Source: Methylohalomonas lacus (GTDB taxonomy: Bacteria > Pseudomonadota > Gammaproteobacteria > Methylohalomonadales > Methylohalomonadaceae). Taken from it: DNA of 64,000 bases. Numbering within the stretch: position 1 is the first letter of the stretch; every line of letters begins with the position of its first letter. The stretch covers positions 1 through 64,000 of the forward strand of contig NZ_JANUCT010000006.1 of the NCBI RefSeq assembly GCF_024808875.1, in the 5' to 3' direction. Below are positions 1 through 64,000 of the stretch, one piece after another. The notes beneath the pieces were generated by a model, which was not told the origin of the DNA, made no database searches, and saw only the letters and a program-made list of their open reading frames with translations. Both the position numbers and the translations under genes were made by a program.

Positions 1-2
1 AT

Positions 3-215
3 CATGGCCGTGATGAGTTTGTGCGTGACAAAGCCCACATCAATGGCATTGAGGGCTTCTGGGGCTTTGCCAAGTCGCGGCTGACCCGCTTTCGGGGCAT
101 GAAAAAAGCAACGTTCTACTTGCATCTCAAAGAATGTGAGTTCAGGTTTAATCATCGGGGCCAAAACCTTTATCCGGTACTGCTGATACTGTGCCGAAAA
201 CGGCCTCTTAACTAG
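3..215 (+). CDS. IS1595-family transposase, C-terminal fragment (runs in from the left edge)
   Basis: The reading frame is open from the window edge and ends at a TAG at 213-215. The translated part carries the C-terminal signature of ISXO2-like DDE transposases: HINGIEGFWGFAKSRL, followed by FYLHLKECEFRFNHR. Only the end of the DDE domain is visible, so it cannot be told whether the copy is intact. The sequence just after the stop (GTCATGACCC, ending near 224) could be part of the right terminal inverted repeat, but the left end lies outside the window. It sits directly before a pilin gene and suggests that the left flank is a rearranged region. Confidence 0.8.
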   Translation, partial: HGRDEFVRDKAHINGIEGFWGFAKSRLTRFRGMKKATFYLHLKECEFRFNHRGQNLYPVLLILCRKRPLN

Positions 216-375
216 TCATGACCCATGTTTAAAACTGCCCCGGCAGTGCAGGAGATTGCGGTGGCGGGCGTTTGCGGCAACAATCAGGCTTACAGGGAGT
301 ATGTCTGCATACCGGCGCAAAAAAGTATGCGCAACGCAAACGGCGTGGCGATTCCAGATAGAACACCGGGGGAAT

Positions 376-603
376 ATGAAATCATTCCTGAGACAGTTCG
401 GCCAGAACATGATTGAGTACATCATCATCGTGGCACTGATTGCCATCGCGGCCATCGCGGCCTACGGCTTTTTTGGCAACACGCACCCGGGTCAGCATGG
501 TACCGACGTGCGTAAAGCAGCCGATGCTTCTGCCAACACCACCAAACAACAAGGCGAAATAGACAACAAGCTGAACAGCTATACCGGCAACGTCAGCGAG
601 TAA
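376..603 (+). CDS. Flp-like type IVb pilin (75 aa)
   Basis: Small pilin precursor. A short basic leader (MKSFLRQFG) is followed by QNMIEY and a hydrophobic helix IIIVALIAIAAIAAYGFFG. Glycine before the cut, Glu at +5 and Tyr at +6 are the pattern of Flp/type IVb prepilins processed by a TadV-type peptidase. The start at 376 is chosen because GGGGGA lies just upstream and because the leader then has the right length; a longer frame from 256 has no pilin-like N-terminus. The C-terminal part is hydrophilic and predicted to be exposed. Other tad genes (ATPase, secretin, peptidase) are not in the window; only a TadE-like gene follows. Confidence 0.75.
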   Translation: MKSFLRQFGQNMIEYIIIVALIAIAAIAAYGFFGNTHPGQHGTDVRKAADASANTTKQQGEIDNKLNSYTGNVSE

Positions 604-842
604 TGCCGCGTCGAGCTTTACCCTGGCTGTTCTATTCTCAATCGGTACATACCTTCGGTATACGTTATGCGCTGGATCTGGCGCATCTGCGGCGCGACTG
701 AACCATCCGCAAACTGGTTCACAACCTGGCGCCACGATGTTTGTTGTTCTGTTCGGGTGCAGCCATGGTCATCGCAATGCCTGCTGGCCGGGTAAGGGCA
801 CCAGGTTTACAGTCCTATTAGCAGTTACGCCGGAGAATTAAC
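604..842. other. Intergenic stretch without a clear gene
   Basis: Between the pilin and the TPR lipoprotein gene. A 31-codon frame starting at 603 (MPRRALPWLFYSQ...) is too short and unlike anything I recognise. No terminator with a T-tract is seen. The stretch probably holds the promoter of the next gene, whose ribosome-binding site (GGAG at 832-835) is clear. Confidence 0.4.
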
Positions 843-1373
843 TTGAAGTACGCGTTGACGACAATCAATCGAAACATGGCCCTGATGCTACTGGGTCTGC
901 TGTTGTTGGGCGGTTGCCAGCCACAGAACCTGCGCCCGGACGCCACAGCGAGCGAAACGACGGCGACCAATACCCAGGAACTACGGGAAAAGGCCGTCCA
1001 GGCCTACAACAAGGGCGACTGGGAGACGGCCGAGCGCGCCTATGTCCAATTGACCGAACAGGTTCCGAAGGAAGCCGACTCGTGGTTCCGGCTGGGCAAC
1101 ATCTACGCGCGCCAGGGTCGTCCCGCCGACGCGATCGCCGCCTACCAGGAAACCCTGGTACGCAAGCCGAAGCACGCCAAGGCCTGGCACAACATGGGCA
1201 TCGTCCAGCTGCGCCAGGCAAGCAACAGCTTCATGTACCTTGAAGACGTCACCGAACCGGACGATCCGCTGCATGAACGCGCCACCCTGCTGCTGGATAC
1301 CATGACCCAACTGCTGGAATCGGATTTCGGCGGCACGGCAACCGCGCCCCCGGCAGAGGCGGCGGCGAACTAG
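843..1373 (+). CDS. TPR-repeat lipoprotein (176 aa)
   Basis: Signal sequence with a lipobox-like LLLLGGC near residues 20-26, so probably a lipoprotein on the periplasmic face. It is followed by about two tetratricopeptide units (AVQAYNKGDWETAERAYVQL and DSWFRLGNIYARQGRPADAI, then KAWHNMGIVQLRQ). TPRs mediate protein-protein contacts; comparable TadD-type TPR lipoproteins accompany Tad/Flp pilus genes, and its position between a Flp-like pilin and a TadE-like gene supports this role. The start is a TTG at 843 with GGAG seven bases upstream; an in-frame ATG eleven codons in would leave a shorter leader. Confidence 0.65.
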   Translation: MKYALTTINRNMALMLLGLLLLGGCQPQNLRPDATASETTATNTQELREKAVQAYNKGDWETAERAYVQLTEQVPKEADSWFRLGNIYARQGRPADAIAAYQETLVRKPKHAKAWHNMGIVQLRQASNSFMYLEDVTEPDDPLHERATLLLDTMTQLLESDFGGTATAPPAEAAAN

Positions 1374-1385
1374 CGTACCGACACG

Positions 1386-2060
1386 ATGCCGGCAATGCGC
1401 TTACATAACCGCTTCCCGAGGCGACACCAGCCGGGCCAGAGCATGGTCGAGTTCATCATCGTCACGCCGGTGATGTTTCTGCTGGTATTCGGAGCCATCC
1501 AGTTCGCCCTGCTCTACCAGGCCAAGACGACCCTGAACTACGCCACCTTCGAGGCCGCCCGCGCCATGGCAGCCATGTACATGGATATCAGCGAGGATCC
1601 CGGCGTCGATCGTACCGCCGCGGCGCGCGATCTTGTCCGTGCCGAGATCACCGGCTCCGACACGGAGCCAGCGTTCGCCGAATTCCAGTTGATCAACCCG
1701 AGCGACGATTCCTTCCGCGACCATGGCATCGATGTTGACGGCACCTGCCAGATACCCAGTGACAACCTCATGTACCGTGACGCCGCGGTCAAGGGCGCCT
1801 CGCAGCAAACCGTTCAGGACGCCAACCTGCTCAAGCTGCGGGTGGTGTACTGCTACCCGCTGCACGTACCGTTCATCGATCGCATGCTGACGACGATACT
1901 CACCCAACTGCCGGACGACATGTGTCCCCACTGCATCGGCACCTATGGCAGCGGCGACAGCATCGAGCGCACCTGCCTGACGAACAACCGTTTTCCGCTC
2001 AACGCCCAGGCGATCGTGCGCTTGCAGTCGCCGGCCACCCGCCAGGGTGCCTGTCCGTAA
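1386..2060 (+). CDS. TadE-like pilus assembly / pseudopilin protein (224 aa)
   Basis: Begins with a basic leader and GQSMVEFIIVTPVMFLLVFGAIQFALLYQAKTTL, the TadE/TadG-type N-terminus: one membrane helix with the prepilin-like G-x4-E motif, followed by NYATFEAARA. The remainder is a periplasmic domain with several cysteines (CQIPS, VVYCYP, CPHC, CLTNN) that could form disulfides. Starts 12 bp after the TPR lipoprotein gene, so probably co-transcribed. TadE proteins are minor pseudopilins of the Tad secretion system; the rest of that system is not visible here. Confidence 0.75.
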   Translation: MPAMRLHNRFPRRHQPGQSMVEFIIVTPVMFLLVFGAIQFALLYQAKTTLNYATFEAARAMAAMYMDISEDPGVDRTAAARDLVRAEITGSDTEPAFAEFQLINPSDDSFRDHGIDVDGTCQIPSDNLMYRDAAVKGASQQTVQDANLLKLRVVYCYPLHVPFIDRMLTTILTQLPDDMCPHCIGTYGSGDSIERTCLTNNRFPLNAQAIVRLQSPATRQGACP

Positions 2061-2090
2061 TGCATATGGTGGCCCGTCGGCGCTAAACTG

Positions 2091-4679
2091 ATGGCCATGA
2101 GCACCACCGGCCAACACACCCCGTCGCACACCCCGGTCATGCAGCAGTACCTCGGTCTCAAGGCCGAGTATCCGGACAAGCTGCTGTTTTTCCACATGGG
2201 CGACTTCTACGAACTGTTCTACGACGACGCCCGCAAGGTCGCCCGTCTGCTGGACATCACCCTGACCCGCCGCGGCAGCTCGGCCGGCGAACCGATCCCG
2301 ATGGCCGGGGTGCCGATCCACGCCGTGGAAAGCTATCTCGCCCGCCTGGTACGGCAGGGCGAATCGGTCGTGATCTGCGACCAGATCGGCGACCCGGCGC
2401 AGGCCAAGGGACCGGTCGAGCGCCAGGTCACGCGCATCGTCACGCCCGGCACACTGACCGACGAGGCGCTGCTCGATGCGCGCAGCGACAACCTGCTGGT
2501 TGCCGTGCAGCCGCCGCGAAAGGACACGGAAACCTTCGGTCTGGCCACGCTGGAGCTGTCCAGCGGCCGTTTCATGCTGTCCGAGCCGGACAACGCGGCG
2601 ACGCTGCTGGCCGAACTCGAGCGCTTGCAGCCGGCCGAGCTGCTGTATCCGGACGCCGCCGGTGCAGCCGCCGGCGAGTTGCCCGTCGCCGCGAATGAAC
2701 GCCCCGGCTGGCAATTCGACAGCCAGCGCGCGCGGCCGCGACTGTGCCGGCAGTACGGTGTCGACAGCCTCGCCGGTTACGGCTGCGACGCGGCCAACCA
2801 GGCGCTGGCCGCCGCCGGCGCGTTGCTCCACTACCTGGAAGAAACCCAGCGCAGCGCCCTGCCGCACCTGTTGCCACCGCGGCTGGAACCGGCCAGCGAC
2901 AGCATCATGCTGGACGCCGCCTGCCGCCGGAACCTGGAAATCGAGCAGGATCTGTCGGGACGCCGTGACCACAGCCTGCTGCGGGTCATGGACACCACCG
3001 CCACGCCCATGGGCAGCCGCTGCCTGCGCCGCTGGCTGACACGGCCCCTGCGTGACCGGGATTGCCTGCGCGCGCGCTACCAAGCCGTTGCCCGCCTGCT
3101 CGACGACCGCCACTACCGGCCGCTGCGCGAAACCCTGGGCGACATCGGCGACGTCGAACGCATCCTGGCCCGCATCGCGCTCGCCAGCGCGCGGCCACGC
3201 GACCTGGTCCAACTGCGCCATGGTCTCGCCTGCCTGCCACCACTGCGCGCGGCGCTTGAGCCGCTGTACAGCCCGCTGCTGGACGAACTCGCCGATCAAC
3301 TGCAGGTCGATCCCGGCTGGCACGAGCTGCTGGTACGCGCCGTCGCCGACGAGCCCGCGGCTTTCGTGCGCGACGGCGGTGTCATTGCCGACGGCTACGA
3401 CAGCGAACTCGACGAACTGCGGCGCCTGAGCAGCGACGCCGGCGACTTCATTGCCCGGCTCGAGCAGGCCGAGCGCGAGGCTACCGGCATCGGCACGCTG
3501 AAGGTCGGCTTCAACCGCGTCCACGGCTATTACATCGAGGTCAGTCGCGCCCAGGCCGCGGCCGTGCCGGCGCACTACCAGCGCCGCCAGACCCTGAAGG
3601 CCGCCGAGCGTTACATCACGCCGGAACTCAAGGAACATGAAGACAAGGTCCTGAGCGCGCGCGAGCGCGCGCTGGCACGCGAGCGCGAACTCTACACCGG
3701 TCTGCTGGAACAGCTCGGCAGCGCGCTGACACCGCTACAGACCGCCGCCGCCGCGATCGCCGCGCTGGACGTGCTGGCGACGTTCGCCGAACGCGCCGAA
3801 AGCCTCAACCTGGCAGCGCCCGAACTCGGCGATGCGGCCGGCATCGATATTCGCGCCGGCCGCCACCTGGTGGTCGAACAACTGCAGTCGGAAGCGTTCG
3901 TGCCGAATGATCTCGTGATCAATGACGAGCGCCGCATGTTGATCATTACCGGACCGAACATGGGCGGAAAATCGACCTATATGCGGCAAACGGCGTTGAT
4001 CGTGCTGCTTGCGCACGCCGGCAGCTTCGTCCCCGCCGAGACCTGCCGCTGCGGCACCATCGACCGCATTTTCACCCGCATCGGTGCCAGTGACGACCTC
4101 GCCGGCGGCCGTTCCACCTTCATGGTGGAAATGACCGAAACGGCCACCATTCTCAACAACGCCACACCGCAAAGCCTGGTACTGCTCGACGAGATCGGCC
4201 GCGGCACGAGCACCTTCGACGGCCTGGCGCTGGCCTGGGCGGTGGCCGGCCGGCTGGCCGACGAAACCGGCGCACTGACACTGTTCGCCACGCATTACAT
4301 GGAGCTGACCACACTGCCGCAGGACCATGCCGGCGTCGACAACGTCCACCTGGACGCGGTCGAACACGGCGACCGCATCGTCTTCCTGCACAGTGTCGAA
4401 CCGGGGCCGGCGGATCGCAGCTACGGCCTGCAGGTCGCGCTGCTCGCGGGCGTACCGGCAGCGGTGGTCGACCGCGCCCGCGAACGCCTGCAACAGCTGG
4501 AATCGCAGGCGCTGCCCGATGAACGCGCCCAGCCCGACCTGTTTCAGCCGACCGCTGAACAGAATACGGCGGACAAAATCACCACGACACTGGCCGCCGT
4601 CGACCCGGATACAACCAGCCCGCGTGACGCCCTGCAGCTGCTTTACCAGCTGCGCCGCATGCTGGACGAAGAGCGCTGA
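2091..4679 (+). CDS. mutS: DNA mismatch repair ATPase MutS
   Basis: MutS recognises base mismatches and small loops and recruits MutL. The length, 862 aa, fits the family (E. coli 853). Mismatch-binding motif GDFYELF with Phe39-x-Glu41; core and clamp domains in the middle ([12 protein letters not shown]); Walker [10 protein letters not shown]; signature STFMVEM; Walker [17 protein letters not shown]; conserved [10 protein letters not shown]-terminal beta-clamp/tetramer region ends with [13 protein letters not shown]. The start ATG at 2091 is followed two codons later by another ATG, and either is possible. Followed by fdxA, the same neighbourhood as in pseudomonads. Confidence 0.97.
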
Positions 4680-4788
4680 AACGACCGTCAACGGGGATTT
4701 ATTCTTTATTTATGGGCGGCGCGCACGGTATCATTACGCGTTTAGTTGATATTATAAATCTAAGCCATTTTATCGTCAGGATACGCAC

Positions 4789-5112
4789 ATGACATTTGTC
4801 GTTACTGAAAGCTGCATCAAGTGCAAGTACACCGACTGCGTTGAAGTCTGCCCGGTGGACTGCTTCCATGAAGGTCCGAACATGCTGGTCATCGACCCGG
4901 ACGAGTGCATCGACTGCACCCTGTGCGAACCGGAGTGCCCGGTCGACGCCATCATGTCCGAGGATGATGTGCCCGAGGATCAGCAGAAATTTCTCGAGCT
5001 CAATGCCGAGCTGGCCCAGCAATGGCCGGTCCTCAACGAAATGAAAGACCCGCCGGATGACGCCGACGAATGGAAGGACGTCAAAGACAAACTCGAATAT
5101 CTCGAACGCTGA
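4789..5112 (+). CDS. fdxA: 7Fe (3Fe-4S/4Fe-4S) ferredoxin
   Basis: Small acidic electron carrier of 107 aa, the length of Azotobacter ferredoxin I. Cysteines at 9, 12, 17, 21 and 25 and at 40, 43, 46 and 50 match the Azotobacter pattern shifted by one, giving one 3Fe-4S and one 4Fe-4S cluster. The C-terminal extension ([20 protein letters not shown]) is typical of FdxA. An A+T-rich stretch upstream (about 4740-4775) is the likely promoter and an intrinsic terminator follows at once, so it is probably a single-gene unit. Confidence 0.95.
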
Positions 5113-5126
5113 ATCCGGCCCGCAAG

Positions 5127-5153
5127 AGCCCCTGCCCTATCAGGGGCTTTTTT
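5127..5153 (+). terminator. Intrinsic terminator of fdxA
   Basis: AGCCCCTG (5127-5134) pairs with CAGGGGCT (5141-5148) over a six-base loop, followed by a run of six T (5148-5153). It lies 15 bp after the fdxA stop. Confidence 0.9.
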
Positions 5154-5180
5154 GATCCGCCCTCCCAATCCCGCACCGCC

Positions 5181-5621
5181 ATGCAGCGAGCGACCCTGTT
5201 CACCCTGCTGTTGCTGTTACCGATCGGCGCCGGCGCCGAAGTCTACAAGTGGGTCGATGAGCAGGGCCAGGTCCATTACGGCGACAAACCGGCCACTGGC
5301 AGCGCCCAATCGCTGGACATCGACCGGACACCGGCGGCGCCGGACCCGGAGCGCGAACAGCGCCGGGAAAAACGCGACCGGCTGCTGCAACAGTTCGCTG
5401 ATGAACGCACGACCGCCCGCCGCAAAGCCGAGGAACAGGCGCGGCAAAAAAAAGAACGTGAACGCCGCTGCGAACAGGCCCGCCAACAGCTGTGGCGCTA
5501 CGAGCACTCGCAGTACCTGTACGAGGACACCGCCAGCGGCGAGCGCCGCATACTCGATGACGATGAACGTGCCCGACAGGAACAACAGCTGCGCGATTAC
5601 CTCGATGCCGAGTGTCCCTAG
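5181..5621 (+). CDS. DUF4124 domain protein, exported (146 aa)
   Basis: Cleavable signal peptide (MQRATLFTLLLLLPIGAGA) followed by EVYKWVDEQGQVHYGDKP, the hallmark of DUF4124, a short domain of unknown function common in gammaproteobacterial envelope proteins. The rest is a highly charged, probably coiled-coil segment (REQRREKRDRLLQQFADERTTARRKAEEQARQKK) and a C-terminal region with two cysteines. The start at 5181 is chosen because it yields the signal peptide; an upstream in-frame start would lie inside fdxA. Function unknown. Confidence 0.75.
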   Translation: MQRATLFTLLLLLPIGAGAEVYKWVDEQGQVHYGDKPATGSAQSLDIDRTPAAPDPEREQRREKRDRLLQQFADERTTARRKAEEQARQKKERERRCEQARQQLWRYEHSQYLYEDTASGERRILDDDERARQEQQLRDYLDAECP

Positions 5622-5716
5622 CCGGCGCCCGGTTCGACCGATAGAACCCTGAAAAAAAGCAGTGTAGTATTGTTTCGGGGGCTACCACTCATAACCACAA
5701 CAAAAGCGAAGCGGCC

Positions 5717-8248
5717 ATGAAAAGGGGATTCTGGCAACGTGACTGGTTTCTGGCACTGGTCATCATCATTGCGTTTTTACTGCTGGCCCGATCGGCGCTG
5801 ATCGAGGGCTTCGAGCGCAGCGCCTACGATCTCGGCGTCAGACTGTCGCAGCAGTCACCCGGGGACCAGGTCGCCGTGATCGCCATCGATGACGAAAGCA
5901 TCAGCAATCTCGGCCGCTGGCCGTGGCCGCGTGACCGCCTCGGCAACATGATCGAGAAACTCGCCGACGGCGGCGCCGACGTCATCGGCAACACCATCCT
6001 GCTGTCGGAACCCCAGATCGACCCGGGACTGCGTCACATCAACGATCTGGTCAGCACGTTCGAGGAATGGAACCTGACCGAATACAGCTTGCCAGGGCTC
6101 GGCGAACTGGAACAGCGCTTGCTGGACGCCCGCCAGTCACTCGACACCGACAGCCAGCTCGCCTCGAGTATGGATCGGGCCGGTAACGTGGTGCTCGGCA
6201 TGCAGTTCGACCTGTCGCGCAGCGGCGTGGTATTGAGCCGGCCGGAATCCGGGCTGCCCGAGTCCATCCGCCGCAACCAGGTCGCCGCCAGCGGCAATCC
6301 GGACGCTGGCAGTCCCTGGCCGGCGGAGTCGGCTACCCCGCCGATCGCGCCGCTGGCCGACACTGCCGACGCCATCGGTCATATGAATACCTGGTGGGAC
6401 GTCGACGGCGCGGTGCGCTCGGAGCTATTACTGGTGGACTACAACGGCAACTACTATCCGTCCCTGGCCCTGCAGATTGCCGCCCGCAGCCTCAACCTGT
6501 CCCCGGAGGACATTCAGGTCGAACTCGGCGAGGCGGTCCGGCTCGGTAACCTGGAAATCCTGACCGACCCGATCAGCCGCATGTACCCGTTCTTCTACCA
6601 GGATAACGGCGGGCGCCCGGCGTTCGAGGTCGATTCCTTTTACGATGTCGCCGAAGGCAAAATCCCGGTCGACAAGTATCAGGACCGGATCGTGCTGCTC
6701 GGCGCCACGGCATTTGGTGTCGGCACACCGTTCCAGACGCCGATCGCCGAGGGCATGCCACCGGTACTGGTGCTGGCCAACGTCGTTGCCAGCATCCTCA
6801 ACCAGGACTTCTTCACCCAGCCGCCGTGGGCGGACTGGGCCAGCCTTGGCGCTTTCATGCTTATCGCCCTGTTCCTGCTGCTGGCGTTGCCGCGCATGAC
6901 TGCCGGCATCGCCGCCATCTCCAGCGTCGTACTGTTGCTGGCGCTGTTCGGCAGTAGCCAGTATCTGCTAATCCAGGAATCATTGTGGCTGCCGCTGATG
7001 TGGCCGACGGCGCTGCTGGTCACCGGTTACCTGCTGCTGTTCACCAAGCGCGTACTGGTCACCGAGTGGGGCAAGCGCCGCGCCGACGAATCCTCGGCCG
7101 AGAGCAACCGCATGCTGGGGCTCGCCTTCCAGCAACAGGGCCAGCTCGACATGGCCATGGAGAAATTCCGCAAGTGCCCGCTGGACGAGCACATCATGGA
7201 TCCGTTGTACAACCTGGCACTGGACTACGAGCGCAAGCGGCAGTTCAACAAGGCGGCGTCGGTCTACGAGTACATGGCAACGTTCGACGGCAACTACAAG
7301 GACATCAAGGACCGCCTGGCGCGCAGCCGCAACATGCAGGACACCTTCATCATGGGAGCCGGTTCCAGTGGTCCGACGGCGACGCTGATCGCCAGCACCG
7401 ACGGCGTGTCCAAGCCCATGCTCGGACGCTACGAAGTGGAGAAGGAGCTTGGCAAGGGCGCGATGGGCGTGGTTTACCAGGGCCGCGATCCGAAGATCAA
7501 CCGCGTCGTCGCCATCAAGACGCTGGCGCTGTCGCAGGAATTCGAGGGCGACGAACTCGACGAGGCCAAGGACCGTTTCTTCCGCGAGGCGGAGACCGCC
7601 GGCCGTCTGACCCATCCGAATATTGTCACGATCTACGACGCCGGCGAAGAACACGATCTGGCCTATATCGCCATGGAATTCCTCAAGGGCCACGACATGA
7701 TGCGTTACACCAAGCCGGATGCACTGTTGCCGGCGCGGCGCGTGCTCGAAATCATGGCCGCTGCCGCCAGTGCGCTCGACTACGCCCACAGCAACCAGGT
7801 CGTACACCGCGACATCAAACCGGCCAACATCATGTTCGAACCGGACAGCGGTCAGATCAAGCTGACCGACTTTGGCATCGCCCGCATTACCGACTCCAGC
7901 AAAACCAAGACCGGCGTCGTGCTCGGCACACCGTCGTACATGTCACCGGAGCAGCTGGCCGGCAAGAAGGTGGACGGCCGCTCGGACCTGTTTTCGCTCG
8001 GCGTCATGCTCTACCAGATGCTGGCCGGCCGCCTGCCGTTCAAGGGCGACTCAATGGCGACATTGATGTACATGATCGCCAACGATCCGCACCCGGACAT
8101 CGGTCAGGTCAAACCCTCCGTCCTGCAGGAAGCCCCCTGTGTCGCGGCCATCATCGACCGGGTCCTGAACAAGAACCCGGATGAACGTTACCAGCGTGGT
8201 AGCGAACTGGCGGCCGATCTGCAACAGTGTCTGGGGACACTGGACTGA
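5717..8248 (+). CDS. CHASE2-sensor serine/threonine protein kinase (843 aa)
   Basis: Membrane-bound sensor kinase. N-terminal helix (residues about 8-28), extracytoplasmic CHASE2 domain (VAVIAIDDESISNLGRWPWPRD, to about 370), three closely spaced helices (about 378-450), a linker with TPR-like helices (about 460-540), then a Hanks-type kinase from about 570: glycine loop LGKGAMG, catalytic Lys601 in VAIKTL, HRDIKPANIM with Asp699, DFGIAR with Asp718 and GTPSYMSPEQLAG. All catalytic residues are present. Followed within 6 bp by a PP2C phosphatase and then an FHA protein, the classic kinase/phosphatase/phosphothreonine-reader set. The CHASE2 ligand is unknown. Confidence 0.93.
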   Translation: MKRGFWQRDWFLALVIIIAFLLLARSALIEGFERSAYDLGVRLSQQSPGDQVAVIAIDDESISNLGRWPWPRDRLGNMIEKLADGGADVIGNTILLSEPQIDPGLRHINDLVSTFEEWNLTEYSLPGLGELEQRLLDARQSLDTDSQLASSMDRAGNVVLGMQFDLSRSGVVLSRPESGLPESIRRNQVAASGNPDAGSPWPAESATPPIAPLADTADAIGHMNTWWDVDGAVRSELLLVDYNGNYYPSLALQIAARSLNLSPEDIQVELGEAVRLGNLEILTDPISRMYPFFYQDNGGRPAFEVDSFYDVAEGKIPVDKYQDRIVLLGATAFGVGTPFQTPIAEGMPPVLVLANVVASILNQDFFTQPPWADWASLGAFMLIALFLLLALPRMTAGIAAISSVVLLLALFGSSQYLLIQESLWLPLMWPTALLVTGYLLLFTKRVLVTEWGKRRADESSAESNRMLGLAFQQQGQLDMAMEKFRKCPLDEHIMDPLYNLALDYERKRQFNKAASVYEYMATFDGNYKDIKDRLARSRNMQDTFIMGAGSSGPTATLIASTDGVSKPMLGRYEVEKELGKGAMGVVYQGRDPKINRVVAIKTLALSQEFEGDELDEAKDRFFREAETAGRLTHPNIVTIYDAGEEHDLAYIAMEFLKGHDMMRYTKPDALLPARRVLEIMAAAASALDYAHSNQVVHRDIKPANIMFEPDSGQIKLTDFGIARITDSSKTKTGVVLGTPSYMSPEQLAGKKVDGRSDLFSLGVMLYQMLAGRLPFKGDSMATLMYMIANDPHPDIGQVKPSVLQEAPCVAAIIDRVLNKNPDERYQRGSELAADLQQCLGTLD

Positions 8249-8254
8249 CATCGC

Positions 8255-9082
8255 ATGGGCATGAGCGGCCGGGTAGAAATCGCAAACTTCTCCGATGTCG
8301 GCCAGAAACGGCCGCATAACGAGGACAGCACCGGCAGCGATGAAAGCCTCGGTCTGGCCATCCTCGCCGACGGCATGGGAGGGTACAAGGCCGGCGAGGT
8401 CGCCAGCGCCATAGCCGTAACCTCGATCATGCACAATGTCCGCACCGGTTTACCCAGGCTGCGGCGCAGCGGCCAGACCGCCGGTGACAGCGGTTACCGC
8501 GACGAGTCGCTGCTGCTGAAACAGGCGATCAGCGACGCCAACCACAGCATCTTCAAAATCGCCCAGAACGAGGCCAGTTGCCGTGGCATGGGCACCACTG
8601 TGGTCGTATTGCTGATGCGGGGCGACCAGCTGAGCATCGCCCACGTCGGTGACTCGCGCCTGTACCGCCTGCGCGATGCCCGGCTCGAGCAGATCACCGC
8701 CGATCACTCCCTCATCCAGGAGCTGGTCAGCCGCGGTCTGTACACCGAGGAGCAGGCTGTCGCCCACACGCCGAAGAACCTGGTCACCCGGGCCTTGGGT
8801 ATAGAATCCACGGTCGAGGTGGATATACTGGAAGAGACGGTCCGGGAGGGCGATATCTACCTGCTCTGTTCGGACGGCCTCAATGATATGGTAAATGATG
8901 AAGAAATTCGCTTAACCCTAAGAAAATATAGTGCTAATCTTGTACAGTCAGCTCGCGAACTGGTGCAGCTGGCGAACAGCAAGGGCGGTCGGGACAACGT
9001 CTCCGTGATCCTGGTCCGTAAACTGGGGGCATCAAACCGGAAAGGGAGCATTACCCGAAGACTGCTGAATTGGTTTAATTAG
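8255..9082 (+). CDS. PP2C-family serine/threonine phosphatase (275 aa)
   Basis: Stp1/PrpC-like phosphatase. It shows the metal-binding motifs in order: VGQKRPHNEDS, LADGMGGYKAGEVAS, GMGTTVVVLLMRGDQLSIAHVGDSRLYR, LCSDGLNDMV and GGRDNVSVILV. No membrane segment, so cytosolic. Starts 6 bp after the kinase gene; ATGs at 8255 and 8261 are both possible. It presumably dephosphorylates the kinase and its substrates, including the FHA protein downstream. Codons near 8885-8950 are more A+T-rich than the surroundings, but the frame is intact. Confidence 0.92.
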   Translation: MGMSGRVEIANFSDVGQKRPHNEDSTGSDESLGLAILADGMGGYKAGEVASAIAVTSIMHNVRTGLPRLRRSGQTAGDSGYRDESLLLKQAISDANHSIFKIAQNEASCRGMGTTVVVLLMRGDQLSIAHVGDSRLYRLRDARLEQITADHSLIQELVSRGLYTEEQAVAHTPKNLVTRALGIESTVEVDILEETVREGDIYLLCSDGLNDMVNDEEIRLTLRKYSANLVQSARELVQLANSKGGRDNVSVILVRKLGASNRKGSITRRLLNWFN

Positions 9083-9111
9083 TACGTCTGGATTGGGTAA
9101 AGGATATTGCT

Positions 9112-9846
9112 ATGTCAAAGCTGGTCTTGAGCATGAACGGGGCCGTTCAGGGCGAGTATGAACTCGACAAGGAACGGGTCACCATCGGACGCAAACCCGA
9201 GAACGATATCCAGATCGATAATCTGGCGGTCAGTGGCAAACACGCCCTGATCATCACGATTCTCGACGACTCTTTCCTTGAGGACCTGGGCAGCACCAAC
9301 GGCACCTACGTCAACGGTAAGCTCATCAAGAAACACGCCCTGAAGGATGGTGACGTCGTTGCCATCGGCAAGCACGAGCTCAAGTACATCAACGAGCACG
9401 CCTCGGCTGACGACGACGAATTCGAAAAGACCATGATCATCAAGCCGGGCTCGGCCAGTGCCGCCGTAGCCGCGGCGCAGGCCGCGGAAAAGGCCGCCGG
9501 CACCGCCGCCGGGGTCAGCACCTCGACCGAAAGCGCGGCGAAAAGCACGACCACGGCACCGGGCAGCATGCCGCTGGGCCGCCTGACGGTGCTGAACGGC
9601 CCGATCGCCGGCAAGGAACTGGAACTCTCCAAGGCACTCATTACGCTGGGCAAGCCCGGCACCCAGGTGGCCGTGATCTCGCGCCGGCCACAGGGCTACT
9701 TCCTCACCCACATCGAAAGCGACGGCGACGGCAAGCGCTACCCACTGGTCAACGGCGAGGCCATCGGTCCCAAGGCCTACGCGCTGAAGGACAACGACAT
9801 GATCGAGCTGGCCGGCATCAAGATGGAGTTCTCGTCGGTTCAGTAG
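9112..9846 (+). CDS. FHA-domain protein with a second, divergent FHA-like half (244 aa)
   Basis: First FHA domain at about 20-95: TIGRKPENDIQIDNLAVSGKHAL and DLGSTNGTYVNGKLI, with the phosphothreonine-binding Arg, Ser and Asn in place. A linker follows with FEKTMIIKPG, a plausible kinase target threonine, then an Ala/Thr-rich stretch (about 115-155). The C-terminal half (LTVLNGPIAGKELELSKALITLGKPG to the end) resembles a second FHA fold but lacks the usual GR...SxxH set. Ribosome-binding site AAGGA before 9112. Last gene of the kinase operon and a likely substrate or adaptor. Confidence 0.88.
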   Translation: MSKLVLSMNGAVQGEYELDKERVTIGRKPENDIQIDNLAVSGKHALIITILDDSFLEDLGSTNGTYVNGKLIKKHALKDGDVVAIGKHELKYINEHASADDDEFEKTMIIKPGSASAAVAAAQAAEKAAGTAAGVSTSTESAAKSTTTAPGSMPLGRLTVLNGPIAGKELELSKALITLGKPGTQVAVISRRPQGYFLTHIESDGDGKRYPLVNGEAIGPKAYALKDNDMIELAGIKMEFSSVQ

Positions 9847-9881
9847 GCGGCCGCCCGGGCCGAATGCCCTTTTAACAGCCC

Positions 9882-9994
9882 ATTCGCGGCGGGGTCGCCG
9901 CTCCTACGATTCCAGAATCAATCTTCGTAGAAGCCGATTGCGATCGGCGAAACATGATCTAAAGCATTCGCGGATTTTAATCCGCTCCCACCGG
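9882..9994. repeat. Cluster of three REP-like palindromes
   Basis: Three hairpin units between the convergent FHA and cyclase genes: 9882-9909 (read on minus, TCGTAGGAGCGGCGACCCC then GCCGCGAA), 9927-9952 (plus, GTAGAAGCCGATTGCGATC then GGCGAAA) and 9964-9994 (minus, GGTGGGAGCGGATTAAAATC then CGCGAATG). They share a head like GTrGGAGCsG, a short imperfect hairpin and a CGCGAA tail, alternating in orientation, which is how REP/BIME elements are organised. No T-tract, so not plain terminators. Confidence 0.7.
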
Positions 9995-10041
9995 AGTCAG
10001 GCCAGCCAATCACTCATCACCAATCAACCCGTTAACCAATC

Positions 10042-12285
10042 CTACTTGCTCGTGTGCGTGAACACGCCGTCCCAGTCGTCGCCCGGCGGCTGCTGGCGGA
10101 AAAACTGAATCCGCTCGATATACACCGCGTACAGTTTCAGTGCCGTACGTTGCTGCAAATTCAGTAGCTGCATCTCGGCCAGATCCCAGTCCTGGTTGCG
10201 GTATAGCCGCAACGCTTCCTGGTACAGCTTCAACTCATCGCGTACGCCCGGATCGAGTTCGGCTTTCGCTCCCAGCGGCTCGTAGATGGTCAATGGCTCG
10301 TCGCGACCCTTGACCCGCACCCGGTCGATCTCGCGGAAGGCATGATCCGGTACGGCCTCGCGGGTGAATTCGCTGACCAGGATGTCGACGCCATAGTTCT
10401 TGGTCAGACCCTCCAGCCGCGCCCCCAGATTCACTGCGTCACCCAGCACTGTATAGGCACGACGGAATTCCGAGCCCATGTTGCCGACGCTCATGTCACC
10501 GCTGTTGATGCCGACGCCGACCCGGATCGCCGGCCAGCCGCGCGCCTGGAACTCCGCCTGCAATTCATGCATACGCGCAACCATTTGCAGGGCCGCCTCG
10601 ACGGCATGGCGGGCATGATCCGGATCCGGCAGCGGTGCGCCCCAGAATGCCATGATGGCGTCACCCATATACTTGTCGATGGTACCGCGCTGGCCATGGA
10701 TCACCCGGGTCATCGGTGTCAGCAGACTGTTCATCAGATCGGCCAGCTCGGCCGGCGCCATTGACTCGGAAATCGTGGTAAAGCCGCGCACGTCGGAAAA
10801 CAGCACCGACATTTCGCGGTTTTCCGCGGCCAGTGAATAAGCCTGCGGGTTGGCGCTCATCTCGTCGACCAGTTCCGGCGGAATGTACTGGCCGAACAGG
10901 CCGCTAAGCTGGCGCTTGTTGCGCTGCTCGAAAAAGAAGCCATAGGTCATGTTGAGCACGAACATGAGCATTATCAGTACCAGCACGCTGCCGATCGGCA
11001 GGACCAGGTCGGCGGCATTCCAGACCCACAGGTTGAGGCCGGCCGACGCCAGCAGCAGCGCGGCAAATCCGGTCGTTGCCAGCAACGGCGACAGTAATGG
11101 CAGAGCCAGCATGATCAGGCCGGCCAGCAACAGGTGGATGAACTCGGCACCGAGCGTATACGCCGGCCGTTCCATGATACGGTTGTCGAGTATGCCGGCG
11201 ACCAGGTTGGCATGGATCTCGACACCGGGATACTCGCTTTGCACCGGTGTCGAGCGCAGGTCGAACAGGCCCGGTGCCGAGGTGCCGACCAGGACGATGC
11301 GATCGTGCAGGACCTCGTCAGGGACAGCGCCGGACAGCACGTCGGCGGCGGAAACGTAGGGGAAGCTGCCGTAGCGACCGCGGTACGGTACCAGCGCGCG
11401 CAGGCGCTCATCGACGGGTATGCGTAAACCGCCCGCCTGCAACCATTCCAGACCGCTGTAACCGCTGTCGCCGAACGGGCCGGACCCGGCATAGCCGGGT
11501 TCGACCCGGTCGGCACCGACGATGCGGCGGGCCATGGCCAGTGACAGCGACTCGTAGTAGTCGCCCTCGAACTCGAACAGCATGGGCACCCGCCGAACCA
11601 CGCCGTCACTGTCGATCTCGGGATTGAAATGGCCGCCGCCGCTGGCGGCTTCCTGGAAAATCGCCAGGTTGGCACCATAACCGTTGGCTTCCAGGGCATG
11701 GGCACTGTTCGGCCGGAAATCCGCCGCGCTCAGCACCGGCGGTGGCAAGGCGCCACTGCGGTTGTTGGCCTCGGCTTCGTCGCGCCGGAAGTAATATCCC
11801 AGCAACACCGGCCGCCCGCGCAGACTGGCAGCGAAACGCTGATCGTAGTCAAGTTCGTCACGCAGGTTTGCCAGCTCGTCGTGGAACGCCGGTTGATCGG
11901 CCAGTTCGTCGGCGGCGAGCCGTTCCAGCACACGCAGACCGGAACTGTCATCCGGCTCGGCAAAGACAACGTCGAAACCGACCAGGCGGGCCTGGTACTG
12001 GTCGAACAGCTGTTCGACCATCAGCTCGAGTTTGTCGCGACCCCAGGGCCAGCGCCCGACCTCGGCCAGACTGTCCTCGTCGATGTCGACGATGACGATA
12101 CGATCGTCCCGGTCCGCTTCCATGGTCAGCAGCATGCGGCTGTCATAGGCCAGGTTTTCGATCGTATCGATGAATGACCAGTGCAATGCGCTGCCCGCGG
12201 GGCTCAGTACATGCAGCAGGCCCAGCACCAACACACACAGGTTGATGGCCAGCAGGGGCCAGAGTCGCTTGAGGCGGTTAGGCAT
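10042..12285 (-). CDS. CHASE2-sensor class III adenylate cyclase (747 aa)
   Basis: N-terminal helix, extracytoplasmic CHASE2 domain (IVIVDIDEDSLAEVGRWPWGRDKL), two or three helices near residues 380-455, and a class III cyclase catalytic domain from about 490. Metal-binding Asp in LFSDVRGFT and KYMGDAIMAFWG; the Lys of TIDKYMGD and the Asp of VLGDAVNLGARLEG are the ATP-selecting residues, so adenylate rather than guanylate cyclase is predicted. A helical tail follows. It lies 44 bp after the Mla-type lipoprotein gene, last in a long minus-strand operon. Its sensor is of the same kind as that of the kinase across the REP cluster. Confidence 0.9.
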   Translation of the reverse strand: MPNRLKRLWPLLAINLCVLVLGLLHVLSPAGSALHWSFIDTIENLAYDSRMLLTMEADRDDRIVIVDIDEDSLAEVGRWPWGRDKLELMVEQLFDQYQARLVGFDVVFAEPDDSSGLRVLERLAADELADQPAFHDELANLRDELDYDQRFAASLRGRPVLLGYYFRRDEAEANNRSGALPPPVLSAADFRPNSAHALEANGYGANLAIFQEAASGGGHFNPEIDSDGVVRRVPMLFEFEGDYYESLSLAMARRIVGADRVEPGYAGSGPFGDSGYSGLEWLQAGGLRIPVDERLRALVPYRGRYGSFPYVSAADVLSGAVPDEVLHDRIVLVGTSAPGLFDLRSTPVQSEYPGVEIHANLVAGILDNRIMERPAYTLGAEFIHLLLAGLIMLALPLLSPLLATTGFAALLLASAGLNLWVWNAADLVLPIGSVLVLIMLMFVLNMTYGFFFEQRNKRQLSGLFGQYIPPELVDEMSANPQAYSLAAENREMSVLFSDVRGFTTISESMAPAELADLMNSLLTPMTRVIHGQRGTIDKYMGDAIMAFWGAPLPDPDHARHAVEAALQMVARMHELQAEFQARGWPAIRVGVGINSGDMSVGNMGSEFRRAYTVLGDAVNLGARLEGLTKNYGVDILVSEFTREAVPDHAFREIDRVRVKGRDEPLTIYEPLGAKAELDPGVRDELKLYQEALRLYRNQDWDLAEMQLLNLQQRTALKLYAVYIERIQFFRQQPPGDDWDGVFTHTSK

Positions 12286-12329
12286 GGATCTCGGTTTCGT
12301 GGTACTGGACTCAGCCGGTCGCCGGCCGA

Positions 12330-12938
12330 TTATTCCTGCCGTAGCCGTTCACTCGCCACCGGCCGCGCATCGGCGAGGAAACGTTCGTAGACTCGCTCCA
12401 GCGCCCGGCCAAAGGCGTTGACCAACGCCGGCATGGCGGCGTCGCTGACCGGCTCACGCTCGCTATAGGTCTTCACCAGTAACGGCCTGGCTTGCGCCCC
12501 GTGCCGTAGCTGCAGTTCCAGCGTGACGACAACATATTCCGGACCTGCCTTTCCGAATTGCATGAACTCCCCGAGATAGCCGGCGATCACGAATTCGGCC
12601 GGCACATCGGCTGCACGTGTCACCGTGGCTGCCGTCTGGCAGTCACGCAGGTAATTCAACAGATGGTCGCGTACCAGGTCAGCCGGGGCCTGCTGCCACA
12701 GATGGTAGTCATGTTTTTTCAATTCCACACTATCGTTGCTATCGCTGTAGACGATTCCCCGTTCGTGCAACAGCCCGTCGGTGCGAAACGCCGCGACACG
12801 CAAGGTGTCCGCGGTCAATTGACCGTTACAGTGCCCGGCATCCGCAGCCGGCAGACGGTAAAAGTGGTCCTCGGGTGCCGGCGACGGCGCCGCACACCCC
12901 ACCAGACCGATCAATAGCGCAAGTGCCGCTTTTTTCAC
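12330..12938 (-). CDS. ABC-transport auxiliary lipoprotein (PF03886/PqiC-like, 202 aa)
   Basis: Lipoprotein signal with lipobox LVGC (MKKAALALLIGLVGCAAPSP), then DHFYRLP, the start of the ABC-type transport auxiliary domain related to PqiC/YmbA. These outer-membrane lipoproteins partner MCE-type lipid transporters. The GTG start overlaps the stop of the upstream MCE gene by 4 bp (GTGA), so translation is likely coupled. It probably completes the periplasmic route of the lipid transporter. No separate MlaC or MlaA gene is visible. Confidence 0.8.
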   Translation of the reverse strand: MKKAALALLIGLVGCAAPSPAPEDHFYRLPAADAGHCNGQLTADTLRVAAFRTDGLLHERGIVYSDSNDSVELKKHDYHLWQQAPADLVRDHLLNYLRDCQTAATVTRAADVPAEFVIAGYLGEFMQFGKAGPEYVVVTLELQLRHGAQARPLLVKTYSEREPVSDAAMPALVNAFGRALERVYERFLADARPVASERLRQE

Positions 12939-13936
12939 TGACTGTCCTCCTCGGCCGCGTCTTCGGCTGCCGTACCGCGCAGCAGGACACCCGGGTTGGC
13001 ACGCAACTGACGACTGAATTCATTCATATTGCGGCTGGTCCCCTGCAAGTGGTAGGTGATGGCATCGATATTGGTGGCTATCGTTTCCAGAGCGCTGCGC
13101 AGCTGATTGACAGAGGTCTGCAAATCGGCCCTGTTATCAGTCACCAGGCCGTCGACCCCGGCGAGTACACCGTCCATGTGGACGCGGGTCTCATCGATAT
13201 TGGTCAGCAGCGTATTCAGGCTGACTGAGGCCGACTGCAGGTTGTCAAGTGTGTGCGCCACATGTTGCTGGTTCGAATCGCCAAGCATCTGTTCGAGATT
13301 GTCGGCCGAGCGATTCAGCGTTGTGATCAAACGATTGGTTTCATCAATAAACTCGGTCCGGTCAAGTTTATTCTGCAGATCACTGAACAACGGCCGCAGA
13401 TCCTCGCGGGTCAGGGTCAACAACTCACCGGTCAAGCGGTCGACATCACGCGTCAGGGTGTCCAGCAACGGCCTCAGGCTGTCCTCGGACAGTTGCTGAA
13501 ACTGGGCCGCGACGTCGTTGACCACCGCAAACAGGCTGGCCGCCTCTCGGCCGGCAATTTCGTTGCCCGGTTCCAGCATGACGTCACTGTCGCCTTCCTC
13601 GATCTCGATGGTCATGGATGACAGCAGTCCGGAAGCGACCACCCTGGCGACGCTGTCACTGGGAATATGCCAGTCGCGCTGCACGCTCAGGGTCAGCTCG
13701 TAGCGCATGCCGCCGTCGCTTCGCATCGGCTCCAGCGCCTCCACCTGCCCAACCTGATAGCCCTCGTAGAGCACCGGCGTGCCATACTTGATACCGGCGA
13801 CATTGTCGTAAACCACCGTGTATTGATCACTCGGTCCGCTGCGGCCAGTCAGCTGGTAAACCACGACCAGCAATACGGCAAACAGGCCGAGGACGAAGCA
13901 GCCGACGACAAAATAGTTGATGTTGTCACGTTTCAT
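12935..13936 (-). CDS. mlaD: MlaD/MCE-domain lipid-transport protein (333 aa)
   Basis: One N-terminal membrane helix (INYFVVGCFVLGLFAVLLVVVYQL), an MCE domain (about 38-120: YTVVYDNVAGIKYGTPVLYEGYQVGQVE), then a long helical region to the C-terminus that may form a needle or coiled coil. It is longer than E. coli MlaD (about 180 aa) and resembles the 300-350 aa MCE proteins paired with PqiC-type lipoproteins. It binds lipid in the periplasm and docks on the permease. It lies 18 bp after mlaF and overlaps the lipoprotein gene. Confidence 0.88.
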   Translation of the reverse strand: MKRDNINYFVVGCFVLGLFAVLLVVVYQLTGRSGPSDQYTVVYDNVAGIKYGTPVLYEGYQVGQVEALEPMRSDGGMRYELTLSVQRDWHIPSDSVARVVASGLLSSMTIEIEEGDSDVMLEPGNEIAGREAASLFAVVNDVAAQFQQLSEDSLRPLLDTLTRDVDRLTGELLTLTREDLRPLFSDLQNKLDRTEFIDETNRLITTLNRSADNLEQMLGDSNQQHVAHTLDNLQSASVSLNTLLTNIDETRVHMDGVLAGVDGLVTDNRADLQTSVNQLRSALETIATNIDAITYHLQGTSRNMNEFSRQLRANPGVLLRGTAAEDAAEEDSQ

Positions 13937-13954
13937 AAATCAGTGTGTCCGCCT

Positions 13955-14755
13955 CTAACCTGCCGTCAACCGATCCATGTAGGCATCAGCTTCCAGGCGT
14001 TCCTTGCTGGGTGTTCGATTGAGCAACGACTGAATGCGCTCGTTATCCGAGGCGCGCAGCGCCGTCACAGTGTCGGTGATCAGTATATGGCCGCGATCCA
14101 GCACGGTAATGCGATCGGCGATCTTGAAGGCGCTGTCCAGCTCATGCGTAACCACGACAATGGTCATGCCCATGGCATCACGCAGGCGCAGGATCAGTTC
14201 ATCCAGTTCGGCCGCAACCACCGGATCCAGTCCGGCCGAGGGTTCGTCGAAGAATAACAGTTTCGGGTCCATGACAATCGCCCGTGCCAGTGCGGCGCGC
14301 TTGATCATGCCACCCGACAGTTCCGCCGGCATCATATCCTCATAGCCGCCGAGATTGACCACCTCGAGTTTCATACGCGCCATGATGCGCATGGTCTTTT
14401 CGTCGAGCTTGGTGTGTTCGCGCAACGGCAGCATGACGTTCTCGACCACACTCAGCGATGACAATAGTGCACCGCCCTGAAATGCCACGCCCATATTCCG
14501 GCGCAGCTGGTACATCGCGTCGGCATCACAGCGCGTGATGTCCTGGCCAAGCAAACGGATACTGCCGCTGGTGGGTATGCCCAGGCCCAGCAGATACCGC
14601 AGCAGCGTACTCTTGCCGGAGCCGCTGCCGCCCATGATGATCATGATCTCGCCTTCGTGTACCTCGAGATCGATGCCGTGCAGGATCTCGGTAGTGCCGT
14701 AATGCGTAACGAGCTTGTCGATCTCGATAACCGGCTGGTGCAGTGTTGCGTTCAT
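13955..14755 (-). CDS. mlaF: Mla-type ABC transporter ATP-binding protein
   Basis: 266 aa. Walker A GGSGSGKST, Q-loop VAFQGGALLSSLSV, signature ELSGGMIKRAALARA, Walker B LLFFDEPSAGLDP and H-loop VVVTHEL are all present; the family-specific Met-Pro-Ala-Glu-Leu-Ser-Gly-Gly stretch fits MlaF. It energises lipid movement between the inner membrane and the periplasmic MCE protein. Its ATG overlaps the mlaE stop by one base (TGATG). Confidence 0.92.
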   Translation of the reverse strand: MNATLHQPVIEIDKLVTHYGTTEILHGIDLEVHEGEIMIIMGGSGSGKSTLLRYLLGLGIPTSGSIRLLGQDITRCDADAMYQLRRNMGVAFQGGALLSSLSVVENVMLPLREHTKLDEKTMRIMARMKLEVVNLGGYEDMMPAELSGGMIKRAALARAIVMDPKLLFFDEPSAGLDPVVAAELDELILRLRDAMGMTIVVVTHELDSAFKIADRITVLDRGHILITDTVTALRASDNERIQSLLNRTPSKERLEADAYMDRLTAG

Positions 14756-15576
14756 CAGCGATTCAGGAAATAGGTAAAGATCATGTCAGCGATGACGATG
14801 TAGGAAATCGACAGCACCACCGCGCGGGTGGTGACGCGACCGACGCCCTCGGCGCCGCCGCTGACCTGGAAACCGTTGCTGACACCGACCAGGGCAATGA
14901 TCGTGGCAAACACACCGCTCTTCACCAGCCCCTGTGAAAGATCATTCACGCTCAGCGCCGCCAGGCTGCGATCCAGGTACGCCGTATAGCTCAGACCCAG
15001 CTCCACCGAGGTGTAGACCGCACCGCCGAACAGCCCGGCCAGATCGGCCAGGAATGTCAGCGTTGGCACCATGACGAGCATCGCCAGCAGGGCCGGCGCA
15101 ACCAGATAGCGTACCGGGTTGATACCCATCACCCGCAACGCATCGACTTCCTGCGAGACCTGCATGGTGGCAATACGCGCAGCCAGCGCCGAGCCTGAGC
15201 GACCGGCCACGAGAATACCGGTGATCAACGGTCCGAACTCACGGGTCACCGACAGCGCGATGCCGACGACCACCTGTGATTCGGCACCGAAGGTCTTCAG
15301 TGAATGAATGCCCTGGATGGCCAGCATGACACCGATGGCAAACGACAGAATGAAAATGATGGGTGCCGCGGCAATGCCAATCGACATCATCTGGGCAAAC
15401 ACGGCCGGCACGCTGATCGGCTGGCGCTTGAACGGCCCGATGATTATCCAGTAAAGACTTTCGATCAGTAATGCGCCGGTATAGCCGAGCTCCTCGACCG
15501 TGCGCACACTGAGCCGGCCCAGCTGTTCGACGCCGGAGTGGGCTTTCGCCGGCCAACTGGTGGAAGCTTCAGTCAT
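14755..15576 (-). CDS. mlaE: Mla-type ABC transporter permease
   Basis: 273 aa, with five or so membrane helices after a roughly 45-residue cytoplasmic N-terminus. It carries the MlaE/YrbE motifs TREFGPLITGILVAGRSGSALAARIATMQVSQEVDALRVMGINPVRYLVAPALLA. It forms the membrane dimer bound by MlaF below and the MCE hexamer above. Its start overlaps the 3' end of the STAS gene by 8 bp, so the two are translationally linked. Confidence 0.92.
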   Translation of the reverse strand: MTEASTSWPAKAHSGVEQLGRLSVRTVEELGYTGALLIESLYWIIIGPFKRQPISVPAVFAQMMSIGIAAAPIIFILSFAIGVMLAIQGIHSLKTFGAESQVVVGIALSVTREFGPLITGILVAGRSGSALAARIATMQVSQEVDALRVMGINPVRYLVAPALLAMLVMVPTLTFLADLAGLFGGAVYTSVELGLSYTAYLDRSLAALSVNDLSQGLVKSGVFATIIALVGVSNGFQVSGGAEGVGRVTTRAVVLSISYIVIADMIFTYFLNR

Positions 15577-15901
15577 CCTGCTGGAAGTAGGCGTCGACGC
15601 TGGCGTAGATCGGAAATACCTGGTCCAGACGTGCCAGGCTGAGTACGCTCATGGCGCTGTTGCTGACCGCAACCAGTGCGAACTGCCGCTGGTTTTTGCG
15701 TGCCGCCTGATAGCCCTCGACAAGACTGGCGACCCCGGAGCTGTCGATATAGCTGACCGCAGCCATGTCGACCAGCAGATCCTGGCCGGACTCGATGACG
15801 CCGAGAATCTGCTGACGCGCTATCGGTGACTGCGACAGATCGATCTCGCCGCTCAGCTCGATGATACTGACACCTTCGTGCTGGCGCTGGTTGTATGACA
15901 T
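15569..15901 (-). CDS. STAS-domain protein (anti-anti-sigma / MlaB-like, 110 aa)
   Basis: A single STAS domain: GVSIIELSGEIDLSQSPIARQQIL, DLLVDMAAVSYIDSSGVASLVEGYQAARK. The DSSG motif has the serine that is phosphorylated in SpoIIAA/RsbV-type antagonists. The start at 15901 (MSYNQRQHEG) gives a standard domain length. Two contexts compete: it overlaps mlaE, where MlaB (also a STAS protein) regulates the transporter; and it lies beside an RsbW-like ATPase and a SpoIIE phosphatase, which normally act on such STAS proteins. It could do both. Confidence 0.85.
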   Translation of the reverse strand: MSYNQRQHEGVSIIELSGEIDLSQSPIARQQILGVIESGQDLLVDMAAVSYIDSSGVASLVEGYQAARKNQRQFALVAVSNSAMSVLSLARLDQVFPIYASVDAYFQQDD

Positions 15902-15962
15902 GAACCTGACTCTCCCCGTGTCAGAAACGCCGCTATAACTTTTGCATCCCCATGCTATAGCG

Positions 15963-16403
15963 CTAGCTTGCGTTCTCGCCGCTGATTTTACGACGCATCT
16001 CGAGATAGTTGCCATCACCACCCTCAAGATGGCCGATCCGGCATTCATCCATGATTTCACGAATGAAATGCGTTCCCAGACCACCCGGCTTCACATCGCC
16101 GAGTGCACGTGGCTTGATCCGCTCCAGATCCACCGGTCGGGCAAAGTCGCGCAGGTGGAAATGTATGCTGTCCCCATTATTGAAAATTTCGAGCACAATT
16201 TCACCCGACTCATCGCCCTGGTAGGCGTGCTGCATGATATTCATACAGGCCTCGTTGACGGCAAGCACCAGTTGTTCACTCAGCTGGTCATGGCAACCGG
16301 CAAGCTGGGCACTGCGCCTGACCAGCACCCGCACCAGGCACAGCCGGTCCGGGTGCGAGGGAATGCGCAGTTCCAGCAGCTTGTGCATCAGCGCGGTGGA
16401 CAT
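15963..16403 (-). CDS. RsbW-like anti-sigma factor / serine kinase (HATPase_c, 146 aa)
   Basis: GHKL ATPase domain without a histidine-kinase dimerisation part: N-box LVLAVNEACMNIMQHAYQG, then HFHLRDFARPVDLERIKPR and a G-rich lid GDVKPGGLGTHFIREIMDE. This is the architecture of RsbW/SpoIIAB-type kinases that phosphorylate a STAS partner. It overlaps the SpoIIE phosphatase gene; if translation begins at the internal ATG at 16388 the junction is a TGATG, as elsewhere in this operon. No sigma factor gene is visible nearby, so its target may be something else. Confidence 0.83.
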   Translation of the reverse strand: MSTALMHKLLELRIPSHPDRLCLVRVLVRRSAQLAGCHDQLSEQLVLAVNEACMNIMQHAYQGDESGEIVLEIFNNGDSIHFHLRDFARPVDLERIKPRALGDVKPGGLGTHFIREIMDECRIGHLEGGDGNYLEMRRKISGENAS

Positions 16404-17677
16404 CCGATCAGCATCAGCGTCGTATCATCATGCGGCGACTGGTCGCGCATAATATCGTTGATCAGGTTCATCAGGCGCTGCGGCAACGACTTGTCGGCGT
16501 GCGCGCGGATGATGTCCTTGAAGCCCCGCACCTCCAGCTGCGCACCAAGCAGGTCACGGCTCTCGGTAACGCCATCGGTATACAGATACAGGCAGCCACC
16601 GGCCAGCTGCAATGTCTGGGTCGGAAACTCGCTGTCGGCGAGCACACCCAGTGGCGGCACGGCGGCTGCGTACTCGTGGAAATGGCCGTCGGCATCCTGG
16701 AACAGCGGCGGCAGGTGGCCGGCATTGGCAAAGCTGACACTGCCATTATGCGGATTGAAAAAACCGCTGACGATAGTGATGAACATGCCGTGCGAGGCGG
16801 TCTCGCACAGCGCCTCGTTGGCCAGTCCCAGAATGCGGCCGGGGTCGGTCTCCGTCTTTGCCAGGTAATGCAGCAGGCTGCTGGCCCGGGCCATCAGCAG
16901 CGCCGCATTCATGCCCTTGCCGGAGACGTCGGCGAGATTGAAGTAGATGCGGCCGTCCGCGAGCTGGAAATAGTCGTAAAAATCGCCGGACACCGCCTGC
17001 GCCGGCAGGTTCACCGCCTGCACGGGAAACGTGTCGCCGGCCGCTGGCGGCAACAGACCGACCTGGATCTCGCGCGCCAGTTCGAGCTCCTTTTGCAGCC
17101 GCTGCTGCTCGATCAGCGACTGCGCCATGCGGCTGTTGTGAATCGCCAGCGCCGCCGCCGAGGCCAGCGCCGCGGTCAGATGACGATCGCTGTCGGCAAA
17201 CAGGCCGTCGCCGGTCTGCTTGTTGAGCAATTCGAGCGCACCGAGGCATTCGCCACGCACCATCAGCGGCGCACACAGGATCGAACGGGTCTGGAAGTCG
17301 CTTTGCTGGTCGGCCTGGTGATAGAAGTCCGGATCCTGGCTGACGTCGCGCACCATCTGGCACTCGTGCTGGCTGACGGCGCGGCCGACGATGCCCTGGT
17401 TCGGCGTCAGCCGCAGGCCGGTCACATCGACCGGGCCAACACAGCCGCGGCAGACCAGTTCGCGGCCATCCTCCTCAAGCAGGAAGATCGCTGCACCCTC
17501 GGCATTCAGGTATTTGAGGAACTGGCTGAGGGCGTTCTGCAGCGCCTCGTCGATATCCAGCGAACTGGCGAACGACTGGCTGATCTCGGCCAGAAACCCC
17601 AGCTGACGCTGGATGGAATGGTCGTCACTGCCCTCGAACAGATTGAGTACCGTTGCCCCCATGTCACCAACCGCCAC
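16388..17677 (-). CDS. GAF-domain SpoIIE/RsbU-type PP2C phosphatase (429 aa)
   Basis: N-terminal GAF domain (about 25-180: SLDIDEALQNALSQFLKYLNAEGAAIFLLEEDGRELVCRG), a helical linker (QSLIEQQRLQKELELAREIQVGLLP, signalling-helix type) and a SpoIIE catalytic domain (about 215-425) with AVSGDFYDYF, LADVSGKGMNAALLM, FANAGHLPPLF, LYTDGVTESRD and DDTTLMLI. Such enzymes dephosphorylate STAS proteins. The GTG at 17677 is taken as start; an ATG at 17662 is an alternative. First gene of an eight-gene minus-strand operon running to the adenylate cyclase. Confidence 0.9.
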   Translation of the reverse strand: MAVGDMGATVLNLFEGSDDHSIQRQLGFLAEISQSFASSLDIDEALQNALSQFLKYLNAEGAAIFLLEEDGRELVCRGCVGPVDVTGLRLTPNQGIVGRAVSQHECQMVRDVSQDPDFYHQADQQSDFQTRSILCAPLMVRGECLGALELLNKQTGDGLFADSDRHLTAALASAAALAIHNSRMAQSLIEQQRLQKELELAREIQVGLLPPAAGDTFPVQAVNLPAQAVSGDFYDYFQLADGRIYFNLADVSGKGMNAALLMARASSLLHYLAKTETDPGRILGLANEALCETASHGMFITIVSGFFNPHNGSVSFANAGHLPPLFQDADGHFHEYAAAVPPLGVLADSEFPTQTLQLAGGCLYLYTDGVTESRDLLGAQLEVRGFKDIIRAHADKSLPQRLMNLINDIMRDQSPHDDTTLMLIGCPPR

Positions 17678-17790
17678 CTGGTAGCGGCCCCCCGGTCAGT
17701 TAATCAACTGTATCAGCAGCTTGCTGGCAGTGCAGCATGCCAGTGCCGTAGGCTCCAGTGTAACTGAAACCGCGGCGGCCGGCTGCAGTA

Positions 17791-18441
17791 TCAGCCGGCT
17801 GCGGCCATGAACTGGTGCTTGTCCGACCATTCGCACAGGTCGTTGATAACGCATTCGCCGCAAGCCGGGCTGCGCGCCTTGCAGACGTAGCGGCCGTGCA
17901 GGATCAGCCAGTGATGGGCGTGCTGCATGAATTCCGCCGGGATAATGCTGACCAGGCCCTTTTCGACCTCCAGCGGCGTCTTGCCGGGCGCCAGACCGGT
18001 GCGATTACCGATGCGGAAAATATGCGTGTCGACCGCCATGGTCGGCTGGCCGAAGGCGATGTTCAGCACCACGTTGGCAGTCTTGCGGCCAACGCCGGGC
18101 AGCGCTTCCAGCGCCGCCCGATCGGCCGGCACCTCGCCGCCGTGCCGGTCAACCAGCTGGCGGCAGGTCGCCATGATGTTCTTCGCCTTGCTGTTGTACA
18201 GACCGATGCTCTTGATATGTTTCTTCAGTCTGGCCAGCCCCAGGTCGAGGATCGCCTCGGGCGTGTTGGCTACCCCGAACAGTTTCGCCGTCGCCTTGTT
18301 CACGCCGGCATCGGTCGCCTGCGCCGACAGGATCACGGCAGTCAGCAATTCGAACGGCGACGAGTAGGCCAGCTCGCCCTGCGGCTCGGGCTTTTCCTTG
18401 CGCAGGCGTTCGAATATCTGCCGGGCGCGACGCTTGTTCAC
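17791..18441 (-). CDS. nth: Endonuclease III
   Basis: Base-excision repair DNA glycosylase/AP lyase acting on oxidised pyrimidines. Length 216 aa, as in E. coli (211). Helix-hairpin-helix with catalytic Lys: LEALPGVGRKTANVVLN; catalytic Asp in MAVDTHIFRIGNR; four-cysteine iron-sulfur cluster near the C-terminus (CKARSPACGECVINDLC). The GTG at 18441 is chosen because GGGGGAGA lies just upstream and the protein then begins like other Nth (NKRRARQIFERLRK); the longer frame upstream is not conserved-looking. Confidence 0.95.
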   Translation of the reverse strand: MNKRRARQIFERLRKEKPEPQGELAYSSPFELLTAVILSAQATDAGVNKATAKLFGVANTPEAILDLGLARLKKHIKSIGLYNSKAKNIMATCRQLVDRHGGEVPADRAALEALPGVGRKTANVVLNIAFGQPTMAVDTHIFRIGNRTGLAPGKTPLEVEKGLVSIIPAEFMQHAHHWLILHGRYVCKARSPACGECVINDLCEWSDKHQFMAAAG

Positions 18442-18634
18442 GCCTGCTTCTCCCCCGCCCGGACAGCGCCACCCGGACCACCGGTAACGCCGGACCGCAA
18501 CACAGCAAGCGGGCTGGCCGCCGATATCGGCGCCAGGCCCGGCAAACGACATGGTAGTGGTGACGATGAAGTCGACAAGATGGTTCGGGTACAATGATTC
18601 AAAAAGACAATAACCGCACAACAGGCTGTAAAAC

Positions 18635-19501
18635 ATGAAGCTTATTACATTCCGTAGTGGTGAGACCACCGCCATCGGTGCCGTGGTCGATGATCAGGTC
18701 GTCTGTGCCGACAGCAGCCTGCCCGACAACCTGATCGATTTTCTCGCCGCCGGCCCGGCGGCACGCACGGCCCTGGAGAAACTGGCGGTATCAGGTGGCC
18801 GGCGCCTATCGCTGGCGGAAGTCGAGCTGCTGGCGCCGGTGCAGAACCCGCAGAAATTCTTCGGTGTCAGTCTCAACTACGAGGACCACGTCCAGGAAAC
18901 CGGCCTCGAGCGACCGGAATACCCGACCGTGTTCAACAAGCAGTCGAGCTGCATCATCGGCCCCGGTGCCGCCATTCATCGGCCCAGGGTCTCGGAAAAA
19001 CTCGACTACGAGGGCGAACTCGGCGTGGTCATCGGCAAGCGTTGCCGCCAGGTACCGCGCGAGCGGGCGGCGGACGTGGTCGGCGGTTACCTCGTCGTCA
19101 ACGACGTGTCGGTGCGCGACTGGCAGATGCGTTCGCACACCTGGACGCTGGGCAAGTCATTCGATACGCACGGCCCGATCGGCCCGTGGCTGGTGACACC
19201 GGACGAAGTCGGCAACCCGCATGCGCTCGACCTGAAAACCTGGGTCAACGACGAGCGGCGCCAGTCGACCAATACCCGCCACCTGATCTTCGACTGCTAC
19301 GACCTCATCGAGTACCTGTCGAGCGTAATGACCCTGATGCCCGGCGACATCATCGCCACTGGCACCTCCAGCGGCGTCGGCGTGAAGATGAAGCCGCGCG
19401 GTTACCTGAAACCCGGCGACACCGTCAGCATCGAAATCGACGGCATCGGACGCCTGAGCAACCCGGTGATCGAGGAACCTGATGATATCGCGGTGTACTG
19501 A
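18635..19501 (+). CDS. Fumarylacetoacetate hydrolase-family protein (288 aa)
   Basis: C-terminal FAH catalytic fold: KFFGVSLNYEDHVQETG, metal-binding EGELGVVIGKRCRQV, GYLVVNDVSVRDWQ, KSFDTHGPIGPWLVTPDE and the GDIIATGTSSGVG loop. The metal ligands (Glu, Glu, Asp) are in place. Family members include 2-keto-4-pentenoate hydratases, acylpyruvases and oxaloacetate decarboxylases, and the substrate cannot be read from sequence. Transcribed divergently from nth. Confidence 0.88.
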   Translation: MKLITFRSGETTAIGAVVDDQVVCADSSLPDNLIDFLAAGPAARTALEKLAVSGGRRLSLAEVELLAPVQNPQKFFGVSLNYEDHVQETGLERPEYPTVFNKQSSCIIGPGAAIHRPRVSEKLDYEGELGVVIGKRCRQVPRERAADVVGGYLVVNDVSVRDWQMRSHTWTLGKSFDTHGPIGPWLVTPDEVGNPHALDLKTWVNDERRQSTNTRHLIFDCYDLIEYLSSVMTLMPGDIIATGTSSGVGVKMKPRGYLKPGDTVSIEIDGIGRLSNPVIEEPDDIAVY

Positions 19502-19507
19502 AGAAGA

Positions 19508-19713
19508 GGACCGCAAATGAACGCGAATTCACGCGAATACTAACTAGAAGCAAACTTTTCTGCAGTGATCTGAAGGCAGAAGGTACCCTTCCCCCATCGG
19601 CAGGTTCCTCCTTGCCTACCTATTGGTTAAAGATAGCTAAACGGACTCAAGTGGGTGGTTGCCTCATGAATGCAGCGTGCAAAGGCGTATTCAATTTGCG
19701 TGAATTCGCGGTC
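19508..19713. repeat. Intergenic element with imperfect inverted ends (GACCGCGAAT type)
   Basis: The left end at 19508-19540 (GACCGCAAATGAACGCGAAT...) and the right end at 19684-19713, read on the other strand (GACCGCGAATTCACGCAAAT...), match in inverted orientation. The inside (19541-19683) holds no gene. A second pair of ends of the same kind brackets 33439-33621, with unrelated interior. This could be a small mobile element or a pair of recurring palindromic repeats. Confidence 0.5.
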
Positions 19714-19734
19714 TTTAAGCGGTCTTTAAAATAA

Positions 19735-20322
19735 TTACTCTCCGGCGTGCTCGTCGACCGCCTGCACCACCGCGGCCAGCGACTGCAGGCGTAGCAGAGG
19801 ATCCGGTTGCGCCAGCAAGGCCTGGCTCTGCCCGGGCTGCAGGGGCAAACACTCGGCCAGCCGATAGCCGACCCAGGCGGCGTCACTGAAGCGCTCGCCC
19901 GCTTCAGCACGGTCCGGCTCGACGCGTTGCAGCAACTGCCACAGGAGATCCGCCAGCGGCGTGTATTCGGCCGGCAGGGCTTCGGGTTCGTCGGCCAGCC
20001 ATTCGACTTCGCCCAGCAGCAGGTTGTCGGCCTGCGCGCGGCTGCCGGCAATGCGAAAGCGCCGCTCGCCATGCACGGTCAGCGCCAGCAGGCCGTCGTC
20101 GTTGCGATCCCAGTCAACGATGCGGGCCTCGGTGCCAATATCATGGGGCAGCGCCGGCGCGCCGGTGTCGCGGCCTTCACGGATCAGGCAGACGCCGAAC
20201 GTGCCGTCGGTGCGCAGGCATTGGCTGACCAGATCCAGATAGCGCGGCTCAAAAATGCGCAGTCCCAGCCGGCCCTCGGGAAACAGCACTGTGCCCAGCG
20301 GAAATAGTGGCAGTTCAGTCAT
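19735..20322 (-). CDS. Lon substrate-binding (LON) domain protein (195 aa)
   Basis: Corresponds to the N-terminal domain of Lon protease alone: ELPLFPLGTVLFPEGRLGLRIFEPRYLDLVSQCL, then FGVCLIREGRDTGAPALPHDIGTEARIVDW. There is no ATPase or protease part. Such stand-alone proteins are common in gammaproteobacteria, and their role is not settled. The start at 20322 (MTELPLFPLG) makes the usual N-terminus. It overlaps mpl by 8 bp. Confidence 0.88.
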   Translation of the reverse strand: MTELPLFPLGTVLFPEGRLGLRIFEPRYLDLVSQCLRTDGTFGVCLIREGRDTGAPALPHDIGTEARIVDWDRNDDGLLALTVHGERRFRIAGSRAQADNLLLGEVEWLADEPEALPAEYTPLADLLWQLLQRVEPDRAEAGERFSDAAWVGYRLAECLPLQPGQSQALLAQPDPLLRLQSLAAVVQAVDEHAGE

Positions 20323-21685
20323 TTTCCATCTCCAGCTGCAGGCGGCTGGCGAGCCGGCCATGCAGACCCTCGAAACCGCCGTTGCTCATGATGACGACGT
20401 GATCGCCGGGGCCGGCCAGTTCGGCGGCGGCATCGATCAGTGACTCGGTATCGGTCAGGATTTGGCAGCGATCCGCCAGCGCCGTGGTCACGGCACTCAG
20501 ATCCCAGTCCAGTCCAGACGGCTGGTATATCAGGATGGCGTCGGCATCGGCCAGGGACGCGGCCAGTTCGTCCTTGTGCACGCCCAGTTTCATGGTGTTC
20601 GAACGCGGCTCGAGGATGGCGATGACGCGCGCCGCCCCCACCCGCCGCCGCAGGGCACCGAGCGTCGCGCGGATCGCGGTGGGATGATGGGCGAAGTCGT
20701 CATACAGGGTGATGTCGCGAATGCAGGCGTATTGCTCGAGGCGCCGGCGTACGCCCTGAAAACGGCTCAGCGCTTCACAGGCCGCGGCCGGTTCGACGCC
20801 GACATGGGCGGCGGCGGCAATGGCGGCCAGGCCATTCTCGACGTTATGACTGCCGAGCAGCGACCAGCAGACGTCGGCCTGTACCTCGCCGGCCCGGCTG
20901 ACCGCAAAGGCGCTGCCGTCGGCGCTCAACAGGCGCGCCTGCCAGTCGCCCTGCTCGACACCGAAACGCGCCAGCGGCGTCCAGCAACCGCGCTCGAGCA
21001 CGGCATCGATTTCGGCGTCACCGGCGCGTGCCAGGATCTGCCCACGGCCCGGGACGATCCGGATCAAGTGATTGAACTGGCGCCGGATATCCTCCAGATC
21101 GCGGAAGATATCAGCATGATCGAACTCGATATTGTTAATAACCAGCGTATCCGGGCAGTAATGGATGAATTTCGAGCGCTTGTCGAAAAACGCGCTGTCA
21201 TACTCGTCCGCCTCGATGACGAAATAGCGGCCGCCGCCGGCACGGGCGGAAATGCCGAAATCCTGCGCCACACCGCCGATCAGGAAGCCCGGCGCCAGTC
21301 CGGCCGACTCCAGGATCCAGGCCAGCATGCTGGTCGTTGTCGTCTTGCCGTGGGTGCCGGACACGGCCAGCACGTGACGTTCGTGCAGCAGGGTCTGCGC
21401 CAGCCACTGCGGCCCGGAAACGTAAGGCAGACCCTGGTCGAGAATGTACTCAACCGCCGGGTTGCCGCGCGACAGGGCATTGCCGACCACGACCAGATCC
21501 GGCGCCGGCTGCAGGTGCGCCGGCTCGTAACCTTCCTTCAGCGTAATGCCGGCCGCCTGCAGCTGCGTGCTCATGGGCGGATAGACCTGTGCGTCCGAAC
21601 CCTCGACCTCGATGCCGAGCTCGCGCGCCAGCAGCGCCAGCCCGCCCATGAACGTACCGCAAATGCCAAGTATATGTATGCGCAT
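20315..21685 (-). CDS. mpl: UDP-MurNAc:L-Ala-gamma-D-Glu-meso-DAP ligase
   Basis: Peptidoglycan-recycling Mur ligase (456 aa) that joins the murein tripeptide to UDP-MurNAc. Begins RIHILGICGTFMGGLALLARELG, the Mpl form of the MurC-like N-terminus; ATP-binding loop SGTHGKTTTTSMLAWIL; IEADEYDSAFFDKRSKFIHY and LYDDFAHHPTAIRATL follow. Its start overlaps the stop of the upstream membrane-protein gene by one base (TGATG). Confidence 0.94.
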   Translation of the reverse strand: MRIHILGICGTFMGGLALLARELGIEVEGSDAQVYPPMSTQLQAAGITLKEGYEPAHLQPAPDLVVVGNALSRGNPAVEYILDQGLPYVSGPQWLAQTLLHERHVLAVSGTHGKTTTTSMLAWILESAGLAPGFLIGGVAQDFGISARAGGGRYFVIEADEYDSAFFDKRSKFIHYCPDTLVINNIEFDHADIFRDLEDIRRQFNHLIRIVPGRGQILARAGDAEIDAVLERGCWTPLARFGVEQGDWQARLLSADGSAFAVSRAGEVQADVCWSLLGSHNVENGLAAIAAAAHVGVEPAAACEALSRFQGVRRRLEQYACIRDITLYDDFAHHPTAIRATLGALRRRVGAARVIAILEPRSNTMKLGVHKDELAASLADADAILIYQPSGLDWDLSAVTTALADRCQILTDTESLIDAAAELAGPGDHVVIMSNGGFEGLHGRLASRLQLEMEND

Positions 21686-22209
21686 CAGTTAGCCGCCGGA
21701 ATCGGAATCAACCAGTTGATGAACACGACCGAGGCCGAGTAATAGACCAGGGCCGCGAGAATGCCCAAGGGTAGCAAGGTCGACAACGCGTGTCGGAAAA
21801 TATGGCCGAGCACCATCAGGTTCCAGATGATGATGCCGTAAAATAGCAGAATCGGTAGACCGGCCGCCGCCGACTGCGCCTCGGCGGCCAGGATCCAGGC
21901 GAGTAACGGCAACGCCAGCAGGATCAGGATAACGCCGGTGCCGGCAATCGCGGTCACGGTCTGTTGCCAGCGTGCCGCATGACCGCGCGCCCACAGCAGC
22001 AGGTAGACAGCCATGCACATGAACAGGGCCTCGGCCACGGCCGACAGCACCGCCATGGACAGCGTCAGGCTGGTTGCGGCGATAACAATACTGCCCACGA
22101 CGGAGGCCAGCAGACACAGCACCAGCAGCGGGGTCGACGCCGGCAGATCCTGCGGACCGCGCCGGAACAGGCAGATCTGCAGAAATTCACGAAATAATGT
22201 AAGCAACAA
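21685..22209 (-). CDS. Membrane protein of unknown function, Yip1-like topology (174 aa)
   Basis: About five membrane helices (LLVLCLLASVVGSIVIAA, MAVLSAVAEALFMCMAVYLLL, IAGTGVILILLALPLLAW, LPILLFYGIIIWNLMVLGHIF, LGILAALVYYSASVVFINWLI). I do not recognise a defined family; the layout recalls small Yip1-like proteins. The TTG start at 22209 has a good ribosome-binding site (AGGGAGAG on the minus strand). Coupled to mpl, so possibly envelope-related. Confidence 0.6.
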   Translation of the reverse strand: MLLTLFREFLQICLFRRGPQDLPASTPLLVLCLLASVVGSIVIAATSLTLSMAVLSAVAEALFMCMAVYLLLWARGHAARWQQTVTAIAGTGVILILLALPLLAWILAAEAQSAAAGLPILLFYGIIIWNLMVLGHIFRHALSTLLPLGILAALVYYSASVVFINWLIPIPAAN

Positions 22210-22459
22210 GTTTCAAGCTCTCCCTGGTGGATCACAAACCCTGCTGGCCGCCACCCGCGCGGCGTGACAGGATACCCGAGCCGCGCCGCTGCTCGCATGC
22301 AGCGCTGCAGGCACTGGCACAAGCGGCGCCCGGCCGGCCGTCTTTGCCGGAACATAGAGCTTAACTATCGCTCTAATAAAAACAATCATTTATCGTAATA
22401 ATAAACAAGCCGTTACTATGACGACAGCATCAAGGCAGTACACGCATGAGGAGAAAGAC

Positions 22460-22930
22460 ATGAAGATCGACATTGGCATCAATGAGAAGAACCGCGAACA
22501 GATCGCTGAGGGCTTGTCGCGTCTGCTCGCCGATTCTTACACGCTGTATCTGAAAACGCACAACTATCACTGGAACGTGACCGGGCCGATGTTCAGCACC
22601 CTGCACAACCTGTTCGAGCAAGAGTATACCGAGCTGGCGACCGCGGTCGACGAAATCGCCGAGCGCATTCGTGCACTGGGCTTTCCGGCGCCGGGTTCGT
22701 ACAAGGACTTCTCCAGGCTGTCCTCGATCAGCGAGGAGACCGGCGAGCCGCCGGAAGCCAAGGAAATGATCAAGCGCCTGGTGAAGGCACAGGAGCAGGT
22801 CGTCAAGACCGCGCGCGAGGCCTTTCCGGCTGCCGAGGAAGCGCACGACGAACCGACTGCCGATCTGCTGACCCAGCGTATGCAGGTGCACGAGAAAAAC
22901 GCCTGGATGCTGCGCAGCATGCTCGACTAG
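22460..22930 (+). CDS. dps: Dps-family ferritin-like DNA-binding protein
   Basis: 156 aa. Helix-rich Dps/MrgA domain with the intersubunit ferroxidase residues: THNYHWNVTGPMFSTLHNLFEQEY (His37, His49), then AVDEIAERIRALG (Asp64, Glu68). It oxidises and stores iron and protects DNA in stress. The start at 22460 follows GAGGAG by a normal spacing; the longer frame adds only non-conserved residues. The upstream region (22330-22440) is A+T-rich and probably holds the promoter. Confidence 0.93.
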   Translation: MKIDIGINEKNREQIAEGLSRLLADSYTLYLKTHNYHWNVTGPMFSTLHNLFEQEYTELATAVDEIAERIRALGFPAPGSYKDFSRLSSISEETGEPPEAKEMIKRLVKAQEQVVKTAREAFPAAEEAHDEPTADLLTQRMQVHEKNAWMLRSMLD

Positions 22931-23042
22931 ATGCGCGAGTCAGTGCACCATGCTTCCGCCGGAAGCTGGTGCACTTGGCGGGGGCAGCAGGCACTGCCTC
23001 CCTGTACGCAGGTCCCATTTTCAGTTGACCAAGGCGATATTG

Positions 23043-23423
23043 ATGAAAAAAGTACACCGAACGAACGCATCCGCTGCCGGCCTGGCATTCGGCCTGTTGC
23101 TGTCATGCACAGGGCTGCCCGTCGCCGCACAGGCGAGCGACGATCAGGCTGAAGACGTCAGCAGCCATCTCGAGATATACAAGGAATTCGATGGTCGCTG
23201 TCAGGGCCTGCGACGCGGGGATGCGCGCATGATTCGCAACAACCATCCGGACAAGTCCATCAAGTATCGCATGGTCCGGGTCCTTAACGGCAAACGTCAG
23301 GCTAGCATCATTCAGGATACGATAGCGCCGGGCGAGGAGAACGGCCAGAAACTGGGCTGTGAAAAGGTGTCGGATCGCGAGCAGAACTGGCGCGTCATCC
23401 GGGCCGAATTCGTCGCCGAATAA
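23043..23423 (+). CDS. Exported hypothetical protein (126 aa)
   Basis: Signal peptide (MKKVHRTNASAAGLAFGLLLSCTGLPVAAQA) and a small periplasmic domain with two cysteines (FDGRCQGLRR and KLGCEKVSD) that could form a disulfide. I do not recognise the family. The start at 23043 gives the signal peptide. Followed 30 bp later by another small exported protein; the two may form an operon. Confidence 0.65.
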   Translation: MKKVHRTNASAAGLAFGLLLSCTGLPVAAQASDDQAEDVSSHLEIYKEFDGRCQGLRRGDARMIRNNHPDKSIKYRMVRVLNGKRQASIIQDTIAPGEENGQKLGCEKVSDREQNWRVIRAEFVAE

Positions 23424-23453
23424 TAACCGTCCAATACGAGGAGTCCGTTTGTC

Positions 23454-23834
23454 ATGTCGAAATATCTGCTAGCGACCCTGTTACTGCTGCTGTCGGCACC
23501 GCTGGCCGCCGAAGAGGATTACAAGACCCCGGCCAACATGTCGCCGGAGGACCGGCGTGACCTGATGGCCGCCAGCGACGCCTACGAAAGCTGCGTCAGG
23601 GAAGAACTCAATGAACGCGCCGCCGACATCGACGATCCACGCGCACTGGCCGATGCCGCTATGGCCGCGTGCAGCAAAATGCTCACCACCATGGCCGAGG
23701 AAATGGCGGCGGACAACTATCACCCGGACTTCAGCAACTACTACATCGGCAAGGTTAAGAACCGCGTCGCCAATGACGCCGTGCGCCAAGCCATGGTCTT
23801 TGCCTCACAGAAACAGTCACAGTCGGCTGAATAA
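23454..23834 (+). CDS. Exported hypothetical protein (126 aa)
   Basis: Short signal peptide (MSKYLLATLLLLLSAPLAAEE), then a helical, acidic domain with two cysteines about 39 residues apart (YESCVREEL and AACSKMLTT). Family not recognised. Shine-Dalgarno-like ACGAGGAG precedes the ATG. Convergent with rppH, whose stop lies 20 bp away. Confidence 0.65.
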   Translation: MSKYLLATLLLLLSAPLAAEEDYKTPANMSPEDRRDLMAASDAYESCVREELNERAADIDDPRALADAAMAACSKMLTTMAEEMAADNYHPDFSNYYIGKVKNRVANDAVRQAMVFASQKQSQSAE

Positions 23835-23854
23835 CCGCCGGCGCAGACCGCCTG

Positions 23855-24361
23855 TCAAAACAGGCGCTGGTCCTTGTTGCCGCCCAGCCAAGGCAGCATG
23901 AAAGGCGCCAGTTCTTCCAGCGCTTTTCTGTAGACGTCGCGCTTGAAGGCGACGACCTCGCGTACCGGCTTCCAGTAATGCACCCAGACCCAGTGATCGA
24001 ACTCGGGCTTGGGTGAGTAGGACAGATCAACCTTGGTGTCGTCGGCAGTCAGCAACAGCATGAACCAGATCTGCTTCTGGCCAATACACACCGGTTCGGA
24101 ATGGTGGCGGATGAACCGCTTCGGCAGCTGGTAGCGCAGCCAGTTCTTGGTGCTGGCCATGATGGTGACATCCTCCGGCGCCAGCCCCAACTCCTCCCGC
24201 AGCTCGCGATACATCGCCTCTTCCGGATTTTCATTGCGCCGGATACCGCCCTGCGGAAACTGCCAGGCATCCATGCCGATACGCTTGGCCCAGAGCACCT
24301 GGCCAAAGACGTTGCTCAGCACGATACCTACGTTATGGCGGTAACCTTCAGCGTCTATCAT
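23855..24361 (-). CDS. rppH: RNA pyrophosphohydrolase
   Basis: Nudix hydrolase (168 aa) that removes pyrophosphate from the 5' end of mRNAs and so starts their decay. Begins [17 protein letters not shown], as RppH does; Nudix box at residues 38-60 ([20 protein letters not shown], then LGL) with all glutamates in place; [23 protein letters not shown] follows. Length matches the family. Confidence 0.96.
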
Positions 24362-24519
24362 GATCCTGACTCAATACCTCTGCGCAATTGGAGAGCACCG
24401 ACTCTTCGTCACCAATTTTTCCACACACCCGGTAGACCGGCAAATCCGGCCGCTGTTTTACCCGCCGGCCGCCTTGCCCTAGACTACGCGGCTTTCCAGG
24501 CAAACAGGATCCGACCGGA

Positions 24520-25173
24520 ATGCAGTTGGCGATTTTCGACCTCGATAACACCCTGATTGGCGGTGACAGTGACTATCTCTGGGGTGAATACCTGTGTGAA
24601 AACGGGCTCATCGACAGCGACGGCCACCGCGACGCCCACGAGCAATTCTACGCGGATTATCGTGCCGGCACGCTGGACATTGACGCCTTCCTGCAATTCC
24701 AGCTCAAACCCCTGGCCGATAACGACCTGGATGACTTAACACGCTGGCGCGATGCCTACATCCGCACCAAGATCGAACCGATCATGCTGCCGAAGGCACG
24801 CCTGCTCGTCGATGACCATCGTCGGCGCGGCCATACACTGATGATCATTACCGCTACCAACCGCTTCATCACCGAGCCGATCGCCGCGGCTCTGGGTATC
24901 GAGCACTTGATCGCCACCGAGCCGGAGTTTGTCGACGGCCGTTACAGCGGCCGCGTCAGCGGGGTGCCGTCCTACCGGGACGGCAAGATCACGCGCCTGC
25001 ACGACTGGCTGGCCGAACGCGACCAGCGGGCCTGCGAGCGCTGGTTCTACAGCGACTCGCACAATGATATCCCGCTGCTCAGGGAAGTCGATCACCCGGT
25101 CGCGGTCGATCCGGACGACCCGTTGCGCAGCTTTGCCGAACAGCAGGACTGGCCGGTCATCAGTCTGCGCTGA
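24520..25173 (+). CDS. HAD-superfamily IB phosphatase (SerB-like, 217 aa)
   Basis: Motif I FDLDNT (Asp7, Asp9, Thr11), a helical cap, motif II ITATN, motif III with Lys, and motif IV FYSDSHNDIPLLREV. This subfamily (HAD-IB) hydrolyses phosphomonoesters such as phosphoserine or histidinol phosphate. The exact substrate is not readable. Similar proteins often lie next to rppH in gammaproteobacteria. Confidence 0.88.
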   Translation: MQLAIFDLDNTLIGGDSDYLWGEYLCENGLIDSDGHRDAHEQFYADYRAGTLDIDAFLQFQLKPLADNDLDDLTRWRDAYIRTKIEPIMLPKARLLVDDHRRRGHTLMIITATNRFITEPIAAALGIEHLIATEPEFVDGRYSGRVSGVPSYRDGKITRLHDWLAERDQRACERWFYSDSHNDIPLLREVDHPVAVDPDDPLRSFAEQQDWPVISLR

Positions 25174-25200
25174 GCGCGCCGGCAACCGGTACCACGCGAC

Positions 25201-26514
25201 TCAACCGCCCGGCTGCGGGTCATTCAGCAGGCGTACCTCACGCTGCGGGAACGGAATTTCGATACCGTTATCCCTGAGCGCCTGCCAAATCATCAACAGC
25301 AGATCGGCACCGACGCGGTTCTTGCCGTCGTCGATACCCTCCATCCAGAACTCGACCAGGATATCGATGCCGGAATCGCCGAAACCGCTGATTTCCGCAT
25401 CCGCCAGTTCCTCGATGGGCGTGTCCGGTTCGTTGATCACCTGCGGGTGCGAGCGCACGGTCTGTTTCACGATATCCAGCATCTTCGGAATATCGGTGCT
25501 GTAGGCCACCTGAAATTCCAGTGAATAGCGCTGCTTTTCGTTGTTCTGGGTCCAGTTGATAAAACGTGTTGTCACGAACTGTTCGTTCGGCACCACGACA
25601 TCCTTGCCATCGAAAGTCTCGAGAAACGCCGAGCGCATGTTCAGCTTGCGTATCCTGCCCTTGTTGCCGTCATCCAGCTCGATGTAATCACCGACCTTGA
25701 TGGAGCGATCCAGCAGGATGATGATGCCGGAAATGAAGTTCGAGGCGATGGCCTGCAGACCGAAGCCGAGACCGACACCGAGGGCGCCGCCGAAAACCGC
25801 CAGTGCCGTCAGATTCACGCCGAGAATCTGCAGCAGCAGGACGAAGATAACCATGAACAGCAGCACTTCGAACAGCTTGGCAAACACCTCGCGCGTACCC
25901 AGATCGAGGGTTTCCTGCTTGCGAATGATCTGCTGGCCGACGTTATTGGAAATGCGCCCGAGCCAGAACAGGATCGAGCCGAAAATGAATACCCGCAGCA
26001 GACCGTAGGCGGAAAGCCGGATATTACCCAGTTCGAAGTCGATACCATCGAGAAAGGCTGTCACATCGTCCAGCCAGTCGAAGATGTGCAGTATGGCGAT
26101 CGGGATCAGGACCCACTTGAACAGGGTCTTGATGAACGGGCTGGGCACGAAGCGCGTGATGATCGAATAGAACAGAAACACCACGGCCAGCCCCTGGCAG
26201 ACGCGTACCAACCAGACTTGGGCAATGACCTGCTGGCTGATCTCTTCAACAATACCCAGTGCCAGCAGCACCAGTAACGGAAACAGGAGTTCACCGGCCT
26301 GGTAGACGAGTTTCTTCAGCGGCAGCCAGGCACCGGTGGTTGGCGCCCGCATCAACAGCGGTGAGTAATTCCTGAGCAGGTGGGCAAGCCAGTAGGCCAG
26401 CAGCAGGGCGACGAGCACGAGGCCGAGCTGCACGTAAAACGGCGGACTGGACAGGGCATTCAGCGCCACGACCAGTACCTGATCGAATTGCAGCTCGAGC
26501 GTGGTTAAATCCAC
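25201..26514 (-). CDS. MscS-family mechanosensitive channel (437 aa)
   Basis: About five or six membrane helices in the first 270 residues, then the conserved pore helix and beta domain: AVFGGALGVGLGFGLQAIASNFISGIIILLDRSIKVGDYIEL, then GRIRKLNMRSAFLETFDGKDVVVPNEQFVTT. Larger than E. coli MscS (286 aa), with extra N-terminal helices. Starts with GTG. It releases solutes upon osmotic downshock. Confidence 0.9.
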   Translation of the reverse strand: MDLTTLELQFDQVLVVALNALSSPPFYVQLGLVLVALLLAYWLAHLLRNYSPLLMRAPTTGAWLPLKKLVYQAGELLFPLLVLLALGIVEEISQQVIAQVWLVRVCQGLAVVFLFYSIITRFVPSPFIKTLFKWVLIPIAILHIFDWLDDVTAFLDGIDFELGNIRLSAYGLLRVFIFGSILFWLGRISNNVGQQIIRKQETLDLGTREVFAKLFEVLLFMVIFVLLLQILGVNLTALAVFGGALGVGLGFGLQAIASNFISGIIILLDRSIKVGDYIELDDGNKGRIRKLNMRSAFLETFDGKDVVVPNEQFVTTRFINWTQNNEKQRYSLEFQVAYSTDIPKMLDIVKQTVRSHPQVINEPDTPIEELADAEISGFGDSGIDILVEFWMEGIDDGKNRVGADLLLMIWQALRDNGIEIPFPQREVRLLNDPQPGG

Positions 26515-26556
26515 TGCCAGTCTTCCTCGGTTATGCGCCCGCGGCGCTGTTCAAGA

Positions 26557-27537
26557 CTAGCCGGCGAGCATGCCCTTGACCGCGTCGCGCTCCTCTTCCA
26601 GCTCCTTGAGTGACGCCAGCATGCGCGCGCGGCTGAATTCGTCAATGCTCACATTCTGGGCAATGGTGTAATGACCACCGCCAACATGCACCGGAAACGA
26701 GTAGACGAGGCCCTCGGGAATATCGTAGCTGCCATCGGAGGGTACGCCCATGCTCAACCAGTCGCTGGATTTGCCAATTGCCCAGTCACGCATGTGCTCG
26801 AGCGCGGCATTGGCAGCGGAGGCAGCGCTGGATGCACCGCGCGCTTCGATGATCGCGGCACCACGCTGGGACACCGTAGGGATGAAGTGGTTCTCGACCC
26901 AGTCCTGATCCACCAGGTCGCGAAATGGGCGGCCATTGACCGTGGTGTGGCTGACATCCGGATACTGGGTGCTGGAATGATTACCCCAGATGCAGAAATT
27001 CTTAATCGTGGTGACCGGCGTGTGCGCCTTGGCGGCAATCTGGGCCAGGGCACGGTTGTGATCCAGGCGGGTCATTGCGGTAATGCGTTTCGGATCGACG
27101 TTTGGCGCGCTCTGTGCCGTAATCCAGGCATTGGTATTGGCCGGGTTGCCGACCACCAGCACACGGATATCGCGACCGGCGACCTCATTGAGCGCGCGCC
27201 CCTGCTCGATAAATATCTTCGCGTTACCCTGCAGCAGGTCCTTGCGTTCCATGCCCGGTCCGCGCGGCTTGGCACCCACCAGGAAGATGTAGTCCGCACC
27301 GTCGAAAGCCTGGCGTGGATCCGAGTTTACCGTTACCCCCGCCAATGTCGGGAAGGCACAGTCCTCCAGCTCCATGACCACGCCCTCGACCGCCTTCACG
27401 GCGTCCGGGATTTCCAGTAACTGCAGAATGACCGGTTGCTTCGGCCCCAGCATTTCACCGGCAGCAATACGGAACAGTAAGGCATAACCAATCTGACCGG
27501 CGGCACCGGTCACGGCAATCCGAACGGGCTGCTTCAT
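26557..27537 (-). CDS. mdh: Malate dehydrogenase (NAD)
   Basis: 326 aa. NAD-binding [31 protein letters not shown], substrate-binding [16 protein letters not shown] and catalytic His in [12 protein letters not shown]. It is of the cytosolic-type MDH group rather than the E. coli-type. It interconverts malate and oxaloacetate for citrate synthase, encoded just upstream on the same strand. AAAAGGAG precedes the ATG. Confidence 0.95.
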
Positions 27538-27659
27538 CGCTCCTCGCTCCTTTTTATCTTCAGGTGTGACTTCACTGCAAGATTAACCTGAACGGCGCAG
27601 AGCGGGAACCCATCTGCACCGTTATTGTACCTGCGGGTAAAAATTAATTACCGGCGCAA

Positions 27660-28955
27660 TCAGCCGCGCTTGTCGATCGGCACATAGTCACGCTGCTGGG
27701 AACCGGTATACAACTGCCGTGGCCGACCGATACGGAAGTCGGCGTCTTCCATCATTTCCAGCCACTGGGAAATCCAACCGGCCGAGCGACCGACCGCAAA
27801 CAGCACGGTGAACATCGACATCGGGATGCCGAGGGCCTGCAGGATAATGCCGGAATAGAAATCGACGTTTGGGTACAGCTTGCGCTCGATGAAGTATTCG
27901 TCCTGGAGCGCGATTTCCTCGAGCCGCATCGCCGTCTCGAACATCGGCTGATTGACCGTATCCATCTCGTTCAGCAGATCGTGGCAGGCCTTGCGGATAA
28001 TTTTGGCACGCGGATCGTAGTTCTTGTAGACCCGGTGACCAAAACCCATTAGGCGGAACGGGTCATCCTTGTCCTTGGCCTTGGCAATGTACTGGTCGAT
28101 GTTCTTCGGATCGCCGATCTCGTTGAGCATGTGAATGACCGCCTCGTTGGCGCCGCCATGCGCACGCCCCCACAGCGTGGCGATACCGGCGGAAATGCAG
28201 GCGAACGGGTTGGCTTCGGCACTGCCCGCCAGACGCACCGTGGACGTGCTGGCGTTTTGCTCGTGATCGGCATGCAGAATCAGCAGCTGATCCAGCGCGC
28301 GGATGGCCACCGGGCTCGGCTGGTACGGCCGGTGCGGCACGGCGAAGATCATGTTCAGCAGATTTTCTACGTAGGTGAGCTCGTAGCGTGGATGCACGAA
28401 CGGATGGCCCATGGCGTACTTGTAGCAGTGCGCCGCCAGTATCGGCATCTTGGCGATGACGCGGTGCGCGGTCAGGAGGCGGTCTTCCGGATCCTGGATA
28501 TCCATCGCCTCGTGGTAGTACGACGACAGCGCGCCGGTCACACCGACCATGATCGACATCGGATGGGCGTCATAACGATAGCCGGTGTAGAAACGATCGA
28601 GGTGCTCGTGCACCAGCGAACGGCGGTTCAGATTGTCCTTGAAAGTCTCCATTTCCTGCTGGGTTGGCAATTCGCCATTCAGCAGCAGGTAGCAAACCTC
28701 CAGGTAGGAGCTGTGCTCGGCGAGCTGCTCAATCGGATAGCCCCGATGCATCAATACGCCCTGCTCACCGTCAAGATAGGTGATCGCGCTGCGACAGGCG
28801 GCGGTATTCACATAGCCGGGGTCGAGCGTGAACATGCCCAGCTCTTTGTACAATTCCTTGGTGTCGATAACGGGGGGGCCATACACGCCCCGGACAATGG
28901 GGCATTCGACCTTGTTGCCCGTCGTGTTATCGATGATCGTGACGGTATCGGTCAT
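27660..28955 (-). CDS. gltA: Citrate synthase
   Basis: 431 aa, type II (hexameric, NADH-sensitive kind in gammaproteobacteria). Begins with the small beta domain [19 protein letters not shown]; catalytic residues in [26 protein letters not shown] and [16 protein letters not shown]. It condenses acetyl-CoA with oxaloacetate. The start at 28955 fits the conserved N-terminus; the longer frame upstream is not conserved. Confidence 0.96.
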
Positions 28956-29259
28956 CGAATTTCTCTCCCTATGGGGGGTTGCAAAGAAATGCCTGCAGGG
29001 CAGGCTTGATATTGTTATTTTCTGTAGAATACATTTGTCTGGTGCAGTGCGGCAAGACACAGACTCGAGGGATGCCCGGGTTTTCCGCTTAAGTGCATGA
29101 CAAGTGGGAAAAAATGTTTACATCTACAGCGCGGTCACCGCCCCCTGTCGGCCCCGGTAACCGCAATGTGCGCGTCCCTTGAGCCGTGACCGGCGAACCG
29201 GTCGGCCGCAATATCGTCAGACGACATTCATTGAGGGCCCGCGCGCCAAGTTATAGATT
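28956..29259. promoter_or_regulatory. Divergent control region between gltA and sucA
   Basis: 304 bp between the two divergently read TCA genes, so it must hold both promoters and is a natural place for shared control. The part near 29010-29130 is A+T-rich. A small perfect hairpin (GACCGG, loop CGAA, CCGGTC at 29188-29203) lies in the likely sucA leader. I could not assign -35/-10 boxes with confidence. No gene seen. Confidence 0.5.
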
Positions 29260-32118
29260 ATGAAGAAGCTGTCCAACGCCTGTCTCTACAGTGCCAACGC
29301 CGATTTCATCGAGCAACTCTATGAAGCCTATCTGTCCGACCCGGACAGCGTAGACGCGGACTGGCGGCAATATTTCGACGCATTACGCGCCGACGATCAC
29401 CTGCGGCAGGAGATTCCGCACGGCCCGGTACGCGAGAAATTCGCCCGTCTGGCGCGGCAACGCCCGGCCCCGGCAACTACGGCTGGCAGCGCACCGTTAT
29501 CGCCGCAACAATCGGCACACAAGCAGGTCTCTGTCCTGCAGCTCATCAATGCCTATCGTTTCCGCGGTCACCGTCAGGCGGAACTGGACCCGATCAAGCA
29601 GTATCAGCGGCCCAACGTCCCGGAACTGGAACCGGGTTTTCATGGCCTGTCCGAGGCCGACCTGGATACCGAGTTCAACACCGGTTCTCTGGTTGCACCC
29701 GATTCACTCAAGCTGCGTGACATTCTCGAGCAGGTTCGTGCCACCTATTGCGGCCCGATCGGCGCGGAATACATGCACATCAACGAAACCGAGCAAAAAC
29801 GCTGGATCCAGAAACGGCTTGAGGGTTCGCGCGCCACACCACAATACAACCGTGAACAGAAACACCGCATCATCGGCCGCCTGACCGCGGCCAAGGCGCT
29901 GGAAGAGTACCTGCACAACAAATATGTCGGCCAGAAACGCTTTTCCCTGGAAGGTGGCGAGAGCTTGATTCCGCTACTCGACAATATTGTCCAGCGCGGT
30001 GGTCGCGCTGATTTGCATGAAATTGTCATCGGCATGGCCCACCGCGGTCGCCTCAACGTGCTGGTCAACATTCTCGGCAAGATGCCGAGCGAACTGTTCG
30101 GTGAGTTCGAGGGCAAGCAACCGGAAAACAACAACGGTTCCGGTGATGTGAAATACCATCTCGGCTATTCCTCCGATATCGCCGTCGACAATGGCGCCCT
30201 GCACCTGACCCTGGCTTTCAACCCGTCACACCTGGAGATCATCGACCCGGTCGTGGAAGGCTCGGTACGTGCACGCCAGGATCGGCGCCGTGATGTCGAA
30301 CGCAACCAAGTGTTGCCGCTTTTGATACACGGTGACGCGGCTCTGGCCGGCCAGGGTGTGGTGATGGAAACCCTGAACCTGTCACAGACGCGCGGCTATT
30401 CGACCGGCGGCACCATCCACGTCGTCATCAACAACCAGATCGGTTTCACCACCTCGGATCCGCTGGACTCACGCTCAACGCTCTACTGCACCGACGTCGC
30501 CAAGATGATCCAGGCGCCGATCCTGCACGTTAACGGCGACGACCCGGAGGCGGTCGTATTCGCCGCCGAGTTCGCGCTCGACTACCGTACCGAATTCAAC
30601 AAGGATGTGGTCATCGACCTGGTCTGCTACCGGCGGCACGGTCACAGCGAGGCCGATGAGCCCGCCGCCACACAGCCCGTGATGTACCGGAAGATCCGCA
30701 ATCATACCGACGCGCACCGCCAGTACAGTGATCGCCTGATCAGGGAAGGCACCTTCAGCAAGGAAGACATCCAGATGCTCGAGGACGACTATATCAAGGC
30801 ACTGGAAGAGAACCAGCCGGTTTCGGCACCGCTGATCAGCAAGGCGCAAAGGGAATATCTGGTCAACTTCGAACCGTTCAAGAACCATCGCTGGGATGAA
30901 CCGGTCGACACTTCGCTGGACCGCGACACCATCGCACGCCTGACCGAGAGCTTTACCCGGGTGCCGGAAGACTTCCAGCTGCACAAGACAGTGGAAAAGA
31001 TCATCCATGCACGCCGGCAAATGGGCCAGGACGAACAGCCGTTCGACTGGGGCTACGCCGAGATGCTGGCCTACGCCAGCCTGCTCGACGCCGGCTACCC
31101 GATCCGCATATCCGGACAGGACAGTGCCCGCGGCACCTTCTTTCACCGGCACAGCGTGATTCACAACCAGGAAAACGGCGACACTTACCTGCCCTTGCAG
31201 CATCTCAAGGCGGAGCAGCCGAGCTTTCTGATCATCAATTCCATTCTGTCGGAGGAAGCGGTGCTTGCATTCGAGTACGGCTACTCCAGTTCACAACCGA
31301 ACGGCCTGGTCATGTGGGAAGCCCAGTTCGGTGACTTCGCCAATGGCGCGCAAGTGGTTATCGACCAGTTCATCAGTTCCTCGGAAGCCAAGTGGGATCG
31401 CTATTCCGGCCTGGTCATGCTGCTGCCACATGGCTATGACGGCCAGGGCCCGGAGCATTCCTCGGCCCGACTGGAGCGCTACCTGCAACTGTGCGCCGAG
31501 GACAACATGCAGGTATGTTTCCCGAGCACCGCCGCGCAGATGTTTCACATGCTGCGCCGGCAGGTATTGCGTCCCTACCGCAAACCGCTGATCGTCATGA
31601 GCCCGAAAAGTCTGCTGCGCCATAAACTGTCGACGTCGACGCTGAGTGACATTACCGATCACGGTTTTCAGCTGGTCATCGATGAAATCGATGATATCGA
31701 CAAGCACAAGGTCAGGCGACTGCTGATCTGTTCCGGCAAGGTATATTACGATCTGCTCGACGCTCGTCGCGATAACGACATCGACAATATTGCCATCGCC
31801 CGTATCGAGCAGCTGTACCCGTTCCCGAAGCGGGAGCTGAGCGAACTCGTTGCCAGCTATCCCAACGTCGAGGACGTCGTCTGGGTACAGGAAGAACCGC
31901 GCAACCAGGGCGCCTGCGCCTATCTGCTGGAAAGCCTGAACCTATTCGGTTCACTGAATAACAACCAGCAGTTGCTGATCATCGCCCGGCCCTATTCCGC
32001 CTCGCCGGCAGTCGGTTCGCCCAGCCGTCACCTGGAACAGCAGCGTCAGCTGGTGCAGGAGGCGTTGCTGCTCGAAGCACAGGAAAGCAGCGATGACAAA
32101 GCCCGGAAATCCGCCTGA
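29260..32118 (+). CDS. sucA: 2-oxoglutarate dehydrogenase E1 component
   Basis: 952 aa thiamine-diphosphate enzyme that decarboxylates 2-oxoglutarate. N-terminal NADFIEQLYEAYLSDPDSVDADWRQYF; HRGRLNVLVNILGKMP; TDP-binding GDAALAGQGVV to NNQIGFTT; C-terminal domain with LMLLPHGYDGQGPEHSSARLERYLQL. First of the sucA-sucB-lpd run. No succinate dehydrogenase or succinyl-CoA synthetase genes lie nearby. Confidence 0.97.
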   Translation: MKKLSNACLYSANADFIEQLYEAYLSDPDSVDADWRQYFDALRADDHLRQEIPHGPVREKFARLARQRPAPATTAGSAPLSPQQSAHKQVSVLQLINAYRFRGHRQAELDPIKQYQRPNVPELEPGFHGLSEADLDTEFNTGSLVAPDSLKLRDILEQVRATYCGPIGAEYMHINETEQKRWIQKRLEGSRATPQYNREQKHRIIGRLTAAKALEEYLHNKYVGQKRFSLEGGESLIPLLDNIVQRGGRADLHEIVIGMAHRGRLNVLVNILGKMPSELFGEFEGKQPENNNGSGDVKYHLGYSSDIAVDNGALHLTLAFNPSHLEIIDPVVEGSVRARQDRRRDVERNQVLPLLIHGDAALAGQGVVMETLNLSQTRGYSTGGTIHVVINNQIGFTTSDPLDSRSTLYCTDVAKMIQAPILHVNGDDPEAVVFAAEFALDYRTEFNKDVVIDLVCYRRHGHSEADEPAATQPVMYRKIRNHTDAHRQYSDRLIREGTFSKEDIQMLEDDYIKALEENQPVSAPLISKAQREYLVNFEPFKNHRWDEPVDTSLDRDTIARLTESFTRVPEDFQLHKTVEKIIHARRQMGQDEQPFDWGYAEMLAYASLLDAGYPIRISGQDSARGTFFHRHSVIHNQENGDTYLPLQHLKAEQPSFLIINSILSEEAVLAFEYGYSSSQPNGLVMWEAQFGDFANGAQVVIDQFISSSEAKWDRYSGLVMLLPHGYDGQGPEHSSARLERYLQLCAEDNMQVCFPSTAAQMFHMLRRQVLRPYRKPLIVMSPKSLLRHKLSTSTLSDITDHGFQLVIDEIDDIDKHKVRRLLICSGKVYYDLLDARRDNDIDNIAIARIEQLYPFPKRELSELVASYPNVEDVVWVQEEPRNQGACAYLLESLNLFGSLNNNQQLLIIARPYSASPAVGSPSRHLEQQRQLVQEALLLEAQESSDDKARKSA

Positions 32119-32155
32119 ACGGCCCCAACCCTTAAAGTAAACACAAACGACACGC

Positions 32156-33436
32156 ATGATTATTGATATCAAAGTACCGCAACTGGCCGAATCGATCGCC
32201 GAAGCCACCCTGCTCGCCTGGCAGAAACAGGCCGGTGAGGCGGTCAGCCGCGGCGATAACCTCATCGACATCGAAACCGACAAGGTCACGCTGGAAGTCA
32301 CCGCCCCGGATGACGGCGTGCTCAAGGAGATCGTCAAGGAAGAAGGGGCCAGTGTCGGCAGCGACGAGGTCATCGCCCGGCTCGACACCGGGGCAACCGC
32401 CGACAGCGCTGCCGCGGCTAGCAGCGAGCCGGAACGCACGGCCGAAGCGGCATCCGCGGACGACCGGGCCAGCGCAACAGAAACGGACAGCGAAGCAGCC
32501 GACGACGGCAGCGCCCGCAAGCAAAGCCCGGCCGTGCGCCGGTTGCTGGAAGAACACCAGCTCGATGCTGACAGTATCCCGCCGAGCCGCGCCGACGGCC
32601 GCCTGACCAAGCAGGACGTGCTCAGCTACATCGAATTGCGCGACAAGGAAGCCGCCGAACCGGAACAACCGCAACCGACGGCGGCCGACGGTACGGAGCA
32701 GACCGCCAAAGCACCGCCGGCACAGCCTGCGGGTGAGCGCCCCGAGGAGCGCGTACCGATGACGCGACTGCGCAAGCGCGTCGCGGAGCGACTGCTGTCG
32801 GCACAGCACGATCATGCCCTGCTGACGACGTTCAACGAGATCAATATGGCGCCGCTGCAGACATTGCGCGAACGTTACAAGAAGACGTTTGAAGACAGCC
32901 ACGGTGTCAAGCTCGGCTTCATGTCGTTTTTCACCAAGGCGGCGGTCGAGGCACTGAAACGCTTCCCGGTGATCAATGCATCGATCGATGGCGAGGACAT
33001 CGTTTATCACGGCTACTTCGACATCGGCATCGCGGTCAGCTCGGAACGGGGCCTGGTCGTACCCATCGTGCGCGATGCCGATCAGTTGTCGTTCGCCGAC
33101 ATCGAAAGCACAATCCGCGACTACGGTGAGCGCGCGCAAAGCGGCAAGCTGAAACTGGAAGAACTGACCGGCGGTACGTTCACTATCACCAATGGCGGCG
33201 TATTCGGTTCGCTCATGTCGACACCGATCATCAACCCGCCGCAGAGTGCGATCCTCGGCATGCACGCCATCCAGGACCGGCCGGTGGCGGAAAACGGCGA
33301 AATCGTCATCCGGCCGATGATGTACGTCGCGGTATCCTACGATCACCGCATCGTCGACGGCCGCGAGGCGGTGCAGTTCCTGGTCACGATCAAGGAAATG
33401 ATCGAGGACCCGGCGCGATTATTGTTGGAAGTATGA
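32156..33436 (+). CDS. sucB: 2-oxoglutarate dehydrogenase E2 (dihydrolipoyl succinyltransferase)
   Basis: 426 aa. One lipoyl domain with lipoylated Lys in ETDKVTLEV, an Ala/Glu-rich linker, a peripheral-subunit-binding domain ([32 protein letters not shown]), and the catalytic acyltransferase domain with [27 protein letters not shown] and active-site [13 protein letters not shown]. It starts 37 bp after sucA, so the two form an operon. Confidence 0.96.
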
Positions 33437-33438
33437 AT

Positions 33439-35063
<1,625 letters not shown>

Positions 35064-35145
35064 TCCGGTGGTCCCGGCCGGCGCTCGGGGCCGCGCCGGG
35101 ACGCTGGAGTCGAACTCGTGTTTCTGTTACTATCTTCATAGTTTT

Positions 35146-35158
35146 GTTGCACTGCAAC
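35146..35158. promoter_or_regulatory. Candidate PhaR operator upstream of phaA
   Basis: Perfect dyad GTTGCA-C-TGCAAC, 77 bp before the phaA start. The core TGCANTGCA recurs at both phasin promoters in this window (39754-39768 and 56041-56055). PhaR proteins are known to bind TGC-rich dyads and phaR is the third gene of this operon, so autoregulation is plausible. The link to PhaR is inference. Confidence 0.55.
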
Positions 35159-35234
35159 GAAAAATGGCGGCGCTGCATAAGCTCAGAACAAAGCCAAGCG
35201 TGACGCCCTAATTCAAACATCCGGAGAAACACAT

Positions 35235-36416
35235 ATGACGGAGAATGTCGTTATTGTGGCTGCCGGCCGTACTGCCATCGGAGCATTCAATGGCAGTTTG
35301 GCGAGCCTTTCCGCCAGTACCCTGGGCGCCAGGGTCATAGCCACCCTGCTCAAGGACTCCGGCGTCAGCCCGGACCAGGTCAACGAGGTCATTTTCGGCA
35401 ACGTGCTTACCGCCGGTGCCGGCATGAACCCGGCACGCCAGGCCGCCATCGGGGCCGGCCTGCCGGACTCCGTACCGGCGATGACCATCAACAAGGTCTG
35501 CGGCAGCGGTCTGAAATCGGTCGCGCTGGCCGCCCAGTCGATCCGCGCGGGCGACGCTGACATCGTCGTCGCCGGCGGCCAGGAAAACATGAGCCAGGCC
35601 CCGCACGTACTACCGAACTCACGCAACGGCCAGAAGATGGGTGACTGGAAGCTGGTCGACAGCATGATCACCGACGGCCTGTGGGATGCATTCAACAACT
35701 ACCACATGGGCGTCACCGCCGAGAATATCGTCAAGAAATACGGCATCTCGCGCGAGGAACAGGACCAGTTCGCCGCTGCCTCGCAGAACAAGGCCGAGGC
35801 CGCCATCAAGGCCGGTAAATTCAAGGACGAAATCATTCCCATCGAGATTCCGCAGCGCAAGGGCGACCCGCTGGTCTTTGATACCGATGAGTTCCCGCGC
35901 GCCGGCGTCACCGCCGAGGGTCTGGGCCAGCTGAAACCGGCTTTCGACAAGGAAGGCACGGTCACCCCCGGCAACGCTTCCGGTATTAACGACGGTGCCG
36001 CGGCCTGCATTGTCATGAGCGAGAGCAAGGCCAAGGAACTGGGACTGACGCCAATCGCCCGCATCAGTGCCTACGCCACCGCCGGCGTTGACCCGACCAT
36101 CATGGGTACCGGCCCGATTCCGGCCAGTCAGCTGTGCCTGAAGCGCGCCGGCTGGAGCGTTGATGATCTGAACCTGATTGAAGCCAACGAAGCCTTCGCC
36201 GCCCAGGCGATCTCCGTAAACCGTGACATGGGCTGGGATACCAGCAAGGTCAACGTGAACGGCGGCGCTATCGCGCTGGGCCACCCGATCGGCGCTTCCG
36301 GCTGCCGCGTGCTGGTCACGCTGCTGCACGAAATGAAGCGCAGCGGTGGTGGCAAGGGGATCGCGACGCTGTGTATCGGCGGCGGTCAGGGTGTAGCACT
36401 GGCAGTGGAGGTTTAA
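35235..36416 (+). CDS. phaA: Acetyl-CoA acetyltransferase (beta-ketothiolase)
   Basis: 393 aa thiolase that condenses two acetyl-CoA to acetoacetyl-CoA, the first step of PHB synthesis. Nucleophilic Cys89 in [11 protein letters not shown], His350 in [14 protein letters not shown] and Cys380 in TLCIGGGQG are all present. Four bases separate its stop region from phaB. The context (phaB, phaR) supports the biosynthetic rather than the fatty-acid degrading role. Confidence 0.95.
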
Positions 36417-36419
36417 ACA

Positions 36420-37169
36420 ATGGAAGTCACATTAAAAGGCAAAGTCGCGCTGGTTACCGGCGGCACCCGCGGTATTGGTTCCGCGATCGTCAAGCAATTC
36501 GCCGCCTCCGGTGCCACGGTCGCAACCAACTATCGTAACCAGGAACAGGCCGAGAAATTCCAGGCGGAAATGAAAAAAGCCGGGGTCGATATTCACATCT
36601 ACCAGGCCGACGTCAGCGATTTCGATGCCTGCAAGCAACTGATCGAGACTGTCGAGAAAGACCTCGGCCCAATCGATATCCTGGTCAACAATGCCGGCGT
36701 TACCCAGGATACAACGCTGCGCAAGATGACCAAGGACCAGTGGGACACGGTCATGCGCATCAACCTCGACAGTGTTTACAACATGTCTCGCAACGTTATT
36801 GAGGGCATGCTGGAGCGCGGCAGCGGTCGCATCATCAACATCTCCTCGATCAATGGCCAGAAGGGCCAGATGGGCCAGAGCAATTACGCCGCCTCCAAGG
36901 CCGGCATGCACGGCTTCACGATGGCACTGGCACAGGAAGTCGCACGCAAGGGTATTACCGTGAATACCGTATCACCCGGCTATATCGGCACTGACATGGT
37001 CATGGCTGTACCGGAGGAGACGCGTAACAAGATTATTGCGCAGATTCCGGTATCCCGCCTTGGCAAGCCGGAAGAAGTCGCGGATCTCGTGACCTTCATC
37101 GCCTCCGACAAGGCCGGTTTCATCACCGGTGCCGACATATCCGCCAATGGCGGCCAACACATGATGTAA
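36420..37169 (+). CDS. phaB: Acetoacetyl-CoA reductase
   Basis: 249 aa short-chain dehydrogenase that reduces acetoacetyl-CoA to (R)-3-hydroxybutyryl-CoA with NADPH. Nucleotide loop VTGGTRGIGSAI, LVNNAGVT, catalytic Ser in NISSINGQKGQMGQSNY with YAASKAG, and SPGYIGTDMV. It is standard length. A second, extended paralogue lies two genes downstream. Confidence 0.95.
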   Translation: MEVTLKGKVALVTGGTRGIGSAIVKQFAASGATVATNYRNQEQAEKFQAEMKKAGVDIHIYQADVSDFDACKQLIETVEKDLGPIDILVNNAGVTQDTTLRKMTKDQWDTVMRINLDSVYNMSRNVIEGMLERGSGRIINISSINGQKGQMGQSNYAASKAGMHGFTMALAQEVARKGITVNTVSPGYIGTDMVMAVPEETRNKIIAQIPVSRLGKPEEVADLVTFIASDKAGFITGADISANGGQHMM

Positions 37170-37213
37170 AGCTGGCTGCCCGTACAGTGAGCCAACGGAC
37201 GAGTTGATGATCC

Positions 37214-37684
37214 ATGAGCGAAACCAGAGTCATAAAAAAATACCCGAACCGTCGCCTCTATGATACCGAGGTCAGCAAATACATCACGCTCGAGGATGTA
37301 CGCCAGCTGGTACTGGAAGGTGTCGATTTCTGTGTCAGGGACGTGAAATCGAACGAGGACCTGACCCGCGCAATACTGTTGCAGATTATTTCGGAGCAGG
37401 AGCACGGTGGCGAACCGATGTTTTCCACCGACATGCTGACCCATATCATTCGTTTCTATGGGGACTCCATGCAGAGCGTGGCTTCCGACTACCTGCGCCA
37501 GTCGCTGGAAATGTTTGTCCAGCAGCAAAAGGACTTCCAGAAGAACCTGACCGATGCGGTTACGTCCAATCCGATCAATACCATGACGGAAATGACCGAG
37601 CGAAACCTGAAGCTGTGGCGCGAGGTCCAGGACAACTTCTTCCAGGCGGCCAGCAATAAATCCAAAAAGAATACTGGCGAGTGA
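37214..37684 (+). CDS. phaR: PHB synthesis repressor PhaR
   Basis: 156 aa. N-terminal DNA-binding domain IKKYPNRRLYDTEVSKYITLEDVRQLVLEGVDFCVRD and the PHB-accumulation regulatory domain LTRAILLQIISEQEHGG...MLTHIIRFYGDSMQ, followed by a coiled C-terminus (MFVQQQKDFQKNL). Family members bind both DNA and PHB granules and release phasin promoters when polymer forms. Candidate targets are the dyads upstream of phaA and both phasins. Confidence 0.93.
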   Translation: MSETRVIKKYPNRRLYDTEVSKYITLEDVRQLVLEGVDFCVRDVKSNEDLTRAILLQIISEQEHGGEPMFSTDMLTHIIRFYGDSMQSVASDYLRQSLEMFVQQQKDFQKNLTDAVTSNPINTMTEMTERNLKLWREVQDNFFQAASNKSKKNTGE

Positions 37685-37730
37685 TAAGCCCAGTGTGTGA
37701 ATTTCAAGCGACTTCTTAGGGAGCCTCCTT

Positions 37731-38747
37731 ATGGCCAAGTCCAAAGCAACACAAAAACCGGCGGTCAATGAGTCTGCCGAAGCCATGCAGAGCATGCATG
37801 AACACTTGTTCAATCAGTGGCAGCAATCGTTGGACATGACTTTCAACTCTTTCATGCGCATGACCGAAGCAGCCAGCGAGGCAATGGAGACCGCCTCGCG
37901 TCAGCAAAGCCAGGCCATGAGCATGGTCATCGACCCCTACGTTAACCAATTCAACATGGTCTCGCAGCTGTTCGGTGAACCGAACATCCAGCCGCGCCTG
38001 GGCCAGCGCGTGGCGCTGGTCACCGGCGGGATCGGCGGTATCGGTAGTGCCATTTGCCGACGCCTGGCTGATGACCATCATTACGTGGTCGCTTCGTATA
38101 TACCGGCCGAGGCGGAACTGGCAAGGGAGTGGCAGCGGCAACAGCGTGCCGATGGCTATGACTTTGGCATTGTCGAATGCAATGTTGCCGATTACGATTC
38201 ATGCACGGCCATGGCTGAACAGCTGGACAAGGAATGTGGCCGCGTCGACGTACTGGTGAATGCTGCCGGTATCACCCGGGACTCGACCCTGCGCAAGATG
38301 GATCCGGAAAACTGGCACGCGGTCATGGATACCAACCTCGACAGCATCTTCAACGTCACCCGGCAGCTGGTCGACATGATGGTCGAGCGTGAATACGGTC
38401 GCGTGATCAACATCTCCTCGGTCAACGGTCAGAAGGGTCAGCTGGGTCAGACCAACTATTCTGCGGCCAAGGCCGGCATGGTTGGTTTCACAAAATCACT
38501 GGCGCTGGAACTGGCCGAAACCGGCGTTACCGTAAACACGGTCTCGCCCGGTTACGTCGCCACGAAAATGGTTGAGGCCATTCCCGACGAGGTCAAACAG
38601 CAAATCATCAGCAAGATCCCGGCCGGGCGACTTGGCAAGCCGGAAGAGATCGCCGCGGCGGTTGCCTACCTGGCGCGTGAGGACAGCGGCTATATCACCG
38701 GTTCCGATCTCGCCGTCAATGGCGGCCTGTATACCGGTTATCGCTAG
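37731..38747 (+). CDS. Acetoacetyl-CoA reductase paralogue with a phasin-like N-terminal extension (338 aa)
   Basis: Residues about 1-88 form an amphipathic helical segment rich in Met, Gln, Ala and Ser (AMQSMHEHLFNQWQQSLDMT, then SFMRMTEAASEAMETASRQQ) like small phasin or PhaE-type helices. Residues 92-338 are a complete PhaB-type reductase: nucleotide loop VTGGIGGIGSAI (about 97-108), NAAG 177-180, NISSVNGQKGQLGQTNYSAAKAG with Tyr243 and Lys247. The extension has no signal peptide. Located 46 bp after phaR, with GGGAG before the ATG. It could hold the reductase on the granule surface; that is inference. Confidence 0.85.
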   Translation: MAKSKATQKPAVNESAEAMQSMHEHLFNQWQQSLDMTFNSFMRMTEAASEAMETASRQQSQAMSMVIDPYVNQFNMVSQLFGEPNIQPRLGQRVALVTGGIGGIGSAICRRLADDHHYVVASYIPAEAELAREWQRQQRADGYDFGIVECNVADYDSCTAMAEQLDKECGRVDVLVNAAGITRDSTLRKMDPENWHAVMDTNLDSIFNVTRQLVDMMVEREYGRVINISSVNGQKGQLGQTNYSAAKAGMVGFTKSLALELAETGVTVNTVSPGYVATKMVEAIPDEVKQQIISKIPAGRLGKPEEIAAAVAYLAREDSGYITGSDLAVNGGLYTGYR

Positions 38748-38773
38748 ACTCAGCCGGCAGGTAGCGTTCACGA

Positions 38774-38806
38774 AAACCGCGACGGCCAAACCGTCGCGGT
38801 TTTTTT
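38774..38806 (+). terminator. Intrinsic terminator after the pha operon
   Basis: AAACCGCGACGG (38774-38785) pairs with CCGTCGCGGTTT (38791-38802) over a five-base loop; seven T follow from 38800. It ends the phaA-phaB-phaR-reductase unit and lies between it and the convergent phosphatase gene. Confidence 0.92.
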
Positions 38807-38817
38807 ATGGCCGGCCG

Positions 38818-39570
38818 TCACTGCGCCGTATCCGCTTTACCAGGCATGTCGCGAGTTGCATCGCCGGGAACTTCCAGACTGTAAATCAGTGCTGCCAGTT
38901 CACCGGGGTTGGCGCGGGCAACAAGCTTCAGGTCACTGTCAAAAATCAGAAAGCCCAGCTCTTCCAGGTCATCGTATTCCACAGCCAGCGGGCGCAGCAT
39001 GTTGCCGTGCGCCGACATCACGACATTGCTGTCGGCGCGCAGCTGCTCGCGAAAGAACTGCCGCAGACGCTTGCCGTGGCGTTCGATATCTGCCTCGTCG
39101 CCGTAGTTGTGATGGACGAAAGAGAGTACCTCGACACGCTCGTCGACCCGGTCAAATGCCAGCCTGGCCGTCTGTACGGCGCGGCAGATGGGACTCGAGT
39201 AAACCGCACCGATCGGAATGTCCAGCTTGGCAAACAGCTGCCCGAGTATCTTGGCGCTTTCCTTGCCGGCTTCGGTCAGACAGTGACCGGGCATATCATC
39301 CGGTGGCTTGTCGACGCCCGGCACGTGTTCCGCCAGGTCGATCAGCTCCATGGCCGGGATACCGAGCTCGCGTTCGCCGTGGCGTAGAAAGAGGAGATAT
39401 CCGCCCTCGCGCAGGGCCTCGATATGTGCTTCTTCCAGTGGCAGCGGCCGGTGTTCCGCGTCATCCCCGGCGCTTTCCCCGGCCAGGCTGACCGGCACGG
39501 GCGAAAACGCCACCAGGGCCAATGCCATGGTCATAACTCTATGAAGTTTAGATGATAATTTGTACTTCAT
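38818..39570 (-). CDS. Exported histidine-phosphatase superfamily protein (250 aa)
   Basis: Signal peptide (about residues 1-31, ending PVPVSLAGE), then a phosphoglycerate-mutase-like fold: catalytic LLFLRHGERELG, VYSSPICRAVQTARLAF and VVMSAHGNMLRPLA. The RHG motif and the second His are in place. Periplasmic substrate unknown. The start at 39570 gives the signal peptide; upstream in-frame codons are not convincing. Lies between two PHA loci but no link is evident. Confidence 0.82.
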   Translation of the reverse strand: MKYKLSSKLHRVMTMALALVAFSPVPVSLAGESAGDDAEHRPLPLEEAHIEALREGGYLLFLRHGERELGIPAMELIDLAEHVPGVDKPPDDMPGHCLTEAGKESAKILGQLFAKLDIPIGAVYSSPICRAVQTARLAFDRVDERVEVLSFVHHNYGDEADIERHGKRLRQFFREQLRADSNVVMSAHGNMLRPLAVEYDDLEELGFLIFDSDLKLVARANPGELAALIYSLEVPGDATRDMPGKADTAQ

Positions 39571-39712
39571 GGGGGCTGGTATTGCACTCCCGATGTTTTC
39601 CGACTGACTTATTTTCGACCGGTGACGCAGCCGTAGGTTGCGTCCGTGACTCAAACATAAGTTAGCACTCACTATTATTTTTGATCGAAACGCAAATATC
39701 CTCCACCACCAC

Positions 39713-39768
39713 TTGACACACACCGTGGCGAGAACTATGCTGCACAGCAACAATGTTGCAATGCACAA
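39713..39768 (+). promoter_or_regulatory. Phasin promoter with overlapping dyad operator
   Basis: TTGACA (39713-39718), 17-bp spacer, TATGCT (39736-39741): a near-consensus sigma-70 promoter. Starting 12 bp after the -10 box is TGTTGCAATGCACAA (39754-39768), a dyad related to the phaA site GTTGCACTGCAAC and nearly identical to the other phasin site. Its place over the likely start of transcription suits a repressor such as PhaR. Confidence 0.75.
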
Positions 39769-39790
39769 ATGGATCCCGAAGGAGGAAACC

Positions 39791-40156
39791 ATGAACACGA
39801 ATGACTACATCAAGACCGTAACCGAGTACAACAAGAAGTCCTACGAGAGCATGAAAGAACTGGCTTCCATCAATAAGAAGTCGCTGGAGCAGATCGCCGA
39901 GCAGCAGATGGCCCTGTTCAGCCTGATTATGGACAGCAACACCAAGTTCCTCGAGACCGTCGGCAAGGCCAAGGGCTACAGCGAAGTTCTGAATGCCCAG
40001 TCCGAACTGAGTGCTGATTTCAGTGGCAAGGCGCTGGGCATTGCCCGCAACACCGCTGACATTCTGAGCGAGTCGAAGGACGAGGTCAGCTCCTGGGTCG
40101 AAAAGCAGGCCAAGAACATCCCGGCTGCCACGTCGTTCACCAAAGCGGCTGCATAA
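39791..40156 (+). CDS. phaP: Phasin family protein (121 aa)
   Basis: Small all-helical protein with the phasin pattern: YIKTVTEYNKKSYESMKELASINKKSLEQIAEQQMALFSLIMDSN, then ASVEK-type C-terminal helices. It coats PHB granules. GGAGGA precedes the ATG at 39791. The promoter with dyad operator and a strong terminator make it a tightly controlled single-gene unit. It shares the layout (YxxLQQL...LxxxQ...) with the second phasin at 55592-55990. Confidence 0.9.
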   Translation: MNTNDYIKTVTEYNKKSYESMKELASINKKSLEQIAEQQMALFSLIMDSNTKFLETVGKAKGYSEVLNAQSELSADFSGKALGIARNTADILSESKDEVSSWVEKQAKNIPAATSFTKAAA

Positions 40157-40206
40157 GGGTTCTGTCGCCGCGGCCCTAACACGGCTGTTGTAGACTGATA
40201 AAACGA

Positions 40207-40236
40207 CCCACCCTGCTCAGGCAGGGTGGGTTTTTT
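40207..40236 (+). terminator. Intrinsic terminator of the phasin gene
   Basis: CCCACCCTGC (40207-40216) pairs with GCAGGGTGGG (40221-40230) over a four-base loop, followed by six T (40231-40236). Confidence 0.93.
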
Positions 40237-40344
40237 ATTGTCTGCGTCAGCCACCGGCTAGTGTCACAAAGCGGTCAGAATAATTAGCACGGCATGGCTC
40301 CCGTCCGGCGTTTGCATTAAAATTCGTAACCCATAACCGTCAAT

Positions 40345-40845
40345 GTGAATACCTTGAAAGACCATACACAGACAGCCAGCCTTTTCCAGCGCCTGCTACC
40401 AGGCCTGCTCCTCGTCGCTTTAAGCATCCTGACTCCGCCAGCCGTTGCTGAATCCGACGCCTCGGCACCGACACTGGAAGTCTTCCGTAGCCCGGACTGC
40501 AGCTGCTGTCATCGCTGGATAGAACATCTGCGCGACAACGGTTTCGAGGTCAGGGACAACAAACGCAGTGATCTTGCGGTTATCAAGCAACAGCTTGGCG
40601 TACCAAAGCAACTCGCCTCCTGCCATACAGCAAAAGTCGGCAATTACGTTATTGAAGGCCATGTGCCGGCGAACGACATCAGACGGCTACTGGATCAACG
40701 ACCTGCCGTCAGCGGACTGAGTGTGCCAAATATGCCCATCGGTTCGCCCGGAATGGAAATGGGCACGCGGCGCGATGCCTATGACGTACTGACATTCGAC
40801 AGCGCTGGCAATCTTGACCACTTCAACCATTATCCTGCGCGCTAG
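40345..40845 (+). CDS. DUF411 family exported protein (166 aa)
   Basis: Signal-anchor region (LFQRLLPGLLLVALSILTPPAVAE), then DUF411: LEVFRSPDCSCCHRWIEHL, KQQLGVPKQLASCHTAKVGNYVIEGHVPANDI and GLSVPNMPIGSPGME. Cys-x-Cys-Cys plus later Cys/His suggest metal binding; such proteins often accompany copper or silver resistance genes, but none is adjacent here. GTG start at 40345. Confidence 0.85.
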   Translation: MNTLKDHTQTASLFQRLLPGLLLVALSILTPPAVAESDASAPTLEVFRSPDCSCCHRWIEHLRDNGFEVRDNKRSDLAVIKQQLGVPKQLASCHTAKVGNYVIEGHVPANDIRRLLDQRPAVSGLSVPNMPIGSPGMEMGTRRDAYDVLTFDSAGNLDHFNHYPAR

Positions 40846-40955
40846 AGTACTGCGAGTATATCGTTCCAGGCACTGAACCTTGCCGACACCAGACTTTCAA
40901 ATTCCTTAACCTCTAACTAGACAGCTTCGTTTCGAATAGTAGACGTCTATCTGTA

Positions 40956-41525
40956 ATGAACCTGGAATCCCTCATTTCCGAATATGGCTACCTGGCCATA
41001 TTTATCGGCACCTTTTTTGAAGGTGAATCCATCATGATCCTCGGCGGCTTTTTCGCCCAACGCGGCTACCTGGACATGCCCTGGATCTATTTTTATGGCT
41101 TTCTCGGCACCTATATCAGCGAATCCTTCTTCTACTATCTTGGCCGTACCCGGGGCGCCGATTTCATCAAGCGCAAACCAAACTGGAAACGCAAATCCAG
41201 GCGCGTGATAATCATGTTGCATCGGCACAAATACAAATTCATTATCGGCCACCGGTTTGTCTATGGCATGCGCAGTATTACGCCATTCATCATCGGTGCC
41301 AGCGGCATCAAGCCGTTCGCGTTTGCGGTTTTGAATGCCGTCGGTTCCTTTTTATGGACCATGATTCTGGGCACCGCCGGTTTTTTCTTTGGTCGAACAC
41401 TGGAATCCTATATAAAAAAGTTCGATGAATATCAGCACTGGGTTCTGTTGAGTGTCTTTGGTCTCATATTTATTCTCTGGCTGATTTCGTACGGTCTGGG
41501 TCGATATGTCGCTCGCCCGGAGTAA
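40956..41525 (+). CDS. DedA-family membrane protein (189 aa)
   Basis: SNARE-associated/DedA fold: helices with YLAIFIGTFFEGESIMILGGFFAQRGYL, GFLGTYISESFFYYLGR and the conserved HRFVYGMRSITPFIIGASGIKPFAFAVLNAVGSFLWT. Members act as lipid scramblase- or flippase-like transporters (undecaprenyl phosphate or other phospholipids). Preceded by about 110 bp without a gene. Confidence 0.88.
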   Translation: MNLESLISEYGYLAIFIGTFFEGESIMILGGFFAQRGYLDMPWIYFYGFLGTYISESFFYYLGRTRGADFIKRKPNWKRKSRRVIIMLHRHKYKFIIGHRFVYGMRSITPFIIGASGIKPFAFAVLNAVGSFLWTMILGTAGFFFGRTLESYIKKFDEYQHWVLLSVFGLIFILWLISYGLGRYVARPE

Positions 41526-41619
41526 CAACCAAAAACACGGCATAATTCAAAAACCCGAGAAATAACGGTAGGCTTGTTCTCAATCTGTTGCTACCGTATT
41601 CCATCGTGTAAATGGAACG

Positions 41620-42963
41620 ATGAGCCTGAAATCAAACCCCAACGATACATTCGAGAACGCCTTCCAGTACGCTGCGATTGGCATGGCGCTGGTTTCCCCG
41701 CAGGGACAGTGGCTACGGGTCAATCGCGCGCTATGTGAAATCACCGGATACAGCGAGCAGGAGCTGCTCAAACTGAGCTTTCAGGATATAACCCATCCCG
41801 ATGATCTGAACATGGATCTGGACTATCTCAGACAGCTGCTCGATGGTGAGCTGGAAAGTTATACTCTCGAAAAACGCTATTTTCATAAAAACGGCAATAT
41901 CGTCTGGATCCTGTTAAGCGTGTCGCTGATGCGGGATGAAGACGGTCAACCCCACTTTTTCATAGCACAGATTCAGGATATAACCGATCGCATCATGGCG
42001 CTGCGTGAAATGCGCGAAAGCGAGCAGCGCCTGGAACTGGCAATCGAGGGTGCAGAACTCGGCACCTGGGACTGGAATATCCGCACCGGCCATGTCACCT
42101 TCAATGATCGCTGGGCAAAAATGCTTGGCTATTCACTCGAGGAGATTGATACACATATCTCAAGCTGGGAAAAGCGGGTGCACCCGGATGATGCAGAGGA
42201 AACCCGGGAGATTCTGGCCCGGCATCTTCGTGGCGATATTGAAATCTATGAAAGCCGCCATCGGCTTCGGCACAAGGATGGCCATTGGATATGGGTGCTT
42301 GACAAGGGTAAGGTTATCGAACGCAATGAGGTAGGCGATCCGGTACGCGCCTGTGGCACACACCTGGATATCAGCAGCCGCAAGGAATACGAGCAGCAAA
42401 TCGAGCAGCAGTCCGAACAGCTGCGCATCGCCAATGAGCAGCTGGATCGCCTGGCCCATATCGATTCACTGACCAATCTCTATAATCGCCGTGCATTCAC
42501 AGCCCGCTTGCGCGAGGAAATACAGCGCGCCAACCGCAACCTGACCTCGCTATCTCTGATGATGCTCGATATCGACGAATTCAAGGCCTACAACGATACC
42601 TACGGACATCCCGAGGGTGATATTCTTCTACAGCAACTGGCCAACGTGCTCCAGAATAGTATCCGCGCCAGTGATGTGGCGGCACGTATAGGTGGCGAGG
42701 AATTTGCGGTAATACTGCCGGAAACCAACGTTGACGATGCCAGGCGGGTGGCAGAAAAGCTCTGTCGTTCTATAGCCGGCTATCCATGGGATCTGCGTTC
42801 AATCACCGTCAGTATCGGTGTTACGACCAAAGCCGTTGAGCACAGCATGACCACCGATTCCAGCGTACTGCTGTCACGCGTGGATGCCGCCCTTTATTAT
42901 TCCAAGAGCCACGGTAAAAACCGGGCGACACACAGCAACTCAATTGACAAAGTACAGAAATGA
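41620..42963 (+). CDS. PAS-PAS-GGDEF diguanylate cyclase (447 aa)
   Basis: Two PAS/PAC units (about 5-130 and 135-260: FENAFQYAAIGMALVSPQGQ and LAIEGAELGTWDWNIRTGHVTFNDRW), a short coiled linker, then GGDEF (about 275-440) with active-site ARIGGEEFAVIL. The inhibitory I-site RASD lies five residues before GGEEF, so product feedback is expected. No membrane helix and no EAL domain. It makes cyclic di-GMP in response to an unknown cytosolic signal. Confidence 0.93.
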   Translation: MSLKSNPNDTFENAFQYAAIGMALVSPQGQWLRVNRALCEITGYSEQELLKLSFQDITHPDDLNMDLDYLRQLLDGELESYTLEKRYFHKNGNIVWILLSVSLMRDEDGQPHFFIAQIQDITDRIMALREMRESEQRLELAIEGAELGTWDWNIRTGHVTFNDRWAKMLGYSLEEIDTHISSWEKRVHPDDAEETREILARHLRGDIEIYESRHRLRHKDGHWIWVLDKGKVIERNEVGDPVRACGTHLDISSRKEYEQQIEQQSEQLRIANEQLDRLAHIDSLTNLYNRRAFTARLREEIQRANRNLTSLSLMMLDIDEFKAYNDTYGHPEGDILLQQLANVLQNSIRASDVAARIGGEEFAVILPETNVDDARRVAEKLCRSIAGYPWDLRSITVSIGVTTKAVEHSMTTDSSVLLSRVDAALYYSKSHGKNRATHSNSIDKVQK

Positions 42964-43012
42964 ACAGGCCGGCACATGGCCGGCCTGACAGTACTGGTTA
43001 AGCTGCCAGTAA

Positions 43013-43561
43013 TCAGATTTTCCCATCCAGCCCCATCTGGTAATACTTGTGAGTGATCTGATCCTGGTTTTCAAGCAACCAGTCAATGCTCGGCTCGTGT
43101 TTCATCGCCTTGTGAATGGCTTGGGCCATGGCACGGCGATGAATATCGAACAATATCTTGTGATCGAGATCATCCTGTTCGGCGACAACCGGATTCAACC
43201 AGACCGAGCAGATAATCCCCAGGTCGTTGGCCTTATCCTTGGGAATATCACCGGCGCGGACGGCGTCGAGCACGCCATTGGCAATCGCGGCCTGGACAGT
43301 GCCCATGAGAATATTGGTGTAGCGGCTATTATTTACGGTGACCTTGCTGACCATCAACGTTACCGGCCGGACCATAATATCCGTGTTCAGAATGGCGAAA
43401 ACCTTGCTGTGCCCTTTGACCTGATCACCGTTCAGGGTTGCCAGTGCGGTGCCAACCGGACCGTCGAGTTCACCGATGACCACTTCTGGCTCGGCGGCCG
43501 TTCCCGGCGGGCCACCACCAATCAATGTTTCACCAGTACGTAAAACAATGCGTTCACTCAT
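43013..43561 (-). CDS. Formaldehyde-activating enzyme (Fae) homologue (182 aa)
   Basis: Fae-fold protein: VGTALATLNGDQVKGHSKVFAILN, PVTLMVSKVTVNNSRYTNILMGTVQAAIANGVLDAVRAGDIPKDKANDLGIICSVWL, with an extended C-terminus. True Fae condenses formaldehyde with tetrahydromethanopterin using an N-terminal histidine. By my hand alignment that position is Glu here (segment GTAAEPEVVIGE), so activity is in doubt. No other C1 or methanopterin genes are visible. The start at 43561 (MSERIVLRTGE) is chosen over a longer frame. Confidence 0.8.
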   Translation of the reverse strand: MSERIVLRTGETLIGGGPPGTAAEPEVVIGELDGPVGTALATLNGDQVKGHSKVFAILNTDIMVRPVTLMVSKVTVNNSRYTNILMGTVQAAIANGVLDAVRAGDIPKDKANDLGIICSVWLNPVVAEQDDLDHKILFDIHRRAMAQAIHKAMKHEPSIDWLLENQDQITHKYYQMGLDGKI

Positions 43562-43745
43562 TGCTCGTAGTCTCCTGTCGTTGAATAATTTGCCGCGCAA
43601 TGGTAACACATCCCTCCGGGCCGGGATTTTCACTGGCATGGCGGCTGAACAACTACAGCCGGGCCAGGTAAATCGTTAGAATGGTGCCCCATGAACGGCG
43701 CGGTACCGCGCCGACTGTTCCGCCAGCCAACGAAGGAATCCTGAC

Positions 43746-44366
43746 TTGAAAAGTAAAAATCGGACTGACAGCCAGCGCCGGACCAACAGCCTGGACTTTT
43801 TTCGTGGCTTTCTGCGCGAACCGGGCATTGTCGGCTCGATCATACCCAGCTCGCGCTACCTGGAGCAGCGCATTATCAATGCCGCCGATCTTGCCAACGC
43901 CCGGCTGGTGGTTGAACTCGGCCCCGGCACAGGCGGGACGACCCGCAGCCTTCTGAACCATCTGCCGGCCAATGCACAGTTGCTGACCATTGAAGTCAGC
44001 GCTGCGTTCGTCGAGGTGCTTGACGGCATCGACGATCCACGCCTGATCAATCACTGCGGCAGCGCCGCGGACCTGGAAGACATTCTCAGCCAGCACCAGC
44101 TGCCGGGCGCCGATGCGGTCATCTCCGGTATCCCGTTCTCGACCATGCCCGACGCAGTCGGCCGCCAGGTCATCGACGCGGTATGGCGCAGCCTTGCCCC
44201 CGGCGGGCATTTCGTCGCCTACCAGTTTCGTGACCATGTCGCGACACTGGCCCGGCCCCTGATCGGCGTCCCCGAGATACGCATGGAGATGCGCAATATT
44301 CCACCGATGCGGGTATTTCGCTGGCAACGGCCCGGCAACAACAAAGCTGCCAGCGATCCGGCCTGA
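43746..44366 (+). CDS. Class I SAM-dependent methyltransferase, phospholipid N-methyltransferase-like (206 aa)
   Basis: N-terminal FFRGFLREPGIVGSIIPSSRYLEQRII, the PmtA-like amphipathic entry, then SAM motif I VVELGPGTGGTTRSLL, an acidic loop ending LTIEVS, and ADAVISGIPFSTMP. This resembles bacterial phosphatidylethanolamine N-methyltransferases and rRNA-dimethylase-like lipid methylases. TTG start at 43746 with AAGGA eight bases upstream. Divergent from the Fae homologue. Confidence 0.8.
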   Translation: MKSKNRTDSQRRTNSLDFFRGFLREPGIVGSIIPSSRYLEQRIINAADLANARLVVELGPGTGGTTRSLLNHLPANAQLLTIEVSAAFVEVLDGIDDPRLINHCGSAADLEDILSQHQLPGADAVISGIPFSTMPDAVGRQVIDAVWRSLAPGGHFVAYQFRDHVATLARPLIGVPEIRMEMRNIPPMRVFRWQRPGNNKAASDPA

Positions 44367-44479
44367 GGCGGCGGAACCATACGTGGGCCGGCCGGGTCAC
44401 AAGGCAGGTCGTATATGCGGTGACAGGGGCGCCGCATCATCCCGCCCTGTTCAAGACTTACAACCAAGATAATCCTGTT

Positions 44480-45577
44480 ATGCCGAATATCGGTCTGCTA
44501 AAGCCCGCCGCAAGCCTGTGGGCCCTGTTATTGATGGTCCTGGTACTCGCCAGCCCGCCGGGGGGCGCCGATGAGGCCGCACCGGTAGCCGTCACAACGG
44601 CCGCCGAGGCGCAATTGAGCGAACAGCTGGCGTTGAGCGGCACGGTCACCGCCGAGCGTAACAGCGCGCTGTCGGTACGGGTCAGCGGCCTGGTTGCCCA
44701 AGTCGAGGTCGATGCCGGCGACCGAGTCAGCGCTGGCGATCGACTGCTGCAGCTGGACACTGAGCTTGCCGAGCTGGCTCTGGCGCGCGCCGATGCCGCC
44801 GTCGCGGAAGCCCGGGCACAGCTTGCCGAGGCGCAACGCCTGCGCGACGAAGCACGCCAGCTGGAGGATTCACGCACCATTCCCGAAACCCAGGTGCGCG
44901 CCGCCGAAGCACAGGTGGCCATTCGCCAGGCGGCGGTCACGCGCCTGCGGGCCGAACGTGACGAGCAGGCCGAGCGCCTGCGCCGCCACGAGGTGGTGGC
45001 GCCCTTCGCCGGCGTCATCGCACGCAAGCTGACAGAAACCGGCGAATGGGTCGACACCGGTACGGCGGTGCTGGAACTGGTGGAAACCGACCGGCTGCGT
45101 CTGGACGTACGCGCGCCGCAGCGACTCTATCAGTCAATCAGAGAAGCCATGCCGGTCACTATTCGCAGCGAAGCACTGCCTGATCGTGAACTCGACGGCC
45201 GGGTACATGCACGGGTCCCGGTCAATGATCCGACCGCGCGCACCTTCCTGGTGCGTGTGCATATCAATGATGACAACCATAGTCTGTTGCCGGGCATGTC
45301 GGCCCAGGCACAGTTCACGGTAGGCACCGGCGAGCGTGGCATCGTCATTCCGCGCGATGCCGTCATCCGCCTGCCCAACGGTACGACCAACGTCTGGGTT
45401 ATCAAGCAGGACGACGACAAGCGCATTGCCAACCGCCGTCAGATCAAGCTCGGTCGCATGATGGCCGACCGCGTCGAAGTCAGCGACGGCCTCGATGAAG
45501 GCCAGACCGTGGTCGTGCGCGGCAATGAGGTGCTGAACGAGGGTCAGACCGTCCGTATCGTCGAAACCGATGACTAA
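44480..45577 (+). CDS. RND efflux periplasmic adaptor (membrane fusion protein, 365 aa)
   Basis: Signal peptide (LWALLLMVLVLASPPGGADEA), a biotinyl/lipoyl-like half-motif VSGLVAQVEVDAGDRVSAGDRLLQLD, a helical hairpin rich in Ala, Glu and Arg, VVAPFAGVIARKLTETGEWV, beta-barrel and membrane-proximal domains (LLPGMSAQAQFTVG). ATG at 44480 chosen for the signal peptide; a GTG at 44420 is also in frame. It links the RND pump to an outer-membrane channel, which is not encoded here. Confidence 0.9.
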   Translation: MPNIGLLKPAASLWALLLMVLVLASPPGGADEAAPVAVTTAAEAQLSEQLALSGTVTAERNSALSVRVSGLVAQVEVDAGDRVSAGDRLLQLDTELAELALARADAAVAEARAQLAEAQRLRDEARQLEDSRTIPETQVRAAEAQVAIRQAAVTRLRAERDEQAERLRRHEVVAPFAGVIARKLTETGEWVDTGTAVLELVETDRLRLDVRAPQRLYQSIREAMPVTIRSEALPDRELDGRVHARVPVNDPTARTFLVRVHINDDNHSLLPGMSAQAQFTVGTGERGIVIPRDAVIRLPNGTTNVWVIKQDDDKRIANRRQIKLGRMMADRVEVSDGLDEGQTVVVRGNEVLNEGQTVRIVETDD

Positions 45578-45623
45578 GCCATGCACTACGGAATGCATCC
45601 ACCGGCGAGGATAAAGTCGCGGC

Positions 45624-48600
45624 ATGTTTGAAGGCATACTAAAACGCGGCACCCTGGTCGGCATCGCCGTATTGATCATCTGTACCTTTGGCATACTTGC
45701 CATCGACCGGGTGCCGGTCCAGATGATCCCGGATCTGGACGTGCGCACGATTACCGTACAGACCATATGGCCCGGCGCCACGCCCCAGGATGTTGAGAAG
45801 GAAATCATCATCGAGCAGGAAGAATACCTGCGCAATATTCCCAGCCTGCAACGCATGATCTCCAGGGCCAGTACAGGCCAGGCGGAAATCGAACTCGAAT
45901 TTCCCTTCGGCACCGATATCAACGAGGCCCTGATCCGCACCAACAACGCCCTGAGCCAGGTGCCCGACTACCCGGAAAATGTCGACGAACCGCGCCTGTT
46001 CGCCACATCGTTTTCGGAAAACTCGTTCATGTATTTCTACATCAGGCCGTTGCCGGGCAATCCCAACGGCGTCGACATGGATTTCATGCGCGACTTCATC
46101 GACGACAATGTGCGCACACGCATGGAACGGGTCGAGGGTGTGTCCCAGGTCGAGGTGCGCGGCGGCGCCGAACGCCAGGTGCAGATCCTGGTCGACCCCG
46201 ATGCCCTGGCACAGCGCGATATCACCATCGGTCAATTGCGCGAGACATTGCGCGCCCGCAACCAGGATGTTTCCGGCGGCGACATCGACAGTGGCAAGCG
46301 CCGCTACCTGCTGCGTACGGTTGGCCGTTTTCGCGAGGTTGATGACATCCAGAACATGATCGTCAGCCGTGAAGGCGATTCGATCACTCGGCTGGGCGAT
46401 ATTGCCGAAGTCCGCCTGGATCACTTCGAACTGCGCAACAAGGCGTTTGTTAACGGCGACCCGATCATCTCACTGGCCTTGCGCCGGGTCACCGGTTCCA
46501 ACGTCATCGAGATCAAGGATCGCATGATGCCGGTCATGGATCAGATCAACGAGGAAGTGCTCAACGATGCCGGCATGGAAATGGGCCTGATCAGTGATGA
46601 CGTGCGTTATGTCGAAGCTGCGGTCGCCAATGTCTGGAAGAACCTGATCATCGGCGCCATACTGGCGACACTGGTCATGTTCCTGTTCCTGCGCTCGTTC
46701 ACGGCGACCATGGTCGGCGTTGTCGGCATTCCCATTTGTACCATTGCCGCCTTCCTGGGACTGCTGATCGCCGGACGCACCATCAATGTCGTATCGCTGG
46801 CCGGCGTCGCCTTCGCCATCGGCATGACCCTGGACAACAGCATTGTGGTGCTGGAAAGCATCGAGCGCGAATGCCGCCGCGGCCTGGATCGCTTCTCGGC
46901 AGCGCTCGAGGGCGTGCGCCGGGTCTGGCCGGCAGTGCTGGCCTCAACCCTGACGACGGTACTGGTCTTCGCCCCGATCCTGTTCATTCAGCAGGAAGCC
47001 GGGCAGCTGTATTCGGATATCGCCATTGCGATCTCGGCCTCGATCCTGACCTCCATGCTGGTCGCCATCACCGTCATTCCGTCACTGGCCGCACGCGTGC
47101 ATCTGAACGAGGAACCACCCCGCCAGGCGATTGGTGCATTCATGAAACGCCAGGTACTGGCGCTGATCGGTTGGCTCAATGCCGGCCTGCTGCGACGCCT
47201 GGGCTGGGTCGTGGGCACGCTCGCACTGACCGCGGTCATCATTTTCAAGCTGACACCGCCGGCTTCCTATCTGCCCGAAGGTGAGGAAGCCAAGAGCTTT
47301 TCCACCATGATTGCCCCTGCCGGTTACAGCCTGACGGAGATGTCGAAAATTGCCGAGCAAATCAACAGCGAATTCATCAAGCACGTCGATGCCGACCGGG
47401 GTGCGTTCGAGCAGGGTGAAACCGAGATCCCGCCGCTGGACTATTTCAGTCTTACCGTCATGCCACAAAGCATGCGTATCATCGCCGAGACCAGTGATCC
47501 GGCCGATATCGAACTGCTGATGGATGGTATCGACAAGCGCTTTGCATCGTTCCCCGGCATGCGCGCGTTCTCGACCCGCGGCTCGATCATCACCAGCAAC
47601 GACGGCGGTACGCGCAGCGTCAACCTGGAAATCAGCGGTGCCAGTCTGGCCGAAATCTATCAGGTCGTGGGCACGGCTTATGAACGTGCCTTCGATGTTT
47701 TCGACGGGCCGTCAGTGAACCCCGATCCGCCCGTCCTGACACTCGGCCAGCCCCTGCTGGAGGTGGTGCCGAAATGGGAACGCGCCGCCGAAATGGGACT
47801 GAATGCCGACGACTTCGGTTACACCATCTCGGCGCTCATTGACGGTGCCTTTGTCGACGAATTCTTCCTCGCCGATGACAAAATCGACATGTTCCTCTAC
47901 AGCAGCGCAGGCACAACACCGAATCTTGAAAATCTCGGCCAGCTGAACATCTACACACCCGCCGGCGGTGTCGTCCCCATCAATGCCGTGGCCGATATTC
48001 GCGAGACCGTCGATACGGAAACGATCCGGCGCGTGGACGGCCAGCGCACCGTCACCCTGAATATCATTCCGCCGCAGAATGTCGCCCTGGAAACCGCGGT
48101 CACACGGGTCAAACAGGACGTCATGCAGTACCTGAAAGACAGTGGTGAAGTACCGGCCGGGGTGAACCTGGATATCTCCGGTGCCAGCGATCAGCTCAGC
48201 GCCACCCGCGAGGCCCTGTCGGGCAACTTTGTCGTCTCGGTCATACTCTGCTACCTGCTGCTGGTGGCAATCTTTACCCACTGGGGCTATCCCCTCCTGA
48301 TCATGACGACAGTGCCACTGGGGATTGCCGGCGGTATCGTCGGACTGTGGCTCGTCAACCAGGTCGGCGCTCAGCTGCCGGCGTTCGGCATGGCGGCCAT
48401 CCAGCAGCCGTTCGACATGATCACGATGATGGGCTTTCTGATCCTGCTCGGCACCGTGGTCAACAACCCGATTCTGATTATCGATCAGACGCTTTATAAC
48501 CTCCGTCAGAAGGGGATGCGGGTTTACGATGCCGTACAAGAGGCAATGGAGTCGCGCATACGGCCGATCATGATGTCGATGATCACTACGGTGTTCGGCT

Positions 48601-48773
48601 TGTCGCCCCTGGTATTGCTACCCGGCGCCGGTTCCGAGCTCTACCGTGGTGTCGGCGCCATCGTCCTGTTCGGGCTGATGTTCGCGACCCTCGTGACGCT
48701 GACCTTCCTGCCGACGCTGTTAGTCACTATACTGAATTGGCGGGAAAGGCGGCATGAGGCCGTCAGCAACTGA
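45624..48773 (+). CDS. RND-family efflux permease (1049 aa)
   Basis: AcrB/HAE1-type inner-membrane transporter with twelve helices. N-terminal helix with RVPVQMIPDLDVRTITVQTIWPGATPQDVEKEI; helix 4 LAGVAFAIGMTLDNSIVVLESIE with the proton-relay Asp; PEGEEAKSF periplasmic loop; and helices 10-12 with GTVVNNPILIIDQTL. Full length and intact. Co-transcribed with the adaptor 46 bp upstream. Substrate not predictable. Confidence 0.94.
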   Translation: MFEGILKRGTLVGIAVLIICTFGILAIDRVPVQMIPDLDVRTITVQTIWPGATPQDVEKEIIIEQEEYLRNIPSLQRMISRASTGQAEIELEFPFGTDINEALIRTNNALSQVPDYPENVDEPRLFATSFSENSFMYFYIRPLPGNPNGVDMDFMRDFIDDNVRTRMERVEGVSQVEVRGGAERQVQILVDPDALAQRDITIGQLRETLRARNQDVSGGDIDSGKRRYLLRTVGRFREVDDIQNMIVSREGDSITRLGDIAEVRLDHFELRNKAFVNGDPIISLALRRVTGSNVIEIKDRMMPVMDQINEEVLNDAGMEMGLISDDVRYVEAAVANVWKNLIIGAILATLVMFLFLRSFTATMVGVVGIPICTIAAFLGLLIAGRTINVVSLAGVAFAIGMTLDNSIVVLESIERECRRGLDRFSAALEGVRRVWPAVLASTLTTVLVFAPILFIQQEAGQLYSDIAIAISASILTSMLVAITVIPSLAARVHLNEEPPRQAIGAFMKRQVLALIGWLNAGLLRRLGWVVGTLALTAVIIFKLTPPASYLPEGEEAKSFSTMIAPAGYSLTEMSKIAEQINSEFIKHVDADRGAFEQGETEIPPLDYFSLTVMPQSMRIIAETSDPADIELLMDGIDKRFASFPGMRAFSTRGSIITSNDGGTRSVNLEISGASLAEIYQVVGTAYERAFDVFDGPSVNPDPPVLTLGQPLLEVVPKWERAAEMGLNADDFGYTISALIDGAFVDEFFLADDKIDMFLYSSAGTTPNLENLGQLNIYTPAGGVVPINAVADIRETVDTETIRRVDGQRTVTLNIIPPQNVALETAVTRVKQDVMQYLKDSGEVPAGVNLDISGASDQLSATREALSGNFVVSVILCYLLLVAIFTHWGYPLLIMTTVPLGIAGGIVGLWLVNQVGAQLPAFGMAAIQQPFDMITMMGFLILLGTVVNNPILIIDQTLYNLRQKGMRVYDAVQEAMESRIRPIMMSMITTVFGLSPLVLLPGAGSELYRGVGAIVLFGLMFATLVTLTFLPTLLVTILNWRERRHEAVSN

Positions 48774-48797
48774 CTCAACAGAGGCGAATAACCGACG

Positions 48798-49448
48798 GTG
48801 ACGGGATTGCAGAACAGCCAGTGCCCCTTGTGCGGCGGCCGCGAGGCCGGCCTATTTTCCCGGGACAAGCATCATTGCTACCAGCTCTGCCCCCACTGCG
48901 ATCTGGTTTACGTGCCAACGGCTGAACGGCCGGATCCGCTGGCGGAGAAATCCAGCTACGACCGCCACGACAAGAACACCGCTGACGGCGATTACGGCAA
49001 GGTCCTGTCGCGGCTGACCGGCCCGTTGCTGGCAAGGCTCGCACCGGGGTCCGTCGGCCTCGATTTTGGTTCCGGGCCCGGGCCATTGCTGGCCGGCCAG
49101 ATGCGCGAAGCCGGCATGCGGGTACGCACCTTCGACGTGTTTTATGATCCCGACGCCAGTGTGTGGTACCAAAGCTACGATTTCATTACCTGCAGCGACG
49201 TGCTCGAACACCTGCACAGCCCCGGCCGCGAACTCGACCGGTTGTTCAGTGTGCTCAAGCCCGGCGGCTGGCTGGGTATAATGACGCAGCGTTACGACCA
49301 TGACACGGGCCCGGCGCACGCCAGTGCCCACGTTACACAAGTCTGCTTTTTTAGCGACGCCAGTCTGCACTGGCTTGCCCGGCGGCAGCAGGCCGAGCTC
49401 ATGCTGCTCGAAGACGACGTCGCCCTGCTGCAAAAGTCCGGCAATTGA
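48798..49448 (+). CDS. Zinc-ribbon class I methyltransferase (216 aa)
   Basis: Two CxxC pairs at Cys9/12 and Cys31/34 form a likely zinc ribbon (QCPLCGGRE, QLCPHCDLVYV), then a Rossmann methyltransferase: VGLDFGSGPGPLLAGQM, YDFITCSDVLEHLHSPGRELDRLF and KPGGWLGIMTQRY. GTG start with an AGAGGCGA stretch upstream. A decayed partial copy lies at 49903-50215. Substrate unknown. Confidence 0.82.
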   Translation: MTGLQNSQCPLCGGREAGLFSRDKHHCYQLCPHCDLVYVPTAERPDPLAEKSSYDRHDKNTADGDYGKVLSRLTGPLLARLAPGSVGLDFGSGPGPLLAGQMREAGMRVRTFDVFYDPDASVWYQSYDFITCSDVLEHLHSPGRELDRLFSVLKPGGWLGIMTQRYDHDTGPAHASAHVTQVCFFSDASLHWLARRQQAELMLLEDDVALLQKSGN

Positions 49449-49543
49449 ATGGCGAATCGTATTAGCGGCTGGTGGCGGGGAACTTTATCGCCGGTCCCGC
49501 ACCCAATTCCTACAACTCAACACGCGGCCGAAAGGAGGCAGTG

Positions 49544-49834
49544 ATGAGCAGCAAAGACGAGTATATCGAAAAATTACAGTCCCAGATGGACGAATGGAAT
49601 GCCCAGCTCAAACAGCTCTATGCCGAGGCAGAAAAGCAGGAAGCCAGTGCCAAAATCGAATATCAGAAGCAGATCGATAAAATCAAGGAACAGCAGGAAC
49701 AGGTTCAGAAGCAGATGGAAGAACTCCAGCAGGCGGGCGAACAGGCCTGGCAGGACGTAAGAAAACAGATGGAGAAAAACTGGGAAGACATGAACCAGTC
49801 GATTCGTACCATGATGGATCGTATGAAGGGATAA
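49544..49834 (+). CDS. Small charged coiled-coil protein (96 aa)
   Basis: Almost entirely Lys, Glu, Gln and Ala in heptads (QMDEWNAQLKQLYAEAEKQE, IDKIKEQQEQVQKQMEELQQ), ending with an amphipathic helix WEDMNQSIRTMMDRMKG. Family not recognised; it could be a soluble coiled-coil or apolipoprotein-like protein. A strong AAAGGAGG lies five bases before the ATG, and a terminator follows, so it is a well-translated single gene. Confidence 0.75.
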   Translation: MSSKDEYIEKLQSQMDEWNAQLKQLYAEAEKQEASAKIEYQKQIDKIKEQQEQVQKQMEELQQAGEQAWQDVRKQMEKNWEDMNQSIRTMMDRMKG

Positions 49835-49860
49835 AGCCTCATCTGACAATCAGCATAAAA

Positions 49861-49884
49861 AACCGGGCGAGGCCCGGTTTTTTT
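49861..49884 (+). terminator. Intrinsic terminator after the coiled-coil gene
   Basis: AACCGGGC (49861-49868), loop GAG, GCCCGGTT (49872-49879), then five T (49880-49884). Confidence 0.93.
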
Positions 49885-49902
49885 ATGGCATGGAAACTAG
49901 CT

Positions 49903-50215
49903 ATGCGAGGCTGGCATACGGATACGGACATTCGATGTCTATTACGACACCGACGCCAGCGTCAGGTATCAAGAATACGATTTCATTACCTGCACGGAAT
50001 TGGCGCACATCTGCTTCTTATCGCCAACCACCTCAGACGGGCTGGCCGATCGATGTGGTGACCTGCTGGCGAAACCTGACGACAATATCGCCTTTTTACA
50101 AAAGCCTGTCTGCGGCCATAGGCCCGATTATCTCGTCCGGCAAACAGAGCCTGCCCATTCAGTTTCAAATCATCTCGTTGTACTATTCTTTGCAAAATTG
50201 GGTAATAACGCATGA
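49903..50215 (+). pseudogene. Truncated, internally deleted copy of the 48798-49448 methyltransferase gene
   Basis: In the frame from 49907 the translation EAGIRIRTFDVYYDTDASVR, then YQEYDFITCTE, matches EAGMRVRTFDVFYDPDASVW, then YQSYDFITCSD of the intact gene about 790 bp upstream. It then jumps to ICFLSPTT...DNIAFLQK, matching VCFFSDAS...DDVALLQK near the intact C-terminus. About 45-50 codons between are missing, along with the whole N-terminus, and two bases are lost near 49907. No start codon or ribosome site serves it, and it reads on past the homology to a stop at 50213. Confidence 0.8.
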
Positions 50216-50224
50216 AGGGTTGCG

Positions 50225-51427
50225 ATGATACGCGATGGGGTTACCGTGGTAACGATATTGATACCGACGATCATGGTATCACCACCGGTAGCGGCCACAA
50301 CTGATCGACCGTCACAGTCTGAACCAAGCTGTCAGACCGTATTCTGTCTGACGGACACCAGGAACGACCTACGTCTTGAAGGCAATCTGCGGCTGCAACT
50401 GGATGCCGCTGCCTATCGCGATGATGGCGCGGCACGGCTGGACGGCGGAACCAACGTTCGCCGGGCCCGGTTCAGTGCTAGAGCCCAGCTTGGTGACGCC
50501 TGGACGGCGAAATTCACCTATGATGTTTCCAAGGACGGCGTGAGCGGCATACGCGACGCATTCGTCAGCTACACTCACCCGAAGGGCAGATTGGAACGTC
50601 TGCGTATCAAGGCTGGCCATTTCAAGGAACCGTTCGGCATGGAGAGACTCACCAGTGTCCGCGACCTGGCTTTCATGGAACGTTCTTTAGCCAGCACCCT
50701 GACACCGAATCGCAATATGGGCATTGAACTACATCGTCATGACCGCCAGTGGACTGCAACGGCAGGCGTATTTGTGCCTGGCACCAGTGATGACAACGAC
50801 AATATCCGCCACTCCGCCTCGGCACGCGCGACACTAGCACCTGACCATAGCGACGGCCGCATCCTGCACTTCGGAGCGGCCATTGCATACCGATCGCTCG
50901 ACAGCAGCCGCAGCACGCGTTTTTCCCAGCAACCGGAATCGCGAGTAACCGATCTCAAGCTGGTCGATACGGGGGCTTTCGCGGCACGCGACTACGTATT
51001 CTACGGTCTGGAAACCGCATGGGCCCAGGGTCCTTGGTCGCTACAGGCGGACTATATTCACGCCCATATAAACCGGCCTGACTCATTTGCCGATGTCGGT
51101 TTCCAGGGCTGGCATATCGACGCGGGCTGGATATTGACCGGCGAGGCCCAGCCCTACAACAGTACGAAGGGTACGTTCGGCCGCCTGCGCCCAGCACCTG
51201 GCGCACCAGGCATCTGGCAACTGGGTCTGCGGTTAAGTGAACTGGATCTGAACGATGCTGGCATCAATGGTGGGCGCCAGCGCAACGCCTCCCTGGGGCT
51301 GACTTGGTACAGCAATCATTACCTTACCTTATCGACCGAGTACGTTCAGGTTCTCAATATCGACGGCGGCGCCTTCGACGGCGCCCGGCCATCCGCGCTA
51401 CAGGCACGTGTACAACTGATCTACTGA
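50225..51427 (+). CDS. OprO/OprP-type porin (400 aa)
   Basis: Signal peptide (VTVVTILIPTIMVSPPVAA), then a 16-strand barrel of the phosphate-selective porin O/P family: RRARFSARAQLGDAWTAKFTYDVSKDGVSGIRDAFVSYTH, RIKAGHFKEPFGMERLTSVRDLAFMERSL and C-terminal LTLSTEYVQVLNIDGG...LQARVQLIY ending in an aromatic residue as outer-membrane proteins do. GAAGGG lies before the ATG. It lies right after the pseudogene. Confidence 0.88.
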   Translation: MIRDGVTVVTILIPTIMVSPPVAATTDRPSQSEPSCQTVFCLTDTRNDLRLEGNLRLQLDAAAYRDDGAARLDGGTNVRRARFSARAQLGDAWTAKFTYDVSKDGVSGIRDAFVSYTHPKGRLERLRIKAGHFKEPFGMERLTSVRDLAFMERSLASTLTPNRNMGIELHRHDRQWTATAGVFVPGTSDDNDNIRHSASARATLAPDHSDGRILHFGAAIAYRSLDSSRSTRFSQQPESRVTDLKLVDTGAFAARDYVFYGLETAWAQGPWSLQADYIHAHINRPDSFADVGFQGWHIDAGWILTGEAQPYNSTKGTFGRLRPAPGAPGIWQLGLRLSELDLNDAGINGGRQRNASLGLTWYSNHYLTLSTEYVQVLNIDGGAFDGARPSALQARVQLIY

Positions 51428-51463
51428 AAGCAGTCCACACCGGCGCTACGCGCGCCGGCAGCG

Positions 51464-52528
51464 TCAGCTGCGCTCGGCCAGCCAGTCACCCACCGCCGGC
51501 GGGATCATTTTCTGCGCCTTGCCGCTGACGTAGATACCGATATGGCCGCCGGGGAATTCCAGCTCGGAATAGTCGTCGGTACCGATGCAACCGCCCAGCG
51601 CCTTGGAAGAGTCCGGCGGCACCAGGTGGTCCGCGGCGGCATAAATATTCAGGATCGGCGTCTTGATATTCTGCAGGTCGACGGTCTTGTCACCAAGACG
51701 CACGGTAGCCTTGACCAGGCCGTTTTGCTGGTAGAACTGCTTGGTGAACTGACGGAAGGCTTCGCCGGCCTGATCCGGGCTGTCGAATATCCATTTCTCC
51801 ATGCGCATGAAGTTGCGCGCCTTGTCGGTATCATCGAGCAGGTTGACCAGATCAATATACTTTTGCCCCATCAGCTGGAACGGCTTCAGGCCGAGATAGG
51901 TCCAGTTGAGCAGTTCGCCGGGGATATTGCCAAGCGTATCGACCAGCTGGTCAACATCGATGTTGCGCACCAGGTTGCTGAGCAGATCGTTTTCCGTGTG
52001 AAAATCAACCGGCGTAACCGTAGTGATCAGGTTTTTCACCTTGTCCTGATGCAGGGCGGTATAACAGAGACTGAATGTGCCGCCCTGGCAAATGCCGAGC
52101 ATATTGATCTGCTTCTGGTTATGCTTCTTGCGGATGACATCGACACAACGGTCGATGTAACCATTGATATAATCATTCAGATCCAGGAAGCGGTCGGCAT
52201 CGTCCGGATAGCCCCAGTCAATCAGGTAGACATCCTGACCGGCATCGAGCAGCCCCTGTATCATCGAACGACCATCCTGAAGGTCGGCCATATAGGGCCG
52301 GTTAACCAGTGCATACACGATCAACAACGGCACCTTGTTGGGGTTTTCGACGCGTGGCTTGAAATGATAGAGCACCAGCTTGTCTTCGGTATAGACCGGT
52401 TCTTTTTCCGAGATACCAACTTCAATCTCACCCAGATCACTGAGGGTCTTGAACCCCTGCGCGAGCTTGGTATTGAATTCGTTGATCTCACGCGTAATCT
52501 CGTCAGGTCTCATCTGGAACGGAAACAC
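51464..52528 (-). CDS. phaC: Class III poly(3-hydroxyalkanoate) synthase subunit PhaC
   Basis: Catalytic subunit, 354 aa, close in layout to the Allochromatium enzyme. Nucleophile Cys147 in LGICQGGTFS, Asp300 in AAADHLVPPDSS and His329 in FPGGHIGIYVSG. It polymerises (R)-3-hydroxybutyryl-CoA and needs PhaE. The GTG at 52528 is preferred because AAGGAG is spaced eight bases upstream and the protein then begins VFPFQMRPDE, as in relatives; a GTG three codons earlier is too close to the ribosome site. Confidence 0.96.
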   Translation of the reverse strand: MFPFQMRPDEITREINEFNTKLAQGFKTLSDLGEIEVGISEKEPVYTEDKLVLYHFKPRVENPNKVPLLIVYALVNRPYMADLQDGRSMIQGLLDAGQDVYLIDWGYPDDADRFLDLNDYINGYIDRCVDVIRKKHNQKQINMLGICQGGTFSLCYTALHQDKVKNLITTVTPVDFHTENDLLSNLVRNIDVDQLVDTLGNIPGELLNWTYLGLKPFQLMGQKYIDLVNLLDDTDKARNFMRMEKWIFDSPDQAGEAFRQFTKQFYQQNGLVKATVRLGDKTVDLQNIKTPILNIYAAADHLVPPDSSKALGGCIGTDDYSELEFPGGHIGIYVSGKAQKMIPPAVGDWLAERS

Positions 52529-52567
52529 GTTATTCACTCCTTACGTTAGTAGCTGTCTGGCCGGTAT

Positions 52568-53725
52568 TCAGCCGGTTTTCTTGCTGGATGTCTTTTTCTT
52601 ACCGGTTTTCTTCTTGCCGGCTTTCTTCTTGCTGACCTTTTTCTTACTGGTCGCAGTCGCATTGCTACCGGCACTTGCCCGACCGCCTTTCAGTGACTGA
52701 ACCTCACGCTCAAGCGCATCAACCCTGTCGAGCTTGTCCTCAAGCTCCTCAATGCGATCCTTCGAGGCGATCAGATCGCGGCGCAGCTGCTGCTGGCGCT
52801 TCTGCATGGTCACAACGGATTTGCGCGTCGGCATGCCCATGGCGTTGGCAGTTTCATCGATGAAGCCCTGACCATGGTGCTTCAGTGCCATGAGATCGTT
52901 GGTCAGGCGACCGTAGAGTTCCGAATATTCATCCGTGAACACATATTCAGCGTAGGCTGCTTCATTACTGTCGACCCAGAGATCGTAGATTTCGCGCAGC
53001 GTGGTAATCTGCTCGTCGTTCTCGGCCATCTTGAGGATACGCTGTTTCATAATATCCAGCGCAGCCATCGATATCTTGTTCATCTCCAGCTGGTATTCCT
53101 GTGCGGTACGCTGGTAGCGCGCCCACAGCCGCAAACCTTCCTGAACCTGCTCTTGCGATTCGCGTGTATAGCCGACACCCGGAACGGACAGGAACTTGTC
53201 GGTGACCTCTCCCATGGCCTCGGGTTTCATGCCCTGCAGGAAATCGCCCGGAAATAGCGAGCCACTGGAAAAAGTCCGCTGCAGCGTATCCATGGGCAGC
53301 TGCCAGGCACCGAACATGCCATTCAGGACCTGACTGGCTTCGCTGTTCTGACGGCCCAGGTAATCCTTCATTTCCCGGAACTGTTGTTCGAGCTTCTCCT
53401 GCCAGTCCTCGGGACTCTGGCTGATCTCGGCGAGTCCCTGCATGAAGCGGCTTAACTGATCGGTGACGAAATAGAAAGCCTGCGTCTGGTCGATAATCTT
53501 GCTGTAAAAGTCCTGGGTTTCGCCGGGCGCGGTCTGCGCCATCGACTGCCACCAGAACTCCAGCGCCTTCTGCCAGGGATTGGCATCCTCGCCATTGCCG
53601 GTCGAGGTCGAACCGGACTTGCCACCGGCGTCGGCACCGCTCAGCGCCGACCAGGCTTCCATGTATTTGCGCTGGGCGTCGACCCAGTCGGTATTCCAGA
53701 AAGGAAACGGGTTCTTGTCACTCAT
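52568..53725 (-). CDS. phaE: Class III PHA synthase subunit PhaE with a lysine-rich tail
   Basis: 385 aa. Conserved PhaE region: WNTDWVDAQRKYMEAWSAL, PWQKALEFWWQSMAQTAPGE, AFGAWQLPMDTLQRTFSSGSL-like core, SNEAAYAEYVFTDEYSELYGRLTNDLMAL and a coiled coil (QKRQQQLRRDLIASKDRIEE). The last 25 or so residues are KKKVSKKKAGKKKTG-type, histone-like repeats, an addition that suggests nucleic-acid or nucleoid binding, as in PhaM. phaE precedes phaC in the transcript, separated by 39 bp. Confidence 0.94.
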   Translation of the reverse strand: MSDKNPFPFWNTDWVDAQRKYMEAWSALSGADAGGKSGSTSTGNGEDANPWQKALEFWWQSMAQTAPGETQDFYSKIIDQTQAFYFVTDQLSRFMQGLAEISQSPEDWQEKLEQQFREMKDYLGRQNSEASQVLNGMFGAWQLPMDTLQRTFSSGSLFPGDFLQGMKPEAMGEVTDKFLSVPGVGYTRESQEQVQEGLRLWARYQRTAQEYQLEMNKISMAALDIMKQRILKMAENDEQITTLREIYDLWVDSNEAAYAEYVFTDEYSELYGRLTNDLMALKHHGQGFIDETANAMGMPTRKSVVTMQKRQQQLRRDLIASKDRIEELEDKLDRVDALEREVQSLKGGRASAGSNATATSKKKVSKKKAGKKKTGKKKTSSKKTG

Positions 53726-53814
53726 TTTGCGTCTAAATCTCTTGGCTTGTTCGTTCGTTAATAATCATTAATCAGCAACATACCAGCATGCTGTCCCAAC
53801 CGCACGCCGGCCGG

Positions 53815-55437
53815 CTAACCATGGATTTCGGCCAGCTGCCGATACGCTTCCAAGGTCAGGAATTCCGGCAGTTCCTGCGCCGTGATCATGTGATCCAGCA
53901 ATTCCGCCGCCGCCTGGTAATGACGCCGGGCAAAAAACTGCTCGCCGTACACGATCCGGATCGACTCAATCTCGTGGGCAAGCACACGCCGGAACAGTTC
54001 CTCGTTGACCGCGCGGCTGTCTGCCAGCATGCCCTTCGGATACTGGATCCATTGCCAGACCTGGGCGCGCGCGATTTCGGCGGTCGCCGCATCCTCCATC
54101 AGATTATAGATGGGCACGGCGCCGAGACCACCGAGCCAGGCCTCAGTATAGCGCAACGCCGCGCTGACATTGCTCATCAGGCCGTGGATAGTGATCGAAC
54201 CCTCCGGCAGTCTGAGCAGATCGGCGGCGCTGACCTCAACATCATCGCGCTGCTTGCTGATCTGGTTGTCTTCCGGCATGTACTGGTTGAAGACGTCCTC
54301 GCAAATCGGCACCAGTGCCGGATGGCCCACCCAGGAGCCGTCGTGACCGTCGCGCGCCTCGCGCTCCTTGTCACGCCGCACCTTGAGCATCGCCATCTCG
54401 TTCAGGTCTGGGTCGTCGCGCACCGGCAGCTGTGCCGCCATGCCGCCCATGGCGTGCACGCCGCGCTTGTGACAGGTCTTGATCAGCAACTGCGAATAGG
54501 CGCGCATGAACGGCGTGGTCATGGTCACCTGACTGCGATCCGGCAGCACGACATTCGGGTGATTGCGGAAGCACTTGATGAAACTGAAGATGTAGTCCCA
54601 GCGGCCGCAGTTCAGGCCGGCCGAGTGCTCGCGCAGTTCGTACAGGATCTCGTCCATCTCGAAGGCGGCGAGCACGGTTTCGATCAGCACCGTGGCCTTG
54701 ATGGTGCCGCGCGGTATGGCGAGCGCATCCTGGGCATAATTGAAGACGTCGTTCCACAGCCGTGCTTCAAGGTGCGACTGCATCTTCGGCAGGTAGAAAT
54801 ACGGCCCGCTGCCGTGCTCCAGCAGCGCATGCGCGTTGTGATAGAGGTACAGACCGAAATCCCACAGACCGGCCGGCACCGGCCGGCCGTCGACGAGTAC
54901 ATGGCCTTCTTCCATGTGCCAGCCGCGCGGGCGTACCAGCAGCGTGGCCACCTGGTCGTTAAGCCTGTAGTCCTTGCCGTTGTCGGCGGTGAAGTCGATT
55001 TGACGCCGAATCGCGTCATAAAGATTGACCTGGCCATCGATCATGGCCTGCCAGGTCGGACTCGAGGCATCCTCGAAGTCGGCCATGAACAGACGCGCAC
55101 CGGAGTTCAGCGCGTTGACCACCATGCGGCGATCGACCGGGCCGGTGATCTCGACACGCCGGTCCTGCAGATCCGCAGGCAGCGGCGCGACCTGCCAGTC
55201 GGCGTTTCGAATGTCGGCCGTTGCATCGAGAAAGTCCGGCAGCTCACCGGCATCAAGCCGCGCCTGGCGCTCGTGGCGCGCCTCGAGCAACGCGTCTACG
55301 CGCGGCCGGAATTCACGCACCAGGCCTTCGACGAAGGCCAGCGCCTCCGGCGACAGAATACGCTCGTGTTCGGCGGCGGGTGCCGGTGTCAGAATTTCCA
55401 GCCCAGCCACCTTCTGCGCATGGGATGCATCATTCAT
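53815..55437 (-). CDS. aceB: Malate synthase A
   Basis: 540 aa. It condenses acetyl-CoA with glyoxylate. Conserved [58 protein letters not shown] and [10 protein letters not shown], and [17 protein letters not shown] precedes the ATG. Isocitrate lyase is not adjacent. Expression with phaEC and acs fits growth on acetate or turnover of PHB. Confidence 0.96.
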
Positions 55438-55523
55438 CGACGTTTCCTCGACAATCTAACGGTTTGTCCCGGCGCAATCCGGGATTACAAGTTGTATCTG
55501 CTGCAGTGAACCCCGCCACAGGT

Positions 55524-55557
55524 AAAAAAACCCGTACCCCTTGCGGGGAACGGGTTT
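55524..55557 (-). terminator. Intrinsic terminator after the second phasin
   Basis: Read on minus: AAACCCGTTCCCC (55557-55545), short loop, GGGGTACGGGTTT (55540-55528), then Ts to 55524. One central mismatch. It stands 35 bp after the phasin stop and also separates it from aceB. Confidence 0.9.
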
Positions 55558-55591
55558 CTTGACCGGGACACAAGGGCCAATGAAAGCTCGA

Positions 55592-55990
55592 TTAGGCAGC
55601 CTTCTTGGTGCTGCTGGTGGCCGTGGTCGTCGCCTTCTTGGCAGTCGACTTGGCGGTCTCACCAAAGCTTTCCGCGCTCTTTTCGAACCAGGCAGCGATT
55701 TCCTCGCCGGATTCGTTCAGCACTTCAGCGGTCTGCTTGCTGAGATCCATCATCTTGCTGCTATAGGTGTTAGCCAGCTCGGATTCGGCCGAGATCAGAT
55801 CCTTGTAATTGGTGGTGCTGGACAGCAGCTTGGCCTGCTCGACACCGCTTTCGATGCCCATCGTCGCCATCGAGAACTGCAGCTCGGTCAGTTTCTGCAC
55901 GGCCTTGGTGTTGATGGCACCCAGCTGCTGCAGGTTTTCGTAAGAGGCTTTGCCGGCGTTGACGAATTGTTCAAAGATATCGTTTTGCAT
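55592..55990 (-). CDS. Phasin family protein with Lys/Ala/Thr-rich tail (132 aa)
   Basis: Helical phasin domain: MQNDIFEQFVNAGKASYENLQQLGAINTKAVQKLTELQFSMATMGIESG, LISAESELANTYSSKMMDLSKQTAEVLNESGEEIAAWFEK. The last 18 residues (STAKKATTTATSSTKKAA) resemble the PAKKA-type tails of nucleoid-binding phasins such as PhaM. The start ATG at 55990 is chosen because GGAG is correctly spaced; a GTG at 55999 overlaps that ribosome site. Strong promoter and tandem dyads upstream. Confidence 0.9.
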   Translation of the reverse strand: MQNDIFEQFVNAGKASYENLQQLGAINTKAVQKLTELQFSMATMGIESGVEQAKLLSSTTNYKDLISAESELANTYSSKMMDLSKQTAEVLNESGEEIAAWFEKSAESFGETAKSTAKKATTTATSSTKKAA

Positions 55991-56040
55991 GTTACTCACT
56001 CCGTGGAATCATTCAGTTGTTCATTGCTCTACATCGAACA

Positions 56041-56096
56041 TTGTGCATTGCACAATTGCTGCATCGCACAATATAACAACCCCACCCCTCTGTCAA
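56041..56096 (-). promoter_or_regulatory. Promoter and tandem dyad operators of the second phasin
   Basis: On minus: TTGACA (56096-56091), 17-bp spacer, TATTGT (56073-56068). Overlapping and following are two dyads, TTGTGCGATGCAGCAA (56071-56056) and TTGTGCAATGCACAA (56055-56041). The second has the same TGCANTGCA core as the phaA and first phasin sites. Same promoter-operator geometry as at 39713-39768. Confidence 0.78.
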
Positions 56097-56140
56097 CAGG
56101 GTTTCGCGTAAATTATTCATGAGCGCGCCGAGCCTAAAAA

Positions 56141-56168
56141 AAACCCGTAACCGGCCGGTTACGGGTTT
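56141..56168 (-). terminator. Intrinsic terminator of ppa
   Basis: Perfect 14-bp inverted repeat AAACCCGTAACCGG/CCGGTTACGGGTTT with no loop spacer beyond the dyad centre, followed on the minus strand by eight T (56143-56136). It may also work weakly on the plus strand. Confidence 0.9.
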
Positions 56169-56198
56169 TATAAAATAACAATAAAAACAGATAGTTAA

Positions 56199-56747
56199 TC
56201 AGTAATGGGGCTTATCCGGCTCGTCCGAGTAGCGAGCCAGCGAGTCGGTGATTTCCTTGCGCGCGGCATCGATACCCTGCCAGCCCCGGATCTTGACCCA
56301 CTTGTTCGGCTCCAGGTCCTTGTAGTGCTCGAAGAAATGCGAGATCTGGTCCAGCAGCGCCGGCTGCAGGTCCTCGTGGGTATCGACGTTCTGGTGGAAC
56401 TTGGACACCTTGCTGATCGGTACGACCAGAACCTTGCTGTCGTCACCGGCCTCATCCTCCATCTCCAGCACGCCGATCGGCCGGCAGCGGATCACCGAGC
56501 CATGGATCAGCGGCATGGGCGTGGCGACGATGATGTCCACCGGGTCGCCGTCCAGCGACAGGGTCCGCGGGATATAGCCGTAGTTGCACGGATAGCGCAT
56601 GGACGTGTTGAGGAAGCGATCGACGAACATGGCGCCGGTGTCCTTGTCGAGTTCGTACTTGACCGGCTCGCTGTAGATCGGGATTTCCACAACCACGTTA
56701 ATTTCATCGGGCGGATTGTCGCCCGGTCCGACTCTGTCCAGATTCAT
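56199..56747 (-). CDS. ppa: Inorganic pyrophosphatase (family I)
   Basis: 182 aa. Hydrolyses pyrophosphate. Key motifs: NVVVEIPIYSEPVKYELDKDTGAMFVDRFL, YPCNYGYIPRTLSLDGDPVDIIV (with the catalytic Asp triad DGDPVD) and DEAGDDSKVLVVP. It lies 33 bp after acs on the same strand, so the pyrophosphate made by acetate activation would be removed by the product of the same transcript. Confidence 0.96.
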   Translation of the reverse strand: MNLDRVGPGDNPPDEINVVVEIPIYSEPVKYELDKDTGAMFVDRFLNTSMRYPCNYGYIPRTLSLDGDPVDIIVATPMPLIHGSVIRCRPIGVLEMEDEAGDDSKVLVVPISKVSKFHQNVDTHEDLQPALLDQISHFFEHYKDLEPNKWVKIRGWQGIDAARKEITDSLARYSDEPDKPHY

Positions 56748-56780
56748 AACGTATTCAGATTTCCTTGGTGTTGGGCTTGA

Positions 56781-58718
<1,938 letters not shown>

Positions 58719-58846
58719 AACGACCCTCCTCTTCTTCATCCAGGTCAGCTGCCGTCTTGATCATGACGAGACGGTCTATGGTATTTTTTATGTCTGGCTC
58801 CGAGACAGTCGGAGATTGACTCGAATCATATCGTAATACTGCGGTT

Positions 58847-58879
58847 AAAAAAAAAGCAGGCTGCATGCGGCAGCCTGCT
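58847..58879 (-). terminator. Strong intrinsic terminator upstream of acs
   Basis: On minus: AGCAGGCTGC (58879-58870), loop CGCAT, GCAGCCTGCT (58864-58855), then an uninterrupted run of nine T (58855-58847). It points toward acs and lies 128 bp before the acs start, so it would stop a transcript that begins further upstream unless it is read through. Confidence 0.93.
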
Positions 58880-58983
58880 ATATAGGATATGTCGCATTTG
58901 CCCGAACCATTTCCCGGTTTCCCGGAAAGGCGACATATAGCGTTGATGGCAATCAACTCGTAGTCGGTTACACACCTACGTAC
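58847..58983 (-). ncRNA. Candidate structured RNA: sigma-54-dependent sRNA or attenuated acs leader
   Basis: From the predicted start (58983) to the terminator end the minus strand is a chain of hairpins: CGTAG/CTACG (58980-58976 with 58963-58959), GTTGAT-TGCC-ATCAAC (58957-58942), a 9-bp stem ATATGTCGC/GCGACATAT (58938-58930 with 58895-58887) enclosing CCGG-GAAA-CCGG, a GNRA-type loop (58925-58914), and then the terminator. No open frame of note with a ribosome site. I do not recognise it as a known riboswitch or sRNA family. Confidence 0.55.
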
Positions 58984-58993
58984 CCGTGTCCCT

Positions 58994-59010
58994 AGCAGAT
59001 TCCGTACCAA
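58994..59010 (-). promoter_or_regulatory. Sigma-54 (-24/-12) promoter
   Basis: Minus strand TTGGTACGGAATCTGCT. Against the consensus TGGCACG-N4-TTGCW it matches at all but two positions and keeps the essential GG-N10-GC spacing. Predicted transcription start near 58983. The neighbouring gene encodes a sigma-54 activator with the GAFTGA loop. Confidence 0.75.
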
Positions 59011-59079
59011 TCACGCCGCAGCGGGCAGCAGAGTGTAAAGGCTTGTTTTTCATGTTCATGGACAACCTATTCATGAGCA

Positions 59080-59143
59080 GCTGTTGCATTAACTGTTGCC
59101 ATAAACTGTGGCGCCACAGTTCACTGCGGCATTATGCAACAGC
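59080..59143. promoter_or_regulatory. Nested dyads, candidate activator-binding (enhancer) site
   Basis: Inner perfect 18-bp palindrome AACTGTGGCGCCACAGTT (59104-59121); outer perfect arms GCTGTTGCAT (59080-59089) and ATGCAACAGC (59134-59143). The centre is about 129 bp upstream of the predicted sigma-54 start, a usual enhancer distance. No T-tract follows on either strand, which argues against its being only a terminator of the activator gene that ends at 59148. Confidence 0.65.
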
Positions 59144-59147
59144 CATG

Positions 59148-61151
59148 CTACAGCGGATCGTTCCAGCCACGGCGGCGGCGATAGATGGTACTGCGATCGA
59201 TGCCCAGTTTACGTGCCGCGGCGCTGACATTACCGCCGGTTTCCGCCAGCGTGCGGCGGATCAGATCATCCTCGACATGGCGCAGCTCTGCGGCGGGTTC
59301 GTCCCCGGCCAGGCGCGGCGCGGCGGCCTGCGGCACGTCGGCGTCGCTAATGCGGCCGTCACGGGCGGTCAGCAGCCAGCGAATGCACAGGTTGCGCAGT
59401 TCACGGATGTTGCCGGGCCAAGCATGGCGGCGCAGGTAGTCGCGCGCCGCCGGGCCCAGCTGCGGCGGCTGGCAGCCGGCGGCCAGGCTTTCCTTGGCAA
59501 GGAAGGATTCCGCCAGTGCAACGACGTCGTCGCCGCGTTCGCGTAGTGCCGGTACACGCACTTCCAGCACGCATAGACGGTGGTAGAGATCGAGCCGAAA
59601 ACGGCCGTTTTCCAGCGCCCGCGCCAGCTCCGGCGTCGCCGCAGCGATGATGCGTACGTCGACATGCAGCGGCTGGCTGCTGCCGAGCCGCGTGATCTCC
59701 TTGTTATCGAGCACGCGCAGGAACTTCGCCTGCAGCTCCGGATCCAGCGAGTCGATCTCGTCGAGAAACAGCGTGCCATTATGCGCCAACTCGAATTTGC
59801 CCGGCTGACCATCGCGGCGGGCGCCGGTGAACGCACCGCCGGTATAACCGAACAGCTCGCTTTCAATCAGGTCGCGCGGCAGTGCGCCGCAGTTGATAGC
59901 AATGAACGGTCCGTCGTTTCGCCCGCCCTCGGCGTGGATGGCATGCGCCAGCAGTTCCTTGCCGGTGCCGGTCTCGCCAACCAGCAGCACGCTGTTGTCG
60001 AGCGGATCGCGGGCAGCGGCGGTCGCCATCTGCAGCGCCTTGGCTATGGCCGGCGAATCGCCGAGGATGTTGTCGAAGCTGTAGCGCGACACCGCCGGCT
60101 GCGCCACGGCCGACTCACGCCGCCGGCCCGGCGCCGCGCCGATCACCAGCAGCGCGCCGAGGCAGTCATCGCCGATGGCGATCGGCTCGATCCGGCAGTG
60201 TAATGCCTGCAGGTCACCGCCCTGGCTGCGCGCGGTGACCTGCAGGTCACCGGCGCAGGCCTCGTTCAGGTGCTGCTCGATCGTCTGCCACACGCCCGGC
60301 AGGAAGCGGCTTACCGGCCGATTGAACAGCGCGATGTAGTCGCTGCCGAGGCAGCGACTGGCGCGGTTGTTGGTGTCGACGATGTCGCCGTTCATGTCGA
60401 CGACGATGACGCCATCGTCCGGCCAGCGGCTGCGCTTATCGCGGGCCAGGCCGCGCAGCAGCTCGCGCCGCTCATACAGGCGCACCGACAGCGCCGACTG
60501 CACGGTCTGGGCGATCGACACCGCCAGCACCATGGCTTCCTGCGAGATGTTCTGCACCGGCCCGGTAATGTCGACTGCGCCCAGCGGCTGGCGCCGGTTC
60601 AGCGGGTTGATGATCGGCGCGCCGTAACAGACCCAGGGCTGCCAGCCCTGACAATAATGCTCGACGCCGAGCACTACTTCCGGGCGCTGCAGCGCTAGCG
60701 GCGTGCCGATGCCATTGGGGCCGACGTCCGCTTCCAGCCAGCCGCCACCGGGGCGAAAGTTGATGCGTTCGAGGTGTTCCTGGATCTGGTCGTGACCAAC
60801 GGAATACAGGATCCGGCCCTGGTGGTCGGCCAGAACAATGACGTGGCGGGTGTCGCGCACGGTGTTCGCCAGCTCATCCAGTACCGGGCGACCGGCGCGG
60901 CCGAGGTCCTCGCGCACCAGCCAGGCCTCGATTTCCTCGTTGGAGAGGACCGTCGGCGCGCGCTCGGCGCGCGGGTTCAGGCCGATCTCGCGGCTGCGCT
61001 CCCAGCTGCGTGCGATGACGCTGCGCGGCGATTCGCCGGCAAAGCGGCCGCTGTCGACAAAGGTCTCCCAGGCGCGTGACAGCTGTTGCTGCGACACGCT
61101 CGGGATATGCGGCACACCCGGCGCCGACAGGTGGGTGTTCTGCTCGGTCAT
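59148..61151 (-). CDS. AcoR-like sigma-54-dependent Fis-family activator (667 aa)
   Basis: N-terminal GAF-type sensor (about 60-215), PAS-like region (about 235-330: VIVVDMNGDIVDTNNRASRCLG), AAA+ domain (about 355-590) with Walker A VGETGTGKELLAH, ELFGYTGGAFTGARRDG (sigma-54 contact loop) and Walker B GTLFLDEID, and a C-terminal Fis helix-turn-helix (RRTLAETGGNVSAAARKLGIDRSTIYRRR). No response-regulator receiver. The layout is that of AcoR-like activators of acetoin, alcohol or acetate metabolism. It lies next to the sigma-54 promoter and dyads above, so acs or the leader RNA is the likely target. Confidence 0.93.
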   Translation of the reverse strand: MTEQNTHLSAPGVPHIPSVSQQQLSRAWETFVDSGRFAGESPRSVIARSWERSREIGLNPRAERAPTVLSNEEIEAWLVREDLGRAGRPVLDELANTVRDTRHVIVLADHQGRILYSVGHDQIQEHLERINFRPGGGWLEADVGPNGIGTPLALQRPEVVLGVEHYCQGWQPWVCYGAPIINPLNRRQPLGAVDITGPVQNISQEAMVLAVSIAQTVQSALSVRLYERRELLRGLARDKRSRWPDDGVIVVDMNGDIVDTNNRASRCLGSDYIALFNRPVSRFLPGVWQTIEQHLNEACAGDLQVTARSQGGDLQALHCRIEPIAIGDDCLGALLVIGAAPGRRRESAVAQPAVSRYSFDNILGDSPAIAKALQMATAAARDPLDNSVLLVGETGTGKELLAHAIHAEGGRNDGPFIAINCGALPRDLIESELFGYTGGAFTGARRDGQPGKFELAHNGTLFLDEIDSLDPELQAKFLRVLDNKEITRLGSSQPLHVDVRIIAAATPELARALENGRFRLDLYHRLCVLEVRVPALRERGDDVVALAESFLAKESLAAGCQPPQLGPAARDYLRRHAWPGNIRELRNLCIRWLLTARDGRISDADVPQAAAPRLAGDEPAAELRHVEDDLIRRTLAETGGNVSAAARKLGIDRSTIYRRRRGWNDPL

Positions 61152-61269
61152 TCCGACTCTCCAGCTCGGCCCCGATGATCAACAATGTTCAATACGCCGT
61201 CTCCGACCCGTATAAACGGTTGGACCGGCTTTTCAGTCATTCATCTTAATACGAATCGTCCCGGCGATC

Positions 61270-62016
61270 CTAACCGGCGCGCAGACGCTGCTCGATCTCG
61301 ATCCAGAGACTGACGTAGGCCCGCGCCGCCTCGCTGGCAGCGGCATAGGCGCCCAGCGGCGCACGCCGCGTACCCATCTGCTCGACCACGCTGGCGTACG
61401 GAATGACGCTGGCTAACGCCGCCGGGTAGCTTTCCGGGAACTCGGCAATGATCTGCTGGTGCAGCTGGCGCCGCCGGTCGGCCATGGAAAAGAACGGCAG
61501 CAGCCGCAGATCGGCGTAGTTACGCTGGCAGAACGCCTCGACCTGCTCGTAGGCGCGCACCGAGAGCGGCGTCGGGATCACCGGGATCAGCAGGGCATCG
61601 GCGGCGCTGAACACGCTTTCCGATACTTGCGCGATGCTCGGCGCGCAGTCGATCAGAACGATATCGTAGTCCTCGGCCAGCGGTTTGATGATCTTCGCCA
61701 GCCGCTTGCCGGGCTTTTTCACTTCGGTCAGCAACACGTCCATTTCGCGGTTGGAGAAATCGGCCGGGATCACGTCCAGCGTCGGGTAATTGCTGGCCTT
61801 GATGAAGCGTTCCAGGTCTTCCTTGCGCCTGATGATCGTCTTGCTGCCACCGTCGAGTCCCGGCTCGATGCGATAGTAGTACGTCGCCGCCGCCTGCGGA
61901 TCGAGATCCCACAGCAGCACACGGCGGCCAGCCTGCGCCGCGCAGTAGGCGAGATTGACCGCGGCGGCGGTCTTGCCGACACCGCCCTTGAGGTTATACG
62001 TGGCGAGTATTTTCAT
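61270..62016 (-). CDS. ParA/MinD-family ATPase, orphan (248 aa)
   Basis: Deviant Walker A KGGVGKTAAAVN (Lys10, Lys15), DLDPQAAATYYY, IVLIDCAPSIAQVSESVFSAADALLIPVIPTPLSVRA, and a long C-terminal helix. No parB or partition site beside it, so not a typical chromosome-partition pair. Start at 62016, overlapping the 3' end of the CHAD gene by 23 bp, which implies co-translation. Such orphan ParAs often position cellular bodies. Confidence 0.88.
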   Translation of the reverse strand: MKILATYNLKGGVGKTAAAVNLAYCAAQAGRRVLLWDLDPQAAATYYYRIEPGLDGGSKTIIRRKEDLERFIKASNYPTLDVIPADFSNREMDVLLTEVKKPGKRLAKIIKPLAEDYDIVLIDCAPSIAQVSESVFSAADALLIPVIPTPLSVRAYEQVEAFCQRNYADLRLLPFFSMADRRRQLHQQIIAEFPESYPAALASVIPYASVVEQMGTRRAPLGAYAAASEAARAYVSLWIEIEQRLRAG

Positions 62017-63562
62017 CGGCGTGCTCGATCCGGTTGGGTTTGAACAGGCGCTTGACCGCCGCGTGATCCTGCTTGCGGCTGAAGCGGTCGAACGCGGCAC
62101 GGAAATCCTGCAGGCAGCGAGCATGGCGCGCGTCGCAGTCAGCGATCAGCTGCTGTACGCGCCCGGCTGCTGCCGCACTCAGGCTGTGACGCTCGTGGAG
62201 TTGCAGCAGCAGGTCGCCCTGTGTGCTGGCGTCGACGATCGCGCCCATGGTGTTCTGCAGTTTCTTCAACCGCTTGATCAGGTGATCGATCGCTGCCGCC
62301 GGGTACAGCGAGCGAAACGCCTCGATGCCATAGCGCAGTTTCTTGCAGCGCTTGCGTAACTCGTGCAGGCCTTCAATATCGGTTTCCGGCTTCAGCTTGC
62401 GGCCGCGTTTGCGAATGCCGCGATAACTGCGCCAGATGACACGATCGGCCGTGGCCTTGATCGGCATGGCCGCCGCCTCGCCGGCATAGCCGCCGGCGGC
62501 GGCACGTTCCAGCCAGCTGCGCCAGTCACGCATGTCGCGCGCGTAACGCGCGCTGTCCAGGTAGCGCAACAGCCGCGCCCGGGCGCGTTCGCGCTCGTCC
62601 CGGCAGATCGCACGCAGCTCATCGTGCACCCCGGCCGGCGCGTCGCCAGGCAAATGATCGAATTCGAGCAGAAAGACATCCCAGTCACGGCAATCGCCGG
62701 TAACGCGACTGAGTTCAGCGAACAGGGTCTTGAAGCGCGCGCGTGCTTCCTCATCCGGCAGCGGCATGGCCTGCTGTAGCAGGGTACGACTGCGGCGGCA
62801 GGCGACGCGGTAATCATGCAGGAACTCCGTGTCGATGTCATCGCGTATGCCGGCCTCGTTCAGCTCCATGACGCCGAGCAGGAACAGCTGCAGGCGGCCG
62901 AGTGACGCATCGGTGCGTTCGTCCGGTTCGAGTGCCAAAATCAGCCGGGCGTCGTAACCGCCCGGCACGATATCGCGTTCGCGGCACAGCTGCTCGAACG
63001 GATCGGCCTGTTGCGCAGCCAGCGTCAGCTGCGGTTCCAGCTGCCGGCGCAGGGCATCGCCCTGATCGACATAACCGCGCAATGGCGCGATCGACAGCTG
63101 CACGTACAGCACCTCGGCATCGCGGCGATCATGAAAGGTCGACACGTCAATGTACGCAACAGTCTTGCCGTTGACGTCGCGAAAGTCATGACGCTGCAGG
63201 CGGTGAAACCAGTTCGCCACCGGCAGTAGCGCGCGTACGTCACAAATCTTCTCCAGCTGACGCCGCAGCCGGGACGCCGTCAGTTCCGCGGGAAAAGCCG
63301 GCATGCGCTCAACCGGCAGCAGATGCTGCGCCTGTTCGCGCTCGAAACCATGCAATCGCAGCTGGCCACGACCCGCGGCCCAGTCCAGTTCCAGTACCCG
63401 GTGCTTTCGGTAAAGCCGCCAATCAAAAGTATCGAAATAGCTGCGCCGATACACACGCCCGGCCTGTGGCACGAGACTGCCCGCCTGCGGCGCGAGCCAG
63501 CGCCGCAAACACTCCACCGTCGGCGCCTCGGGCAAGATGTACCGGTAAACTGTGTCCTGCAT
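61994..63562 (-). CDS. CYTH-like/CHAD-domain protein (522 aa)
   Basis: The N-terminal 200 or so residues have the size and hallmarks of a CYTH/triphosphate tunnel domain (RSYFDTFDWRLYRKHRVLELDWAAGRGQLRLHGFE) but the usual ExExK motif is not seen near the start (VYRYILPE instead). The C-terminal CHAD domain (about 220-500) has the conserved His/Arg pattern FLHDYRVACRRSRTLLQQ, WDVFLLEFDHL and LHELRKRCKKLRYGIEAF. CHAD proteins bind polyphosphate and can sit on polyphosphate granules. Coupled to the ParA gene. Confidence 0.85.
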   Translation of the reverse strand: MQDTVYRYILPEAPTVECLRRWLAPQAGSLVPQAGRVYRRSYFDTFDWRLYRKHRVLELDWAAGRGQLRLHGFEREQAQHLLPVERMPAFPAELTASRLRRQLEKICDVRALLPVANWFHRLQRHDFRDVNGKTVAYIDVSTFHDRRDAEVLYVQLSIAPLRGYVDQGDALRRQLEPQLTLAAQQADPFEQLCRERDIVPGGYDARLILALEPDERTDASLGRLQLFLLGVMELNEAGIRDDIDTEFLHDYRVACRRSRTLLQQAMPLPDEEARARFKTLFAELSRVTGDCRDWDVFLLEFDHLPGDAPAGVHDELRAICRDERERARARLLRYLDSARYARDMRDWRSWLERAAAGGYAGEAAAMPIKATADRVIWRSYRGIRKRGRKLKPETDIEGLHELRKRCKKLRYGIEAFRSLYPAAAIDHLIKRLKKLQNTMGAIVDASTQGDLLLQLHERHSLSAAAAGRVQQLIADCDARHARCLQDFRAAFDRFSRKQDHAAVKRLFKPNRIEHADENTRHV

Positions 63563-63723
63563 GCCTTTCTCTTTGTTAAAAAGAATAAATATTCAGCACA
63601 TGCTTTAACTATTAATCCTGCACAATAATTATTGCAGTTCTACTGATTCTTGCCCCTGAAGTACAATCGATCTATGTCATTCGATCATTTTCTTGATCAT
63701 TGCAGGTGCCCGGAATGCGGCAT

Positions 63724-64000
63724 TCAAGTTGATTGATACAAACCATTACACTCGCGCCAACCAGCCATGAGCGGGAAGTAGAGCCCGAGCTTTACAGGCC
63801 GCTGATCCAGCGCGTACATGAACTCGGCATAACGTTCGAGCTGCGGCTGGTAACGCTCCCGTTCCTGGTCGAGGAACGCTTCCGGACTGCCGCCGGTGTG
63901 ACTGCCGGTCTTGTAGTCGATGATCCAGCGCATACCGTCTTTATCAACAAACGTGCGATCGATAACAACGCTTTCCAGGCGGCCATTGTTGAAACGCGTG
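63724..64000 (-). CDS. RecB-like nuclease domain at the C-terminus of a UvrD/AddA-type helicase (partial)
   Basis: The frame runs in from beyond the right edge and ends at 63724. The visible 91 codons carry GRLESVVIDRTFVDKDGMRWIIDYKTGSHTGG, the PD-(D/E)xK nuclease core, then QPQLERYAEFMYALDQRPVKLGLYFP, as at the ends of ATP-dependent exonuclease subunits. The helicase part is outside. Between it and the CHAD gene (63563-63723) there is only an A+T-rich spacer. Confidence 0.82.
   Translation of the reverse strand, partial: TRFNNGRLESVVIDRTFVDKDGMRWIIDYKTGSHTGGSPEAFLDQERERYQPQLERYAEFMYALDQRPVKLGLYFPLMAGWRECNGLYQST

Follow-up and report, generated by a model that had tools for sequence, protein, structure and literature searches.

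The acs locus and its upstream RNA

The window, that is, the whole 64,000-nt stretch of DNA that was analysed, carries on its minus strand a gene for acetyl-CoA synthetase (acs) preceded by a hairpin-rich region ending in an intrinsic terminator. The features of this part of the locus are as follows:

56781-58718, minus strand: acs, acetyl-CoA synthetase (TIGR02188 at 1055 bits, the cut-off being 725; start codon placed from the Shine-Dalgarno sequence)
58719-58846, minus strand: terminator-to-acs spacer of 128 nt, with the Shine-Dalgarno sequence AGGAGGG at 58724-58730
58847-58879, minus strand: intrinsic terminator (putative attenuator), with a 10-bp stem (58855-58864/58870-58879, 100% complementary), a 5-nt loop and nine T; -18.6 kcal/mol
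58887-58938, minus strand: large stem-loop, with a 9-bp base stem at 58887-58895/58930-58938 (ATATGTCGC/GCGACATAT)
about 58911-58928, minus strand: CCGG-GAAA-CCGG hairpin, an alternative fold inside the large stem-loop
58941-58983, minus strand: 5' leader domain with rival folds, a long imperfect hairpin (-12.7 kcal/mol) versus two short hairpins (-9.5 kcal/mol)

Past acs and in the same direction come genes for inorganic pyrophosphatase, phasin and malate synthase A (53815-56747), and terminator-like sequences follow the first two of these. This is an acetate/polyhydroxyalkanoate neighbourhood.

The 137 nt at 58847-58983 (minus strand) fold with a minimum free energy of -52.2 kcal/mol, compared with a mean of -36.2 kcal/mol for 200 dinucleotide shuffles (z -4.3), none of which was as good, and the strength of the terminator was matched by 0 of 500 shuffles of the 266-nt leader. 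An earlier sequence-only reading of this DNA had reported stacked hairpins, a 9-bp stem and a terminator with a 10-bp stem and nine T, all of which are present, as well as an acs start 128 nt past the T-run, which is borne out with the ATG at 58718 as the likely start. Regarding the GNRA-type CCGG-GAAA-CCGG loop that it had set in a 9-bp stem, the sequence and the stem do exist, but the hairpin is a competing local structure (about -10 kcal/mol in a 24-nt piece) that does not belong to the minimum-energy fold. The element is single-copy within its own genome, and nucleotide searches of this genome and 56 relatives returned, outside the element itself, only matches of chance size. For the read-through RNA (58719-58855), base-pairing is predicted between the U-run of the terminator and the purine-rich region around the acs Shine-Dalgarno sequence, and a similar U-run/Shine-Dalgarno pairing is predicted at one of the related loci described below (L216).

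A sigma-54 promoter and its probable activator

Upstream of the folded region, the following features were identified:

58983, minus strand: predicted +1, lying 12 nt beyond the C in the GC of the -12 element
58994-59009, minus strand: sigma-54 promoter (-24/-12), TGGTACG-GAAT-CTGCT (TGGTACGGAATCTGCT), an exact consensus match
59080-59143, no strand assigned: candidate activator-binding dyads, inverted repeats with arms GCTGTTGCAT/ATGCAACAGC at 59080-59089 and 59134-59143
59104-59121, no strand assigned: central 18-bp palindrome AACTGTGGCGCCACAGTT, within the preceding dyad
59148-61151, minus strand: sigma-54 activator gene (GAF, weak PAS, AAA+ and Fis-type HTH; Pfam Sigma54_activat 1.5e-61, HTH_8 2.9e-12, GAF 4.5e-6)

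The promoter, which had gone unmentioned in the sequence-only reading, is the single exact match to the sigma-54 consensus in the 64-kb window, where 0.16 would be expected, and the joint presence of the GG-N10-GC consensus and of candidate upstream activator sites argues for its assignment as a sigma-54 promoter. With the usual sigma-54 geometry, the start is predicted exactly at the first base of the folded RNA, which lends indirect support to the earlier proposal that the region is transcribed as one RNA. Among the surveyed acs regions, the highest sigma-54 scores are those of the activator-linked loci; L215 is comparable, but a different activator is encoded there. No credible sigma-70 promoter was recognised in the spacer between terminator and acs (the best match reaches 8/12, with a 15-nt spacer), where promoters of unknown types could hide, nor does it contain a GG-N10-GC motif and hence a recognisable second sigma-54 promoter.

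The activator, which passes no NCBIfam equivalog cut-off, is the probable regulator of the acs leader, and the dyads next to its gene probably bind it, as judged from their sequence. Dyads resembling activator sites follow the activator gene in the window and in the three related activator-acs loci described below, with TGTTGCA-N3-TGCAACA or TGTCGCA-N3-TGCGACA standing right after the gene in the relatives. In a maximum-likelihood tree, a 12-row clade (support 100/99) contains all acs-linked activator orthologues and leaves out the AcoR-like and NtrC-like paralogues, L209 being basal as drawn. NtrC-like activators beside acs (L137, L164, L192, L194, L215 and L230) had been early candidates; L137, L192 and L215 fall outside the clade in the tree, and the hairpin at L230 was set aside, as it follows an activator of NtrC-like type, judged by its C-terminal sequence.

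The clade also has members reduced to a GAF/PAS region and a Fis HTH, which lie immediately upstream of acs in L160, L206 and L210, two of these AAA+-less genes overlapping acs or nearly so. The acs upstream regions of these three loci showed no sigma-54 promoter and no terminator, and such homologues probably act without sigma-54. At L269 (3441-4947), an activator orthologue precedes a dehydrogenase of the PQQ-dependent methanol/ethanol family. This dehydrogenase has a sigma-54 promoter of its own (TGGTATACCTCCTGCA), and its leader, 182 nt long and rich in hairpins, contains no terminator by the scoring used for acs leaders. As the clade thus includes acs-linked members together with the PQQ dehydrogenase neighbour of L269, membership suggests a role in regulating ethanol/acetate oxidation. 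Elsewhere, AAA+-less homologues precede genes of the type associated with PQQ alcohol dehydrogenases (L044, 3941-7124, and L272; TIGR03863 partial, TIGR03866), and at L114 (3469-3485; G119) a perfect TGTTGCATAATGCAACA dyad comes after the activator, with an rRNA operon behind it in place of acs.

The same gene order in distant relatives

Since the window genome is the sole member of its order in the genome set searched, a comparison with distant relatives was needed, and these were found by activator searches and with a covariance model built from the window RNA alone. Four distinct activator-acs loci were obtained, namely the window, L209 (the same as L129; genome G008), L216 (G301) and L034 (the same as L115), two of them from one genus: L034 and L115 are probably one species, their intergenic sequences looking alike, and L216 shares its genus with L115. 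The orders of G008 and G197 are represented by one and three genomes, respectively. The window-only model recovered the L129 element, located between activator and acs; its three further matches (L126-L128) consisted essentially of a terminator and weak stems away from acs and activator, and were treated as chance.

All four loci with an AAA+-bearing clade member before acs are arranged as activator, sigma-54 promoter, terminator and acs, a consensus sigma-54 promoter being found 5' of acs in L209, L216 and L034 as well. In these three relatives, the T-run ends at most about 30 nt from the acs ATG, and in L209 the hairpin GCAGGCCGC-ATCTA-GCGGCCTGC-GTTTTTTT directly adjoins the Shine-Dalgarno sequence AGGAGG. 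This leaves no space for a further promoter, so that in L209, L216 and L034 transcription can reach acs only by passing the terminator.

This geometry bears on the idea that the window encodes a small RNA of about 137 nt that stands alone, depends on sigma-54 and, under control of the activator, would act on other messages; acs itself would then rely on leaky read-through or on a downstream promoter that escaped recognition. Such an RNA would suit the discrete and highly structured transcript with its strong terminator and nine-U tail, the 128-nt gap that separates this terminator from acs, and the precedent of sigma-54-controlled small RNAs beside activator genes (CrcZ/CbrB). It is nevertheless unlikely in our estimation: in the three relatives the terminator lies so close to the acs ribosome-binding site that the transcript has to enter acs, no sequence conserved across the leaders is fit to serve as a seed, and no promoter is seen downstream of the window terminator. 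A stand-alone small RNA is possible in the window genome but cannot fully explain the relatives, as far as sequence comparison goes.

What is shared among the leaders is the terminator. Those of the window and L209/L129 have eight identical stem pairs and one compensatory difference (U-A/C-G, stem pair 8), and in L216 and L034, within one genus, a terminator-like hairpin is kept despite a changed sequence. The L034 terminator is weaker (-10.3 kcal/mol, with an A interrupting the T-run), and the whole leader of this locus folds no better than its shuffles (z -0.5). The multi-hairpin stretch of about 104 nt ahead of the terminator was seen in the window genome only and has no counterpart in the relatives. 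Covariation in the stem at the base of the large stem-loop, which had been proposed as a check on the RNA, found no footing, as this stem was not found in any relative examined.

These observations also weigh upon a metabolite riboswitch on acs. The compact, structured leader before the window terminator and the two competing folds of its 5' domain would fit such a sensor. We nonetheless hold it to be highly improbable: consistent with the earlier remark that the RNA matches no riboswitch class recognisable by eye, Rfam gave no match at gathering thresholds (the best permissive E values, 0.7-0.8, fall below gathering scores and are not credible), no conserved aptamer emerged, the window-only covariance model finding no homologue of these hairpins in 369 genomes, and the terminator is preceded in L209 and L216 by a mere 26-36 nt or so, into which most aptamers would not fit.

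How unusual a terminator is at this position was assessed with about 110 acs upstream regions sampled across a set of 369 gammaproteobacterial genomes, terminators being scored within 265 nt of acs. At -10 kcal/mol or below, a terminator is present in 4/4 activator-linked leaders and in 4 of the 106 other acs regions (Fisher 1.2e-5); at -15 kcal/mol or below, the counts are 3/4 and 0/106. Both sets of figures are to be read with the knowledge that the member set was partly found with a terminator-containing model (L209 only), that thresholds were viewed once members were known, that L216 and L034 are congeneric and that the 106 comparison regions are not fully independent.

Probable attenuation of acs and its possible switching

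Taken together, we consider it fairly likely, on the basis of sequence, that the element is the 5' leader of a sigma-54-driven acs mRNA with an attenuator terminator. Of the options left open by the sequence-only reading (attenuator, riboswitch or small RNA), an attenuator on acs is the best supported, the riboswitch has no positive support and the small RNA is possible in this genome. The attenuator is favoured because the order of promoter, terminator and acs recurs in three distant loci without space for a second promoter; indeed, an intrinsic terminator lies between promoter and start codon in the window and in three relatives. According to this model, the neighbouring GAF-AAA+-HTH activator would bind and switch on the sigma-54 promoter, and transcription would start at 58983, making the leader of the acs mRNA. 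By default, most polymerases would stop at 58847, releasing an RNA of about 137 nt, and only those reading through the terminator would yield acs mRNA. acs would hence be under double control, at initiation by the activator and sigma-54 and at elongation by the terminator. Read-through might depend on a protein that binds the RNA, on a metabolite, on an effect of ribosomes or simply on leakiness.

Concerning the switch, no antiterminator of comparable strength was found in the window, the best alternative being about 10 kcal/mol worse; it pairs AUGCG (58893-58897) with the terminator loop CGCAU (58865-58869) and is favoured only at an RNA length of about 120 nt. In L209, inspection shows a possible pairing between the 5' arm of the terminator and the first hairpin's 3' arm. 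No switching scheme common to the four leaders was found. Tandem ANTAR hairpins (A1/G4 hexaloops, C:G closed) do not occur as a pair in any of the four leaders, with one weak candidate hairpin each in the window and L034 and zero in L209 and L216. As for a leader peptide, AUG-initiated ORFs differ among the four leaders, with none in L034 and no good Shine-Dalgarno sequence, and CsrA-type GGA motifs were rejected as inconsistent across them.

It is in this context that an unregulated terminator has to be weighed. It might stop transcription of the activator gene from running on and have no more than a damping effect on acs, or it might act as a stabilising hairpin at the 5' end. The lack of a strong antiterminator and the differing leader architectures speak for it, as does the position of the terminator between activator gene and acs in 4/4 loci, no separate terminator being seen for the activator gene. 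An insulator would, however, be expected upstream of the sigma-54 promoter, whereas the downstream position also halts the wanted transcript, and the AAA+-less homologues directly before acs have no terminator; we therefore regard this explanation as distinctly doubtful.

Returning to attenuation, a more specific version is a new class of regulated antitermination on a sigma-54 acs leader, in which 58880-58983 would sense the acetate or energy state via a metabolite or an RNA-binding protein; this we put forward tentatively, as unlikely. The 104 nt before the window terminator, having no counterpart in the relatives, may have a lineage-specific function as a sensor or small RNA.

Comparison with known systems

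Acs is the high-affinity entry point of acetate, spending two ATP equivalents per acetate, and the control of acs transcription has been described mainly at promoters. If true, a conserved promoter-proximal terminator would add an elongation checkpoint to a sigma-54-driven acs unit, join two control modes rarely reported together and bring to light an activator clade, so far without a name, that is linked with acs and with a PQQ alcohol dehydrogenase; this suggests a second, previously undescribed checkpoint on acetate use. The attenuation reading predicts both a terminated RNA of about 137 nt and acs read-through. In the open-access literature searched, no acs attenuator was found.

Among known systems, CrbS/CrbR control acs in Pseudomonas and Vibrio through a two-component regulator whose target is a predicted RpoD promoter carrying an ACTU motif (PMC5715377). 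The likeness lies in the transcriptional activation of acs during acetate use; the window differs in having a one-component sigma-54 activator and a leader terminator. Sigma-54 activators of the AcoR/DhaR type share the GAF-PAS-AAA+-Fis HTH layout, whereas the window activator belongs to a separate, well-supported clade tied to acs or PQQ alcohol dehydrogenase and reaches no NCBIfam equivalog cut-off.

CrcZ of Pseudomonas is a structured, terminated, sigma-54-dependent RNA of carbon metabolism, controlled by CbrB and encoded beside the activator gene. CbrAB has been mentioned together with crcZ/crcY (PMC5715377). The window resembles this system in its structured, terminated RNA with a sigma-54 promoter beside a sigma-54 activator gene in carbon metabolism, but its RNA has no Rfam match at the gathering threshold, acs lies next to it in the same orientation, and the relatives force read-through into this gene.

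Finally, the nasF promoter is also sigma-54-dependent. In the leader of the Klebsiella oxytoca nasF operon, the ANTAR protein NasR mediates antitermination at an intrinsic terminator, read-through being the regulated step (PMC7496416). While gene and signal differ and its ANTAR RNA target motif is missing in the acs leaders, nasF/NasR is the system closest in logic, with likewise a structured metabolic-operon leader and an intrinsic terminator before the first gene.

Follow-up and report, generated by a model that had tools for sequence, protein, structure and literature searches.

A probable sigma-54 control unit and a candidate new small RNA at the acs locus of Methylohalomonas lacus

GlmY/GlmZ, under GlrR, and Qrr, under LuxO, are small RNAs whose synthesis depends on sigma-54. 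CrcZ and CrcY are likewise described as sigma-54-dependent small RNAs, with CrcZ being involved in carbon control (PMC6292655). Among regulators of alcohol metabolism, BmoR is a sigma-54 activator of alcohol use which lies adjacent to its target (PMC8899819), and in R. solanacearum, where the AcoR-type regulator Rsc3129 is found with ExaC, growth on ethanol requires rpoN1 (PMC4676750). For gammaproteobacterial acs, in turn, a known activator is CrbR, which works at an RpoD promoter (PMC5715377), and control of the gene in these bacteria is so far known mainly through CrbS/R acting at sigma-70 promoters. A literature search which took in little of the subscription journals returned nothing on acs being controlled through sigma-54, nor on the combination of elements described below. 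Older work deals with an acetoin-linked acetyl-CoA synthetase in Alcaligenes eutrophus.

Organization of the locus and its activator

On the minus strand of the window (the whole 64-kb stretch of Methylohalomonas lacus DNA that was analyzed), an activator gene is followed by a repeat block, a sigma-54 site, a structured RNA with its terminator, acs, ppa, and a phasin gene (Table 1). The layout recurs in the ethanol- and acetate-use gene clusters of distant relatives, so that this is probably a genuine control unit at acs, and one that may include a new small RNA. The locus as a whole is best explained, with a probability of roughly 0.7 on the sequence comparisons presented here, as a sigma-54-dependent unit belonging to an alcohol/acetate (C2) utilization regulon. 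Translation of acs is assigned to the ATG at 58718, which is preceded by the ribosome site GAGGAGG; the identity of ppa is presumed from the first-pass annotation and the look of its sequence. Upstream of the phasin gene, tandem TTGTGCATTGCACAA/TTGCTGCATCGCACAA repeats (56038-56085) are present, which we take to resemble PhaR-type operator repeats.

Table 1. Positions of the features of the acs locus within the window
Feature	Position	Strand	Basis or remark
bEBP activator gene, AcoR/DhaR-like, 667 aa	59148..61151	-	Domain search; GAFTGA
Repeat block, 64 bp	59080..59143	.	Outer arms, half-site GGCAACA, inner palindrome
Main candidate upstream activator site (UAS), TGTTGCATAATGCCGCA	59125..59141	-	2 mismatches vs TGTTGCA-N3-TGCAACA
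Predicted sigma-54 promoter, TTGGTACGGAATCTGCT, -24/-12	58994..59010	-	Predicted start 58983; same class of site in five further loci
Structured RNA, ~137 nt	58847..58983	-	Fold z -4.3
RNA core stem, AUAUGUCGC/GCGACAUAU, with UUCGGGCA in loop	about 58938-58887	-	Homologous RNA L147:5770-5684
Intrinsic terminator, 10-bp stem + U8	58855..58879	-	Stem pairing probability 0.98
acs, acetate-CoA ligase	56781..58718	-	TIGR02188, E 0
ppa, inorganic pyrophosphatase	56199..56747	-	33 bp behind acs; acs-ppa order also in G404
Phasin gene	55592..55999	-	TIGR01841; next in order in G404 too

The first-pass annotation had placed a GAF/PAS sigma-54 activator carrying GAFTGA beside a nested dyad, an assignment which the domain search bears out: the product harbors a GAF domain, a weak PAS domain, a sigma-54 interaction domain (E 1.5e-61), and a Fis-type helix-turn-helix (HTH), with GAFTGA at residue 439. 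Its AAA+ domain, with GAFTGA and the Walker A sequence GETGTGKE, and its Fis HTH are the features of a bacterial enhancer-binding protein (bEBP). PrpR, PrdR, and DhaR, its top-scoring NCBIfam models, each stay under the respective cut-off (288 bits against 551 in the case of the DhaR equivalog), and the protein is, therefore, regarded as an uncharacterized member of the AcoR/DhaR kind rather than filed as DhaR. Its orthologs are 45 to 54% identical, several of them having acs or a gene for a PQQ alcohol dehydrogenase as a neighbor, and rpoN is present in the Methylohalomonas lacus genome. Among 80 loci with other AcoR-type regulators, a genuine acs neighbor was observed only in L004.

Promoter, upstream activator site, and conservation of their geometry

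The putative promoter TTGGTACGGAATCTGCT displays the GG-N10-GC spacing previously noted at 58994-59010, with boxes resembling YTGGCAY-N5-TTGCW. The pattern YTGGYA-N6-YTGCW, which stays inside the published sigma-54 consensus, has a frequency of 0.0009 (one strand) in shuffled intergenic regions and only three matches on both strands of the 64 kb, figures to be read with the pattern being slightly tuned to the data, since it admits the variants observed. The form TTGGYACG-N4-YTGCW has one match with zero mismatches in the 64 kb, where approximately 0.7 would be expected with up to one mismatch. Pattern search by itself is only suggestive of a sigma-54 site, the comparison across loci being stronger; the earlier observation of the site holds. 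Application of the -12 rule predicts transcription to start at 58983, the very position anticipated earlier, and a sigma-70 promoter scan of 57500-60500 found no site.

Because the comparison set included a single genome of this order, the comparison loci are those of activator relatives from other orders. In six of six loci with a target gene behind the activator gene (the window, G404, G408, G390, G197, and G301), a UAS resembling TGTTGCA-N3-TGCAACA (zero to three mismatches, TGT-N11-ACA type) is accompanied, 110 to 161 bp beyond it, by a promoter of the form YTGGYA-N6-CTGCW, so that the position of the site is conserved (TTGGTACGGAATCTGCT in the window, TTGGCATGCGTTCTGCA in G404, TTGGTATACCTCCTGCA in G408, TTGGTACAGTTTCTGCT in G390, CTGGCATAGTCTCTGCT in G197, and CTGGCACAGTCTCTGCA in G301). 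Sites of the type TGT-N10-12-ACA are known for many such activators (PMC6615313). The target is a PQQ-dependent alcohol dehydrogenase (TIGR03075) in G404 and G408 and a quinoprotein-relay hydrolase-like gene in G390, while acs stands directly behind the sigma-54 promoter in G197 and G301, where the leaders measure 94 and 82 nt. For the latter two relatives, the predicted sites support control of acs itself by sigma-54. The earlier claim that a transcript starting near 58983 is controlled by sigma-54 and the adjoining activator is well supported by the geometry of the five further loci, as well as by an additional promoter of this class in G404. Behind the activator of G392, neither a UAS nor a sigma-54 promoter was seen. 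The G119 activator gene is followed by a perfect UAS and, directly thereafter, by an rRNA operon (L084, 3450-4712), with no promoter match; any former target there is gone or moved.

The repeat block had been described as an enhancer-like nested dyad, a description which survives in part. The two 10-bp outer arms (GCTGTTGCAT/ATGCAACAGC) match perfectly, and the 18-bp inner palindrome (AACTGTGGCGCCACAGTT, 59104-59121) is likewise perfect; the inner palindrome was, however, rejected as the activator site, as it is not conserved in relatives and, with five perfect 18-bp palindromes in the 64-kb window, is unremarkable alone. The conserved enhancer element is, by comparison, predicted to be the outer arm (59125-59141), because relatives carry a TGTTGCA-N3-TGCAACA-like site behind the activator gene. 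The candidate UAS, TGTTGCATAATGCCGCA, takes in most of the outer left arm, and the right outer arm, together with GGCAACA 12 bp before it, resembles further half-sites. In L084, L085, and L103, the activator gene is followed by an exact TGTTGCA-N3-TGCAACA; such exact forms were present in 7 of 369 genomes of the class, compared to 2 for a reversed control pattern; among the seven, the site is directly behind the activator gene in G197, G301, and G119, and ahead of acs in G234. A single weak IHF-like site (AAACAAGCCTTTA, one mismatch) is located between the UAS and the promoter of the window.

The Methylohalomonas lacus genome contains eight UAS-like sites of the quality of the two-mismatch site of the window. 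The loci of the best UAS-like sites elsewhere in the genome (L088-L102) lacked a UAS and sigma-54 site at a fitting distance, with the possible exception of L096/L097, where a UAS with three mismatches is found 65 bp from a sigma-54-like match. The genome also harbors three PQQ-dehydrogenase-like genes outside the locus, and the analyzed flanks of these contained no UAS and sigma-54 pair. The predicted regulon in this genome may therefore comprise this locus alone.

The locus of G404, a genome of another order, brings all of these elements together. Its 5' part comprises the activator gene, the UAS, the sigma-54 promoter, the PQQ alcohol dehydrogenase gene, and a cytochrome c gene; its middle part encodes a solute-binding-type protein, a SoxYZ-like carrier, and a hydrolase (TIGR04558), followed by a second UAS-like site with the second sigma-54 promoter; and its 3' part harbors an RNA homologous to that of the window, followed by DUF4197, acs, ppa, and a phasin gene (named by its likeness to that of the window). 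Given that the order of activator, RNA, acs, ppa, and phasin is common to both, the window would best be read as a contracted form of an alcohol/acetate-oxidation locus such as that of G404, where the direction of change, i.e., loss in the window as opposed to gain in G404, is inferred.

The structured RNA and its relatives

The G404 RNA (L147:5770-5684) has a fold z of -7.1. Both RNAs start behind a sigma-54 site and share a stem of 9 bp (AUAUGYCGC/GCGRCAUAU) in which one pair differs by a compensatory U-A/C-G exchange. They also have in common UCGGGC in the 3' part of the loop, a spacer, and the terminator; the RNA of the window has an extra 5' region of approximately 35 nt and a longer loop. 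The terminator arms of the two have changed together at seven pairs, yet terminators always pair, and it is therefore only the first stem and the loop which argue for homology. Upon shuffling of the part of the G404 RNA ahead of its terminator, the real alignment score was reached in 1 of 3,000 cases. A covariance model, R1, was built from the two RNAs with 13 nt of the window loop left out, and its hits on the window and G404 are thus by construction. Searches with blastn and R1 across 369 genomes of the class, a sample to which G404 does not belong, retrieved only the window, which is why the G404 copy came via synteny; a search of 30 acs loci of family f120 yielded only the G404 copy. The RNA is thereby known from two genomes. 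No Rfam family matched at its gathering threshold in 52000-64000, and the RNA was consequently not assigned to a known family, with suhB (16.3 against 41 bits) giving the best sub-threshold score and sR2 likewise staying below threshold.

Two further candidates were set aside. In L103 (15.9 bits, E 0.2), the match to the RNA consists of the terminator only. The long leader of G390 (L113; L149, between the sigma-54 site at 4447 and the hydrolase gene) contains a GUCGCA...UGCGAC hairpin with U8, which is perhaps a diverged copy of the window RNA; with no R1 match there, it was not counted as a homolog.

With a sigma-54 promoter and an intrinsic terminator of its own, the RNA has the structural attributes of a small RNA. 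The window RNA has two nearly equal folds, in just one of which the UCGGGC loop is accessible, and the seed complement TGCCCGA occurs at 17 places in the window, including the antisense of the RNA itself, among which no clear target was evident. It is a tentative and, on balance, somewhat unlikely proposition that the RNA represents a new family of sigma-54-dependent small RNAs, driven by an ethanol/acetate-use activator and coupling C2 entry (alcohol dehydrogenase, acs, and ppa) to storage-polymer genes by base pairing of the UCGGGC loop. If true, it would be a carbon-control RNA which is CrcZ-like in logic and of separate origin.

Routes of expression of acs-ppa and alternative explanations

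In the model that we propose, the AcoR-family activator would bind the TGTTGCA-type sites behind its own gene and, once bound, would loop to the RNA polymerase-sigma-54 complex at 58994-59010; the transcript would start near 58983, as suggested by the conservation of the site and of its geometry. Its first product would be the conserved structured RNA, mostly ending at the predicted terminator (58879-58855) and likely functioning as a small RNA, presumably by way of its conserved UCGGGC loop. The acs-ppa genes would be supplied either by polymerases which read through or by a separate downstream promoter, and the locus would represent the contracted version of an ethanol-oxidation cluster in which, as in G404, a PQQ alcohol dehydrogenase and accessory genes stand together with the activator, the RNA, acs, ppa, and phasin. 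We have a slight preference for the terminated small RNA being the main product, with acs being reached by partial read-through, which fits the RNA as small RNA and as leader alike; a stand-alone sigma-54-dependent small RNA is at least as likely as read-through into acs.

One alternative is that the acs-ppa mRNA has the RNA as a conditional leader, be it an attenuator or a riboswitch, into which sigma-54 would fire and in which a signal would decide between termination and continuation into acs. This is a credible possibility, albeit one to which we assign less than an even chance. A terminator stands between the promoter and the acs operon in both the window and G404, the RNAs of both are structured beyond chance (z of -4.3 and -7.1), and the window leader has no sigma-70 match. 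In G301, a strong 12-pair terminator (L103, 1320-1348, minus strand) is found between the sigma-54 promoter and acs, and because it lies only approximately 20 nt before the ATG, there is little room for an extra acs promoter. Against this, the terminator stems pair with a probability of 0.98 to 1.0 in the full leaders to acs, with no competing structure and no mutually exclusive antiterminator, and the first-pass proposal that acs and ppa come under sigma-54 control by read-through consequently gained no support from the window leader, whose stem is paired at 0.98. Moreover, the G404 terminator is followed by approximately 200 nt and DUF4197 rather than acs, G197, a congener of G301, has just a weak hairpin between promoter and acs, and no Rfam riboswitch was matched. 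Control of termination by a protein or by the ribosome may still be compatible with these data.

Alternatively, the sigma-54 unit may yield the small RNA only, acs-ppa being transcribed from a promoter of their own between 58846 and 58740, a scenario which merits serious consideration while falling short of being probable. It would account for the strength of the terminator and for the 128 nt which separate it from acs and in which a TATGAT-like -10 sequence is found, and the promoter region of acs in family f120 is sigma-70-like and includes an operator-like repeat. Conversely, no site passed the sigma-70 scan of 57500-60500, and acs is located directly behind the sigma-54 promoter in G197 and G301.

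That the repeat block serves a different, acetate-responsive regulator, the sigma-54 match being due to chance, is very unlikely. Its basis is family f120, in which TGTTGCA-N3-TGCAACA (with at most two mismatches) lies 170 to 207 bp before the start of approximately 10 acs genes (L115, L119, L120, L122-L124, L129, L132, and L139), several copies standing ahead of a conserved GGTATATNATG element; a sigma-54 site was lacking there, and in most cases no activator was detected. Because of this, the motif may, as a sequence-based reading, be used by another regulator as well. However, in each of the six loci the activator gene is followed by UAS and sigma-54 promoter together, and the motif of the known acs regulator, CrbR, is different, being TACTACCATCGTCGAAT-like (PMC5715377). 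In G333 (L108, around 1380 and 1501), two TGTTGCA-type palindromes occupy one promoter region ahead of an unidentified gene, possibly reflecting another regulator which shares the motif.

Finally, the notion that the hairpin at 58879-58855, the first terminator behind the activator gene, simply ends the activator mRNA and that the RNA is functionless has little to commend it, as the hairpin is downstream of a conserved sigma-54 promoter and G404 retains both the stem and UCGGGC at a place remote from the activator gene.

The proposed sigma-54 control unit ties an alcohol-type sigma-54 activator to a conserved uncharacterized RNA, acetate activation, and PHA-associated genes. It defines a directly testable set of binding motif and promoters, and it would add a candidate carbon-control RNA outside the CrcZ, Qrr, and Glm systems. 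The activator resembles AcoR, DhaR, and BmoR, the activators of acetoin, glycerol, and alcohol catabolism, in its GAF-type input, AAA+ domain with GAFTGA, and Fis HTH, in the location of its gene next to the target, in an inverted-repeat UAS which precedes a -24/-12 promoter at a long distance, and, among its relatives, in its alcohol-oxidation targets. It differs from them in that the target in the window is the RNA together with acs-ppa and in that it scores below every NCBIfam equivalog cut-off, including that of DhaR. As in CbrB-CrcZ/CrcY, LuxO-Qrr, and GlrR-GlmY/GlmZ, an activator and sigma-54 would act at a short, terminated, structured RNA, as judged here from sequence; unlike CrcZ/CrcY, Qrr, and GlmY/GlmZ, the window RNA has no Rfam match and adjoins both acs and its own activator gene. 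With CrbS/CrbR, the locus would share the transcriptional activation of acs for acetate use, as proposed here, whereas CrbR is a LuxR-family regulator acting through the ACTU motif at an RpoD promoter, and the present unit would employ sigma-54, a bEBP, and a different motif.
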